Made by a program: the position numbers and the translations under genes. Below, piece by piece: positions 1 to 64,000 of a stretch of DNA of 64,000 bases. The DNA comes from Branchiostoma floridae. Its lineage: Eukaryota > Chordata > Leptocardii > Amphioxiformes > Branchiostomatidae. The DNA lies in assembly GCF_000003815.2 (NCBI RefSeq), contig NC_049990.1:7196770-7260769 (forward strand), read 5' to 3'. The notes under the pieces were generated by a model, which worked only from the letters and a program-made list of their open reading frames with translations, was not told where the DNA came from and did not search any database. Numbering within the stretch: position 1 is the first letter of the stretch; each line of letters opens with the position of its first letter.

Positions 1-548
1 TTTATTCAGGTCCTTTTTTTGCGCGTTACTTTTTTGTTTACGATAAAATCTCTGTATATATTTCACATGTTATAACTTATATTGTACGGTATTTGTACCT
101 CTCAAATCAACATGATATATTTCATCAGGTCATTTTATGCATGTTACTTTTTTGTTCACGATAAAATCTCTGTATACATCCCAAAAATTACACTGTACCT
201 CTCCAACCTACCTGATGTATTTCTTCAGGTCTTTTGTGCTCGTTATTTTTTGTTCGTTTGTTTATGATAAAATCTATGTACACAATGTTATATTGTACCT
301 CTCCAATCTATCCGATATCTTTTTTTAGGTCACTTTGTGCTCGTTACTTTTTTGTTGATGATAAAATCTCAGTAAATATTACTTTTTGTTTGTGATAAAA
401 TCTCAAAATACATCCCAAACATTACATTTTACCTCTCCAACCTACCTGATTTTTTTAAGTCCTACATTTGTACGGTAAGTACCTGATTCATCTTTTTAGG
501 TCCTTTTGTGCTCGTTACTTTTCTGTTTACGATAAAATCTCTACCTAC
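1..548. repeat. Degenerate tandem repeat array
   Basis: The block is built from irregular units of about 95-120 bp. Each contains a variant of GATAAAATCTC (near 41, 159, 265, 361, 392 and 529), a TGCTCGTTACTTTT stretch, a CCTCTCCAACCTACCTGAT stretch and a TTCAGGTC stretch. Units differ by indels and substitutions, so the array is old. It continues to the left window edge. The last unit overlaps the 3' end of the minus-strand exon at 549-777: the CTACCTGAT stretch that supplies that exon's donor (CAG|GTAGGT on the minus strand) recurs through the array. Confidence 0.8.
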
Positions 549-3500
549 CTGATGTATTTTTTGAGGTCCTTCTCCCGGCTGGGTAAGTGTGTCAGGTCCA
601 CCTCTGCATGAGGCAGGGAGAGGTTCCTCTGTAGCAGTCCCTTGTCCACCCAGGTAGTGAACACCAACACTCCCTCCGCCGGCTTGCTGTCCCCGTTCAC
701 GCCCACTTTCGCTCCCTCCTCAAACGTAGAGACGTCGTAGATGAACACTTTCATGTTGTTGTCCTTCCCGCGCCTACCTTACGCTGAGATAATGACAAAA
801 TAGAGAGGCTAAAAGATCCTAAATCCATGGTATAAAGAGGGGGTCACCTTGTCTCAATCTCTGCCAGGGGTTTGCATGATATACACATAATCAAACTATC
901 CTGTAGCTAACCTCCCACCGTGGCTTGGCACATACGCTGGATGATGTTCACGGGCAGTTCCAAAATTATCTTTGTATCTTGGAAAGAGAAATGTTGAAAA
1001 AAAAACAGTCAGGAGATTTGGCAATCTTTTATAGATAATGTAACAAATTACTATCTTTGAGTGTATAGTCCGACTCGGAGATGTAATTTAATCCAATGCA
1101 TTACACCAGAAAAACAGTGTGTGAAGAAAGCTTTGTACATGAATGTTTGGCCACTTTTAATTACTGAAAAATGGAATGACATTGCCATTATGACAAATAT
1201 AATAAAAACAAATGACAACATGTACTATGTTTGTCGCTCAAAGGTCAAAACATTGAACTTTGAATTATGTTGTTCTACATTTCTATATACATATATATGA
1301 AATTTGATTTTTTTCCTGCACATCTGCACAAACACATCTTATTAGGTTCAGCTTTTACCATATACAGGGTCCTTCCCAGTGGATGGAATAACAGCGGCCC
1401 TCCACTATACTCCTGGCCCAGCACCACTATACATACATAGTATACTAATCTACAATTTGGTGTGTTCTTTCCCTATTTTCCTTATTAGTTTTGCTAAAAT
1501 TCATGAAAATTCACAAATTTTTGTGCCAAGCGGCATCACTTTTCCAGTCTACATTGTCTGTAAAGACTTGTGAATAGACGATGATCAAAACACTAGTCGT
1601 TTCTACGCAACATCATTCTTGGAGTCGCTTCGGGTTATTTTTACCAGCCCCTCGAGCTCCACTATACTAAAAAATTGTGGGGAGAACCCTGATATATCAT
1701 ATAGCTGCATGTGATAACATTTGAGCTACACTCGCAGCCTTTGGCAAACACTTATAGTTATACCACTAGGAATTAAACAGAAAACAAAAACGCACTTTAG
1801 TTATACACCTTAGATCTATCATTTGGAACCAAACAGATAAAACTGGTTGCTTTGTTTGATCTTCAATTTCAAAATTCAAAGCAATATTTCCATCAAACGA
1901 AAATGAAATTCTTCTGGCTGGACCACTGACTTCATCGTGTGTCAAACTTGAATTATTCATAAGGCCCAGGAAAAATATTGTTTCCGGTTACAGTACCTGA
2001 TCAATCCCAGTAAAAACCTGCTAACCTTGGCCTGTTTTTGGTTGACCACTGGCAACAGACATCAAATTTTCTAGTGATGGAAATATTTTAGAACCATTTT
2101 CCAGCATATTCTCCTCATTTTCATTGCAGTGAAAAAACTGTACTCCTAGTCCTACAACTACAAGCTATAACATGTATAATCAGAATATGATGTGGAAAAT
2201 AGCAATTTCCTACTGCATATGAGATTTACATGATTACAGTTACTTGAACAATTTTTTCCGCATCACTTTGGCTGTAAACTTAAAAAAAGAGAGAGAATCC
2301 CTTCCCAGATTTTCCAGACTTGTAATCAGAAACACAACATTGGTTTTCCTGCACCTAAGCTACTTTGGGTTAGACATTGTGATAAGGTTATTCATTGGGG
2401 ATTATAGCTAACATGATGAGCAGTCGAGTACAGCATTATATATTTATCTTGTCTCCTTATTGACACTGTGGTTGTCAGACTTCTTTTTCTCCCAAGGGTA
2501 AATTACACGTACCTGCATATTAAAAAGAATGTTTTATCAAAGTAAATTTGACATAAAATTAGCCAGCCTTAAAGTTGTCATTGTTTGAAATTGAGTTGAA
2601 TATAGATCTACAAGTTGATTTGGCAAAAAAAATGGCATGATGTACTAAAGAATGGAATTTTTCAAAATGATGGATTCAAAAAGTCCCTTTTCTTCAATTG
2701 AATACATATACATATACATGAACATATAACTTAAGAACACATATAGTATACTTAATTTCCATTCAGCACTGAGTAGGAGAGTATTCTATATCCTGGGTGG
2801 CTCACTAAATGACATTGCACTGATTTATACTGAAACCATATATAAAAAAAGTGTACTCTCCAATCTCCAATCTCCAAGCAGATCTTGTGGAGGCATAAGA
2901 TAGTATCATACTAGTAAGCTTTGGAAGGAGTTTAGCCGGCAGAAGAGCTTCATTGTCCACCTCTGATGGCTTAACTCCTTCCCAAGCTACTACTAGTATC
3001 TTATGCTACCGCAAGACCTGCTTGGAGAATATACAAATAGTATGATTTAGAACATGATTACCTGGCAATGTGAATTAAGAAGTTTCAGCTTTTACACTTA
3101 CAGCACCTTCTTCTTAAGTGATTCACCTGTATTCAAGTTGGGCCACCACCTTTTTAACCTTCTTTTTTTATCAACTTCCTCCCTGCTGAAGTGGCCCTTT
3201 GTAACCAACTTTGTGTTGCTTACAGCAAGGACAGAGTTAGGCAGCACGGATAAGTTCAAAGCCAAATTGCACTGACCATAATTCTGATCTTTGCTAGCAG
3301 AACATGGAAAGTTTGCAAAGTGATATGATACTCTCTGAAGCCTTAACAGGACCTACAATATTATCAACCTGCATGAAGCACACTCAGGTACCTATCGTTA
3401 ATTGCCTCCTTGGGAGAGGTTCCTGCACTCAAACCGGGCCGTTGACGTAAGTGCAAATTGATATGTAAATTTCTCTTCAGGGTTCTATTGTACTCCACAA

Positions 3501-4252
3501 TGCAAGCCAGCATAATGCTTACGTACAGACAAATTCCTGGGACAATTCTATGAAAGGGGACACTTTTGTAAACGAAAATGCGAATAATGCTATAATGAAT
3601 ACTATATCTGGACTCTTCTAAGCAATGGAATAAACACATTGCACCAAATTGCTATAATCTTTCTATGTAGAATCAATATATTGCTTTTTATGGGTCCACT
3701 TTTGCCCTTTTCAGATCAACTGCATCATGTTCCTTTCTAGATTTCTGGGGAGAATAGCATAACAGTGGGTTTCACCAACTGCTAAACTGACCATGCCGAA
3801 TGGAATGGCTTTAAGCCTTTGGGCAAAATGGTTTAGTATCTGGGTTTGAGATCTGGTAGCCAGGGATCAGTGTAGGTTCGAATCCCGGGAGTCAGGATAT
3901 TGTTTTTTCTGTTTCTACTCCTTTCTTACATAGGTCCCCACACAGGGAATCGAACCCAGGCCTTAACGGTAAGAGTGCCAAATGCTATATCCTTATGCCA
4001 AAAGACATTTGACATTTTGCAGTCTAACAGTCCTTGAAAGCCACTGTTACAGCTGAATATAAAAAGTACTACTACAGCAGAAGATGTTTCTCCAGACTGA
4101 GATGAACATGTGTATTGATCTGGCCTTCGTCTTCGAGAGATGACAAGTGCCACACTGCCACCTGCTCCTGGCAACAGCAACGTGACTGTTTTACAGAATT
4201 TTCCTGGTGTGCAGTTCAACAATGCTTTATATGGAGATGTCAAGAGATATTC
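549..4252 (-). CDS. Unidentified multi-exon protein gene (partial)
   Basis: The product is not recognised. Exons were found by splice sites plus reading phase on the minus strand: 4252-4076 (weaker), 3271-3127, 2145-2026, 977-912 and 777-549. Acceptors end in AG and donors begin with GT throughout. Phases agree at every junction (0, 1, 1, 1), and the joined frame has no stop. The 3271-3127 exon encodes a basic stretch (VDKKRRLKRWWP). The 2145-2026 exon is acidic, then Ser-rich. The last two give IILELPVNIIQRMCQA and KDNMKVFIYDVSTFEEGAK, which look like a folded domain. The 777 boundary requires acceptor GCGTAAG|GTAGG; using the next AG gives a stop. The 777-549 exon ends in phase 2, so the protein continues beyond the left edge. 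The initiating ATG is not located. A noncoding first exon is proposed at 4988-5097. The 4252-4076 exon has a weak donor (GCT|GTAGTA) and could be wrong. Confidence 0.6.
778..911 (-). other. Short intron of the unidentified gene
   Basis: Introns of this gene are 778-911, 978-2025, 2146-3126 and probably 3272-4075. They are AT-rich. Apart from the tRNA-like stretch near 3835-3965 I see no gene, RNA or clear mobile element in them. The open frame at 1061-1300 on the plus strand has no splice or codon support. Confidence 0.45.
3835..3965. mobile_element. tRNA-like SINE remnants
   Basis: GGTTCGAATCCCGG near 3876 matches a polymerase III B box (GGTTCGANNCC). GGGAATCGAACCCAGGCC near 3946 is the same kind of box on the opposite strand. 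Neither is part of a foldable full tRNA cloverleaf that I can trace, so two facing tRNA-derived SINE fragments are more likely than tRNA genes. Confidence 0.45.
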
Positions 4253-4987
4253 CTATACAAGTGCACAGCAAATGTCATAAATCTTTATGCCTATAGCTTC
4301 CATCGTGACCAGTCAATACAGAATACTGATCATGGATTAACTCTTTCTGTCCTTTCTTTCTTGTCACAAGTACATAAGAAGTAGTTATATATAATCACCC
4401 TTATCATAACAGTAGTCAGATAAATCATCAATAGAAAATGATATGGATAATGGATATCTGGATACTGTATACAATCATGGAAGTCTACTAATCTATGTTA
4501 CATATTGACACAATTGCATACTAATGTATTGATGACCACGAAATCATAGCCACCATCTATACTAAGTCCTGTTACTGTGTCACAGAAATAAAGCACACAA
4601 CATGTAGACTGGCTTGTCTCAATAACGACGGAGAGTTTCCTACATAATCCTTTTTTCTCTGCAGCAAAAATCGCAAGAAATTATAATTTTCGTACCGTCC
4701 AGTTATTTCCGTATTTGTTCAGAAATTTCGGCTTCTTTGGCACGTACCTTTCGAGCTGGCTAAAGACAGTTTTACCCTAAAATTCCTACATCAGACCGCC
4801 CCTTATATGATACAAAATACAGTCTTTTTATGCTGTTGAGTTAGAAGGAAAACACGAGACCGATTTTGGGAGTGACCTCCTAGGACCTTTAAATCTGCCC
4901 CCCTCCCCAGTCGGACGCCCTTTGATGCAAGGTATTTCCATTCTCACGCAATTATCATGTGTAAAAAGCTGGCATCAAATTGCTTAC

Positions 4988-5097
4988 CTAGTTGTGTTGA
5001 TTTGAGCGTCTCCGCGATGATTTTAGCGACGTCTAGGCTGCAAAATCGACGTACAACCTGGAGAGGAATTTAAATCCCAACCCAAAGGCGCCATTTT
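4988..5097 (-). other. Candidate first (5' UTR) exon of the minus gene
   Basis: On the minus strand this stretch begins with CCAAAATGGCGCC, a YY1-like core-promoter motif. It ends in a strong donor, CTAG|GTAAGC. The ATG inside the motif opens only a 24-codon frame ending in TAA, so the exon is probably noncoding or carries a short upstream ORF. It points away from the plus-strand gene starting at 5424. Confidence 0.45.
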
Positions 5098-5423
5098 GGA
5101 AATCCTCTCTGAAGAATGACGGGTAAATCAAGAGCGGGAACACAAAAGTTTTGAAATTATATCATACAAAATATCATCAAAGTTAATAACAGTAAGTTAC
5201 GAGATTTTAGCTAGTTTTAAAAAGAGTGTATGTCAAAAATGAAGCAGTAAGATCATATCAAGGAGGTTGATTTGTAACCTTTGACCTCAATAGAGTCTCC
5301 CGGGAATTTTTAGGAGGGAGGTGCGAAACGTCACGCGGCTTGTCTCGAGTTGTCAAACTTTGGAAGAGACAAGTTTCGTCCTTCTTCAGCTTTCTAGTCT
5401 TACCTTTAACTTAGACGTCGAAG
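5096..5423. promoter_or_regulatory. Divergent promoter region
   Basis: About 330 bp separate the presumed first exon of the minus-strand gene from the ATG of the plus-strand SH3/zinc-finger gene. It has no obvious TATA box near the plus-strand start. The YY1-like GGCGCCATTTT lies at 5087-5097. The stretch just before the plus ATG is pyrimidine-rich. A TATA-less, housekeeping-type bidirectional promoter is inferred from layout. Confidence 0.45.
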
Positions 5424-8400
5424 ATGTCGACAGGACGTGGTCGTGGAAGAGGGTTTGGACGGGGGAGAATCCCAGGAATAGGCGGGAACGGTGGTGGTAG
5501 CGCGGCCGGGGACTCTGCGCCGCGTCCCGGCGGGCTGTCGACCAGAGGGTCGGTGACTGAAAACGGGACCGTTAGCCAATCAGTTAAAACTAACAACGCT
5601 GGTGGTGGATCAGGCGTACAGAACAACAGAAGAGAAGCTCAGGAGACACGGTTAAAAGGTTGTTTGTCCGTTGTTGATTCTAACTGTGATAATCAACTTG
5701 TTTTTGATACTGGGAAATGTGATTTATGGCTGATTTGCATATTCTTGGAGGACGTGTAAGGGGTTTGGAGTTTGCCATACTGAAGTGACAACGAAAAGTT
5801 GGTGTACAATATATCGTTGTGGATTTATGAATCTATTAAATGGGCAAAATTTGTATGTGCTCAAACTATTCTTGTAACATTAAATGAAGGAATCATGTCT
5901 TTATTGATTGACTAGTGAATGAATACATCATTACTCAAATGTTTTAAGCCAAAGTGTAAATGTTAACTTTAATTTTAAGATGTCTCTCTTAAAATCATGA
6001 TTGACAGGTAACCAAAAGGAAGATCCAGAGCCCAAGAAAGCTGGTGTGACCCTGATGGCCAAGTACAGCTACAAGGCCAACCCTGACCAGCCTGGCGGCT
6101 TTCCTGAACTGTCTGTCAAGCAGGCACAGATGCTGACGCTGGTCAAGAAGCATCCGAACAACGAACACTGGTGGGAGGCCAAGAATGAGGACGGGGAGGT
6201 CGGCTTTGTGCCCGCATCTTACATGATGGTGAGGAAAGTACATATAGAATACAACACTGTGTATTCTGCATTACTCGAGATACCAGCCCAACCGCCAGTC
6301 GGATCGCCAGAAGGCCAGAGGGCGATTCGATCCGTGGGAGGGCTGAGACAGAGGGTGATGTGGAATACACCACGTTGTATTTTATCTATGTCATATCCAG
6401 GTCTGAAAACACTGATTTAATTGCCAAACTGCTAGTAAAAAGGATAAAAACACATTGTTTCAACCTACGCCACCAACTTTATTCTTCAACATCTAAAAGA
6501 ATTTCATAAGCTTCCAGTGGAGTGCGCGGAGTATGTTCTATTTAATCAATTGAAGCCTGTGTGGTTCGGAAAATTATGACCTAGTCTGGAATACCCGTAT
6601 CAAACGTTATTGTGGCCCAGGTATAACATAAATTTGTAGTATCAATTGGTCCAGAGCTTTAATTTAGTTTCAGGTGCAGACCTGTACCTGGAGCCGGTCC
6701 AGTCTTGATGATAAGTTTTAGTCTGTTGTGAAAAATGTACAGTCTCATATCATTGCAGTTTGAGACATGTACTAGTACTGTTATACCTGCAGTAATGGTA
6801 CATTAGCACTAGGGTCAACCCTTATCTCCAGCAGACAGACTGCTTTTAAGTACTAGAGCTGGACCTTAATGAGATAGGCAATGGCCCAGGAAATCATAAT
6901 CTTCTTGAAAATAGGTTTTGAATTCTGGCTAGAGCAAAAGGCCTTCTCTGGGCATGACAAGGACTTAATTCATTTACATTTTTAAGTTAAATATAATGTT
7001 GGCCATACAATTTGAAATTTGGTGCTCTTAACAAAGTACAAGGTATCAGTGGGGTAAGAATGTCATGGTGATAAAGATGTTTCAAGTTAGTCTAGATCTG
7101 TATAGACAGATCTTGACGACTGTCCATCACAATTAGCTTTTGAACCAATAATAAATTGCATGCCAATTAGCAGTTTCTCCAATTAGAGAGTGGCTGGCAT
7201 GTCCTTCACCTATTGGCATTTATAATTATATGTCTTTTGTTTGCATTTCTACATTTTTTATGGAGGAAGAGGGATGAGTTTGATATTGTCTTCCACTAGG
7301 ATGTCATTGTTAGCTACTGTATTGTAGATGTGTGACTATTACTGGAAACATATACATCTAAGACGAAGAAGATCAATATTCAGACATTGGTATGACATGG
7401 AATGCCATCAGTATCAAACAGAATAAAGCCTGTGCGTACATTTATGGAGATAGGTCTAAGTCTAGCTAGGCTCTTAAGACAGTAAAGATAAGAAAGGGTA
7501 CAATGGCCTTTTTACCCCTGGCTTGGATGTCGTGCTGTTTGAATCGTTATCCATGCCCCAAAGGTAGTAATAGTCCCCTCATAATGGCCCTGTCACTGCG
7601 TTATGAATACATGTATGACTTTCCTTGCAAGAAAGGCTTTCTAGTGCAGCCAAGCCTAAAACTGTAATTTCTACCTAGGGCATTCAAAGTTGACATAAAC
7701 TTTGCTGGAGAAATAAACGTTACTAGTAGAGTTGTCATTTAATTTCTTGATTCCTAGATCAGCTACTTTTTTTGGCTGATTTAGAAAAAGAATGATTATA
7801 CTATTGAATCAGCTTCAAATGCTCATACTATAGTCATACATGTATTTTTCTTCTAGCAAAACACTTAGTAACAGTTGAAGAAAGCCCGTGTCCTCCAATT
7901 TGTTAGAGCTTTCCATCTATCAGTGCATTGAAAATTCATTTTTTATTGAAAGTGTTGATAAGCCTTGAATGATGTATTATGGCTTCTTTGGTAATATAGT
8001 ATTTGAGCAGATGCTAGGATACCTTTTAATTTCTCTTGCCCATTCCATTATAATTCAATTTTATATGATACAGTATCTGTGAAAAAATCTAGGAACCAGG
8101 AAATTGAATCAGTGTGTCCTAATGCGCTACTGCTATAATACTGACATCTATGGGTGGTTTAGAGTGTGAAAAGCTATTTGAGTCCTGTTTGCCCATTTTC
8201 AGTTGGGATCATATCAGGGGTTGCAATTTTCCCTTGCCCCCTGAAAGTATGGGTCTCATTTATATCACAGAAGAGTCAGTGTCCTAGCAACTGGTAGCTA
8301 GACAATTTCCACAGTGTCTCTGGTGAAACAAAGTCATTTTCAAACTGATGGGGGAAAAGTTGGCTAGTCTCCATGCAGGCAGAAAAAAATCAGTTCAAGC

Positions 8401-11400
8401 CCTGATTGCCAAATTGGTAAGCTAGTTCACGGGAGTTTGAAGTGCGTATGAGCAGTATGACGTATTGTGGCTATTATGTCAGTTGAATTCTTTACAATTT
8501 GCCAGAGGCCTTCAACTTTAGAACGTTGGAATTTCGAACACCAAAATTTCCATTTTCTTCTGGCACATTTACATTTACAGACTACAGAGTACTGTTTGGG
8601 GTGGGTATGACATGATCAAAATATAACATTTTGTATATAACATCTCCCATGGGTGGGTTGGGATGTTGGATGATCTCACCTGCAGCTGGGCTGGAATACA
8701 TCATGTTCCTGTTGTTTTCTGTTATATTCATCATTTCAAATAGTGAAGTCAAGGCAGCCAGCCCTGTGTATGACTATGAGGAAGTTTCAATCAGGTGTCA
8801 AACCTCTGCATTTAAAAAATCTCCAATACACTTGTCGAGAAGAGTAGGGGTGACTTGTTGTGCTTGGCCACATACATAAGCCGTAGCAAATCCCCATCAC
8901 ACCACCAGCTAACAAAAAAGCATCATACTTCATGAAGTTCATCCTCAGTCTGCTTTACCTTTTTTTACGTTATATTTTGACATGGGATAACTTATGTACA
9001 AATGTATATCTCTTTTTGCAGATTATGGAGCAGAAACCTTCGGCCCTTCCATGGCTGCAGAACAGAGAACCAGAGGAAGTGAAAGAGCCTGAAGTCAACA
9101 GAAATGCTAAACCTAACGTGTTTGGGAGACCACCACAAGGTACACTTATTTCTATTTGTCTGCTGAGAAAGTGTGCTTACATTGTATTGCTGCTGTGCTA
9201 CAGAATTGTTTCAACCTGTTGCAAAATACATCACAGCAAAGACCTCCTTCTCTCTTTTGCCTTCCTACCACTACCAAGTCCCTGCAAAGATACAAATTGG
9301 AGGATGTTGAACAATACCTTGCATGTTGTTGTTTTTTTACAAGAAAGTCTTCTCTGCTCCACAGTTTCACATGGTCAGTTCTCATATTCTCGGGTAAAAG
9401 GAGTTTGATGGGGGTGCAATTGTTCTTTTGCTTTTGTAACAACCTTGTTATATATTTATCTCACAGGATCCTACAAGCCATACAAATCAGCCTATGCTGA
9501 CGTCAGGGAGAAAGAGAAGGAGAGAGATAAACAACAGTATTACTGCAAGGTACGTGTACACGATGATTCAATGCTTGGAATTTGCAGGGTTCGAAATACC
9601 ACCTGCATATGCAGGTTAGTGCAGGTAAATTGGAGTTATGCAGGTATATCTGCACCTAACCTGCACTTGTCTATGTACTGATTCTGTACATAAATGTCAT
9701 ATGATGTAGGTGTATGTGTGATTGTTAATAGCTGCATTGACTGTTAGTGTTACCAACTACTGTATATACAGTTACCAAGTATAGAAGAAAAATAGCAATG
9801 GTTCCTGAAAAAGTTTAGTATGATCCATACTTCCTTAATTCAGAGTGGTGCAGGTAAAATTTGTCTGGTGCAGGTAATTTTCAATGTTACCTGCACCAGT
9901 GCAGGTATGCAGAAACAAGTATTTTGAGTCCTGTTACACATTGTCAAACCATAGTCATCTTCAAACAAATGTGTTTGAAATGAATTGAACTCTTGCCAGG
10001 TTTTGCACTATCTCTCGCTGGCAGGGGTTAATGACCCCCTTGCCAGTGGCGACTGTCAGACTCTAGGTACATGGATGAGTCAGGCTAAATTGAATTTTGG
10101 ACCAGTCATAAAAGAACCAGACATGATATTGAAGATTTTCCACTGTCTTACAACACCAAAATTAGCTTGCCTCGAATCTTCAGTCGCACTTCCGTCGACC
10201 TTCTTCAGGAGGACGGAAGTGCGACTGAAAATTCGAGGTAAGCTAATTTTGGTGTTGTAAGACCGTGGAAAATCTTCAATATGTACAACATCAACACAGA
10301 TGAGCTTTCATGCTAACCAGACATGATATATATCTGTAATAAGCATATATGCAGGGGGGGGGGGGTCAGAAAGTAATGCCATTGGTTTTATAACAGGCCC
10401 ATTATTTCATTGAATGAGTTGACATTTGGAACAAAGGTAAAGGCATATATCCTATTGATATTGAAACATCTCAATTTGTTGTTCAGATTTTTATGAGCAA
10501 CTGAGTTGATTTCAAGATCTGACCCACAACAATTGTTGGAAGCTGAAATTTTACCTGTATAATAGTTAGTGTCTCTATAGGTTACATGCCAACTTTCATT
10601 TCTAAACTCTCAATGGTTCCTCATTTACAGCTGCTAGAATGGAGCAAGTTGCTACATTACCGGCAGATTGATTAATAGCCAAATACTCGATTTGTTGATT
10701 TAAGGCTTATGTAGACTGCTTTTTCATTAACCAAAAGATGCGAAACGTGGCACAATTATTAGCTATTTCAAGACCAAGAAGTGTGCTAAGCTGGATATCT
10801 CCCAGTTAATAAGAAAGTTGGCTACGGAAACTTTAATCAGCCCACCCCTGATCCACGATGCTGACAACCGCTCTTAATCCTCACTTCACCCTAGGAACGA
10901 AAAAAAGAAAACCTGATTGGATTTCAAAGGTGAAAATAGGCATGTGGCTTAACAAGAAATGCAGTTTGATACATGGGCAGGTATCTTACAGTAGCTTCAA
11001 GTGAGTCAGGGACATTATCAATTACATGTTAATTGAGCCTCTCATTTCTTCCAACGGGCTACCAAGGGTGTGGTCATCTTGAAATCAACTCAGTGACAGT
11101 CAGTCTCTCATAAAAACCTGCACTACAAATTGAGATATTTCAATCTCAACAAGGAGGTTGAAAGAGGTTCAACCTCCTTGATCTCAAGAAGATACATATA
11201 TGCCTTTACTCTCACCTCTCAAATAGAAGTACCCCCTGGAATAAAAGTACCCCCCGGACAAATCTTCAAAATCTAATAAAAGTACCCCCTGGAATAAAAG
11301 TACCCCCCGGAAAAATACCAAATTGACATGTAAACTGGGTCTGCCTGCTCGTTTGCACTCGTTTGTGGTGTTTAGGCATACCGATGTAAACTGTGTCCAT

Positions 11401-12924
11401 GCTACTTCTGTCCAAGAGAATATGATAAGTAGGTAGGTTCTCTTTATTTATTTGTGCCTGAGTACCGTATCAGTTGATTGTATATATAATGAACAGAATC
11501 TCTTGTTATCAATTCTAGAAATTTAGTGAGAGAAAGAAGTCAAAGAACACAGAAAATATTTAACATTTTACACCTCCCTCTACATTCATATCGTATTGTT
11601 GATTCCTCTGCAGGCATTACCGCAAGATAGAAAAAAAGCACGTTCCTTTGAGCCCTTTGTAAATTTTGACTCCAGCTTTGAAACTGATACACACCAAATA
11701 TGGCTTAATGTATTCATCTATGAGGCAGGGAAACACTTTCCCACCGCTTATATGCACACTGCCCCGCCCACTGCACCATGCCTGCTGGCGGTAAAAGTCC
11801 TAAAAGGCCTGAAGAGACTTGACTCCGCCCCTTTGGGGGCGTTGTCCAGTCAGGTTTACTTTTGGGGAGTGCTGATGGCATTTGGATTTTCCAAAACATA
11901 ACACACGTTAGAATGAAATCGGGTGGAACTGACAATAACTGATGATTAAATGACAGTAACAAACGCTCATAAACATATCTGATGACAACAGTGCTCCAAC
12001 TTTTCAAAAATATTTCATATTATATATTGTTAGTTTAGTTTCTACTTTGATAAAATGACCAAAAGTATCTGCTATCGTGAAGAACTTTCAACAGCCTCCC
12101 ACAGCCTGATCGGAACGTACCAAGTGTCTGAGGGACAAGTGTCTGATTATATATTTTTTGCCTCCATAAAAATTATACTAATGCTGTTAAGTGGAGGAAG
12201 GCGCGGAAGTTACGAGGAAAAAGTGTTGAGAACGAGGAGGAAACATATTTGTACTAGTAGTTGTATTTGTACAAGTTCCACCAAAAATATTGTCATACAA
12301 GAACACTCCCTCGGAAAGCCGACACTCTTGGCTTGCCACATGGGAGACCCGCCCTGTGCGTACNNNNNNNNNNNNNNNNNNNNNNNNNNNNNNNNNNNNN
12401 NNNNNNNNNNNNNNNNNNNNNNNNNNNNNNNNNNNNNNNNNNNNNNNNNNNNNNNNNNNNNNNGTCACGTCAGGCAGCTCCCCTCAAAATAGTAAATTTT
12501 GAGCAAAAATACCACGAAAATATCGGCAGAAAAACCCAAAATTTCAATATTTTTGGGGTCCTAGGTTAGTAATGAAAGCCCCAATTTGAAAAAATAAATA
12601 ACGTACCGTCTAAAATAAGAATGTACCGGGTGGATTTTGAGGCTGAAAAAAATAAACGTACCGGTACGTTTATTTGAGAGGTGAGAGTACCTTTGTGCAA
12701 AATGTCAACTCATTCGATTAAGAAATGAGCCTGTTATAATACCAATGGCATTACTTTCTGAACCACCCTCGTAACTATATGAACTACAGGGGTGTTTTCA
12801 TCTTTTCCAGATCTGTGAGAAACAGTTGAACGGTCCCAAGCCCTATGCAGCTCACATGGCCAGCAAACTCCACAAGGAGAATGTGGAACTGGAACGGGAG
12901 ATGGGACGGGTTTCCTTGTCCTAG
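5424..12924 (+). CDS. SH3 domain and U1-type zinc finger protein
   Basis: Five exons join in frame: 5424-5658, 6008-6228, 9022-9139, 9467-9549 and 12811-12924 (771 nt, 256 aa plus stop). Donors and acceptors are all GT/AG and phases match (1, 0, 1, 0). Residues 1-35 are an RGRGRGFGRGR-type Arg/Gly stretch, typical of RNA or protein contact. About residues 90-153 form an SH3 domain: MAKYSYKAN takes the ALYDY position, then WWEAKNEDGEVGFVPASYM with the paired Trp and the Pro-Tyr of the ligand groove. A linker with MEQKPSALPWLQ and a charged EKEKERDKQQ stretch follows. The C terminus is a zinc finger of the form C-x2-C-x12-H-x5-H (CKIC...HMASKLH), as in U1C, matrin and JAZ fingers that bind RNA or dsRNA. 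It is probably a nuclear or RNA-linked adaptor. I do not recognise a named orthologue. The ATG at 5424 is the first in-frame one after a purine-rich context (GAAGATGTC). Confidence 0.85.
6229..9021 (+). other. Intron 2 of the SH3/zinc-finger gene
   Basis: AT-rich intron of 2.8 kb. I found no exon, RNA gene or clear mobile element in it. Apparent open frames here have no splice support. Confidence 0.6.
9590..9915. repeat. Repeated TGCAGGT motifs
   Basis: Variants of ACCTGCA and TGCAGGTA recur many times on both strands (for example 9600-9670 and 9845-9910), giving a short inverted-repeat-rich patch inside intron 4. A degraded palindromic element is the simplest reading. Confidence 0.45.
10126..10282. 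mobile_element. Near-perfect hairpin element (MITE-like)
   Basis: The left arm starts ATATTGAAGATTTTCCAC and the right arm ends with its reverse complement. Arms of about 70 bp differ at only a few positions (for example CACTGTC against CACGGTC) and are separated by a very short loop around TTCTTCAGG. No coding capacity. A recently formed foldback element in intron 4 of the SH3/zinc-finger gene. Confidence 0.8.
11209..12687. mobile_element. Nested TA-target inverted-repeat element
   Basis: It begins CTCTCACCTCTCAAATA and ends with the reverse complement TATTTGAGAGGTGAGAG. It is flanked by TA at 11207-11208 and 12688-12689. The host arm reads CCTTTACCTTTG when uninterrupted (mirror copy at 10430-10440), so one TA was duplicated on insertion. 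Sub-terminal GTACCCCC/GGTACG-type repeats lie inside both ends. The interior includes a 100-N gap, so coding content is not fully known. No transposase motif was recognised in the visible part. Confidence 0.8.
12364..12463. other. Assembly gap (100 N)
   Basis: A run of exactly 100 N, a conventional size for a gap of unknown length. It lies inside the nested mobile element in intron 4 of the SH3/zinc-finger gene. Frames read across it are meaningless. Confidence 0.98.
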
Positions 12925-13022
12925 CCGGGCTCCCAAGTTGTTCATCCTATCATGCCAGGCCCACTGTTTGTATATTTATGTCAAGTAACAGTCTTAGGGT
13001 ATCAGCCTACTGTGGCCACTGG

Positions 13023-13198
13023 CCAGGCTGCACAGGGTGCTGGAAAATTGTAGAAATTAGCCAAATAAGACAGAAAACACACCAGAGGTGTTAGATGGCT
13101 GAGGAGTAGTTTGCGCCTTGACCATCTGACTCCTCTGGAGTGTTTTCTGTCTTATCTGGCCAATTTCTACTATTTTTCCAGACACCTGTGAAACCTGG
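13023..13198. mobile_element. MITE, copy 1 of a family (in 3' UTR)
   Basis: The left arm holds TGGAAAATTGTAGAAATTAG and GACAGAAAACACACCAGAGG. The right arm is its inverted complement, ending near CACCTGTGAAACCTGG. A second copy lies at 38350-38502. It sits just after the stop codon of the SH3/zinc-finger gene and before the AATAAA at 13568, so it is probably transcribed as part of the 3' UTR. Confidence 0.75.
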
Positions 13199-13567
13199 TA
13201 AAGGCTAACTGTGGCCTAAAATTTGGCCTCCCTGTAACTAGTGTTAGCACTGCTCACCTTCCTGTTGTGGAAGTGAAGGTTATCAGCCAATCATGTCGCT
13301 TCTTGATTGTAGGGGACAATGTGATTGGCTGATGATGACTAGCCAGCCAGCGAGAAGGAAATATCACAGCAAAAAGGAAAGATCGCAGTGTGAAGGAAAT
13401 ATCTCGGAGAAGGAAAGGATAAAGTTTAAAGAAACGGTGCTATCATGTACAGTGCTACAAACATGTATCATGTACTGTACGGTGTACATCATACTACTAT
13501 ATGTTCTGTTTTATGAAGAAGCCTGGGACAGCATTTTTACAGTATTATTTAGTTTTGTTGTCATGTC

Positions 13568-13573
13568 AATAAA
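13568..13573 (+). terminator. Polyadenylation signal
   Basis: AATAAA in TGTCAATAAAGG followed by a GT/T-rich downstream stretch. It gives the SH3/zinc-finger transcript a 3' UTR of about 650 nt. Confidence 0.55.
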
Positions 13574-15391
13574 GGTTTTTGTTGGCTATGTTTGGTGTCA
13601 CGTGTGTCACTTCTGATAGTCCAATATACTGTAAATCTTGGACTTAATGCAACTTGGTTTGATTTTCAGTTACCTCTCCACCTCCAACTCATGGCACCGC
13701 AAATATGTTTTTCCATTCCACAAAAGTTTTTCAACTGCAAACACAGAAAAAGTCTAGTTTCTTGATACGCAATATTCAGCCCCTTAAAAATGATTACGCA
13801 TTTACATTAAAAAAAAACCAAGGATGTTTATATGGTGTTGATACAAGGGTTTATTTCACAGGATCTAAAACCATACATACATGTAGACCTACTGAAATAG
13901 GAAGTCAACTTGCCGAGACATGCAAAATATGTTAACTTTCACAAATTAAAGGTCTGTACACCTCATTGCAGAGAAACGTAACAACGTCAAACAGATCAGT
14001 TATATGTAATGCTACACTTTGAGTTTCTGTACTTATTTACTTATCTTACTAGTATCATTTAACGGTTGAGTAAAGAAGTTTACATTTTGGTTACATAAAA
14101 CTTTAATCTTATATGGAAAGGGTACAGAGTACTAGCTACATTACAGTGGTTATAAAAGTAGAAACTCAACATCAGCTTTATGTATCCCTAAAAACGCCTT
14201 TGGGAACCCATCATTTCAAGCACACTGTATTAAACAGCAACAATAATGTACATGATTGTTGATATAACTTACAAGAAACGACAATCTGCAGTGCTATTGA
14301 AGTTTGGACTTTTGCTGCTTTTGAACTTGAAAAAGTTAACACTACACAGTGAAATACATTATTGGAAAGCCCATTGCCTTGAAATATCTCAAAGGAGGTA
14401 GAAGATAATATCAGTTTCATGCACTCCTGCAAGTTCAAATTCTGTTTCCAATGAACTTTGGCCATACATATACCAGTTGATACAGTTTATGCCAACATAG
14501 TTATGAAAATGCAGGAGCAAAATTTATCACACATGTTACTCAATACATTAAAATATGGAAGAAGTTTTCACTAAAGGCCAGTTCATGTTTTTTAGTGCAC
14601 AAGTGCAGTATGATATTGCAGCCAATACTATGTCAAAGTTAAATGAACCTAACCTTTGTTTATGTATTGCAGGGGCCTTTGACAAATAATAACCCACAAT
14701 GACTATACTACACATGCGCTCTTCGAACAATGAACAAGCTTATTATCATGCCAAGGTTGGTTGCCTAAAATGGGCAAGCTGCTCTTCTGTTCCATATACT
14801 ACATACTTTGCAGCAGTGAACTAATGCTGTAGGATATAAAAACAATCACCAGTCCTATCAATATAGGGTTAGTGCACAAATGTGTATGTGCTAGGCTACA
14901 GAACTAGTAATATTGAATAAGCTGCCTCTAGTCATGTAGATTAATAAACTTGTACATACTTCCCACAACTAGCATCTAATTAGCTAGATTAAAGGTCTTT
15001 TAAATAGATGCTAATGATTGGATATCAAAATCTAGATATATGATTATTGAAAAAAAAGTAGCAAGACTGTTATGCAAATGTTGCAAAATCAATAATTTAC
15101 AAGAAGACACCGAAGCGCCTCAATACCTTGGGCTACTACACGAGTTGTGCACAATTTTTTCTCCCTTCCCCAACCACAAGAATAGTATGTAATGGCTCGT
15201 TATTAATAGACCTGTGGTAAACTACATAATGTATCAGTTCAACCATACCACAAAGTCAATTCCATGATGAAATTTTCTCCTTGAAGTTCATTATATGTCA
15301 AATATTTTTTCTGAAACATTGATGTAACGGATCTTTAAATTATTGATTAACTGTTCCGTTAAATATCTCAGTAGTTTGTCATACGTCTATG

Positions 15392-15491
15392 NNNNNNNNN
15401 NNNNNNNNNNNNNNNNNNNNNNNNNNNNNNNNNNNNNNNNNNNNNNNNNNNNNNNNNNNNNNNNNNNNNNNNNNNNNNNNNNNNNNNNNNN
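15392..15491. other. Assembly gap (100 N)
   Basis: A run of exactly 100 N of unknown true length, lying downstream (minus strand) of the last visible exon of the astacin-like gene. Confidence 0.98.
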
Positions 15492-15520
15492 CTATCAAAC
15501 TGGTTTCAAACCCAAACCTA

Positions 15521-15721
15521 CCAATTTTTACCCTGGGAGTCAGCCAGGATTTGGCAGCTAGGACAGTTTATTCGGTGGCCCAAGACAGTCAGGCCTGCCT
15601 GATCTCCTATTAGCGCCCTGTGAGTTTAAGTTATGTGAGATCGGCGGACTGACTGCCTTGGCTCCCCGAATAAAACTCATTAGCTACCCGGTCCTGGCTG
15701 GCTCCCAGGGTAACCAATTTT
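15521..15721. mobile_element. Inverted-repeat element beside the gap
   Basis: The left arm CCAATTTTTACCCTGGGAGT, then CAGCCAGGA and GCAGCTAGGA, mirrors the right arm TCCTGGCTGGCTCCCAGGG TAACCAATTTT. The ends belong to the CCTGG/CCAGG-type foldback elements seen elsewhere in the window. Noncoding. Confidence 0.65.
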
Positions 15722-16314
15722 AGTTTTTTTACATCTGCTTGACATCCATGCCACTATATGACTAAAGAAAGGCAACAGGGAAGGCCGTATACAATGTACA
15801 TACATTGTATACTAGTATTTCTCTAATGTGCCATTGGTTTTGTGATATGCAAAATCAAAGAAGGAAGAACATCTGTTAGGGAATCTTTGACCAGCACATG
15901 TAGCAGTTACATTTATCATTTGAACCAGATGACATGGATTTTGATCAAGACTGACTTGTTGATTAAAACCAGTTGGATTTGGGATCTCTGGAATGATTCA
16001 AGTATGTCAGTGAGGCCACAGCAAGTAAATCTTATGGATGACATCCTTTGCTAACGTCAAATCAAATATCCAATACAGAGTGCAAATAGAGATCTAATCG
16101 AAGTGACAGACCAACTATCATAGTCAAAGACCCTTTTTAACTTCTGTATTGCACAAAGAAGAAGAAGTGCACAAAGTGACTCATCTGTAGTTGCATTGTG
16201 TCACTTACCAACTTTGCAACTGCAAATTGTACATTCAAGGCTATCACATTTGCGTCACTTCTTCAACCACACAACTAGTTTCACTTCTACAACTTTACAC
16301 TGAAATAAACTTAC

Positions 16315-19300
16315 ATCTCGTCGTGGATGTTTGGCCTCTGTAGGTATCACCACGTCCCTTGTAACAGTCAGTCCCAGAGCCTGGAAACATATAGAATGTG
16401 CTTCATCTATTTCTGTGCCTTAGACATGTATCAATATAAAGTTAACCCTCACATTACCATCACTAACCTTAGTATGACCAAATCAAAGATGATGAATACA
16501 ATAGATAGCTTACAGATACATGTGTACTAGACAATCTTATAGCTTACCATCAAGTTTGTTGAATGTTGAGTAATACCAGTAAAATTGCTTTGTATACTAA
16601 TTTGGCACACCTGATGACTTAAATTGGTAATTCAGGATTTGAGGTGTGCACAGTAATACATTTTGTGTGCTTTGTCGATAATACAGTGTATGTCAAAGTT
16701 GAAGGTACTTTTATGTAATGCCAGGGGACTTGTACACTGCATATTGTGGTATGCACCTTTAAAACCATGAATGACCTTGTACAGTATTCAATCAAAGGGA
16801 TTGAGACCCTATAACTAATGTTACATGTACTTACATGTACCGCACATTTAGACCACGAATTACAAAACTTACCTCACAGAGTATTCAATCAAAGATTGAG
16901 ACCCTATTCCATGCTACCACACACTTTAAACCATGAATAACTTCATACAGTATTCAAATCAGTGAGTATTCAATCTTTTGAGATTGAGGCCCTGTACCAG
17001 GATATATGTTCTTACCGCCACACTTGAGTGGGTTGGTCGGTACAGACCAGGTCCCATCCACCTGGCACACAGTGGCAGAGAAGGTGAGCATTCCGCCGTC
17101 GGCTTCGCAAGCCAGGTTACACACGGTTCCGGGTGGGTACGCCCCTCCGTTGATGCAGTTGGAGATGATCATTTTAGGGATAGTCAGTGGGTCACAGGTC
17201 TTGATGGCTGGGTTAGGGTTGGTCAAACCTGGAAAAAGAGTGAGGAATGGCATTGAATCAGGGACCTACCAATGCATCATAACTTGACCAATACATGTAC
17301 TTTCAATGTACCACTACTGTATCACTACTGATGTAAAGAATTGTTTAAACAGCAAATGCCACAAGAAGCTCCTTTAAGTCCCCTTCTAATGCAAAATCCT
17401 TGCAAAAATAAACTTGTCTACAGTAACAAGTAAAGCTGGAGGTCCTGAATTTCAGGAGAGAGACACCTTGAGCATGTTAAAGATCCCACCGGTCACTACA
17501 CTTAGAGAAGAGTAGGGGTCCTTTGATGGAGCGATATCGATTGGATCAAACACTTCAGTGCGGTCTTACATAGCTTGTGCTTACTATACGTAACTGGTGT
17601 ATTATGCCCATAGCTAGTTTACAGGTTATGCCAAACAGTTACGGTTTGGTTACTGTACACAAATCCACGTTTCATCCAGACATCATCATTAACTTGGGTT
17701 CTTATTCTGTTTATTCTGTCAGCACTGTGTGTCTGTGGATGAAAACAAACATGGCTGAATTCTGCAGAATGAGACAATTCAAAATCCAAATATAGGGTAT
17801 TTCTGAAGTTTCAGTACCCTTCATTATGCCATAACTTTGTCAATCCCAGCTGGTCTAGACTGTCTTACTCAGCAGCACACCGGCCCTTATAACTATGATA
17901 ATATAAAGCAGACATCAGTAACACCACCATGCAGTTGACCCACTGTGATGTAAGTCCTTCCCTCAGCTGGACCTAATCTGCATCACTTTGTGTTTCTGAT
18001 GCCAGGCCTCTTGAAGATGGTCTTGATTTTTGTCAAGGACAGTTCAAGGTCAGAATCGTGGAGGTCGACCTTCTGGCCTCCGTGTGACACAACCATTGAT
18101 CTCTGTGGTTTCCTTTGACTTTAAGATCATCAATTAAGGCTTTATCAGGAAGCTAAGGGCCAATCAGAACCATCCTGTCAGGACCTTCCTATTCACTCCA
18201 TCTGGATCACTCCCCAACTAAGGTCATTGCTGGGTTGGGTTTAGACTGGAATCCATCCTATTCCTTCAAAAAAATATGACCTTCCCCAGTTTGATTTGTC
18301 AAAATTTATAGTTGAACTTGTGAAAACAGGTTAGGAGAGGAATGTCCATCTAAACCGGACTGCTTCCAAACCAAGATTGCTCTGATTGGTCGAGGGCGGT
18401 CAGGTGACCGTTGCAATTCTTTGCTACCCTGCCTGATGGCGCGGTGCCAACATACTGGTGGCTTTCCTAGAGTATTTTCCCAACCATGATGGTCTAGAGA
18501 AGGCCAGTAGGAGCCCATGGTCCATTAGTTCTGGGGGACAGAAACTACCATTTGCTTGCTATCAGTGTTGGGATGGTTTTGTAGTGTTGTGAAAGAAACA
18601 TCAACTCTGCCTTTTCACCATCCCCTCCATTTTATTCCTATGCCACACTTACCGCTAGCACTGGGGTTGCCGGAGGTCACACACTTGGGAACGACGCAGA
18701 AGTCCCAGTCCAGTTTGGACTGCACATAGCACCAGGGCCGGTCCAACAGGGTGGGGTCAGGGTTTCTGAAAAATCATACAAACAACATTATCAGCTGTAA
18801 ATCTTCAAATATAATTTTCGTGGTGTCTTCCCGCAATCATGACACTGCAAATATGTGTTTTTGATAGGCAAAGGGGTAACCAACCGGAATTCTGAGAACA
18901 CTCTAACTATAGGACCTTGCAGTCTAACTTCCCGTCACACAATAGATATTTTTGTGATCGGGCGGGGGTCTGGCATCCAGGCTATGACATGCCCAGCCAC
19001 TCACATACATGTAAATGTAGATGCACAAGCAAGCAAACAGACAGAAACAGAAAACAGACAAACCTCCACACACGCAGAGGTGTAATATCGACGAGGAGCA
19101 CTAACCTGCAGTAGTTGTGTGGTCCAATGAAGTACTTGGCGAGCTGGGTGGGGAACTTGGCCATGTTGTAAAAGCGGTCCAGAGCCTGGTTCCATGGCAC
19201 ACAGGTCTCCCCGGTCTGAGTCTTGGACACCGTGCCCTGGTACTTCTCACCCCTGTTGGAGTAGCAGTTCTTGTCTGCAAAGACAGGAAGTTGGTCAAAC

Positions 19301-22300
19301 CATCAGAGGATTTTAACCAGAGTTGGTATACTAACAAAATATACCAATCCCTCAGAATATTAGCTGTTCGTGGTTCCACCAATGTGACTGTGGCTGTACA
19401 TGTATGTCTGTCATATATTTGCACTTTGATGTTTTCATTTTGCATTTCTACATTTTGATGGATAAGGTTTATGGATACGTTACAGCCCTGTATGAGAGGG
19501 CTTTGTTATTTAAACATTTATGGAGGTGTTAGAGAAAGCAAACATGTCTTCTTACTGACCTTGATTAGGATCTGACTGCCCAGGGCAGACGGCTGCCACC
19601 CTCCAGTTGTTGGGATCTGGACACATGCACGCACACTGCTCACTACGGTAGCCTGCTGCCGGGCACGGGGTCGCACGGTTTGCACACTTGGCTGGGGAGG
19701 AAGGAGGACAATATGGCAGACTTTGAGATCAACCAACTGATTTGAAAATTAATGTACAGTAACTGCTGAATGTTATACATGATGTATCTATCTGTTTTGA
19801 GTATCGCTCAGGGCTGTCTCAACTCCTGGACCCGTCCTTCCGACCCAAAATTTGCTTGTTGGAACAGAAAATAACTTCCATAACTTCCATAACATCCATC
19901 CCCAAAAGTGCCATGAAATTGTTGAAAATGTATTTTTATCAACAACATGGACACCCAAACAATGAGTGGGACGAAAAAAGATTTCAAGCTGGTGACAGCC
20001 CTGGTATCGCCTATTCACATGTTTTCACAGGGACCAGAAGCATACCTGTACCTGAATTTTCTGAACTAGAACCCACCAATATATCTATGTATGCAAAACC
20101 GAAAATCAAAGAAAGTAAAACAAAAGCTTACAATCGCAGGTGTAGAGCTTGTTGACAAACTTGATGTCATAGTAGCTGAGACTGGTGCGTTGGCCAAGAA
20201 GGTTCTGGAAGTATGGGTTCTTGGAGATAATCGTCTTGCGGTTGGCAGGGCTCGCACTGTATGTCTGTAGAATAAACAGGAAATGAAAGTTACAGGATTG
20301 ACCACCAGTTGTGCATGGTGTGCATAGTCCAGTGGTTAGCGCCCCTGTCTCTGGAACTAGCCGTGAGTTTGATTCTGGCTGTGTCGATCACCCAACATGC
20401 ATGCTACAGGAAAGGGTTGCAGTCCTTATGACGGGAAGTTAAGCCGTGGTCCACCGTTCATTGTGCTTGTCGAAAAAGCTAGGGGAATTTCCCCTGTACA
20501 ATGAACCTGTGAATACTGTATATAGTTCTATCCTTTCAATCACGACCAGTGGATGACTAGCTCTTCAGTGAGTTAAAACTAGATAAGATCACTTTCCTTT
20601 CTTACCAAACACAGCAATACATATACTCAGTCAGTTGATGTCATGTCATTTTAGTAGCTCTCAAAGGATGCAAAAGATTATCCAGTCACAAAAAGTGACA
20701 AGAAATACCAGAAGTTCTGCTTCAGCACCAAGGACAGATGCCAGTAGGCCAGAAATCATAGCCAAATTTCGACAGGTTAATACCTGACCACGTGCATAGT
20801 TTCTCAACAATCTTCTTGAGTTATGCTGTTCAATCCCAGTGAAACACAGCTACGCTCCCAAAACATAACCTTGACAAAGGTAAATATTATGAAAATGTCT
20901 GTAACTGACAACTAGTAAATGAACGACGATATGCATATTATAAATACCCTTGTTGACAAACGTACTAACTGTTACAACTCTTCTATCTAGTCCGTTGACA
21001 AAAATGTAATTTCAACATTCTAGTTACAAGCAGAGATGTTGGTAACAAATGGTTGATAAAGACACTGACCGCATCGTCCCACTGCATGATGGACAGGTAG
21101 TCAAATGGGATGTCGAACAGGTTGATCTGGCCCGGGGTTAGCTTGGCAAACTTGGATCTGCATGGGTAGATCGTAAAAAGGTAAACATAGCTCGGATATA
21201 TTCTCTTGACAAATATCATCCTTTCATAGCCCTTGCCTAGTCGCATCATAATAGCCAATCTCTACTTGATTAAAATATGCCCCAAAAGCAGTTTCTCAAG
21301 CAACTGGATATGATTTTGGACACGGTAAGACGTTTGAGGTAGAATCCACTGCCTTTTGCCAGCTTTTTGGCGCATCTAACTTCTGGATGTTAAACATTGT
21401 TGTCAGAATGTATGCTTAACACTTTTGCTAGCCATACATGACACTAATAAATTTATGACTTGACAACAAAGTTGGCAGGAATATGGCTGACGGAAACAAA
21501 CATTTATAGCTTGCATTTGAACTTGTTGTTAAATCCTACTACAAAAGATTTCCTTCAATCTTGAATGTCTTTAGCATTACAAATTTACACCTACTCTTCT
21601 CCCTTCTTGATGTTCTCGGTGAGAACGATGACTCTCTGGTCACGGTCTGGACGTCGGATCTCAGGATACAGCCCCATCGCACTGCCCAGAAGATGCATCG
21701 CTACAGCTGACTGTATGGTTGGAGGTAGAAACACATTCATTTTAATTTTTTTTTTTTCGACTCATATTAGGATTAACATTGTAGAATTGATTTGCCATAC
21801 TTTGTTGTTAGTTAAATTGTGTTAATATTTGTTGATTCTTGCTGTATTACCATTTGTTTGATTTGACATTGTTATCAATTGGTGTTGTGTTGTATGTATG
21901 GGTTTTTCCCCCCAGGGATCTTTGAAAAATGCCAACTAGGTGACAGGTAACCCTGGTTTAATTTTTTTTTAAATAGTCTATTAGGGTCTAACATACCCCA
22001 CTTCTTCCCAACATCAAATGCTATCTGCCACAACAAAATTAAGACCATCGATGATAACACGTCTAGTACAGAATGTACACAATAAAACAAGTTCCACTAA
22101 AAGTTCTAGGATGACAAACACGAAATAAGAAATGAACAAGTAACTAAAGTGATACACACCGGATCATTTTTGTAGCTGCCGTACATACAGGAGTCAGAGT
22201 ACGTCACTGCTTGTGAGCCTGTTCGCGCTCTTCCTGTACCAGCCCCACAGTTTCTAGAAAGAGAGAAAAAAAACACCAAATGTTGGTGAAAAAGAGCGCA

Positions 22301-25300
22301 TACTAGTGAAACCGCTTTTAATTGCTTTTGATAATCTTAATGTACGGTTGGTTCAATCCTTCAAATGTTGAAATATAGCAGCAAACATCCCTTTAACTGC
22401 AAACTTAATATGTCTGTATTAACAAAAACAAGCTACCGAGACAAGCTAAAAAAAGTACAAAGCCAAGCAACCAGATTCAGCATGAACAACTACCACAAAG
22501 GTGCTACATGTACCTACAGTGTTACAGAACCACAACAGTTCACAGTGTTACGTCTACATGTGTCCAGTCTTACGTTGAGTGTTTGACGAATGTGATGAAG
22601 TCCTGGTGCCCTAAGGTTCCTGCCAGTTGTGGTGTAGACTCAGCAAACTTCACGCAGGTCTGTGAGCTCCATGTGGACATGGCCTTCATCAGCTCTGCTC
22701 TATCCCTGGGTGCTGCACACAAGGCAAAAACAGTATAAATCTACACATCGTTTCGATGTCTATCAGACACCATAATCAGGGTTAGAATGACTGGATCTGA
22801 TTCTTGCTGCTACTTATAGCCGATGTAGGTGGCGCTGCTGCAGCAAGAATGCTGTCCCAAATTTTTCTCAGCTAGTATCCCTCCTTGTCTCTGTTTATGC
22901 TGAGTACTTTACCAACCTGATAAAACTATTTTCAGATATTAATCTGCGCTCATAATGTAATGTAATGTAAAATGCACTCCAATGTACTTAAGAGCACCAA
23001 ATTAAAAATAATTATTTACATAAGAGATCTACTATCTGAATATCTCAAAATACTAAGCCATAGGCTAAGTAGGTTGTCATCCAGTGTATAGGTCACTATA
23101 TTGAAAAGGGATAGCCCATCCCTCTCCTTTTAGTTTTACATCCCGACAGAAGTCAAGTACTGATTTTTCAACCAGATGAGGGTAGATATAGAATTAGAAA
23201 TACCATGTTAAGTGCCTTTCACAAGGACACTACAAATGTACGTCAAGCCAGATTTGCTGGAATCAATACTGTGACCTTTTGATCTCATGTCTGCTAGTAT
23301 ATCCACTCTATACTATACTGTCAGTCAGTCTATGCAGACTATGACAAAACGCAAGTACAATGACAGCGTACAACGACAACGAAAAAATACATAAACTTAA
23401 TGATACAACTTGGAAACTATTAAGGTCCAGAGCTCAATTCAAGGGGCTTGTTGGCCTATGGCCACGTCACTATATCCACTCTAAACCTTTGATAATAAGA
23501 ACAAATTGTGTTAGAATTTTCACTCACCTACACTGGCATCGAACTTGTAAGGAACAGTTGCTTGTGGCCATAACAACAGGGGATCCTTGGCAGCTTTCCT
23601 TTTTACCCTGGTGGACCTCGGATTTGGTGACTGAAAATGAAACAAATCAACATGTACAATTTTGTGTAAGACTAAAAGGTAAAGGTCCCAAGGTAGTGAT
23701 ATGCTTTTACCTTCCCAACCGAAATCGAGTACATGTTACACCAAAAGTTAGATGGAGTCAGGAAGGTCAATGGATTTCCAAGTAAACGTCCGACCCAGTG
23801 CTACCAGGAGTTGGACCCATGGCGCTCACTCTCGTGTCTGGAGGCCTAACTACTAGGCCATCAAGGCAATACATTAATGATTCTGTAACATGAAATTTGA
23901 TGAAACGTTCCTTTCATATGCAATATGGAGGATGAAGAACTCCATCTTCACAGAGGGAAAAGTGAACAGAATTTGGATAATGTTCCATAGCCCGTCGTTC
24001 TGTAGTGCTGGTGAATAGTGGTGAATCCACTTTTCGTGTTCTTGTAGATTACTAAAAGTTTGATAAACATAGTAGACAATCCCATTACAAAATATCTTGT
24101 TTTAATATTAAGGAAAGGAACCTCTAGAATTGTTAGTAAATAATAAAGACAACGATTTCTAAGTTTCATTTCAAGTACACTTGAGATTCAAACAATGTTG
24201 TCAGCTGCAGCATCATGTTGTACAGTTATATGGGTTTTGTTCCCGCCACACAATTATATCCCAGGCGAAAGACCACATGTGCTTTGGCTTTCAAGTGCTC
24301 AAAGGTAGATAGACATAATCATGATCGTCTTGAGTAGAATGAAAGCTGACAGGCTGGATTGTGGTGCCATCTGGCATGTGTGGTGCCCAAAGGTAAGGTG
24401 TGAACATACCAAGGGCTGGTTCCCACATAGGACGAGCTCGAGGGGCATATCTTTGTTAGGCTTAGGGGGGAAATTTTGTGTTTCCCGTTACCTGATCAAC
24501 CCTAGCAAAAACCTGCGTACCCTAGTTTTATGGGGGGGGGGGGGACTCTGCGAAGGGACGTTTTTTTCATAATGTATCTTTGTGATGAAATTTTACAAAA
24601 ATAATCATCTGGTGTATTTTGCCAGCCAGCAGGTACCCAATGAGTAGTGAGGCTGTTTAACGTGGTCGCGGAATTAACCCCTCAAGGCTTTCTATATTTG
24701 AGATCATGACTTCGAGCAGTTCATGTTAGAATTGGCAGTAACTATTGTACGCTGAGATGCACCCTTACAATTTTGATAAGTGGGGTCGGTTATTTTGAGA
24801 TAAACGAGCTCAAGGTGTGATCTCCTCGAACAAGGGACCTCTGGCTCTATAACCCATCAAACAGGATGTATGTAGTCGGATCAAGGTGCTTACTTTCACC
24901 TGACCTCACCTGGGTCGAATGAGGAAAAAGGTAATTGGCGCCTTTCCCAAGGATACAACATTTGGGCCTACTAGAGGTTCGAACCAAGAACCTTTGGTTT
25001 TTAGTAAGCGACCTTAATCACAAGACCACCATGCCATCCTCGGCCTCCGTTTTGGCGATGATGACACACTCATCTCTTGGGGCAAACTGGGTGACCACAG
25101 GCTTAAGTCAGCCCAGATGTCACTAAGGTCTTTGCAATGTCGGCACTTTTTGTGTGTGTGGAAGGACGGGGCACTTATCAGATTATCTGATGGTGGATTC
25201 CCTTGCGGTCACTTGGCGGTTGACGTCTGACAATCGTAACATGGTGTGGTGATGCTTACAATTATCCATGGGCTGAAGTCGAAAAATCTTAGCCTGGAAG

Positions 25301-28300
25301 CCAGGCTATTTCCTGGGACTACAAATACCAGCAATCTCTTCGGCTCTGGAGTCACTGAATCAGAGCCTAAGATTCTGTTATTTTGAGTGAAGTGAGGAAA
25401 GCCATATAAAGTGCCTTTCCCAAGGGCACTCGGTCCGCAGCATATCAACAGATTTGAACCCAGGATCTTTGGGTTACGAACACCCTCCCGTTACCCCACA
25501 CAACCCCACCCCACTGTGACTGTGTGTGAGTCGTCTTCAAAGCTAAGGGGCCTGGGCAACCTTACCTTGGCCTGGGGGTATGTTGGACCTGTAGCCGAAG
25601 AACGTGCCTGTGTATGCCCTCAAAAAAGTTTGAGTTCTAGGCTTAAAGATCTCTACTATCGGAGGTCTCTTCTTTCAGATAGCGGGAAAGACATCTTCCC
25701 ACTTGGTAGCCCCTTTGCCTTGATAAATATAGCAATACTCGTAAGCTTCAAAGTGGCTACCGTTTCCGTCTGGAATCCATCACCCCGAAAGGCTAAATGA
25801 GGCAACAGGTTCTTCCTCATCATAAGCCTTGTTTGGTCATTTAAAACCGAGCGCTTAAGTGTCTTTTGACACAAATCCTTTCCAGATCTGCCAAGGTAGC
25901 TTGCTGAGAATAAATTGCGTAAGATATGCGCCTGTCTAAAACTAGCTTGAAGTTGCCGTTTGTTCGCGAAAAGGTTCAACAGCTGCTGCGCATTAGCGCT
26001 GCCCCCTGGCGGGGAGCCAGGGAAAGTCAACATCAAGGCTTACGCCATTTTGATTCTAATCAGTACTCCCCTAAGGTCGTATCGTGTTGTTTCTGTCGTT
26101 TTTCTTTTTCAGAAATTTTACCCTTTTCAGGCTGCCAATATTCAAGACATTGGCTTCTTCCTAATAACGAACATCTACGTGTCATAGAGTGTACTCAATC
26201 TAGAGTCAAATGATAAGAATTGAGTGTTGTGGAGAATAGACAAATTTCGCATACTGCCTATTAGATGTTTCTCAGTATGATAGAGAGGGCGTTTCAGGTC
26301 ACCTGAAAGGCTGAAACACTACCCAGATGTTAAGCCTCTGGGCGGCTCATATATCACATACCTTGGTGTCACGATACAAGGATAATGAAAACGCCCATGT
26401 ATGCTGACATAGCTGCACAATGATGACAATCATTACTAATGACTGATGCATAAATCCCTCTATCTACCCATCATTCGTCGATATAATATGTTTTTAATTG
26501 CTAGATGATTGTCAAAGAACCCGACACAATCATCGTCATGAGGCTTAGACGGGAAAAGTTCGACTTCAGTGTCCTTCTACATGAAACGATCTTTGAAGTG
26601 TTCTTAGCTTTGCAAGGTCAAGGTCGTCGGCGTGGTTGACATTGACGATGCTCCGCTAGCAGTGTCACTGATGAAAACTGGTGGATACCAGTTGAAACGT
26701 CTGACCGTTTCCAAAATCATATCCAGTTGCCTGAGTAATTGCATTTTGGCATATCTTATTACCTGGATGTCTAACGTTCATCGACGCTCCATTGGCAGGT
26801 GTTCGATCAGTGATGAAAACAAATGTTAAAAGGGAACTTCCCTCAAGAGGTAGTGACTAGTGGCAATGTGACACCAAGTCTGAAGCACTAATATCATTTG
26901 AACACGACTAAACGTTTTCTCTTTGATCATAATTTAGATCGTTTGTTGCGTTCAGTCTTTCTTCATTTCCTACACCTTGGATCTTGTGAGCTCACTAAGC
27001 GATCGTAGTTTTCTTCTGTTCGTGGAGTATAGGGTATACAGTCAAACCTGTCTATAGTGGCCACATTTGTCCGGTCCCTTGAGTGGCCGCTATAGACAGG
27101 TTTGACTGTAGGTGCACTACCACAACTGTTACATGGAGATTTCCAGTAAAACCGAAAATATCCATTGCCATTGAAATAGTCATTCAATGTAGTACGTCTA
27201 CAACTTCGACTCTGTGAGTTAGGAAGGCACAATCACCGTGTTGACACTTTCTCTCAACCGGGACGTGGGGCGATATTGACTTCCAACAACCATTGACCCA
27301 TTGCTGACATCACACGTGCATGCAGTCACGTGTCCTGAGCAAAGGGGTGAGGCGGCTTAAGAGGAGAGACCGATCTAAGTTTTTGGGGTCCTGAAGAAAA
27401 GATTATGTTTTTCACACTTTCACAGCGTCTTTACTTTTGTATCTAGAGCAACAACAGAGGGGTGCAGCAAAGTGGCTGCATTCAGATGTTGAAGATTTGT
27501 AACAGGACCAATAGGGCCTGAAGAGAAGAGTAGGTCACTGGGCCGACTGTAGATACAAACTGAAGGATGCAATTACAGTGAAACATGTACAAGAGAGCTC
27601 TACTACAAGCTGACCACCTGGCCAATGTGACCATTTCTTAAGGTCTCTCAGAAGTTTTCCCATTGACACACACAAAATTTAGAATCCTGCCTATAGTGAC
27701 CACCTTACCACATAAACCTGATTTTCTCGATCCTTTGAATGGTCTTCTTGGGCAGTTTCTACTGTACTCCTTTATAGCAAAGTTTAACATTGTTTAGAGT
27801 GTTGCCCATTCACAAGTTTTTACAGATAATTAGGTCCAGGTACAGGTCAGGACCTGGACATGATCCTCTATACCTGGACCGTACCTGTACCTGAAGTTTC
27901 TGTACCGGTACCCACCGGCACCCCTAGTGCTTCTTTGCATGGTGGCTGCGAGGGTCGCTGGCTCAGATCAGGCACAGGTTTGTTCTCATTATCCGCATTT
28001 GTAGATCGGCGAGAACGAGACATTAAACTGACTACCGTTCATTTCTCAGTCATGATTTTCACCACATGACTCGAATTGGTAGCCCATTACGGCGACCTTT
28101 TCTGTCCTGGGTGTTCTTTAAACCCACCTATATTTACAACCTTCTGTAATACTTCAGAACAAGAAAGTGAGAGGTTGGGATCAGAACCAGTTTTTCGTGC
28201 CGCACTGCGTGTGGTACAGCTCATTGTTTTGGTTTGCATAAACGGTAAATCGCCTTTATATTTGTCCAGTACCTATAAGCTGCTTGCTTAATAAGACCAG

Positions 28301-31300
28301 AGAGTAAGGTTTGACTTACTCACTTTCGGATTGACACCTACATTTTTGGAATGGACACTAACATTTTCGAAAAGTGCATGAGGTGGCATCTTTAATGTTT
28401 TCAAGGTGTGGCTCTCAAGCACATGATCTCCATTTTCGACTGAGAGTTACGTTCCTAACCGATGTTGGGTACCCATGTTCCCCTGAGTCGAGTGGGGAAA
28501 TAGGTGTAAACTTAAATGCCTGTTAAGTCAGCAACGTTAACCAAAAGAACACCTTGCCATCTTCAATTAAGCCGTATATCGGCGGCGTTCACGATCGTTA
28601 GCCACAGCTGCTGGTAGCTGAGCATAGGAGACACGATATTAGATTAGAAACAAAGGCTGCTGTAAGATCCTCTTCCAGGGCAACATATTTCCGAATGCAC
28701 CACTCACCACAGCGAGAAACATCTGTCTCTCGTTATGCCTTCGATCCATAATGTTTGCATCAAGATAAAGCCTCAAGAAAATTCCAAGACGGCCACTTTG
28801 AACGACGTGACTTGTCAAAAGAGCTGAACTGCTTCGGGTCGTTTTCAAAAGATGACAACAAAGTTAGCAGCGTATTGACGGTATTTTTATTAGGCACCTA
28901 ATGGTGCTGCAATTCGAAAGTAAGTATGTGGTCAACAAGTTTGGGAGCGTGGATTACAGTGTGTTCTGAGGATTTTTATCATACTTCTGTCCCGGCTTAT
29001 AGCGGCCCGCCCAACATCCAGCCAGCCGGGAGGGGCCAGTTACAGCCCTTTACGGCGGCGAAGTTTAGCGAAACACAGCTAGTACTACCGGTAAATGTGT
29101 GGTCTACAAATTGTGTTTACATCCTTCGATAAATGAGTTAATGGGATCATTAGAGTCTGTTCTTACATCACTAATGAGGTCGCCATTCTCAAATAAACTT
29201 CAGTGAACTGCATTGAACCACGTTGATGAGGCTCCTTGATTGTACGAGTACAACCAACGTGACTCGAGATTCCTGCTTTAAAGCCTTCACACACTCAGGA
29301 CTTTCCCAAGACTTTGCTCATGACCACTCCCCAGCCAAGGCCAAGTGCTGGGTTGTTGGAGTATCCTAGAATCTATCCTATTCTAACTCTAGTTCGATCC
29401 TCTTATCACTTTCAGGCAGAATATGGCTTGCCAGATTGATTTTTCAAAATTCATAGTCACAAACTTTAGTATATTCAAAGACCGGCAGAGTACCTCGCCG
29501 ACCAACTCCCGACCACAGATGACCTTGCGGTTAACTGCTACTAACCATGGTCTGGGAAGGTCGGGAGGTCATGAGTCAGCTTTTAAAGACTTTCTGCATG
29601 AGGTACTCCATCAAAGTTGCGGCAGGGGCACGTAATAAATCTACTAGTCTCGGGGCAAATAAAAAAAATTATGGACCTTGTATCAAAACACATTTCTGCA
29701 GCTACTGCTAACAGGACAGTCGCCTTGCCCAAATTAACGGTTCAGACCACCCATGTTCATGAAATTGAGCAAGAAACTAGGACTACATACAGTATTAGAT
29801 AACATAAAAGCACATGTTTACGGCCATTCTAGCATTCAGCCCTTGATAAAAGTAGACATACCTCCAGTATTTTCTTTAGCTGCTCCCCTCTCTCCTTTGA
29901 TAACACAACATTGAGGTGGAAATCAATTGTGTCGTGCTCCTGAAACAAACACAAATATGTTAGCAATAAGAAGAATAATCCCACACATCCACCAGGCTTT
30001 TAATTCTTTAGATAACGTAGAACATCTTTTCTACTTACTCCCGTGAGCAACTGAGTTGTGTATGTAAGGTCGCGTTCTTGCTTGCTACTGTTGAGACTAC
30101 TAAATGAGATTGTTTATCGCCAAATGTCTCTGAGAATGTACTTTATGTCCTCTATGAACACAATTGACGCCACTGTTTTTACGCTTCAGGTCTAGACAAG
30201 AGTACGTATGTGGGTTGCTGAGAAAATAGCTAAAAGAGGACAAATGGGCTGAATGATATGCCAGAGGAGTTAGCACAGAGGCAAGCAAGGATGGGTAACT
30301 GGTCGATATTCTATGGCAGCCTATAGTACAGTAGTGGAAGCCGCTTTATTGCACACCCTATTTTCCAGTACATTTCGTTCAATTATCCGAATGGTACAAA
30401 CCGCACCACCATGGGATTTGGGGATTTCGTGCAATTAGCAGAAGTGTGTGATTATTCATTGTGCAATTAACTGGCTTCTACTGTATTTTCTCAGCCACCC
30501 AAGGAGTCTGGTTAGAGACTAGTGCCGGTTGTGGTCTCATTAGCCTGCGCTCTCTGATGAGAAGAGATGCTTCTTCTTTTCGTTAGTCCCGAAAATGCGG
30601 ACCATCTGTTGCCCGGCAGGGTCGCGCTTAGAACCGTTGGAGGATATGCAGGGTGACATAAGACAAGGCCTTTGGTCGCCCTGGGTGTCAAGAGAAGCGA
30701 CTTTGAACTGAAAGTCATTCAGTGGGGCTTGTGCATAGAGAAGGATTAGGCGTCAAAAGCCTTCACGTCTGATAGCCCAACACACTTATTGTAGAGGCAA
30801 TTCGGTGTGATGGACCAAATTCGTGGCGACATCACATGACATGTTCATACCTACTCTCCGTACTCCCTAGCTGTTTCGACGCCGTTCTATTCTAAAATAC
30901 TAGTATAAACGCTTTGTTGGGCGTTTTTGTCTTTAGATATGCTGAAAAGAATACACAAAAAGCTGCCAAAAATAAAAAGCCCGAAAAACTCCTAACGCAG
31001 TAAAGGACGTAAAGAACAAGTCGAAGCCTATCTCTTCCGTCATTTGATGATCACGAGCAATCTGAGCAATAACCAACTTTGATACGTTCCAGCGATCTGG
31101 TGTTGACTTGTAGTTTCCTTCGTTATATTTCTATTCAACAGAGACCACACAGGGCATTTGCCAAGGCATTCGTATTTCTCCATGTTATATTGTGGGAATT
31201 TTTAGACCATTTCAGCGATCCGTGACCTTGGATACTGCCTGTGTCAAGTTGAGCCAGACGCCGCATCAAGTAAGATGGCCGACGGCGTTCATCAACGTAG

Positions 31301-34300
31301 CGATGATCTAACTCAACAGCCATCACTCCTCCTTCGTACAGATTCTTTAAGTGCTAACCAGGCTTACTTAAGGTCACACATCTGGATCTTGAAGTGACAA
31401 GGTCAACTTGGGCCCAATTACAAGTAATTATTGGAAGATGAAGGGCAATGAAAGCAGGTGTAGGGAGGTCGTGTGTATCTATCTATCACTGTTTTTACTA
31501 GTATTTGTTTACCGTTACCTCAATTTCATGGACCAGCGAGGAGAAAACAAAGAAAATCTGTGTGGTTCCCTGAGGCCCGAAAAACCATCGCCTCGGTAGT
31601 AGACCCAGGTGACATTCGATTCGTCGTGCTATTTAGTCGTACGATCGCAAACTGGGGAAATTATTGGGATTCGTACACAACTCAGCTGTCTTGATACCGA
31701 ACAGACTGTTTTAGATCTATGTTTTCGGTCGATTCAGTCTGCTTGAAATTCTACGACATAAAATTCGCACGACAGCCTACAACTAGCCTGTTTTTAGGGG
31801 GGGGGGGGTGTTGGCCCAAGAGCCGAAGACTTGGTCTGTGACAACTAGGCCCTGATAAACAGTCTGGAATCCAGGTTTGCCTACGACGAATGTAACTGCT
31901 CTATTTACTCATCCGATTAAGGAGAACAATCGCAAGAATCTTTCGATCAGACAGCTTCTAGTTGTAAGAAGTATAGAGGGTTCCCTCCCACGCCGCGCAC
32001 CCGTGCAGAACGGCATCTAAATCCTAAGCAGAAGGGTTGAAACAGGTCGCGCGCGCAGCCGGATATGTCCACTTTGTCTATCGGGAAGTCAGGGATGGGG
32101 ATGCGACAGAGAGATAAAACAGCATCAAGGCCGGGAAACTCTCTGTGAAGGCTGGCTTTGATACCAGACTCCATAGCCTGGATATACGGACGACGATTCT
32201 GCGGCAATCGCCCGAGCCTCGCTTATAATGATAACTTAATTGCACAACAAATGTACAAGGTACAAAGTATGGCTTATATGTGACAGGCTGGGGTGTGGTA
32301 CCCAGGCTACAGACTCCAGGGACCTGCTGTAGAACTTCCTTGGGGGCATGTTGGCCCTGGAGCTGAGGAGTTGGGCTGTATAGGCCTTGGAAACAGCCTA
32401 GCACCCAGGCTAGGTGAAGGCGTGTCCAACAAATTTTCTGCACAGTAGAGGGCTCACCTCTCCTCACCTAGTCCCATCCTCATCTAGAGGGTCGGGAACC
32501 ATGGTTGCCTCAAGCACAAGTCTCCTCCATCCATCCCTGTTCTTAGCCTCAGTAGAGGGCTAGGGCATGATCTCATGGCTAGGGTCTACTTATAAATAGC
32601 ATCCTTGAAACTCTTTCTTTCCTTGAAATGTTTGTCCAATTTGGAGATTTTTAGGGGGCGTGTTGGCCCAAGGTCCTTGCCCACACGAACTTAATCAATT
32701 CCAGAAAATCCACCAATGAAATCAATCAATCTTTCACCAATCCCCTTCATCCCATCCATCAAAATATTCACCAATCCTTTCTGCCCTTTTAGCCTCAAGC
32801 ATGTCAAGTAGGTTTCGATTAATATTTCTTTCTGTCTGGAAGAGCCCTGGCGTCTTTTCTGAAACGGTGACTGGAACACTTAGCGCGGCCGCACAAAAAG
32901 CATCCGAAAATTGACCCGAGGAAGACACATGTCCAGACCAACATCCGTGACATTGGATCCTTTTGAGAGGCCGCCTTTGTTGTTATCCAGAACCCCCCGG
33001 AGACGGGGAGATCCTCTCACAGATATCGGGCCGAACATTCCTGGAGTTCCGAGCTTACTTTGTACAGTGTGCGGCCTCCAGCCTAGCCTGGGTACATCCA
33101 GCCTTGTACTATACATGTTATAGTCTCTACCAGACTTCGGACTGGCCGAATAGCACTAGTAATAGGGGACTATGGCCAAGTTAGGAATAAAAGCCTAGTA
33201 GGAATTGATTGGCCTAGAAGTGAACTGACCGGCCGTCGAATAGATAGACTGCAAAAGACTGACTGAAATCCCATGGCGACCTATTTGTCCCTATTTGGCC
33301 AAATTTTTCTATTTTTCATCCAGCTGACAGATCTGCTTGGAGACTACCTGTGCTACCATGGGGCCAAGGAAAGCCACCATGGGGCGTTGGGCAAAATCTA
33401 GATGTACGATGAATTGGTAAAAATGACATGCATAGCCAAGTACTTTCGACCAAGACAGCCAAATTCATCATGACCATCTAAATAATGTATTAGCCTGAGT
33501 ATCATCCTAGTATAGTAACCATACGTCTATATATAACCTTTCCAAGGAAATGCTAGCGTTTACACACACACTATGCATACATGTAGTTGTTTGGCCTGGC
33601 TTGGAATCCAATTCTTACAAGTATCTACCCGAAAACAAACCACAACGTGCCCTATACCCCCACCGACTTCGCAATTCACTACATTCTTACGTGTCACCAA
33701 GGTTAATTCTCGGGAAATATCTTGGCATTAAGAAATATTGGACGGAGCTCAAAGTTGAAATACAAAACCTATGACATGTGCCATGTGGTTATCTTCGTGA
33801 CTTTTCGCCATTCTTGACATTCTTGTACAATTTTCTGGCATGGTGATTTTTATAGGTGAACCGTGAATGTTTACCATTCAAGTGTTACGTTTTGCGAGCT
33901 GGATGTAAAAACCCCTGGTAGCAGCCTGGCATCCAGGCTAGTCTAAGGTCGACCTCTTTACTTTTTTCTACAGGGATATGTCCTTGCCTAAATAGATAAG
34001 GACCAGAATTTATGTCCCGTCGTAGAGATCTAGACATGGGGTGATAGCCAGGGGAACAGACTGGGTCCGAACTTTGACCGTAACGAATGACAAATGACCT
34101 TGGGCAAGCTGGAATGTTGTCTGGTCTAGGTCGTAGACAAAATGGTAGATGGAGAGTTGGATAGTCGTAAATGGGATTGGATAAGCACAAAATACAATAC
34201 ATGTTCTATAAAAGAGGGAAATGTTCCCGGTGGTCTTGTGTTTGCGGTTTTCGCTAGCGCTGTGATCTTTTCACCGCGAACTCAAAACGAACTAAAAAAA

Positions 34301-37300
34301 CACTCCGAAAATTTTGTTGATCTCCTGCTGGCTTACCCCCTTGTTTCAAATTGTAGTCTTATGGTTAGGGTCGAAATCCTAAGTAAAGGCTCTGGCCATC
34401 ACGAACACCTAGTCGTAATTGCAAAGAGGAGAGAAGAGACTCGGGAGCTATATTATGGCTGGATACCAGGCTAACGAACACCCACATGCACACCCCTGTC
34501 GCGAAATTTCATGCCCTTTTACAGGTGGTAAAAACGGCTCTAGAACTTACATCTATCAATCAGTCGATCATCACCCGCTAAGATACGGAAAGAGTCAACA
34601 TAGTTTAAGTAAATACTCCGACGAACAGAAGGACTTGGCCGTGAAGGGTTGCCAGCATACTAGGTAGTTGTTGGCAGATCGGTCCGCCAGGTTTTGTTAT
34701 TCCAAGTGCTAAAAGGTAAGGAAGTGAGTTTGCTGTTTTAACTGGAAAATAGCCAGTAATCTAGCCTCAACTTCAAGTTCAACAGCTTGCGTCGTTGGGC
34801 AACAGAAGGCGTCCGAGTCCGAAAATAAGGCCACAACATACAGGTGACAACTGCGCGCGCATAGATTTTCGTCCGTTCCAAGAAAGAGGTTTAAATACTA
34901 TAAATCAATCATACACAGCTGAAAATTGGCAAATGTATGCCGAAAGTTGACGAATGGTTATGAGTAAACTACAAAGACTTCCTAAGTCAAAAAAAATAGA
35001 TGAAGGACAAAGATGGAGAATTTAGAATGTTTTGGTATGCCACATACGCTCTGTGTGTTTCAGTCATATGACTTCAACCTTCCAGACCACTTAGATTTCA
35101 AAATCGGTAGGCAACTTTTGCCCATTTTTTTTGCACTATTACATCATTTTTGGGGAGCCAAGAATATGCCATTCATACTGTCAACTATTTACTGTATCCT
35201 GTCTGCTCTTAGAGCTTTGAAATAAAGAAAGTGGGAAGGGAGCGACCATCAGCCTGGCCCTAGTAGTAAGACACATGAGCAATTTCAGAATTGTTTCCTT
35301 ATTTCTGTTATTTCTAGTAATGTTAAGACATTGTTGCAAAAGAAGTCTAGTACCAGTATAGACTATAGTGTCCTTGACCCTGACATCTATCTACAGGGTT
35401 ACTTCCATCCATTTTTCAGGCGTCGACGCGTCGTCTGTGACCAATGACAACCAGCAAAAGTAATTCCGTATGTCATCTTTCTCAGACGTGTCGCGGATAT
35501 CAAAAGCGTATGTTGGAGGTCCTTCTAGCCTGGAAGCCAGACTGTTCCAGGACCAGCTCCTCGGCATCAGGGACAATCAATGCTCTACAAAGGACATTTT
35601 GCCTCGACTACCTGTGGCCCAGGGTCTTCATGATCATCACGGAGGTAAAATCAAAGCATGTTGACCCTGGAGCCACCGAGGTGGTGCTGGACTGTGTTAG
35701 CCGGGGGTCCGACCTTATTCGCTTTGGTCCGCTCTCGAACTAGTCGAAGGTCGCTACCCTGCCAAGAAAGGAAGCGACCTTCGGAAGCGCACCAAAGCGA
35801 ACAAGGCCGGACTCCAGGCTAGCATTGTGTCCCCTGGAAACAGACTGCTTCCAGACTTAAGACCTAACATAGGCCAAAGACAAGAAATGTACCGTCCGGG
35901 GACTGACTAGCCTGGTTACCAAACCCCAGCCCGATCTCAAAGTATCTACCGTGCTCAAAACACGAAAGATATTTTTGAGGTTTGGGTATGGTATCCAGGC
36001 TAGGGACTGACAAGATTCCCACCGTTTCGAGACTTTGGCATTTCCGTGTGGCTAATAACTGACTGGTGAGACCACAATGTGGGGGATTCCACAGTCTGAG
36101 TAGACTGATAAATGGTATCCATGTAATCATTAAGGTCAAATATTTATCTTTTGACTGAATCCATGTGCTTTCAGCCTCCGCCCTATCTTAAATTATGGTA
36201 GGACTGCTCTTTTGTACTTGAAAAACATCAATATTAATATACAATTGTAGTTTAGCCTGGACGCCAGACAGTTCCTTGGGCCTACACAAGCAAGCTTGTC
36301 GGCTATCGTGCCAACATGCCATCAGATCAATGAAAGTTTACGATAGACAACTAGTTGAAAGCACTTAAAATCTTTCATGGGGCTATGACAAACGTTTATT
36401 GGCGGCGTGTTGGTCATAGAGCCGAGGAGCTGGCTTGTGTAGGCCCAAAGTCCCTGGAAACAATCTGGCACCCAGGCTACTATCAAAGTTGGCTGCAGAA
36501 CTGACAGTCGAAAACCTCTGTCTTGTGCACTTCCAAAGGTTACGATTAAAGGCTGCTGGCTAGTGTCATAATGCATTGTACTTGTCGCAACTTGAATAAA
36601 GTTAAGTATGGTAAAGCAAGGTTGCTCTCCTAACCAGGCTGGATTCCAGGCTACTAACGCCCCTCCCCTGTACCCAACACCCCCCCCCCCCTTTCCAGCC
36701 TTATCGCAGCTATTTGGGAGTATTATTTCCTCCCTATCTGGGCCGGATCTGCCGACCGATAAAACGGGTAGAAAATGGATTAACTGCAGAGAGCCCTCCC
36801 GGGTCGCGCCAAACTGGATCAGGAACAGCGCTGCTAGAAAATCCCCCAGTCAGATGTGGCAGGGCAGTGCACATTGTCCTTTCCGTCGAACCAGATGCGA
36901 AAGGTCCATGTTACATATTCACGGACTTTCCATGGCAGTCAGTCCTCACCAAACAAAGTCGGCACTGGGTTAGCAGTAGCATGGAAATCCTCCTATCCTA
37001 TCTAGCCCCAGTTCACTACACTGTTCACATTCAAGCAGAACTGAGGTCATATGAAATTATCAAATATGTTTTTTTTAATTCATAGTCGACTGACGTGACT
37101 TCTAAAGATGACCATGCAGTCTTACCGACCAACTCCCAACCAAAGTTAACCGTGCAGTGACGACCTACTCCCAACCATGTTATGGAGAAGGTCATGAGGC
37201 CATGCGTGACAGGCTTGGGACGGAGCGTCATGATTTTCCGTAACTGAGAATCACGTTTATGACCAAGGACACCGCTCAACCCTACTCTTCTCTTTGTATG

Positions 37301-39442
37301 AGTGTTGGGCTCCCGAAAATAGTTTCATCAGGTTGGTAGAATATAGGATGAAGGAGAATTCTTTGTACACAACCAGTGGGTACTTACATAGCTTACGTTT
37401 CGATGTCTCTCAGACACCTTCGTCAGAGCTTCTCAGTGTTGGGCTCTTTAAAGTACTGGGGGTTTGACGCTCAAAGCCTCCACATAGAGGGCGTTCTTGA
37501 CCTATTTGACACTGTCTTAAGTTTGTTTGATTTTTCTCTATTCCGTATTTGTTTACTTTAATTTGACGGCACAAAGCCAAGAAAATTATGTGGTGCCCGC
37601 ACCAGGTTCAAAATTAGAGTTTTGTTTTCAATCAAACGGGAATTTGATGGACTCCCTTGGAAACCCACTTTGGCAAAGCGGAAGGGACCACCCATTTGTT
37701 TTTGGATACTGAGTAAGTAAACGGTCCTGGGGTTTGGCCGCCCCCTCCTCTACATGAGTTGTGTGCGTAAATCAAATATCATGATTTACTACCCTTTCCA
37801 CCATGTCAACTGTAGTGATTGAGTGGGTACTAGTATACATGTGACAACGGGACGGGAAAATTCAAATTGGTCAGTTAGATGAATACCTTGAAAAATAACA
37901 CTGATTTGTGAATCATTCTGTGTCCAGAAGTAAAGAAAGAAGTGCCATGAAAAAGTTGTCACCAGATGCCTAATAAGCCTACTTTCGGAAGGAATGCAAT
38001 TCGCAATGCTTGCAAAATCATTGGATTCAGAAATTAAGAAACTGGAATTCTACAGTTTTCTATACTTGGCCTATGGTCTAAGACTATTGTAACCGGGCCA
38101 CCACCCTCGAATCTTTGGCTATCCTAGTTGCCAGACTGTTTCCGGGCCTACATAGGCCAGCTCTTTAGTCCTTTAGATCTAGGGCAAAATACCCCTAAGG
38201 AAATTTTCCCTAAGCTCCCATGGAAAGAACTTTTTAGACAGGCAAAAGTCGTGTTGTCCGGGCGGGGATAGAAGCAAGTACCGAAGAAACCCAGTCTGAA
38301 TTCCTAAGAGAGACTGTTGGTCAGGTTAGGTACTAGGCGTTAGCCTCTACCAGGCTCCAGAAAAATACCAGGCTCCAGAAAAATACTAGTAGTAGAAATT
38401 GGCCAAATATTGTACTCCTCGACCATGTAACTCCTCTGGCGTGTTTTCTGTCTTATTTGGCCAATTTCTACTATTTTCCCAGCGACCCGTGGAGCCTGCT
38501 GGTGGAGGTTACTAGTATTAGATAGGCGTTACTCTGATTACGGCGAAATGGGAGCGCAGGAGAAGTCTCCGAGCCGCGGGGCGCATCTGGATCCAGTTTT
38601 ATTTCTCCGTTTGATGCATGGTTCTGATTTGAAGCGGCGTACTTTCAATACCTCGCCTGGAATGTCTCAGCAAAACCGACCAAACCGACTCCACAGGACT
38701 AAAAAAAGCGCTGAAAAAGTCGTGTCCATTTTTTTATCGAACTTCCAGTGTTCATGGAGTGGAGCCATGACGTAAACCAGTCATCAGCAAACATTATGAG
38801 CTCATAAAATATATGTGTTTACGACGATATTGTGAAGTAAAGGAAAACGCAAAGCTTCTTTGGTTGAAGTATCACAACTCTCTTTTCTAAATAGATTCAA
38901 GGAAAAAACATTGACAATCACTACTAGAAGTCGCAAGACTTTCAGACGAGCCCGCTTCTTATTTGTCGCGTCTAGGACATGCTTGCAGTGTGACATAAGG
39001 TCGCAGTGTTATCTAACGCAGTTTGACTTGCCACTGTCAGGATTAGGGTACTTCCCTGTCTCAACAGACACGGCTTTACAACCTGAGCTACTACACCTAC
39101 GTGCGAAATCTGATAGTGATCGTTTTCAACCAGAGCGACGCAAAAAAACGCAATTTTTTCCTACCTTATCTGCTGGACAGAAAAGAAAAATAATTTGTGA
39201 CATATGGTCTTGGTTACCGCCTTACGACACTGGGCAAATCTCCAACACGCTGTAAATTTCCGTCCCAATCGTACGATAACCCATCACAGAGAACGGCATA
39301 AACTTGCCACAAGTTTGCAAAAAGCCACTCTATTCTAACACATCATAAAGTGGTAACTAAAAGGTCTTACCTCAGCTGCCGCCATGTAACACATCATTAG
39401 AACTGCTAGCGCACACGCGGCGCAAGTAACTCTGGAATCCAT
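16315..39442 (-). CDS. Secreted astacin-like pseudoprotease with kringle and sushi domains (3' incomplete)
   Basis: Thirteen minus-strand exons join with matching phases: 39442-39371, 29939-29862, 23630-23528, 22712-22574, 22253-22160, 21710-21595, 21157-21070, 20264-20132, 19691-19560, 19274-19106, 18765-18653, 17228-17016 and 16380-16315 (1516 nt, 505 codons so far). Exon 1 is a signal peptide (MDSRVTCAACALAVLMMCYM). Exon 2 is a short propeptide. Exon 3 has RVKRKAAKD, a furin-like site, then LWPQATVPYKFD, the standard start of mature astacin. Exons 4-8 match the astacin fold (TCVKFAES, SIMQWDDA Met-turn, YYDIKFVNKLYTC end). The zinc site is degenerate: HLLGSAMGLYPE stands where HExxHxxGxxHE is required, so only the first His remains. 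Exon 9 is a six-Cys EGF-like module. Exons 10-11 are one kringle (CYSNRGEKYQG, HNYCRNPD, RPWCYV). Exon 12 is a sushi/CCP domain. Exon 13 starts a second kringle (CYKGRGDTYRGQTSTTR). Exon 6 must end at GA|GTAGGT; one step later gives an in-frame TAG. A binding or scaffold role outside the cell is inferred. Confidence 0.85.
16740..16990. repeat. Tandem repeat of about 90-115 bp in the astacin-like gene
   Basis: AGTATTCAATC with a following GATTGAGACCCT recurs near 16784, 16879 and 16965. Each unit also holds an AACCATGAAT or GACCACGAAT stretch. The array abuts exon 12 and its last unit touches the donor region at 17015. Confidence 0.65.
20318..20540 (+). mobile_element. tRNA-derived SINE
   Basis: TAGTCCAGTGGTTAGCGC at 20325 is an A-box-like head and GAGTTTGATTCTGGC at 20365 is a B-box-like stretch about 40 bp later, the spacing of a polymerase III promoter. 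A tRNA-unrelated tail follows with short inverted sections (GGGGAATTTCCCC). It lies in the intron between exons 7 and 8 of the astacin-like gene. Confidence 0.6.
23790..23872 (-). mobile_element. tRNA-like SINE head, minus strand
   Basis: GGAGTTGGACCCATGGCGCT followed by CTAACTACTAGGCCATC resembles an inverted tRNA-derived head (B box, then A box). A degenerate SINE copy in intron 2 of the astacin-like gene. Confidence 0.4.
24895..25045 (-). mobile_element. tRNA-derived SINE, minus strand
   Basis: GAGGTTCGAACCAAGAACC is a palindromic B-box-like stretch, and AAGCGACCTTAATCACAAGACC sits where an inverted A-box head is expected. The preceding GGCGCCTTTCCCAAGGATAC tail is shared with the copy at 25395-25510 (GTGCCTTTCCCAAGGGCAC), which shows one family. 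Confidence 0.55.
25395..25510 (-). mobile_element. tRNA-derived SINE, minus strand
   Basis: Shares the CCTTTCCCAAGG tail with the element at 24895-25045. GATTTGAACCCAGGATC then GGGTTACGAACACCCTCCCG supply the inverted tRNA-like head. Noncoding. Confidence 0.55.
26000..26012 (-). promoter_or_regulatory. CTCF-like motif
   Basis: On the minus strand the sequence is CCGCCAGGGGGCAGCGCTA, very close to the core of the bilaterian CTCF consensus (CCxCxAGGGGGC). It lies in intron 2 of the astacin-like gene. Chance occurrence cannot be excluded. Confidence 0.4.
27037..27110. mobile_element. Minimal TA-flanked foldback element
   Basis: Arms of 28 bp begin TACAGTCAAACCTGTCTATA and end with the reverse complement, with one mismatch (AGTGGCC against AGCGGCC). 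Only about 18 bp of loop separates them. TA borders both ends. A weaker relative may lie at 27550-27770 (CCTGCCTATAGTGACCACC). Confidence 0.8.
29310..29635. mobile_element. Foldback repeat, family with copies at 18190-18560, 37076-37200 and 60830-61020
   Basis: CCGACCAACTCCCGACCAC is followed about 50 bp later by the inverted ATGGTCTGGGAAGGTCGGG. The same pair occurs at 60860 (GACCAACTCCCAACCAC ... GAAGGTCGGGAGG) and 37126. Shared CCAGTTTGAT/CAAAATT(C/T)ATAGT sequence ties in the copy at 18190. Noncoding dispersed family. Confidence 0.6.
30327..30485. mobile_element. MITE with TACAGTAG termini
   Basis: The left end TACAGTAGTGGAAGCCGCTT TATTGCAC mirrors the right end GTGCAATTAACTGGCTTCTA CTGTA. 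Internal sequence of about 100 bp is noncoding and includes a second GTGCAATTAG motif. Inside intron 1 of the astacin-like gene. Confidence 0.75.
33120..33350 (+). mobile_element. Dispersed repeat, inverted partner at 40738-40955
   Basis: Shared landmarks with the other copy (reverse-complemented) are GTCTCTACCAGA, AATAGGGG, AAGCCTAGTAGGA, TTGGCCTAG, GTGAACTGACCGGCCG, TCCAGCTGACA and TCTGCTTGGAGACTA. The two copies are about 7.5 kb apart in opposite orientation, one in intron 1 and one upstream of the astacin-like gene. Confidence 0.75.
35697..35822. mobile_element. Foldback element of the CCTGG family
   Basis: TATTCGCTTTGGTCCGCTCT and GTCGAAGGTCGCTACC mirror GGAAGCGACCTTCGGAAGCG and CACCAAAGCGAACAAGGCCG. 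Related half-elements occur near 43657 and 56835 (AGCCTGGA(A/G)TCCAG then TTGTTAGCGTT). Noncoding. Confidence 0.65.
38350..38502. mobile_element. MITE, copy 2 of the 13023-13198 family
   Basis: Shares AGTAGAAATTGGCCAAATA, GTTTTCTGTCTTATTTGGCC and AATTTCTACTATTTTCCCAG with copy 1, in the same inverted arrangement. Its left end is locally duplicated (CCAGGCTCCAGAAAAATA twice). It lies in intron 1 of the astacin-like gene, near the signal-peptide exon. Confidence 0.75.
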
Positions 39443-39831
39443 GACTCCTTTCTGCTAAAGTTCTACCAAGTCAAGTCTGTTCCAAGATCACGCGATGATC
39501 TGTACTTGCTCTTCCGAAGAGCTTGTAGAAACCTTTCCCGTCTGGTCCACAATCTTCGTTCCCGGTGTAATGATGGTAGTTGTGAGGGGGAAGGTTTGAG
39601 GGGTCCGCCTTCTCGTGTAAGGGCCGTGCCGAAGTGACCGAGCTACGGGGACGGGGCACACCTTCTCTCGCAGATGGAGGGAGAAAGATGACACCTTGGA
39701 GCCTGGCCAATCACGTGAGAGAAGCCTGACCTCTCCACAGTGGGAGACAACGGTCCTGCCAGCAGATTCAGCTGTAGGGAGAAGAAAGGCTCTCTTGGGG
39801 TTTTGAGCTCTTCTGGGGGTTTCAGGCATTA

Positions 39832-40036
39832 CTGTAAATGCATTTAAGTTAGCGGGGATTTAAATTCGAAGCGGGAAAAATGACTTTTCGCGGTGGTTTT
39901 AAGTTTGCGGTAACACCTTAGACTGCAGTGTAATACCATAATAGAGAGATGTTCGCGGTGGTTTTAAGTTCGCGGTGAAGTGGTCACCGCGCAAACCGCG
40001 AACATTAATCAACCACGAACATTTCTGCATTTACAG
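39832..40036. mobile_element. Foldback element with CTGTAAATGCA ends
   Basis: CTGTAAATGCA at 39832-39842 mirrors TGCATTTACAG at 40026-40036. The inside carries repeated TTCGCGGTGGTTTTAAGTT and GCGGTAA/CCGCGAAC stretches on both strands. It lies about 400 bp upstream of the astacin-like start codon, in its likely promoter region. Confidence 0.75.
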
Positions 40037-40321
40037 AAAATCTCAAGCAGATGTAAGGCACGGCTCATTGTCTTACATGTGTTTTGTGGAATTTTGGAGG
40101 CGAAAAGATAAAACGCAGATCATCTAAAAGGAAACCTACGTAAAACATGAATTTTTGATTTGAAAAACTCCTGATTTTAGCTCCCTTGGGGAAAAGGATA
40201 TTTTGCGAATCCTGGGCATTTGAAAATCTCTTCAATTTGTCAGAAATACATGGAAAGGGTACTAGTATACAGTATTATGCAAGGAGCTTTTATCAACGTT
40301 GATAAAAGCTCCTTGGTATAT

Positions 40322-40357
40322 GGTATTGTATTGTATTGTATTTTATTGTATTGTAAA
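40322..40357. repeat. TTGTA pentanucleotide microsatellite
   Basis: Seven near-perfect TATTG units with one TTTTA interruption. It directly follows a short palindrome (AAGGAGCTTTTATCAACG and its complement). Confidence 0.8.
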
Positions 40358-40737
40358 TCATATCAACTAAATCCCTTGGGAATCAGATAATTTGCATATT
40401 GCCAGCAGATTTTCACGCGCACAAAACGGTATCCGAAACAATGCAAGCTAGCGTTGCTAGAAGTCTGCGATCGAGGCTATGCTTTAGTACCGGCTACCAG
40501 GCTACCCTAAATCTGCGCAGCTGCTTGGAGATTGATTTATAATAGGTTAGCCTAGTTAGGTAGGTAGGTAGCCTAGTTACCGGCCGCGTCCACCGGCACG
40601 ACCTACTAACTGACTGAGACATATAAATCAAGACTTCAAACTTATCTGTCGTATTCTTGACTGGACAAGACACACACACAGTTTATGGAAGGCGCGACTG
40701 GTTCTTATTAGGATCCCCGCGGGCCGCCTCCTGTGCC

Positions 40738-40955
40738 AAGGACGAGGTCTGCTAGTCTCCAAGCAGACGTGTCAGCTGGATAAAAAAAAGAAAAGAACTT
40801 GGGCAAATAGGGAAACAAGTTGCAGTCTATCCGCCGGCCGGTCAGTTCACTCCTAGGCCAATAGACTCCTACTAGGCTTGTTGTCTTATAACCTGGCCCC
40901 TATTACCGATTCGGTCAGGCCGGAGTCCAGGTAGGATCTGGTAGAGACTAGTGGT
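40738..40955 (-). mobile_element. Dispersed repeat, inverted partner of 33120-33350
   Basis: The reverse complement shares the landmark blocks listed for the other copy, with scattered substitutions and a few indels, including a long A-rich tract (ATAAAAAAAAGAAAAG) where the partner is T-rich. Confidence 0.75.
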
Positions 40956-41023
40956 AGAGGCCTGCATGCCATTTAGGAATTTAGACAAGCTATTCTATTA
41001 AATCTTCCGTAATTTGTAGGAAA

Positions 41024-41087
41024 AGGAATTAGTAGCAATGTAGCTATTGAAAGAAAATGAATTCGTAGCAATGTAGCTATTGAAAGT
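41024..41087. repeat. 33-bp tandem duplication
   Basis: GTAGCAATGTAGCTATTGAA occurs twice, offset by 33 bp, with GAATTAG/GAATTCG before each copy. Small and noncoding. Confidence 0.8.
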
Positions 41088-44000
41088 TTGCGTAGCTGGC
41101 AACTCTACTCCTAAATTTATCGAAATGCGTTGTCGCCCCCCCCCCCATGCAGACCCCCTCAAGGACGTTCTAGGTCGCATGATCTCGTATGATGAAAGAT
41201 TTACTAGTTTGCAAAAAAAGGTCCACATTTTCTGCATCACGGTGTCAGAACGATTGTCTTTATGAAGCCTTTGACAACCTTAAGTTAAGAAATATGTTTA
41301 GTCTATATATCGCACATGTCATTCTTTGCAAGGTCAAAGTCAATGCTTTTCAGTCATCAGTATTTTTTAGTGTCCTAAACTCTTCTTCCAAAAACTTTTT
41401 TGATTCTCCATGCATTTTGCCGATTTCCTTTTATCACACTCTACACATCAATTCTTGTTTTTTTATCGCGGGAGTGTACAAAGAATGTATTGAGACCAGA
41501 CATAAATTTCAATTTATTGCTGGACATCGGAAAACATAGACATATTCGTATACAAAGGTCCCATTGGCCCATTAAAACTATTATTCAGAATTGCTACTCA
41601 ACAATTGATCTCAAGAGTCAAATTGGTGAAAGTCTGTAACTGAAAGAATTAGGTGTTAATGTTCGTCAGTCCTCACACTAGGGCGGATGTGCACAGACCT
41701 GAATTTCGGTCGTAAGCGTATAGCGGGAAAGTGCGTCTTGTGTCGTGTAGCTATTAAAGTACAGATTGTATAATTGCCATGAACAGGGATTTTGTGGTGT
41801 GAGATTGTAGGCAATTTTTATCTCACAATTTAGGGTAAATGTACTCACAATAGAATAGATGATATGGGGACATTTCCTGTAGGTTCATTCGTCATCATCA
41901 TCACTAGGAACGCGTTCATGGAACATATCTATTCTTACATTACTTACAATGTATCAAAAGACGTTTAACTCTTCTTATCAAGACCTACCCAGAAGCCTGG
42001 ACTACTGTACGAATATCACTGTCTCCAAGGTCAGGGCCAAGGTGATAAAGAACAAACGTCACTCCAGGCACATAACCTTAATGCAGACAAGACTCGCACG
42101 AAAGTACAGCTCTAGGCTTCACTAATAACTATCCTGGATGACGCACTGTTTCCACGGCCTACACAGGTCACATCCTCGACCAACATGCCCCAACGAAATT
42201 TTATAACTTTACCGATTTATGGGAAACGACTTTTCCATAACTGTGTTCTGCATCTGGGACGAGCTAACTGCCTATAACTTGTCTAGTCAACATGTAGAAG
42301 TTACCACATTCATGTGACGTCATCGGTACATCCTCCGCCAGGTTTTTATTGCATTTAACACCCCGGGTAGCCAATTGTAAAGCTTTCTGAACAACAGGTA
42401 GAGGATTGTCAAACAAGAAATCTTTTTTAAAAAGCTGTGCCTTGCCGCGTATTTTATGTTATTTTGGTAAGTTAGACTAGATTCTACGCTTAAAAATCCC
42501 GAGTTCCACATGTCGCCCCCCTCCCCCCTCATTATCATAATGTATGTCAGATGAATTATTGGTACATTAAACAGGTTTTGTAAAACTTTTTGACCCACAA
42601 TGAATATGCATTATATTTTATTACAAACTAAGTTCCTTCTGATGCAATTTGTGATATATCTTTATATAAACATGGTGAGTTAAAGCGTAGATTTGTTACG
42701 CTGGACCACATACAGTAACATGCGTCTAGAAGAGCGTTTTAATACTCGCCTGGAATGTACCCTTGTCTAACTAAGCCATGAAACTCGGCCGCGATTAGCC
42801 GCGAGTGAGCGAGCGAGCGATTAGCCGCGAGCGAGCGTGGTCCAGTGGATTGGCTTGCCTCCCTAATGTTTGTGTACCCTTAGGGGTCAACTACATATGA
42901 GTATGGTCATTGTATCGAATGGTCATTACTAATTTTGAACTGTCACCTTCCAGCAAAAAGAAGGGCCTTTGGAAGGGGCTTTGGAAGGGCTGGGTTAACA
43001 GGTCCGTCCATCCATGGATCCATGGAAGAAAGCTGGCGTAAAGCCTTGCCGGCGGCAAGGCAAAAAGCCAGCCAGTCAGGACGGAATTTCATCATCTGCC
43101 CGGAGAGTTCAAAACATATTGGTCATATATCAAGCATTGTATTGCACAATATTCCTGCCCCGCATGAAACATTGTACTTTGCCATATTGGTGTCCCTGAT
43201 CATTGTAGCTCGATGCTACAGCGATGAGACACAAAAATGGCGGCCAGCGCTCGTTGCTATGGTATTGCCATGATTGACAGAAGTTTGAAAACACTCCCGC
43301 TAACATATTAGATACATGATTTTTGCTTCTGTCCGGATCTGTGCCTAAGGCCCCGTCATTACCACGTATATCATACCCGAACAGAGTACAAAGTGACACC
43401 GAATTTAGCACTAACACTATGGTGGCCGCTGTTGAGGCTACACTAGGGATTTAGCTATATAACGCTATGGAGGTTGATGCTGAGGCTATGCGTGAGTCGT
43501 GACCACAGGCACGTCTTTCTCTGCGGGAAGGGTGCACAGCAAGGTGAGGGGATCATGCGCAGTAAGGGCGCTTGGAAACCGTACTTCATCTGCTGCTCAT
43601 TTTCGTCACTCGTTAACCTCTACAGCAGGCTCCGTCGCTGGGCCTCTTTGTAGCTAGCCTGGAATCCAGACTTGTTAGCGTTTGTTTACTTAAACTGTCG
43701 CTACCCGCGGTACAAGTCCTGATAAAGTCGCGACCAACTGTTGGACGTAGGCCAACGTTATTGACGAAGACTGGACTCTCAGGCTATCTCTTTGAGGATT
43801 TATTATGTGATCGATGCAATTGCCCAGAGGGCAGTTCCTTTGCATTCGGAAGGTCGGCAGTTCCTTCGACGGTCGGCGCATACAAAGTGGTACATACTAC
43901 TTTCCTTGCTTAGCACTCAGTACGTATAATACAGAGTATGCTAGTTGAACACACTCGATGACTAACCCTGTCCAGGGTGGCCCAAGGGCTATACAGAAAC

Positions 44001-47000
44001 GGAAACGGGCACTCGGCCCTAGTCGTGGAAAGGATTCTAACTTTCACACTTTACCAATTTCATGCACTGTTCACTGATTGTATTTAGTTTTTGAGAACGT
44101 TGAGCCGTCCCAGAGATTTTAGCAGCAGTGAGTCGCTTCTTGTTCTACCCCCTCCCCCTGACTCGTCCTAAGATGACCTAGCCTGGCTGTCATCCAGGGC
44201 TTTCCCTGGCTAGCCCCTCTGTTCTAGGGCCAACATGCTCCAAGAAAATGTTACCATAGAAACTCCTGAGTTCAACATCGACAGGCTTCTGAGAAAACAT
44301 TCTCCATGCATAGCAACATTACGTCACTCCTAGATTAAGAGATTGCATAATCATTGAAAACAGACATGGACCAAGAATAGCGCAGGCACCATTCCACCAT
44401 AGTTTAATCATGCTACTCTGGCTCTCCCTATGTGAAAACTTTGGATGATGGTACCCAGACTAGACAAATTTCCGTTTGATAGATAAATTAAACTACTTTC
44501 TGGGAGGAGATAACCCTTATTGTGTACAAATAGGTAAATATATCTAAGAATGTTTATAACTTAGATCCATATTTGCAAATAACACGCTAGACTCATGTTG
44601 AGTTATTCATATCTAATGTTATTCATATACACTTGTCTGTTTAGTTGTAGTAGGCCTTACAAAAATAGCTGTACTTTTGTTGTGTCAATAAAGATTTCTA
44701 ACCTACCGATTTAGGATCATTTAGTTTACCGGGACTCTCCTACACGCACTCGCCTTGTCAAGTACAGTAGCCCGAGTAAACTAAAGGACAATGTAGGATG
44801 GCACCAGACATACACTGTCAGAAATCTCTTTCGCGTACTCCCCCAAACCTGCAACACGAGGCTAACTAAGGTCAAAGCTGCAAGTGTGGCTGTACCATGG
44901 CATGTTTGTATCTACCACTCAGCTGAAGGCAGGTATAGTCGATGATGATAATGATGATAGTGGGTGTAGTAGATGTAAACATGTCGGGGACAGGGTCGAC
45001 AGCATCCGACGAGCGAGTGTCGTGCATTGCCACGCCCACCACCCGGAAAAGCCAGGCAATCTGGTATGGTACATATACTTTACGGAGTGAAGTCGCGTGA
45101 GAAATCGCAATTTGTCGTCTTCTCTCATATACCCAATTTGTAGCTTATCGAGTCCATCGAGGCTGGGAAACACGGTATCCGAGACTTGATCTGTCAAGAC
45201 TTCCTTGATCTTTTATCTGGCAGATAGAAGTCTTTCCTGGTCTCGTTTTTACCGTAAGACCGACTTTGACAACAGGAAACCAAAAAGGGCACAGTGGGCA
45301 TTTCCTATAGATCCATGGCGACTGATCATCGTCAAAAACGTTTATTGTTTTCTTGGAGACTACTTCATACGTCGCACAAATCAGACTGCTTCCAGTGCCC
45401 GTACTGGCGTACACAAGCCAGCTCGCCGGCCCGGCCAGGGCAAACATGCCGACAAGGAAACTTTTCCTAGTCCCTCAAGGCCGCCTGGATACCAGACCCC
45501 AGCCCGATATCAAGGCAACTCATGGCTTTTGTACTGAGATTTCTTAGCCACGGAGCCTAAGAAATGTCTTATTTAGGCCTAGGTACCATAGTTAATGTTC
45601 GTACCGATAGTCAATGCTGGTAATGACTGTACATTAGAGATCATCGGAGCGACCGCACACTATAATTGTACTTATAATCTTGTTGTAAGTTTGAAATTCT
45701 GTCATGCCATCATGGCGTAAATAATCAATTTTTCCATGATCCACTTGAAACATTTAGTCAAAAGGTATGTGTCTATTTTATAGTGGGACATTTTCCCGCT
45801 AAGTGTAGATAATGGTTTACCCTAGCGCAGCTGCCCTAGCGCCAACTTTTACATCCGAAACGGGTGATCAGAAACGGATGTTTTGTCCAAGGTCATTCTC
45901 CATCCATGTGAAAAGCCGTTTTTTTGTAGTGCGCATGCTTCTGTGACGTCAGGTTAATGCTAAATGTCAAGGTCGGCACAGACAAGGTCAAGGTCATGTT
46001 GGAAGACGAATGAAAATCGTAAGCCTATAAAAGCATGAACAGATTGTACTTATTCGAGCTCAACCACTGGGGAAGGCATACCGGCGAAACATGCAGACGG
46101 TTTCTTACGGGAACAATGAGGATCCAACAACGCTTTACACTAAACTCAGGAAGGCACCGGTTACGCTTCACGTAATCATGTGAAACTAGATATCTTTCCC
46201 TATGAATTACGGGAAATTAAAAGTAGCTTGTCTCCGGTTCACGAAAAGGGCATGTAGAGATCTGTAGACCCCCACTCACTCCCTGGCTCGTACCCGAGAC
46301 CACCGTGCCAACACTAACCAGTATGAACCGTGCCCTCGGAGTCGTGACCTTTTAACACTCCTTATCAAATCTCGACCGGAAGCTTTGCACAAACCGCAAC
46401 TAACCGCAACTATAAACGCAATTACGTTGGCCTCCCAATCACGTCCGGCAGACGGAGACACGCATGTAGGAGGTGGAGGTCATTGTCCTGACGCCCTGGG
46501 GTTATGAGTTATGGGTCCCTGCGGCTGCTCTCCAGGAGTTCACAGAACACTAGCCCACAATAGCAGGCTCTACAAGGCGGGCTTCTTTTTAATTTTAGAC
46601 TAGATCACTAGAACAAACTTTTTTTTCTTCTGATGGCTTCGAGGCGCGGCCACAAGGAATCGAGTGCAAACGAACGGATATGCCTTTAAAGCAAAAGAAT
46701 AACCAGTTCGTAGAGGCTATCAAGGTGACTAATGTCACAAATTGGAAAAAAAGACGGGCAGTTCACGAGCTGTCCTTTTTTGCACTTTCGGGCGTGAGAC
46801 CTACTTCGCCCCGTGGAACGCCCTGTGGCTACCAGGCTATATTTGGGCTCGGCAGGGTCCGTTTATTTTTAATCGGAGTTAAAATCAACCTTGGACCCGG
46901 CTACAAATAGACACCGTGATCTACCCGTGAGAACACCCAGAGGTACACCCGCGGTATCTGGCAGTCTTCCGGGACAAATTTGTGGCTTCGATCGGGGCCC

Positions 47001-47839
47001 GGCCGGGGCTACATCCAGGACAGGCATGGGCGCACTTGTGACCGAAGCATAAACAGTAGGGCTGACGTCAGAGTTGCGTTGCGCGGTAGAGGGCAAAAAA
47101 TGGGTGTGACTTAAAATCCTTGAAAATCCTTCTTTTCCTTGAAAATTTGTGCCCAATTTGTCTACTTTTTGAGTTAGAAGGGACAGGTAGGGCATAATAT
47201 TTCCTGTTTGGGTCAAAATTTGTTCAGTTTAGCAGTTTAGCTGGTGTCATGACAGGTTTTAGTTATAGGGTGCTACCGGTTGTATCAGGGGGGGAAAGGG
47301 GTCAAAGGTGAGGTTTCTTTCATAGACCGAGCTTTTCTCGGAGAATGAGCCGAACAACCCTCTGTTTTCTTTGAATGGTTATAAACTAGACCCAAGTGAC
47401 TTTCTGGTGGAGAAGAATTTTTAAGATTGAAATATGGGTTAGTACTTTTTTGAAGCCTTCATTCAGTGTATTTCAACATGCTTGTCAATGGGCAGCCCTA
47501 ACTTCGATGGCTGACCTAAATCGCGCTCATCAGTAAGTAACTTGTATGCAGAAATAAGCACGAAGACGTTAGGAATCAAAACATACAGTAAAATTGTATC
47601 TCCATATCTGTTTACGAGCGATGATACCATAATGCCTAATGCCGGGCCTTTTCCTATGTCAAAGGTCTTGAAAAATACTGGCTATGTCTTTCATACTTTT
47701 GAAACCTTATCAATAATTTCAGATAAAAAGAATGGCTCTCCCCCTTGCTGGATCTAGTTGGCATACTTCATATTGCTCACAGTTCTATTAATCGTGGGAT
47801 GCTCTAAATGCGATTTGGAACGGGTTGTTGACAGTGATT

Positions 47840-48200
47840 TCCGCCCGTTCCTGAACAACTTGCCACAAAACTGTTGACATTGCCATTTCAAGCAGCTACA
47901 TCTAGTATATTGCAGTACTAATGTAGTGTGTCAACGCATAATCATTAAGCCAAACATAAGCAGGGTCATCCGAGGGTGAGTGTTGAATAATCACGACGGG
48001 CCTCCCACGGGAACTGTTGACATTGTCATTATTTAATTGTTCCATTGCACTATATTGTATCATGGCAAACAAGCTTACTACAGTACAGTAGATCATTCAA
48101 ACACGCATTAACGAGGTTATGCGAGGTCATGGACTATCATATCCTGTAAGACTGTTGACATTATCACCATTTCCATTAAATTGCACTGTATTATTAGGAG
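47840..48200. repeat. Three degenerate repeats upstream of receptor A
   Basis: CTGTTGACAT occurs near 47871, 48014 and 48152, spaced 138-143 bp. Each is followed by a TGCCATTT- or TCACCATTT-like stretch and an ATTGCACTGTATT-type stretch. The same set is seen before receptor B. Confidence 0.6.
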
Positions 48201-48619
48201 ACCAACCCAAAAGACAGGAGGGCAAGTCAAAAATACAGAGAGAGAGAGAGAGACGTTGGCATAGGCAAATGAAACTAGACATAAATGTATCAACGAAAAC
48301 AGCTATCAGAAATCATTCAAACAAGCTTGAAAAGGTCATACGAGGTTGTTTCAGATGAAATCAGATTTACTGGGTAACGTCACCGGTTTAGCAAACGACA
48401 TCTGCCATTGGTTTAAGTGTTCGGTCAACAGTTCAGACTGACGGTAGTAAATGTTTTGCCCTCCGCGGCATCATCAAACAGTTTTTATGGGTTTGGCACG
48501 CCTAGTAGGCGTAATAAAAATATGATAAAAATCATTTCCAATCCATCCTCTTCAGTTACCTCATCTCCTTATGCCATTATAGACTTATTATTTCCTCCGG
48601 AAAAGGTCTGCGATACCCA

Positions 48620-48625
48620 TATAAA
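48620..48625 (+). promoter_or_regulatory. TATA box of GPCR copy A
   Basis: CATATAAACTTGGGGGAGCT, followed by a TCAGTTTTAT initiator-like stretch. The same arrangement is kept before copy B (54638) while surrounding sequence has diverged, which supports a real core promoter. Confidence 0.6.
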
Positions 48626-48730
48626 CTTGGGGGAGCTCAGTTTTATCTATGATAAACGGCTGGCAGTAACGGGGTGAACACCTGCAGATTCTCTTCTTCA
48701 CAGAACGTTTCTTAGGAGAAACCAGAAAAG

Positions 48731-49298
48731 GTAGGTTATAAAGGCTCTATGTCTCTGGCCATAGGGGCATGTTCGGGCATGACGCACCCGTCATGACACA
48801 CGAGTCAGGGTTAGGGGGAACCCCTTGCATCCTTGGTCGGAAGTCATCCTAGGAGACTGAAATTCCAAACAACAAACCTGCATCTGCTGGGGCCGTCTTA
48901 CACGTTGCCCCTGTAGGACTTGCGCCAATGGACGAGAGGGTGGAGAAGGATGTGCACACTCCTCCTTCGCAGGTCAGGCAGACGGGTCGCCTTAAACCCA
49001 CCCTGTCTGCCTACTATTGTCTTCCGAGACAGACGGATGCCAAAAAAATGTCTCTGTGCTTTACTGTACCAAAGTTCATTACAACCAAAGTCGAACCACT
49101 GGATTCGGAGTTGGTAATAATATGCCGTTATATCTGCTTACATTGTTTTTTTTGTCAGATGCTGGCTAGCTACACATATAGGTTTGGGTCTTATTGTTGC
49201 ATTTTCATCAAAAGAGGTTTCAGCTTTGGGCAACATTCTGTCCGAAGACGGTATGTCCATGGTTGAACTAAATTGTCACCTTTTCCATTTTTCCGTAG
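48731..49298 (+). other. 5' UTR intron of GPCR copy A
   Basis: Donor AACCAGAAAAG|GTAGGTTA and acceptor TTTTCCGTAG|ATACATAC are both conserved in copy B (54752-55023). The start codon lies 35 bp past the acceptor. The intron is longer in A because of the insertion at 48757-49047. Confidence 0.65.
48757..49047 (+). mobile_element. 291-bp insertion in copy A with 8-bp target duplication
   Basis: ATGTCTCT stands at 48749-48756 and again at 49048-49055. Copy B has a single ATGTCTCTGTGCTTTACTG at the homologous place, which is the empty site. The insert begins GGCCATAGGGGC and ends CCAAAAAA. The A-rich 3' end suggests a short retroelement; the 8-bp duplication would also suit a hAT-type element, but I see no clear terminal inverted repeat. 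Confidence 0.75.
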
Positions 49299-49333
49299 AT
49301 ACATACTGACCAGAGAAGACGATAAATTGTACC

Positions 49334-50464
49334 ATGGACTACTCAAATACTACTACAAACATGCATTCATTTGCCAACTCAACAGCCTACAACAACACAG
49401 GTGTCGTCAACTGCAGCAATGATACAAGAGGCTCATGGCCACAACCTCCCTCACCAACGCACGAATTAGTGTTTGTATGCATCGGACAGTTGGTGGCAGG
49501 TATAGGACTGCTTGCAAACTTTCTTGTGATCTACATCATCGCGAGATACCCGGCCATGCGAACCGTCCCTAATGTGTTTGTGTTAAACTTAGCGGCCGCG
49601 GACGCTCTGTATTGTTGCGTGACACCTCTTTACACAGTGTATGCTCTCCACGTAGACTGGATACTTGGTAATGCGATGTGTAACGTCTACTTCATCATGG
49701 AGTACGTTAGTGCGTTCTGTAGCGTCTGGTTCCTGACTGCTTTGAGCATCGAACGATACAAGGCCGTCACAGATCCGATAGGACACTCACAGAAGATCTC
49801 CCAGAAGAAAGCCTGGGTAGCTAGCGTTGTTGTTTGGTTCTTTGGTTTAGTTGCTGCATCGCCGACTCTGGTTTTCGTGAAAACTGCCGTTCATGCTTTC
49901 TCCTGTGAGTCGGGAGGCAAAATTCATCACGTAACCCAGTGCGATGTCTTGGCTCCAGAAGGCATACCAGAAGAACTCTTAAATAAACTCCGTGGCATGT
50001 ACGGGTTTACAATAACCTTCGTAGTGCCGTTGTGTATCATCATACCTCTGTATGTTATCATATGGCGCAAACTGCGGGAAAAGAAACCGTCTACTCTATC
50101 CATGCATCTAATCAGGTCCAGGAACAGAGTAACCAGAATGGTTGCCGCTGTTGTAGTCTTCTTTGTTATCGCCTTGCTCCCCTGGCACACTTACTGGATA
50201 CTTCAATATTTTAGCTTGATTCAAAACGTTCCCCACGGTCTGTATGACGCCTGTTTGGCTCTTTACGTCGCAAATTCCGCTGTGAATCCGTTCTTTTATG
50301 CGCTAATGGGCGATAAGTTCAGACGGTATATCAATATTGTGTTTTGTAGATGGCGTCTCTGTAGAAATAATACTCGACAAAAAAGACGGGTGCGGAAAGA
50401 GTTCAATATCCAGTTTGGATCTCCGCAGTCAGAAACAGTTGTGCCCCATGATACACGGCTGTAG
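49334..50464 (+). CDS. Class A (rhodopsin-like) GPCR, receptor A
   Basis: A single coding exon of 376 codons. The extracellular N terminus has several N-glycosylation sites (NTT, NSTAYNNT, NCSN). Seven hydrophobic segments follow. TM1 has GLLANFLVIYIIARYP and TM2 has VPNVFVLNLAAADALY with the conserved LAxAD. Cys in NAMCNVYF and in the HHVTQCDV loop can form the standard disulfide. TM3 ends SIERYKAV (ERY instead of DRY). TM6 has LLPWHTYW, lacking the usual Cys of CWxP. TM7 is NSAVNPFFYALMGDKF (NPxxY form). The basic third loop and C tail fit G-protein coupling. The overall pattern resembles somatostatin, opioid and galanin-type peptide receptors, but a subfamily is not safe. The start is ACCATGG at 49334, kept in all three copies. 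It is 5.7 kb upstream of its paralogue. Confidence 0.88.
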   Translation: MDYSNTTTNMHSFANSTAYNNTGVVNCSNDTRGSWPQPPSPTHELVFVCIGQLVAGIGLLANFLVIYIIARYPAMRTVPNVFVLNLAAADALYCCVTPLYTVYALHVDWILGNAMCNVYFIMEYVSAFCSVWFLTALSIERYKAVTDPIGHSQKISQKKAWVASVVVWFFGLVAASPTLVFVKTAVHAFSCESGGKIHHVTQCDVLAPEGIPEELLNKLRGMYGFTITFVVPLCIIIPLYVIIWRKLREKKPSTLSMHLIRSRNRVTRMVAAVVVFFVIALLPWHTYWILQYFSLIQNVPHGLYDACLALYVANSAVNPFFYALMGDKFRRYINIVFCRWRLCRNNTRQKRRVRKEFNIQFGSPQSETVVPHDTRL

Positions 50465-50685
50465 AATGCAATTTTACGTTTCCGTTTTCTATATATAGCA
50501 TTTTCTATGTTTTCTATGTTTTGCAGTGCCACTTATATCGTATCCTTTATGTTTTATCTCTCTCAATATAAATCTATCTCTACATATGATATATATATAT
50601 ATTGACTTAAAAAGCACAAAATGAAATGTGATGTATAAAGTGCACGAGAAATTACACACGTCTATTGTATTGTAAAGAGAAGTAA

Positions 50686-50691
50686 AATAAA
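50686..50691 (+). terminator. Polyadenylation signal of receptor A
   Basis: AGTAAAATAAAATATC about 220 bp past the stop codon holds AATAAA. Copy B reads AGTAAAATGATCAAATATTC at the matching place, so the hexamer is lost there. Confidence 0.55.
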
Positions 50692-51098
50692 ATATCTATC
50701 ATGACAAGCTTTATTGACACGACAGAAAGTACAGTGACTTTTGTATGGTCAAATATAAGCTACAAAAAGTGGACACAGCATAAAACTCTTATAAAACTCT
50801 ACTCTCCAATATAGGATAATGAGAAAACCTCCATACAATCAGGTGGAGCTAAACATGAGTGTCTATCTTTTCTAATCACAAAGCAATCTTTTATGTATGT
50901 GCGTACAGTGTGTGGTAGCTTACACGTGCAGGCAGTGTGGCAGAGCTATCATTCTCATCGTCCAGCTGCCCTCCTTTCTTAGAAGAAAAGTTCACATTGA
51001 TAGCTATTTTCATTAACGTGTAAGTGTGGGAGTGGAATTATTGTTGCTTTCTTGCTTAGTCCTTGGTGCTGAAACGTTGATGACAAGCTCAATCCGAT

Positions 51099-51198
51099 NN
51101 NNNNNNNNNNNNNNNNNNNNNNNNNNNNNNNNNNNNNNNNNNNNNNNNNNNNNNNNNNNNNNNNNNNNNNNNNNNNNNNNNNNNNNNNNNNNNNNNNN
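51099..51198. other. Assembly gap (100 N)
   Basis: A run of exactly 100 N near the end of duplication copy A. The matching stretch in copy B, between CAATCCGAT (57300-57308) and TGAAATCATGTCGGG (about 57355), is roughly 50-60 bp, so the true gap may be small. Confidence 0.95.
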
Positions 51199-52045
51199 CA
51201 GATGATTGATTTCATTTCGGGATCCCTGTCAAGTTTGATCCGGACAAATCCACCTGTGAGTTGACATGAGGGCCTTTTCGCGATAAGGTGATCATAAATT
51301 TTAGATAAGTTGTTCATCATGCCGAAGTGATGAATGCAATCCCTTAAACATGCTCGAACCTAGGATCCGTGGCTGATCAAGTCCATCCAGGCTAGAAAAC
51401 ACGGTATCCGAGACTTGGTCTGTCTTGCAAGACATTCTTGATCTTTTATCTGGTACATAGAAGTCTTTCCTGGTTTTGCTTTTACTGTAAGACTGATTTG
51501 GACAACAGGAAACCAGAAAAGGCACGCAATGGGCATACCCCACAGATCCATGGCTACTGATCATCGTCAAAAACATTTATTGTTTTCTTGGAGACTGATT
51601 CATACGTCGTACATATGCTAGAAACCAGACTATTTCCTAGGGCCGGGGCCAACATGCCGACAAGGAAACTTTTCCTAGTCCCTCAAGGCTTAGCCTGGAT
51701 ACCAGACCCCATTCCGACATTTTCAGATAGGGTTGGGGCCTGGTATCCAGGCTACCCAAGGCCTTCCTCAGAGATTCCTTAGAGTGTCCTTAGGCCTAAG
51801 AACTGAGAACTGCCTTTATATTTAGGCCTAGGCACCATGCAAACCGTAATCTTGTTGTAAATTTAAAGTTCTGTCATGCCATCATGGCGTTAAGAATCAA
51901 TTCTTCCTTGATCCACTTGAAACATTTGGTCAAAATGTATATATGTCTATTTTATAGTGGGATATTTTCCCTCTAAGCGTTGATAACGGGTTTACCCTAG
52001 CGCCAACTTTTACACCCGAAACGGGTGATCAGAAACGGATGTTTT

Positions 52046-52490
52046 CAGTCGAACCGCAGAGCTCTATGCGCATCCGTTCTGCGCAGCCTTCTCTTCGACA
52101 GGTCATAAGCCGGAACGCAGTTTGTCCTGGTTTGACCCCTTGTATGCGTATAAACAACTGCCTGTTGTGCAACAAAAAGACCTCAAACCTACATAATGTT
52201 TATACTTTTTCACATCTACAGGATTTGCCCAGCACAGCCATGTGGATATTTATTGCATTGCAAAAGTTCAGCCAACGTTGTGGCCCCCGAAACAAAGCAA
52301 TTTTCGGTCTGTGTATTTGTGATTATCTTTCCTCCAGTTTGCCGGCGCACAGTCAGTTTTGTCCACAGTCGGACAGTCCAGTTCCTCACCTTCACATTGA
52401 CCACTGACCATGCAGCGGGGTCAGTCCGTGACCCGGCGTAAGAGGTATTTCAGAGAATAACGTGTTCTACGGTGACCTGCGGTTCGACTG
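52046..52490. mobile_element. 445-bp inverted-repeat transposon with 4-bp target duplication
   Basis: It starts CAGTCGAACCGCAG and ends CTGCGGTTCGACTG, perfect 14-bp terminal inverted repeats. TTTT flanks both ends. Copy A has the uninterrupted GATGTTTTGTCCAAGG at 45879, the empty site, so the borders are exact. The interior has an open frame with no transposase features, so the element is non-autonomous. The superfamily is not clear from the ends. Confidence 0.88.
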
Positions 52491-53864
52491 TTTTGTCCAA
52501 GGTCATCCTCAATCCATGTAAGAAGCCGCTTTTTTGTAGTGCGCATGCTCCTGTGACGTCAGGTTAATGCTAAACGTCAAGGTCGGCACAGAAAAGGTCA
52601 AGGTCATGTTGGAAGACGAATGAGAAACGTAAGCCTATAAAAGCATGAACAGATTGTGCATGTGCTCATTCGAGACCACTGGTTAAGTCACATCGGTGAA
52701 ACATGTCTCAGTGTGGCCGGTTTGGACCTATGCCAGGTGTTAATAATGTTCAGAGTTTTGATATAAAACATGTAGTCTTACATATATACGCAACGAATTT
52801 TTGAACGGAGATGGCCGGCATCACCATAAAACCGAGAATGATAACTTGGTAATGGTCAACAGTATTATATCAATTCGTTGCCAAGTAGCAACTCGAAGAC
52901 TGAGACAGAAAAATGTATACGTACCCAGCAGGTATTTTACAGATTTGAATCTGGACAAGGTCGACTTGCTGTATCTATATAGCCAGTATAACCGCTCTTC
53001 GGCGTATCACAGCAGTGTAACGTTTAAGGTAGATGGAGTGCTCAGGTAAATGGAGTGCTCATCCTTACATTAGCGCCACATCTTCAGAGAGGATGCTTGG
53101 GCCGCATAGTCACAAATGGGGGCCTTCATGGAAGGATAACAACGTTGTTGGATAACAACGCACTAGATTCAGGAGGGCACCGGTTACGCTTCACGTGATC
53201 ATGTGAAAGTAGATCTTTCCCTATGAATCACGGGAAATTAAAAGAAGCTTGTCTCCGGTTCACGAAAAGGGCATGTAGAGATCTGTACTGACCCCCGCTC
53301 ACTTTAATACTGGCTCGTACCCGAGACCACCGTGCCAACACTAACCAGTATGAGCAGTGCCCTTGGAGTCGTGACCTTTTACACTCCTTTTTACTCAATC
53401 AGCAACCGGAAGCTATGCACAAACCGCAACTAACCGCAACTATAAAAGTAATTACGCTGGCCTCCCAATCACGTCCGGCAGACGGAGACACGCAGGAGGT
53501 GGAGGTCATTGTCCTGACGCCCTGGGGTTATGGGTTATGGGTCCCTGCGGCTGCTCTCTAGAAGTTCACAGAACACTAGCCTACAATAGCTCTACAATGC
53601 GAGCTTCTCCTTGTTTATTTTAGATTATAACAAAGGCATATTATAAGCTTAAAAAAAGCCTACGGGATATATATTGCCTGACTTATGCCTAGGTCATGAT
53701 TGGAAAAAAAGTGGCCCTGACGGGCAGTTCACGAGCTGTTCTTGGCACTTAAGGGCGGGACTTCTACGTGGGGCCCATGGGACGCCCTGCAGCTATCGGG
53801 CTATATCTGTTACTTTTGGTCAGCTCAGAGTTAAAATCAACCCGGGACCTAGGCGATTTCCGCC

Positions 53865-54190
53865 AGTCCCTAAACAATCTCCCACAAATCTGTTGACATG
53901 GCAATTACATGTACTTGCATCTAGTATAGTATATCACCCAACAGTTTACTCTTAAAGTATATAATCATGAAGCCATCCGAGGTTAAGTCTCTAAATGACC
54001 TCCCACACAACTGTTGACATTGCCATCAATTCCATGGAGCTATACTGATATTGTATGCAGGCAAACAAGCTTACTACAGTAGATAATTCAATCAATACAT
54101 TAGCGAGGTTATGCGAGGTCATGTAACATCATATCCTGTAGAACTGTTCACAGTGCCACCATTTCTAATAAAGAATATTGTATTGTATTT
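53865..54190. repeat. Three degenerate repeats upstream of receptor B
   Basis: CTGTTGACAT near 53890 and 54011 and a decayed CTGTTCACAG near 54144, spaced 121 and 133 bp. Equivalent to the set at 47840-48200. Confidence 0.55.
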
Positions 54191-54637
54191 TAAGAAAACC
54201 AACCCAAATGACTTGAAAGAGCAGCTTGAAGAGAGAGAGAGAGAGAGAACTGTTGGCATCGCCGTTAGACACATGAAACTATTACATAAATGTACACAAA
54301 TCAAATACTCGAAATCATTCAATGAAACGTCAGTAAGGATATATATGGTAGGTTATGTTTTAGATGAAATCATATTTACTGGGTGACGTTACCGGATTAG
54401 CAAACGACATGCGCCATCTGTCACGTTAAGCTTTAGGTCAACAGTTCAGATTGACGCTAGCCATCAGGCAAGTGTATTGCCTTCTGTCGGCATCATCAGA
54501 CAGTTCTTATGGGTGATAATAGCCAGTGGGCGTAACAAAAATATGATAAAAGTCATCTACTTCCTCTTAAGTTAACCCAACTCCTTATGCCATTATAGAC
54601 TTATCATTTCCCCCGGAAACAATGGGCAATACCCGTA

Positions 54638-54643
54638 TATAAA
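54638..54643 (+). promoter_or_regulatory. TATA box of GPCR copy B
   Basis: CGTATATAAACTTGGGGGAG, then the same TCAGTTTTAT stretch as in copy A. The core promoter is still intact although the coding frame is broken. Confidence 0.6.
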
Positions 54644-54751
54644 CTTGGGGGAGCTCAGTTTTATCCATGACCATCGTCGGCTGACAATAACGGCGTGAAC
54701 ACCTGCAGATTCCCATCATCACAGAACGTTTCCTAGAAGAAACCAGAAAAG

Positions 54752-55023
54752 GTAGGTTATCAAGGCTCCATGTCTCTGTGCTTTACTGTACCAAAGTTCA
54801 TTACGACCAAAGTTGGATTCAGAGTTGGTAATAATATGCCGTTATATCTGCTTACAATAGCTTTATGTCTTCTCAGGGGCTGACAAGCTATCCATAGGTT
54901 GGGCCCTTGTTGTTGCATTTTTTTCAAAACAGTTTTGAGTTTTGGGCGACATTCTGTTGAAGACGGTATGTCCATGACATGTGTTGAACAAAAGGCATTG
55001 TCACATTTTTCATTTTTCTGTAG
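54752..55023 (+). other. 5' UTR intron of GPCR copy B
   Basis: Donor CCAGAAAAG|GTAGGTTA and acceptor TTTTTCTGTAG|ATACATAC match copy A. It is 272 bp, without the 291-bp insertion seen in A. Confidence 0.65.
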
Positions 55024-55053
55024 ATACATACAGAGAAGACGACAAATAGAACC

Positions 55054-56189
55054 ATGGACTACTCAAATATTACTACAAATATGCATTCATATGCCAACTC
55101 AACAGCCTACAACAACACAAGTGTCTTCAACTGCAGCAACGATACAAGAGGTTTATGGCCACAACCTCTCTCACCAACGCATGAACTAGTGTTTGTATGC
55201 ATCGGACAGTTGGTGGCAGGTGTAGGACTGCTTGCAAACCTTTTTGTGATCTACATCATCGCTAGATACCCAGCCATGCGAACCGTTCCCAATGTGTTTG
55301 TACTAAACTTAGCGGCCGCAGACGCGCTGTACTGCTGTGCTGCGCCTCTTTACACCTTGTATGCTCTACACGTAGATGGCTGGATACTCGGCAATGCGAT
55401 GTGTAACGTCTACTTCATCATGGGGTACATCAGTGCGTTCTGTAGCGTCTGGTTTCTGACTGCTTTGAGCATTGAACGATACAAGGCCGTCACAGATCCG
55501 ATAGGACACTCACAGAAAATCTCTCAGAAGAAAGCGTGGGGAGCTAGCGTTGTTGTTTGGTTCGTTGGTTTAGCTGCCGCATCATGGCGCCGGCTCTGGT
55601 TTTCGTGAAAACCGACGTTGAGGCTTACTACTCCTGTGAGTCGGTGGGCAAAATTCATCACGTAACCAAGTGCGATGTCTTCGCGCCAGAAGGTATACCA
55701 GAAGAACTCTTTAACAAACTCCGTGGCATTTACAGCTTTACAGTAAACTTCGCAGTGCCGTTGTGTATCATCATACCTCTGTATGTTATCATATGGCGCA
55801 AACTACGGGAAAAGAAACCGTCTACTCTATCCATGCATCTAATCAGGTCCAGGAACAGAGTAACCAGGATGGTTGCCGCTGTTGTGGTCTTCTTTGTTAT
55901 CGCCTTGCTCCCGTGGCACACTTACTGGATTCTTCAATACTTTAAATTGATTCAAAACATGCCTTATGGTCTGTATGACGTATGTTTGGCTCTGTATGTC
56001 GCAAATTCTACCGTCAATCCGTTCTTTTACGCGCTATTGGGTGATAAGTTCAGACGGTATATCAATATTCTGTTTTGTAAATGGCGTCTATGTGGAAACA
56101 ATGCTCAACAAGAAAGGTGTATTCGGAAAGAGTTCAATATCAATTTTGGATCTCACCCGTCAGAACCGTCTCATGATACACGACTCTAG
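55054..56189 (+). pseudogene. Class A GPCR, receptor B, frameshifted
   Basis: A close paralogue of receptor A, collinear from MDYSN to the final DTRL. At 55584-55588 there are 5 extra bases (ATGGC) relative to GCATCGCCGAC in copy A. This shifts the frame in TM4, and the first frame stops after 184 codons at 55608. The second frame is open from 55557 to 56189 and carries TM5-TM7, including LLPWHTYW and NSTVNPFFYALLGDKF. There is one extra residue before TM3 (DGWILGN). The TM3 position that is Glu in copy A is Gly here. Everything else looks maintained, so it may be a recent pseudogene, an allele or an assembly error. Confidence 0.82.
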
Positions 56190-57450
56190 AATGCAAATTT
56201 ACGTTTCCGTTCTATGTATTTGTTTTGCAGTACCTCTTACATCGTATCCTTTGTACTCACTCTCTCTCTCTCTTAAAATATACATAATAACTTACAATGA
56301 ATAACATGTAATGTAATGTAATGTATACAGTGCACGGGAAATTACATATGTTTCGTGTGTTGTAAAGAAAAGTAAAATGATCAAATATTCATCATTTTTA
56401 CTTCTAATAAACATGAAGAGCTGTTCATTCTTATCGTCCAGTTGTCCTCATTTGTATGTACTAAAGCTTATTACACTGATATCTGTCTCCATTAACGCGT
56501 ATGTATGCAACGTGACGTATACTCTTTTGTTTTGTTTTAGAAAACCATTTGAAGGGCATCATATGGGTCATAGGCGTTCTTGTGCTAGAGCACGTATTCG
56601 TAATACATAGTGTCATCTATCCTTGGATAATGTTCAGGTTGAGTTCTAAATCTGTTGTAAAGACATAATATGGCGGAATCCGATTTGTTTCAGGCAGACA
56701 GAATGGAGGATTATCTTGATAAACCTACCATAACTCCATACTAACACGCACACCTGGGATGTGCCCATGTAGCAAGGAACTTTGGCTTCTGGTCATACTA
56801 CGGCCGCATTTACCTATTCGGGGCTGGGCCAGCCTGGAGTCCAGCCTTGTTAGCGTTGGTCCACTCTCGAAAATCACTACCCAGCGGGGTTGTTTTGGAA
56901 ATCGAAGGCATGACATAAAAATCAAGAAATTATACCAAAAATGATTCAAAATGACAAAATCATAACTTCTGCATATTTATTGGCATAAACAATATTTTTG
57001 CTTCTGCAAAGAGCCCGGCCCAGCCAGCAGTTATGATTTTTACGACCGGAAGATTTGTTGGAGATTTGTACTGTCGTTCTTCGTAGTATATGAAAAATGT
57101 GCATATAAACCTTCAATGAGCCACGGCAGCTATAATAAAAGACAAACGAGTTCATAAGGGAAAATAGGCATCTGATTATAGAGATGTGTATCAATACAAA
57201 TATTATTTCATCCTCAAACGACAACCAGAACTGGGTCAGGGAGAATCTTTGTTCCGGCTCCATGCTTAGTCCTCGGTGCTGAAATGGTAATGACAAGCTC
57301 AATCCGATCACCTAGTAAGCCAACAGGTTTCAGCGTGCATTTGTGGCAAATGAGTTGAAATCATGTCGGGCTAGCTGGGTCACCGCCAAGTTTGAACCAG
57401 ACACCTGTGAGTTGATGTGAGAGAGTGATAAGATGGTCATCAAATTGTTC

Positions 57451-58593
57451 ATCATCATATCAACTATATGAGGGGGGTTAATTGTGCAGTGATAGCATAG
57501 TTCCATATGTTTTGTTTACCCAATTATTCAGTTGTAACACTACATGTAATAGTACTTAGTATCCCACGTAACACTATCGAATTACTGCATTTTGTGGGTA
57601 GGATCATGCAAATAAAAACCATCACTATGTAAATGGCACAGTTCCGTAATTGTGGTACGACATCTTTCTCTTTGATATGCTGGATGGATGCTCGTCTCTT
57701 AAGCACGTCTGCAAATTCCACTTAGTCTTCACGGTCGCTTTTAACATGGATACATTTGAGACCTCGTGAGTCCTAAGAGTGTTCATGACCGTGAAACTTC
57801 CTAACTGGTACACTGAGTCTGATATCATTTTCTGTGTGCTGAAGTGACTCGAAACTGCATTAGAACTGCACGAATGCTGCCCGGGTCTGCTCGAGCGAAC
57901 ACGTCCGTGCCCGGAATCTAGTCCGTGTGATGATGAGTACTAGTAATCTTCTCCGGCAAGCTGTATTAAGACGATTGAGCTTCCGTAATGTTAGCTTATT
58001 GCCCGTATTGCAATGAGTGCACAGGAGCAAAACAGGAGGATTGAACATCACTTCAGTCGGACCAACACAGCAACACGATACAGGGGTAAGAGAGATTTTA
58101 CCGTGCTGCAGGGTTATCAATGTAGTGATAATAGACTGCCCATGCTCCACTATCATCCAGGAGTTCCCAGAGGACTACATACAGGTAGGATGTTCATGGT
58201 GTTTATATACTAGTACATAAGGCGTTTATGTTTGTTGGTTTTCGCGCGATTTTCCATGAGTACGTCAGGAAATGATCGATGGTAATGACTTTGGATTTCG
58301 GTGACACGTCCGCCACGTAAATAATGGTTTTGTGGTATGTTGTTTTACCACTTGTATTCCATAAATGTACCTTTGTTGTTGTAGGGTTTCTGTCAACACG
58401 CTGACGCCACCAGACGCCGGTGCATTTGTAGCGGGCCATACATTAATTTTTTCGCAAGGCTGAAACAATGTAGCGAGACTTCTTCACATCTGCAAGAAAA
58501 TTGCACATTGTGATACTTCCATTGATCATATCCTGATTCGACCTGCTGTCATAATTCTAGTACGTTATCGAAAAGCGTATGAGAACAAGGACC
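57451..58593. other. Spacer between receptors B and C
   Basis: No supported gene. Some TACTAGT-type short repeats. I could not align it convincingly with the upstream regions of copies A and B, so the third receptor has an independent or fully diverged 5' flank. Confidence 0.5.
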
Positions 58594-59640
58594 ATGAATC
58601 ACTCTAACATCATAGATAATTTCATCCCTAACATAAACGATGACAACAGATCTGAAACCTTGAACATCAGCTACAGCGAGTGGCCGATGAATCCCACTTC
58701 AACCACTGTACTAGTCTTTGTGTACATCAGTCAACTAGTGGCAATCGTAGGATTCCTCGCGAACTTGCTGGTCTTGTACATCATCATCCGGTATCCCGAC
58801 ATGCGGACGGTTCCCAATGTTTTCGTCCTCAATTTAGCTCTGGCGGACGCTTCGTATTGTTTGTCCATCACGTTTGACACAGTTGCTCAGATACACGACA
58901 GCGGATGGATATTTGGGCGAGACATGTGCGTTGCCGGCTACGTCATGAGCTACGGCAGTTCGCATTGCAGCGTGTTCTTTCTAACCGCCATCAGTTTCGA
59001 ACGGTACAAGGCTATCACTGACCCTATCGCACAGCAAGGTGTTTGCATGAAGAAGGCTTGGATCACGTGTGCTGCTGTATGGTGTGCTGCTGCACTTTCC
59101 GTAACACCGATTTTCGTAGACCCCAACTTTTTTGTCTACGTCATAGAAAATCATTCAACTGGAGGAAACATTACAAGATCGTCCTGTAAATTTCTGCATC
59201 CGCCCGCGGTATCCACAACGCTGTACGGTAAACTGCGTGTTGTTTACAACTTTGCGGTTACCTACGCCTTCCCAACGTGCATCATGATCAACCTCTACAG
59301 TGTGATATGGCGGAAGCTTCGACAGACCCCGCCGTCCACTCAATGCAAACAAGCAACCGAGTCAAGAAACAAGGTTACCAAGATGGTGGTCGCTGTTGTC
59401 AGCTTTTTTGTCGTTGCCTTGTCTCTTTGGCAGATTAATACGCTACTGCTGGAGTTCAAGTTGGTGACTCATATTCCTGATGCTCTGTTTGAACTTGGTT
59501 TGCTTCTGTATGTCACCAACTCGGCGATAAACCCCGTCTTTTATGCGTTACTAGGAGAGAGGTTTGGCTCGTACGCGCGAAAGACAATGTGCTGTTGGCG
59601 TGTTGGCAGAAAGGACGGGCGGTCAGCCCAAAATGTCTAG
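58594..59640 (+). CDS. Class A (rhodopsin-like) GPCR, receptor C
   Basis: A single coding exon of 348 residues from the ATG in GGACCATGAATCAC, which aligns with the start of receptors A and B (MNHSN against MDYSN). An in-frame ATG 15 bp upstream has a poorer context. N-glycosylation sites are NHS, NRS and NIS. It shares the family signature: GFLANLLVLYIIIRYP, MRTVPNVFVLNLALAD, DMC before TM3, ISFERYKAITDPI, IWRKLR at the third loop, and NSAINPVFYALLGERF. TM6 is FVVALSLWQINTLL, so both Cys and Pro of CWxP are missing. The position that is Glu in A is Ser here. It is clearly older than the A/B split. A peptide-type ligand is inferred only from general resemblance. Confidence 0.86.
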   Translation: MNHSNIIDNFIPNINDDNRSETLNISYSEWPMNPTSTTVLVFVYISQLVAIVGFLANLLVLYIIIRYPDMRTVPNVFVLNLALADASYCLSITFDTVAQIHDSGWIFGRDMCVAGYVMSYGSSHCSVFFLTAISFERYKAITDPIAQQGVCMKKAWITCAAVWCAAALSVTPIFVDPNFFVYVIENHSTGGNITRSSCKFLHPPAVSTTLYGKLRVVYNFAVTYAFPTCIMINLYSVIWRKLRQTPPSTQCKQATESRNKVTKMVVAVVSFFVVALSLWQINTLLLEFKLVTHIPDALFELGLLLYVTNSAINPVFYALLGERFGSYARKTMCCWRVGRKDGRSAQNV

Positions 59641-61679
59641 TAACTTTGACGTCAGTGATGAATTGATACGTTTAAAGATTGTGCAAACATTGGAAACAAC
59701 TGAACATGTTAATACATGTATATGTAGTCAAAGGAATTGAATGTGCATTTATTGATACAACGTTAGTATGAGACTTCTTCTAAGCAACCAAACATGTCCA
59801 GCTAGCGGAGTGAAATGGTGAAAAGTTGTATAGTTGCGTTTTGAATTGAATTTGTCTTGCCCTTGACTGTACAATGGGAATGTGATGCAAAGTTAAGGTG
59901 TGACGTCATTCTAACTGGTAGTAAACTAGTAGATTTCTATGATACTAGTCATCACGTGTCTGAATAAATTATATATGAAATGCTACATGTCGACAATACG
60001 GCTGGTGTTTGCGTATTAGTTACATTTGACGACAAACAATGACCGATTAAAGGAGAAAGCAAGAAAATTGTCCTTGAAAACTACTAAAAAATCATTGCGA
60101 TTTCAGTATACCTTCCTTTTATACAAGTGTTCTTCGGCGTAAGATATCTTCTAAAAGTATATTCATTTGTGCATTGTCCTTCTCGAAAATAACGACATCT
60201 ACCGGAATATACATCAAATGCCTGTTCGCGTTCCGATCCTTTGAAGGAGCTCATTCTTCTTCTTCTTAGTGTTAAGTTGGCCATCATCATCTTGTTGATG
60301 TTTATGCCATACTAACAGGGGTGCTTATGTAACATAACACGTTAGAAGTGTTTTTGTTTCGAATTATTCGCGCCATAGCGCATGCGTTGTTTTATCTTGC
60401 GCGTTCACACGCAATACAAACATCAGAGGTTGGACACTGGCTCACTCGAGTCGGAGGCAAGATAGTCCTCTCTCCCCTTCAACTAGTACAAGAGGCTTCT
60501 GAGTCGGAGAAAAAGCAGGTAAGAACGTTCATTGGAAGCTAAGAATGTCATATATTGACATGGGCATATATTTTATGTCTTTGCGGCATGTATACATTGT
60601 TGCGTCCTGGGTGCCATGCTGGACAGTTCAAGCCCCTGTAACGCACTTAAATCAACAACTTTGCTTTCGACATTCTCCGAACCAAAGTCGGAGTTTGAAT
60701 ACCCAGGGATCCATCGTTTTCTATATCTTTCATAGCTCCGAATCCGCTCTAACTCACTTCTTTGATTGCATTCAAGCAGAATGTAACTGATTTTGTTTTA
60801 AAACCCATGGCCGGTTGGCGCAGGCGAATTTGGAAAACTGATAGGCAGCCTCGCTGACCAACTCCCAACCACAAACGACCTTGGTCAAGACCAACCATGG
60901 TCTGAAGAAGGTCGGGAGGCTGTGGTCGGTTATGTGTAACAGAGACTTAACCAGGGCTATTCTCCTCCTCCCAATAGGAGGCTGGATTACAAGTAAATAT
61001 AAGGTAGGATGGCTCCCAGGCTAGTAGTCTTAGACTTATAATTTGCAAAGAAATGGCGGTATCATAGCGGTCCAGTAGTTACCAAAGTCCGCAAGCAAGT
61101 TCTCAAATTCATTAGATTCACTAATGTTATTAAGTAAACTCATTTTAGTGGAATTTCTGTTGGCAACGTAAATCAGAACCTACTCGTGATCTGGTCGGTT
61201 TCCCATATCACCGACACAGAATGAAATAAGGACGTGGGAATTTGGCGATTAGATCTTCTTGTTATGTTACTTGCATAAACACCTACTGTTGGTAATGAGA
61301 TTAGTTATGCAATGTTTTTGTATAACCGCTCTTCATTTCGTAACTCAGATAAGACAGGGCGAGTGTCATTTAATAATTGACCGTATCATTTGTGTCTTTC
61401 GAGATATTGTTATGGGTGTGTCTACCTGCCTGTCTGTCTGTTTGTCTGCCTGTCTGTTTGTGTTTCCGGATTTTTGTAGTCAGCATAACTCAATAACCTC
61501 TGGATACATTACTATGATATTTGGTATGTGGGTAGGTGTTAGAAAGACGAATGTCAAGGTCAATTTTGGGCCGCTTGTATGTGACCTTGATACTGCAGCA
61601 GAGATCCCTTCTTCTGTATCTTTTTACCTGGATGTGCTATGGTGTTGTTGTTTCACTGTTTGCGTATAGTGATTGCACC
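59641..61679. other. Region between receptor C and the ABCG gene
   Basis: Contains the polyadenylation signal of receptor C, a foldback repeat copy at 60830-61020, a CTGTCTGT-rich patch near 61432-61465 and a CTCTGGATACATTACTATGA stretch near 61500 that looks like a dispersed repeat. No supported coding gene. The 5' UTR of the ABCG gene probably lies at its right end. Confidence 0.5.
59963..59968 (+). terminator. Polyadenylation signal of receptor C
   Basis: AATAAA in GTCTGAATAAATTATATATG, about 320 bp after the stop codon. Confidence 0.55.
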
Positions 61680-63579
61680 ATGGGAACCAGGCCTAGCGAC
61701 GAGACTGCTCTCCTGATAGACCACCATGAGAACAGCATCTCCGGCTATAACAGCACCCGGAGTACCGTGGGCAGTACCCGGATGTTAGCGGCTGCACGCA
61801 TGCGCAGGAGATCCACCATCATAGTAGAGAAGCGGCTCCAGCTCACGTGGGAAAACCTGCACGTGTACGTCAACTCTGAAAACAAGGGGTGCTGTGGTGG
61901 AGGGAAAGATAAAGCAACTCCCGTCACTACGCATATACTGAAAGGGGGTAAGGTATAAGTGTTAAATGTCTCATTTTCCAAAGTTCTTGTATGTGTGACA
62001 GGAAAGATTATTGTATCAGAATCATGCGTTATTCGTTTCTAATTATTCAGTGAGCGGAATTGTGAAAGCTGGGAATCTACTCGCCATTATGGGAGCAAGG
62101 TGAGGAACATTAGTCTTAGCGTTGACATGTACGAATGTTCAGAATCCATAGACTGTTCACATAGCGAGAGAGAGAGAGACCACACATCAGCAGAAGCGCA
62201 CACATCCACAGAAACGTGCGCGCGCACACACACTCACTCGCACACGCACGCACAAACAAACACGCACATACTCAAACGCACACACACACACATAAACACA
62301 CACGCACACATGCACACCAGACACACATTATGGTTTGTTACTACGTAGAAAGTATGATAACTATTATATTTGACTCAACGTTAACGACCCTTCATTTCTG
62401 CCCTCCACGTGCAAGTGGTGCTGGGAAAACAACTCTGCTGAACACACTGACTCATCGGAACTGCAGTCAGTTTGACATAGAGGGCGCTGTCAAGGTATGA
62501 TGGTCGAATATGTTTTACACTTTGAGTGTTCTCAATTCATCACATTGAATGGTTAACATTGACGAAAAGCGCATGATAAGACATTTTAGAAATGATTAAG
62601 CACGGTAAGAAATTTACAAAGCTCTAAATACCACACGGAGGTACAATATCTTCCACTTATGTTTGGTATTGCAGGTAAACGGACAACCTTTTTCTCGAAA
62701 CATCAGCAGCATGTCGGCTTACATTCAGCAGAACGATCTCTTCGTCGGAATCCTCACTGTCCGGGAGCACCTCATTTTCCAGGTATGAACAAACAAACAA
62801 ACATACAACCAAACAAACAAATAAATAGATAAACAAGCGCGGTCACATAGGTCGTAAGAACTTCGTACGATCACTAACTTCGGGCAATTTGGAAGACAAT
62901 CATGTACTTCTCCTGCAAAGTTCAACTGTCTTGGTACACAAAATGCTGTTTTAGATCCATGTCGGTCGTTGGTTCTGTCAAAGCCTGCTTAAAGATCCTA
63001 TGGCATCCAAATCGTGCGACGATCGCACGACGATTGTGACCATGCCCTAAGCGTGGAAAAAGGGCAGTGTAATCAAATCAACAGAAGTAGTACGCGGAGA
63101 AACTTGACGGAGAAGAGCAAGGGGCCAGTCACCGGCCTAAGCACCAACCTACATTGTAAGGCAGGCAGAAGTCACAGGAACTGTATTGCATTATACTCCG
63201 AGTGTTTCCTGTAATATAAAACTGCTTTGACGAGAACATTTTGTCATTTTGACGAGAAGATTTTTGTCGTCCCCTTTCCCCAGGCGTCCCTCCGTATGGA
63301 CAAGCACATTACAAGGGAGAACCGGATGGAGCTTGTGGATGAAGTCATCAACGAGGTATATATGTGTGTTCTTTAGGTTGTAACGTGACTAAATTAACCT
63401 TTCATTTGACACGTATGGACTAGTCTGTGTAACGCAAACTCCGCTACAAATGGGTATCTTTTTAAAATCTATCATATCAGATGGGCCTTTCTAAGTGTGC
63501 CGACACCAGGATCGGAACGCCCGGAAGGACCACAGGGATCTCAGGAGGAGAGAGGAAGAGGCTGGCCTTTGCTTCTGAG
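61680..63579 (+). CDS. ABCG (White-like) half-transporter, N-terminal part
   Basis: Six exons join in frame: 61680-61947, 62051-62099, 62416-62494, 62675-62782, 63284-63355 and 63481-63579 (675 nt, 225 codons), with GT/AG borders and agreeing phases. The gene continues past the right edge. The N terminus is polar, with RMRRRSTI and then [10 protein letters not shown], the usual lead-in of ABCG proteins. The nucleotide-binding domain has Walker [16 protein letters not shown] (split by an intron at the Ser), the Q-loop in [19 protein letters not shown], the helical region with RMDKHIT and MGLSKCADT, and the signature [14 protein letters not shown]. Walker B and the six-helix membrane part should follow beyond the window. 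QQNDLF and [11 protein letters not shown] are typical of the White/ABCG group. It acts as a dimer in a membrane, exporting lipid-like or pigment-precursor substrates in relatives; the substrate here is unknown. The start ACCATGG at 61680 has a good context. Confidence 0.9.
62160..62332. repeat. GA and CA microsatellite
   Basis: GAGAGAGAGAGA followed by a long CACACA/CGCACA-rich tract in intron 2 of the ABCG gene. Open frames here reflect the low-complexity sequence. Confidence 0.9.
62789..62835. repeat. AAAC microsatellite
   Basis: AACAAACAAACAAACATACA and variants, grading into AAATAGATA, directly after the donor at 62783 in intron 4 of the ABCG gene. Confidence 0.85.
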
Positions 63580-64000
63580 GTGATGACAACGCTCTACATT
63601 TTCTATCTGTAGCAAAAAGATTTCAACTTGGGACTTATCTGATTAATGTAAATGCCCATTTCCTTGCCCCTTGAAAGAAGTTCGATTTTCGTTTCGACAC
63701 TCCTTCTGTTGCCTTTCCTGGGGGAGCTAATGATTGGATGAAATTGTACATCCTACATTGTGTGTTAAAGGTTCTCGATAGTTGTGAAAACAAAAACCTA
63801 TATTGTTGTCATTGTCGTCCATGGTAGCCGCCATGTTTAATTTTGACGCCATTTTGTTTCCGGTTGGATTTTGGCGTCAGTTCCGGATTAATGTTTACGC
63901 AATGCCTGCTGCATATTGTGTCCGACCTTTTAGCTTTTCTCATGAGAAGCAAATGGCGTAATTATGGTATTTTACTACGTTTCAGTTGCTGACCAACCCG

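Follow-up and report, generated by a model that had tools for sequence, protein, structure and literature searches.

An astacin-kringle gene with a dismantled zinc site in a lancelet: a probable secreted pseudoprotease

Catalytic astacins depend on the zinc motif HExxHxxGxxH, which contains the general base, and on a Met-turn SxMHY, which supplies the zinc-ligand Tyr. The window, a 64 kb stretch of lancelet DNA at G000:C12:7196770-7260769 of a 513-Mb assembly, encodes an astacin domain in which most of these residues are replaced. Is this a gene on its way to decay, or one retained for a role other than proteolysis? Judging from sequence comparisons, we consider it probable that this is a complete gene for a functional secreted astacin pseudoprotease that acts by binding.

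The zinc site and the Met-turn

The exon carrying the zinc site (21710-21595, minus strand) has an open frame that encodes SAVAMHLLGSAMGLYPEIRRPDRDQRVIVLTENIKKGEE (SAVAMHLLGSAMGLYPEIRRPDRD) and has AG and GT at its flanks; the observation made in an earlier sequence-only reading is confirmed. Where the aligned lancelet paralogues have His-Glu-x-x-His-x-x-Gly-x-x-His-Glu, the window astacin has H-L-L-G-S-A-M-G-L-Y-P-E. That reading had proposed the loss of the catalytic Glu and of the second and third zinc His, and alignment to 27 intact-site lancelet astacins confirms the replacements by Leu, Ser and Pro, respectively. The first zinc His and the Met-turn Met are retained. Because SIMHY reads SIMQW, the zinc-ligand Tyr is lost together with the His next to the Met, and the site is worse than first noted. 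Just one of the five ligand and base residues remains, and the gene presents neither HExxHxxGxxH with its general base (it reads HLLGSAMGLYP) nor SxMHY. Having lost the Glu, the zinc-ligand Tyr and two of its three His, the protein would be expected neither to hold a catalytic zinc nor to act as a general base. The fold markers said to surround the site are present in the case of TVPYKFD, TCVKFAES and YYDIKFVNKLYTC, but they belong to exons outside the interval 21070-22253 in which they had been placed (Table 1), and the Met-turn is preserved in part only.

A six-frame scan of the whole 64 kb found no HExxHxxGxxH. The shorter HExxH occurs five times, never extending to the full motif, and a sixth occurrence, at 16932, spans a stop. 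None lies among the astacin exons, and between 16.3 and 29.5 kb the motif is absent from every frame; two of the five fall within the long 5' introns of the full gene model, at 29597 (+) and 33799 (-). An alternative exon with a complete HExxH between 21158 and 22159, which could have restored the site, was sought in every frame and is absent.

Gene anatomy

Using a spliced aligner written for this analysis and applied to the window and the paralogues, we assembled a minus-strand gene of 13 exons (39442-16295, 511 aa), the two most 5' of which are candidates. Its layout comprises a putative signal peptide and pro-segment, a furin-type RVKR, the astacin domain, a Cys-rich piece, a kringle, a CCP-like module and a second kringle that is cut short (Table 1). 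The part that begins with the furin exon and runs to the stop codon comprises 11 exons and 461 codons with no internal stop or frameshift, and all ten of its introns have GT and AG ends. The GC3 of the gene is 0.654, against an intron GC of 0.389. The astacin homology is not a chance resemblance, because the Pfam Astacin profile is matched over positions 2-188 of 189 (E 2.5e-39) and the closest solved structures are TLL1 and BMP1 (1.5e-23 and 1.1e-20, obtained with a query containing nine extra residues absent from the final model). The four fold Cys columns are all retained, as counted from the sequence, the disulfide pairing itself being predicted, and the family glutamate and xxRxDRD are present as PEIRRPDRD. 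A nine-residue micro-exon, IAFDVGKKW (~22024-21998), was dropped because exons 22253-22160 and 21710-21595 meet in phase 0, which is also the case in the paralogues; including it gives a Pfam astacin score of 132.2 bits, against 135.3 for the final protein.

Table 1. Exons of the astacin-kringle gene and its 5' candidates, in window coordinates
Feature	Position	Strand	Basis
Candidate first exon, signal peptide MDSRVTCAACALAVLMMCYMAAAE, phase-0 end	39371..39442	-	Signal-exon criteria; no homology or transcript support
Candidate pro-segment exon EHDTIDFHLNVVLSKERGEQLKKILE	29862..29939	-	Phase 0/0 between AG and GT; pro-segment scoring
Furin-type RVKR exon and mature-domain start KAAKDPLLLWPQATVPYKFDASV	23528..23630	-	Spliced alignment
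Astacin exon with TCVKFAES	22574..22712	-	Spliced alignment
Astacin exon, inner cysteine pair NCGAGTGR...SDSC	22160..22253	-	Spliced alignment
Zinc-site exon, HLLGSAMGLYPE replacing HExxHxxGxxHE; ExxRxDRD retained	21595..21710	-	Alignment and splice model
Met-turn exon, SIMQW replacing SIMHY	21070..21157	-	Alignment and splice model
Final astacin exon, carries YYDIKFVNKLYTC	20132..20264	-	Spliced alignment
Cys-rich linker exon SKCANRATPCPAAGYRSEQCACMCPDP...	19560..19691	-	Splice model; similar stretch in L019
Kringle exon 1	19106..19274	-	Pfam Kringle 5.1e-18 across both kringle exons
Kringle exon 2	18653..18765	-	Splice model and Pfam Kringle
CCP/sushi-like module	17016..17228	-	36-42% identity to three modules of L019/L045
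Truncated second kringle start, ...DCYKGRGDTYRGQTSTTRCKFISV then stop	16295..16380	-	Paralogue comparison

The first kringle is complete (PF00051, profile positions 1-79 of 79), and the CCP-like module has no Pfam match at E<=1. The second kringle ends after 18 homologous residues; the sister gene, L019, has two complete ones. Three paralogue kringles and inspection by eye revealed no complete second kringle downstream as far as 13600, in a region that includes a run of ~100 N. Rfam at gathering thresholds gave no match in the whole window. Elsewhere in the window, an open frame with an SH3 domain (6001-6417, +) probably belongs to a neighbouring gene as one of its exons, and a rhodopsin-type GPCR (55024-56186, +) is split across two overlapping frames, which may reflect a pseudogene, an intron or a sequence error; open GPCR frames flank it at 49310-50461 and 58561-59637.

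The signal-peptide exon is the sole candidate in the 36 kb between 23640 and 60000 under the criteria used, and its phase matches the next exon. The putative pro-segment exon resembles the aspartate-switch exon of the paralogue L009 (MFEGDMALTFEQ) and reads F-H-L-N at the aspartate switch F-x-G-D. It was scored against six reference pro-segments, taken from FxGD matches upstream of an astacin domain and having longer open tails, with exon ends inspected for L009 only. With all columns, the score is matched by two other 20-mers and by 24 of 20,000 shuffles. Without x-G-D it is reached by no other of the 45,778 open 20-mers in the window and by 1 of 20,000 shuffles; when F is left out as well, the figures are no other 20-mer and 11 of 20,000 shuffles. 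The zinc-blocking Asp seems to have become Asn in this candidate exon. Our initial idea that this change accompanied the loss of the zinc site was set aside, as a segment upstream of L019, VKINMVLEPEQ, also has no Asp, with the caveat that it is a weak match equalled in score by 11 of 45,778 window 20-mers. The best stretch of L017 scores higher than that of L019 and has no good splice context; the best of L018 is equally weak.

Paralogues and constraint on the domain

At least 80 Pfam astacin matches are distributed over the window and 32 further loci in the genome, all of which were retrieved (L014 is counted with L013 and L015 with L016, as each pair is probably the same gene). The zinc motif can be read at 32 of these 33 loci, the exception being L038, and is intact at 29 and dismantled at three: the window gene, L032 (QQIMHVLGFYLE) and L033 (HHLMRAIGFHYE, with MHF). 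In L032 (G000:C16:5956300-5960800), the altered exon at 2187-2362 is accompanied by a retained SVMHY. In L033 (G000:C4:18605000-18609500), with its altered exon at 2500-2675, the Met-turn reads SVMHF and the domain is otherwise open; the neighbouring astacins are intact where readable. Both genes retain the remainder of the fold, which favours the pseudoprotease reading of the window gene. L033 at first seemed to lack its last exon; this was a query artefact, and a closer query recovered the exon. The alignment and the tree use the earlier L033 row, and the 30-row alignment leaves out the partial L013, L016 and L038.

The three dismantled astacins fall at three positions in the tree. As these positions are separate and some nodes are weak (62-95), independent loss of the three zinc sites is likely but not certain. 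The sister of the window gene is L019 (UFBoot 95), which lies on the same contig, shares 80 of 203 residues and has an intact site; the window branch measures 1.05 and that of L019 0.55. No near-identical second copy of the gene appears among the at least 116 matches listed (115 of 408 candidates were scored). In two other paralogues, L034 (2250-3032) and L013 (6218-6873), both with intact motifs, part of the zinc exon lies in tandem arrays of ~5-6 copies of 134-138 bp units. At L001/L011 (G000:C2:22472067-22472672), a 718-aa open frame close to a kringle-like stretch contains an astacin domain that reads as intronless, unlike the multi-exon paralogues.

Among the 27 intact-site rows, 36 columns are near-invariant (at least 90% one residue). 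The window gene keeps 28 of them, including the four Cys, the family Glu, RxDRD and the Met, and differs at E108L, H111S, F115L (shared with L019), H117P, Y158F, H165Q, Y166W and F171Y. The changes are concentrated at the ligand and base columns (4 of 5, vs 4 of 31 elsewhere; Fisher p 0.005). The dN/dS check that the sequence-only reading had proposed for this lineage was performed with a codon model of six genes and 201 columns, in which two points are uncertain, the boundary preceding the final exon of L019 and a very small exon of L020. Neutrality (omega=1) on the whole window-gene branch was rejected (2dlnL 16.5), with synonymous sites saturated, and a separate omega for this branch fits no better than a common one (2dlnL 0.5); in the free model the branch length sits at the optimiser's bound. 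Within one genome and with saturated synonymous sites, the gene therefore combines lost catalytic residues with purifying selection on the rest, as expected of a pseudoprotease.

The astacin domain might persist solely as an inert structural spacer, with all function residing in the kringle and CCP-like modules, a reading that we regard as possible but rather doubtful. These modules resemble those of the sister, and a review reports that the inactive domain is discarded in some of the ADAM pseudopeptidases (PMC11266112), but the constraint described above was measured on the astacin domain itself.

A young unitary pseudogene, in which the site was lost under relaxed constraint and the truncated second kringle is the first visible damage of early decay, is unlikely. 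The truncation itself and the branch longer than that of the sister would fit it, and recently begun decay is compatible with the branch test because the branch includes time before the zinc loss. Had the whole domain drifted, one and the same neutral tail since that loss would be expected to fit every codon. Over a grid of values, the optimum for the rest of the domain is zero, and the four ligand and base codons take the largest value tried. The best joint value, 0.75 substitutions per codon, loses 2dlnL ~27 on this grid and predicts 5.6 stops in 212 codons, of which 0 are present. The rest of the domain tolerates a short neutral tail (0.1-0.2 substitutions per codon) at a cost of less than half a log unit, but the ligand and base codons demand far more drift than the remaining domain shows, and by hand count at least 9 base changes fall in these four codons and that of the Met-turn His. 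The 461 codons free of stops and frameshifts and the coding-like GC3 also oppose recent decay. Tajima relative-rate tests between the window gene and L019 are significant (p<0.05) for 3 of the 5 outgroups used; with the motif columns removed, 0 of 3 near outgroups give significance (p 0.069, 0.053 and 0.37). The argument for age from the drift grid would be weaker if positive selection had fixed the changes at the site quickly, but such selection would itself imply function. With its open frame, canonical splicing, GC3, four Cys and rejected neutrality, the locus fits a retained, non-catalytic domain better than a decaying gene, in agreement with the earlier suggestion.

That the protein is still a metalloprotease, through another exon or another ligand set, is highly improbable: the first His and the Met-turn Met are retained, but the general base, two His and the Tyr are all gone, and HExxH is found neither among nor near the astacin exons.

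A putative binding role and related proteins

For the probable pseudoprotease, we propose the following course. The protein would be synthesised with a signal peptide and a short pro-segment, and RVKR would probably be cut by a furin-type protease. The astacin domain would then fold, and its retained family glutamate could still hold the mature N-terminus. With its kringle and CCP-like module, the protein would most likely act by binding, possibly by occupying ligands or substrates that L019 also recognises or by serving as their scaffold in the extracellular matrix. A bolder version, which we offer as speculation and think unlikely as a whole, is that pseudo-astacins arose at least three times in lancelets and that the window protein became a dedicated secreted antagonist of L019, first through loss of the pro-segment Asp, perhaps in the common ancestor, and then through dismantling of the zinc site in one copy.

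The gene shares with the astacin family M12A (BMP1/tolloid, meprin, astacin) the fold signature, the four Cys, ExxRxDRD, the Met-turn Met and a putative pro-segment before the domain. It differs in lacking the general base and the zinc Tyr, in retaining a single zinc His of the three and, in the candidate exon, in having no pro-segment Asp. The astacin-kringle genes L009, L017, L018 and L019 have a similar exon pattern, a furin-type site and a kringle nearby, and L019 has CCP-like modules too, but HExxHxxGxxHE and SxMHY are intact in all four; the CCP-like modules of L019 number three, and it carries a further two kringles. The ADAM pseudopeptidases of M12 (ADAM2, 11, 22, 23 and unc-71) likewise have a metzincin domain with HExxH dismantled and the Met kept, as in the ADAM2 zinc region QLLSLSMGITYD (PMC11266112, Table 2, an excerpt). 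Unlike the window protein, they belong to another subfamily and are transmembrane disintegrin proteins.

In the excerpted text of a 2024 review of inactive metallopeptidases, the M12 pseudopeptidases are ADAMs and unc-71, and astacins are named once, as metzincins only (PMC11266112). A 2023 astacin survey (PMC9848320) accepted a sequence only if its zinc motif was intact, so that dead-site astacins would drop out of such a survey. An excerpt on tarantula gives the motif and/or cysteines in 9 of 12 transcripts (PMC5553785), for which reason other pseudo-astacins may exist unremarked; in salmon louse, the corresponding excerpt reports the motif in 8 of 8 astacins (PMC10828956). Among the titles and abstract openings listed in searches of the openly available literature, no pseudo-astacin appeared.

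The intact-site sister on the same contig makes a ready pair for studying the change from protease to binding protein. In addition, the three losses seen in this one genome, apparently independent of one another, suggest that the astacin fold is useful beyond catalysis.
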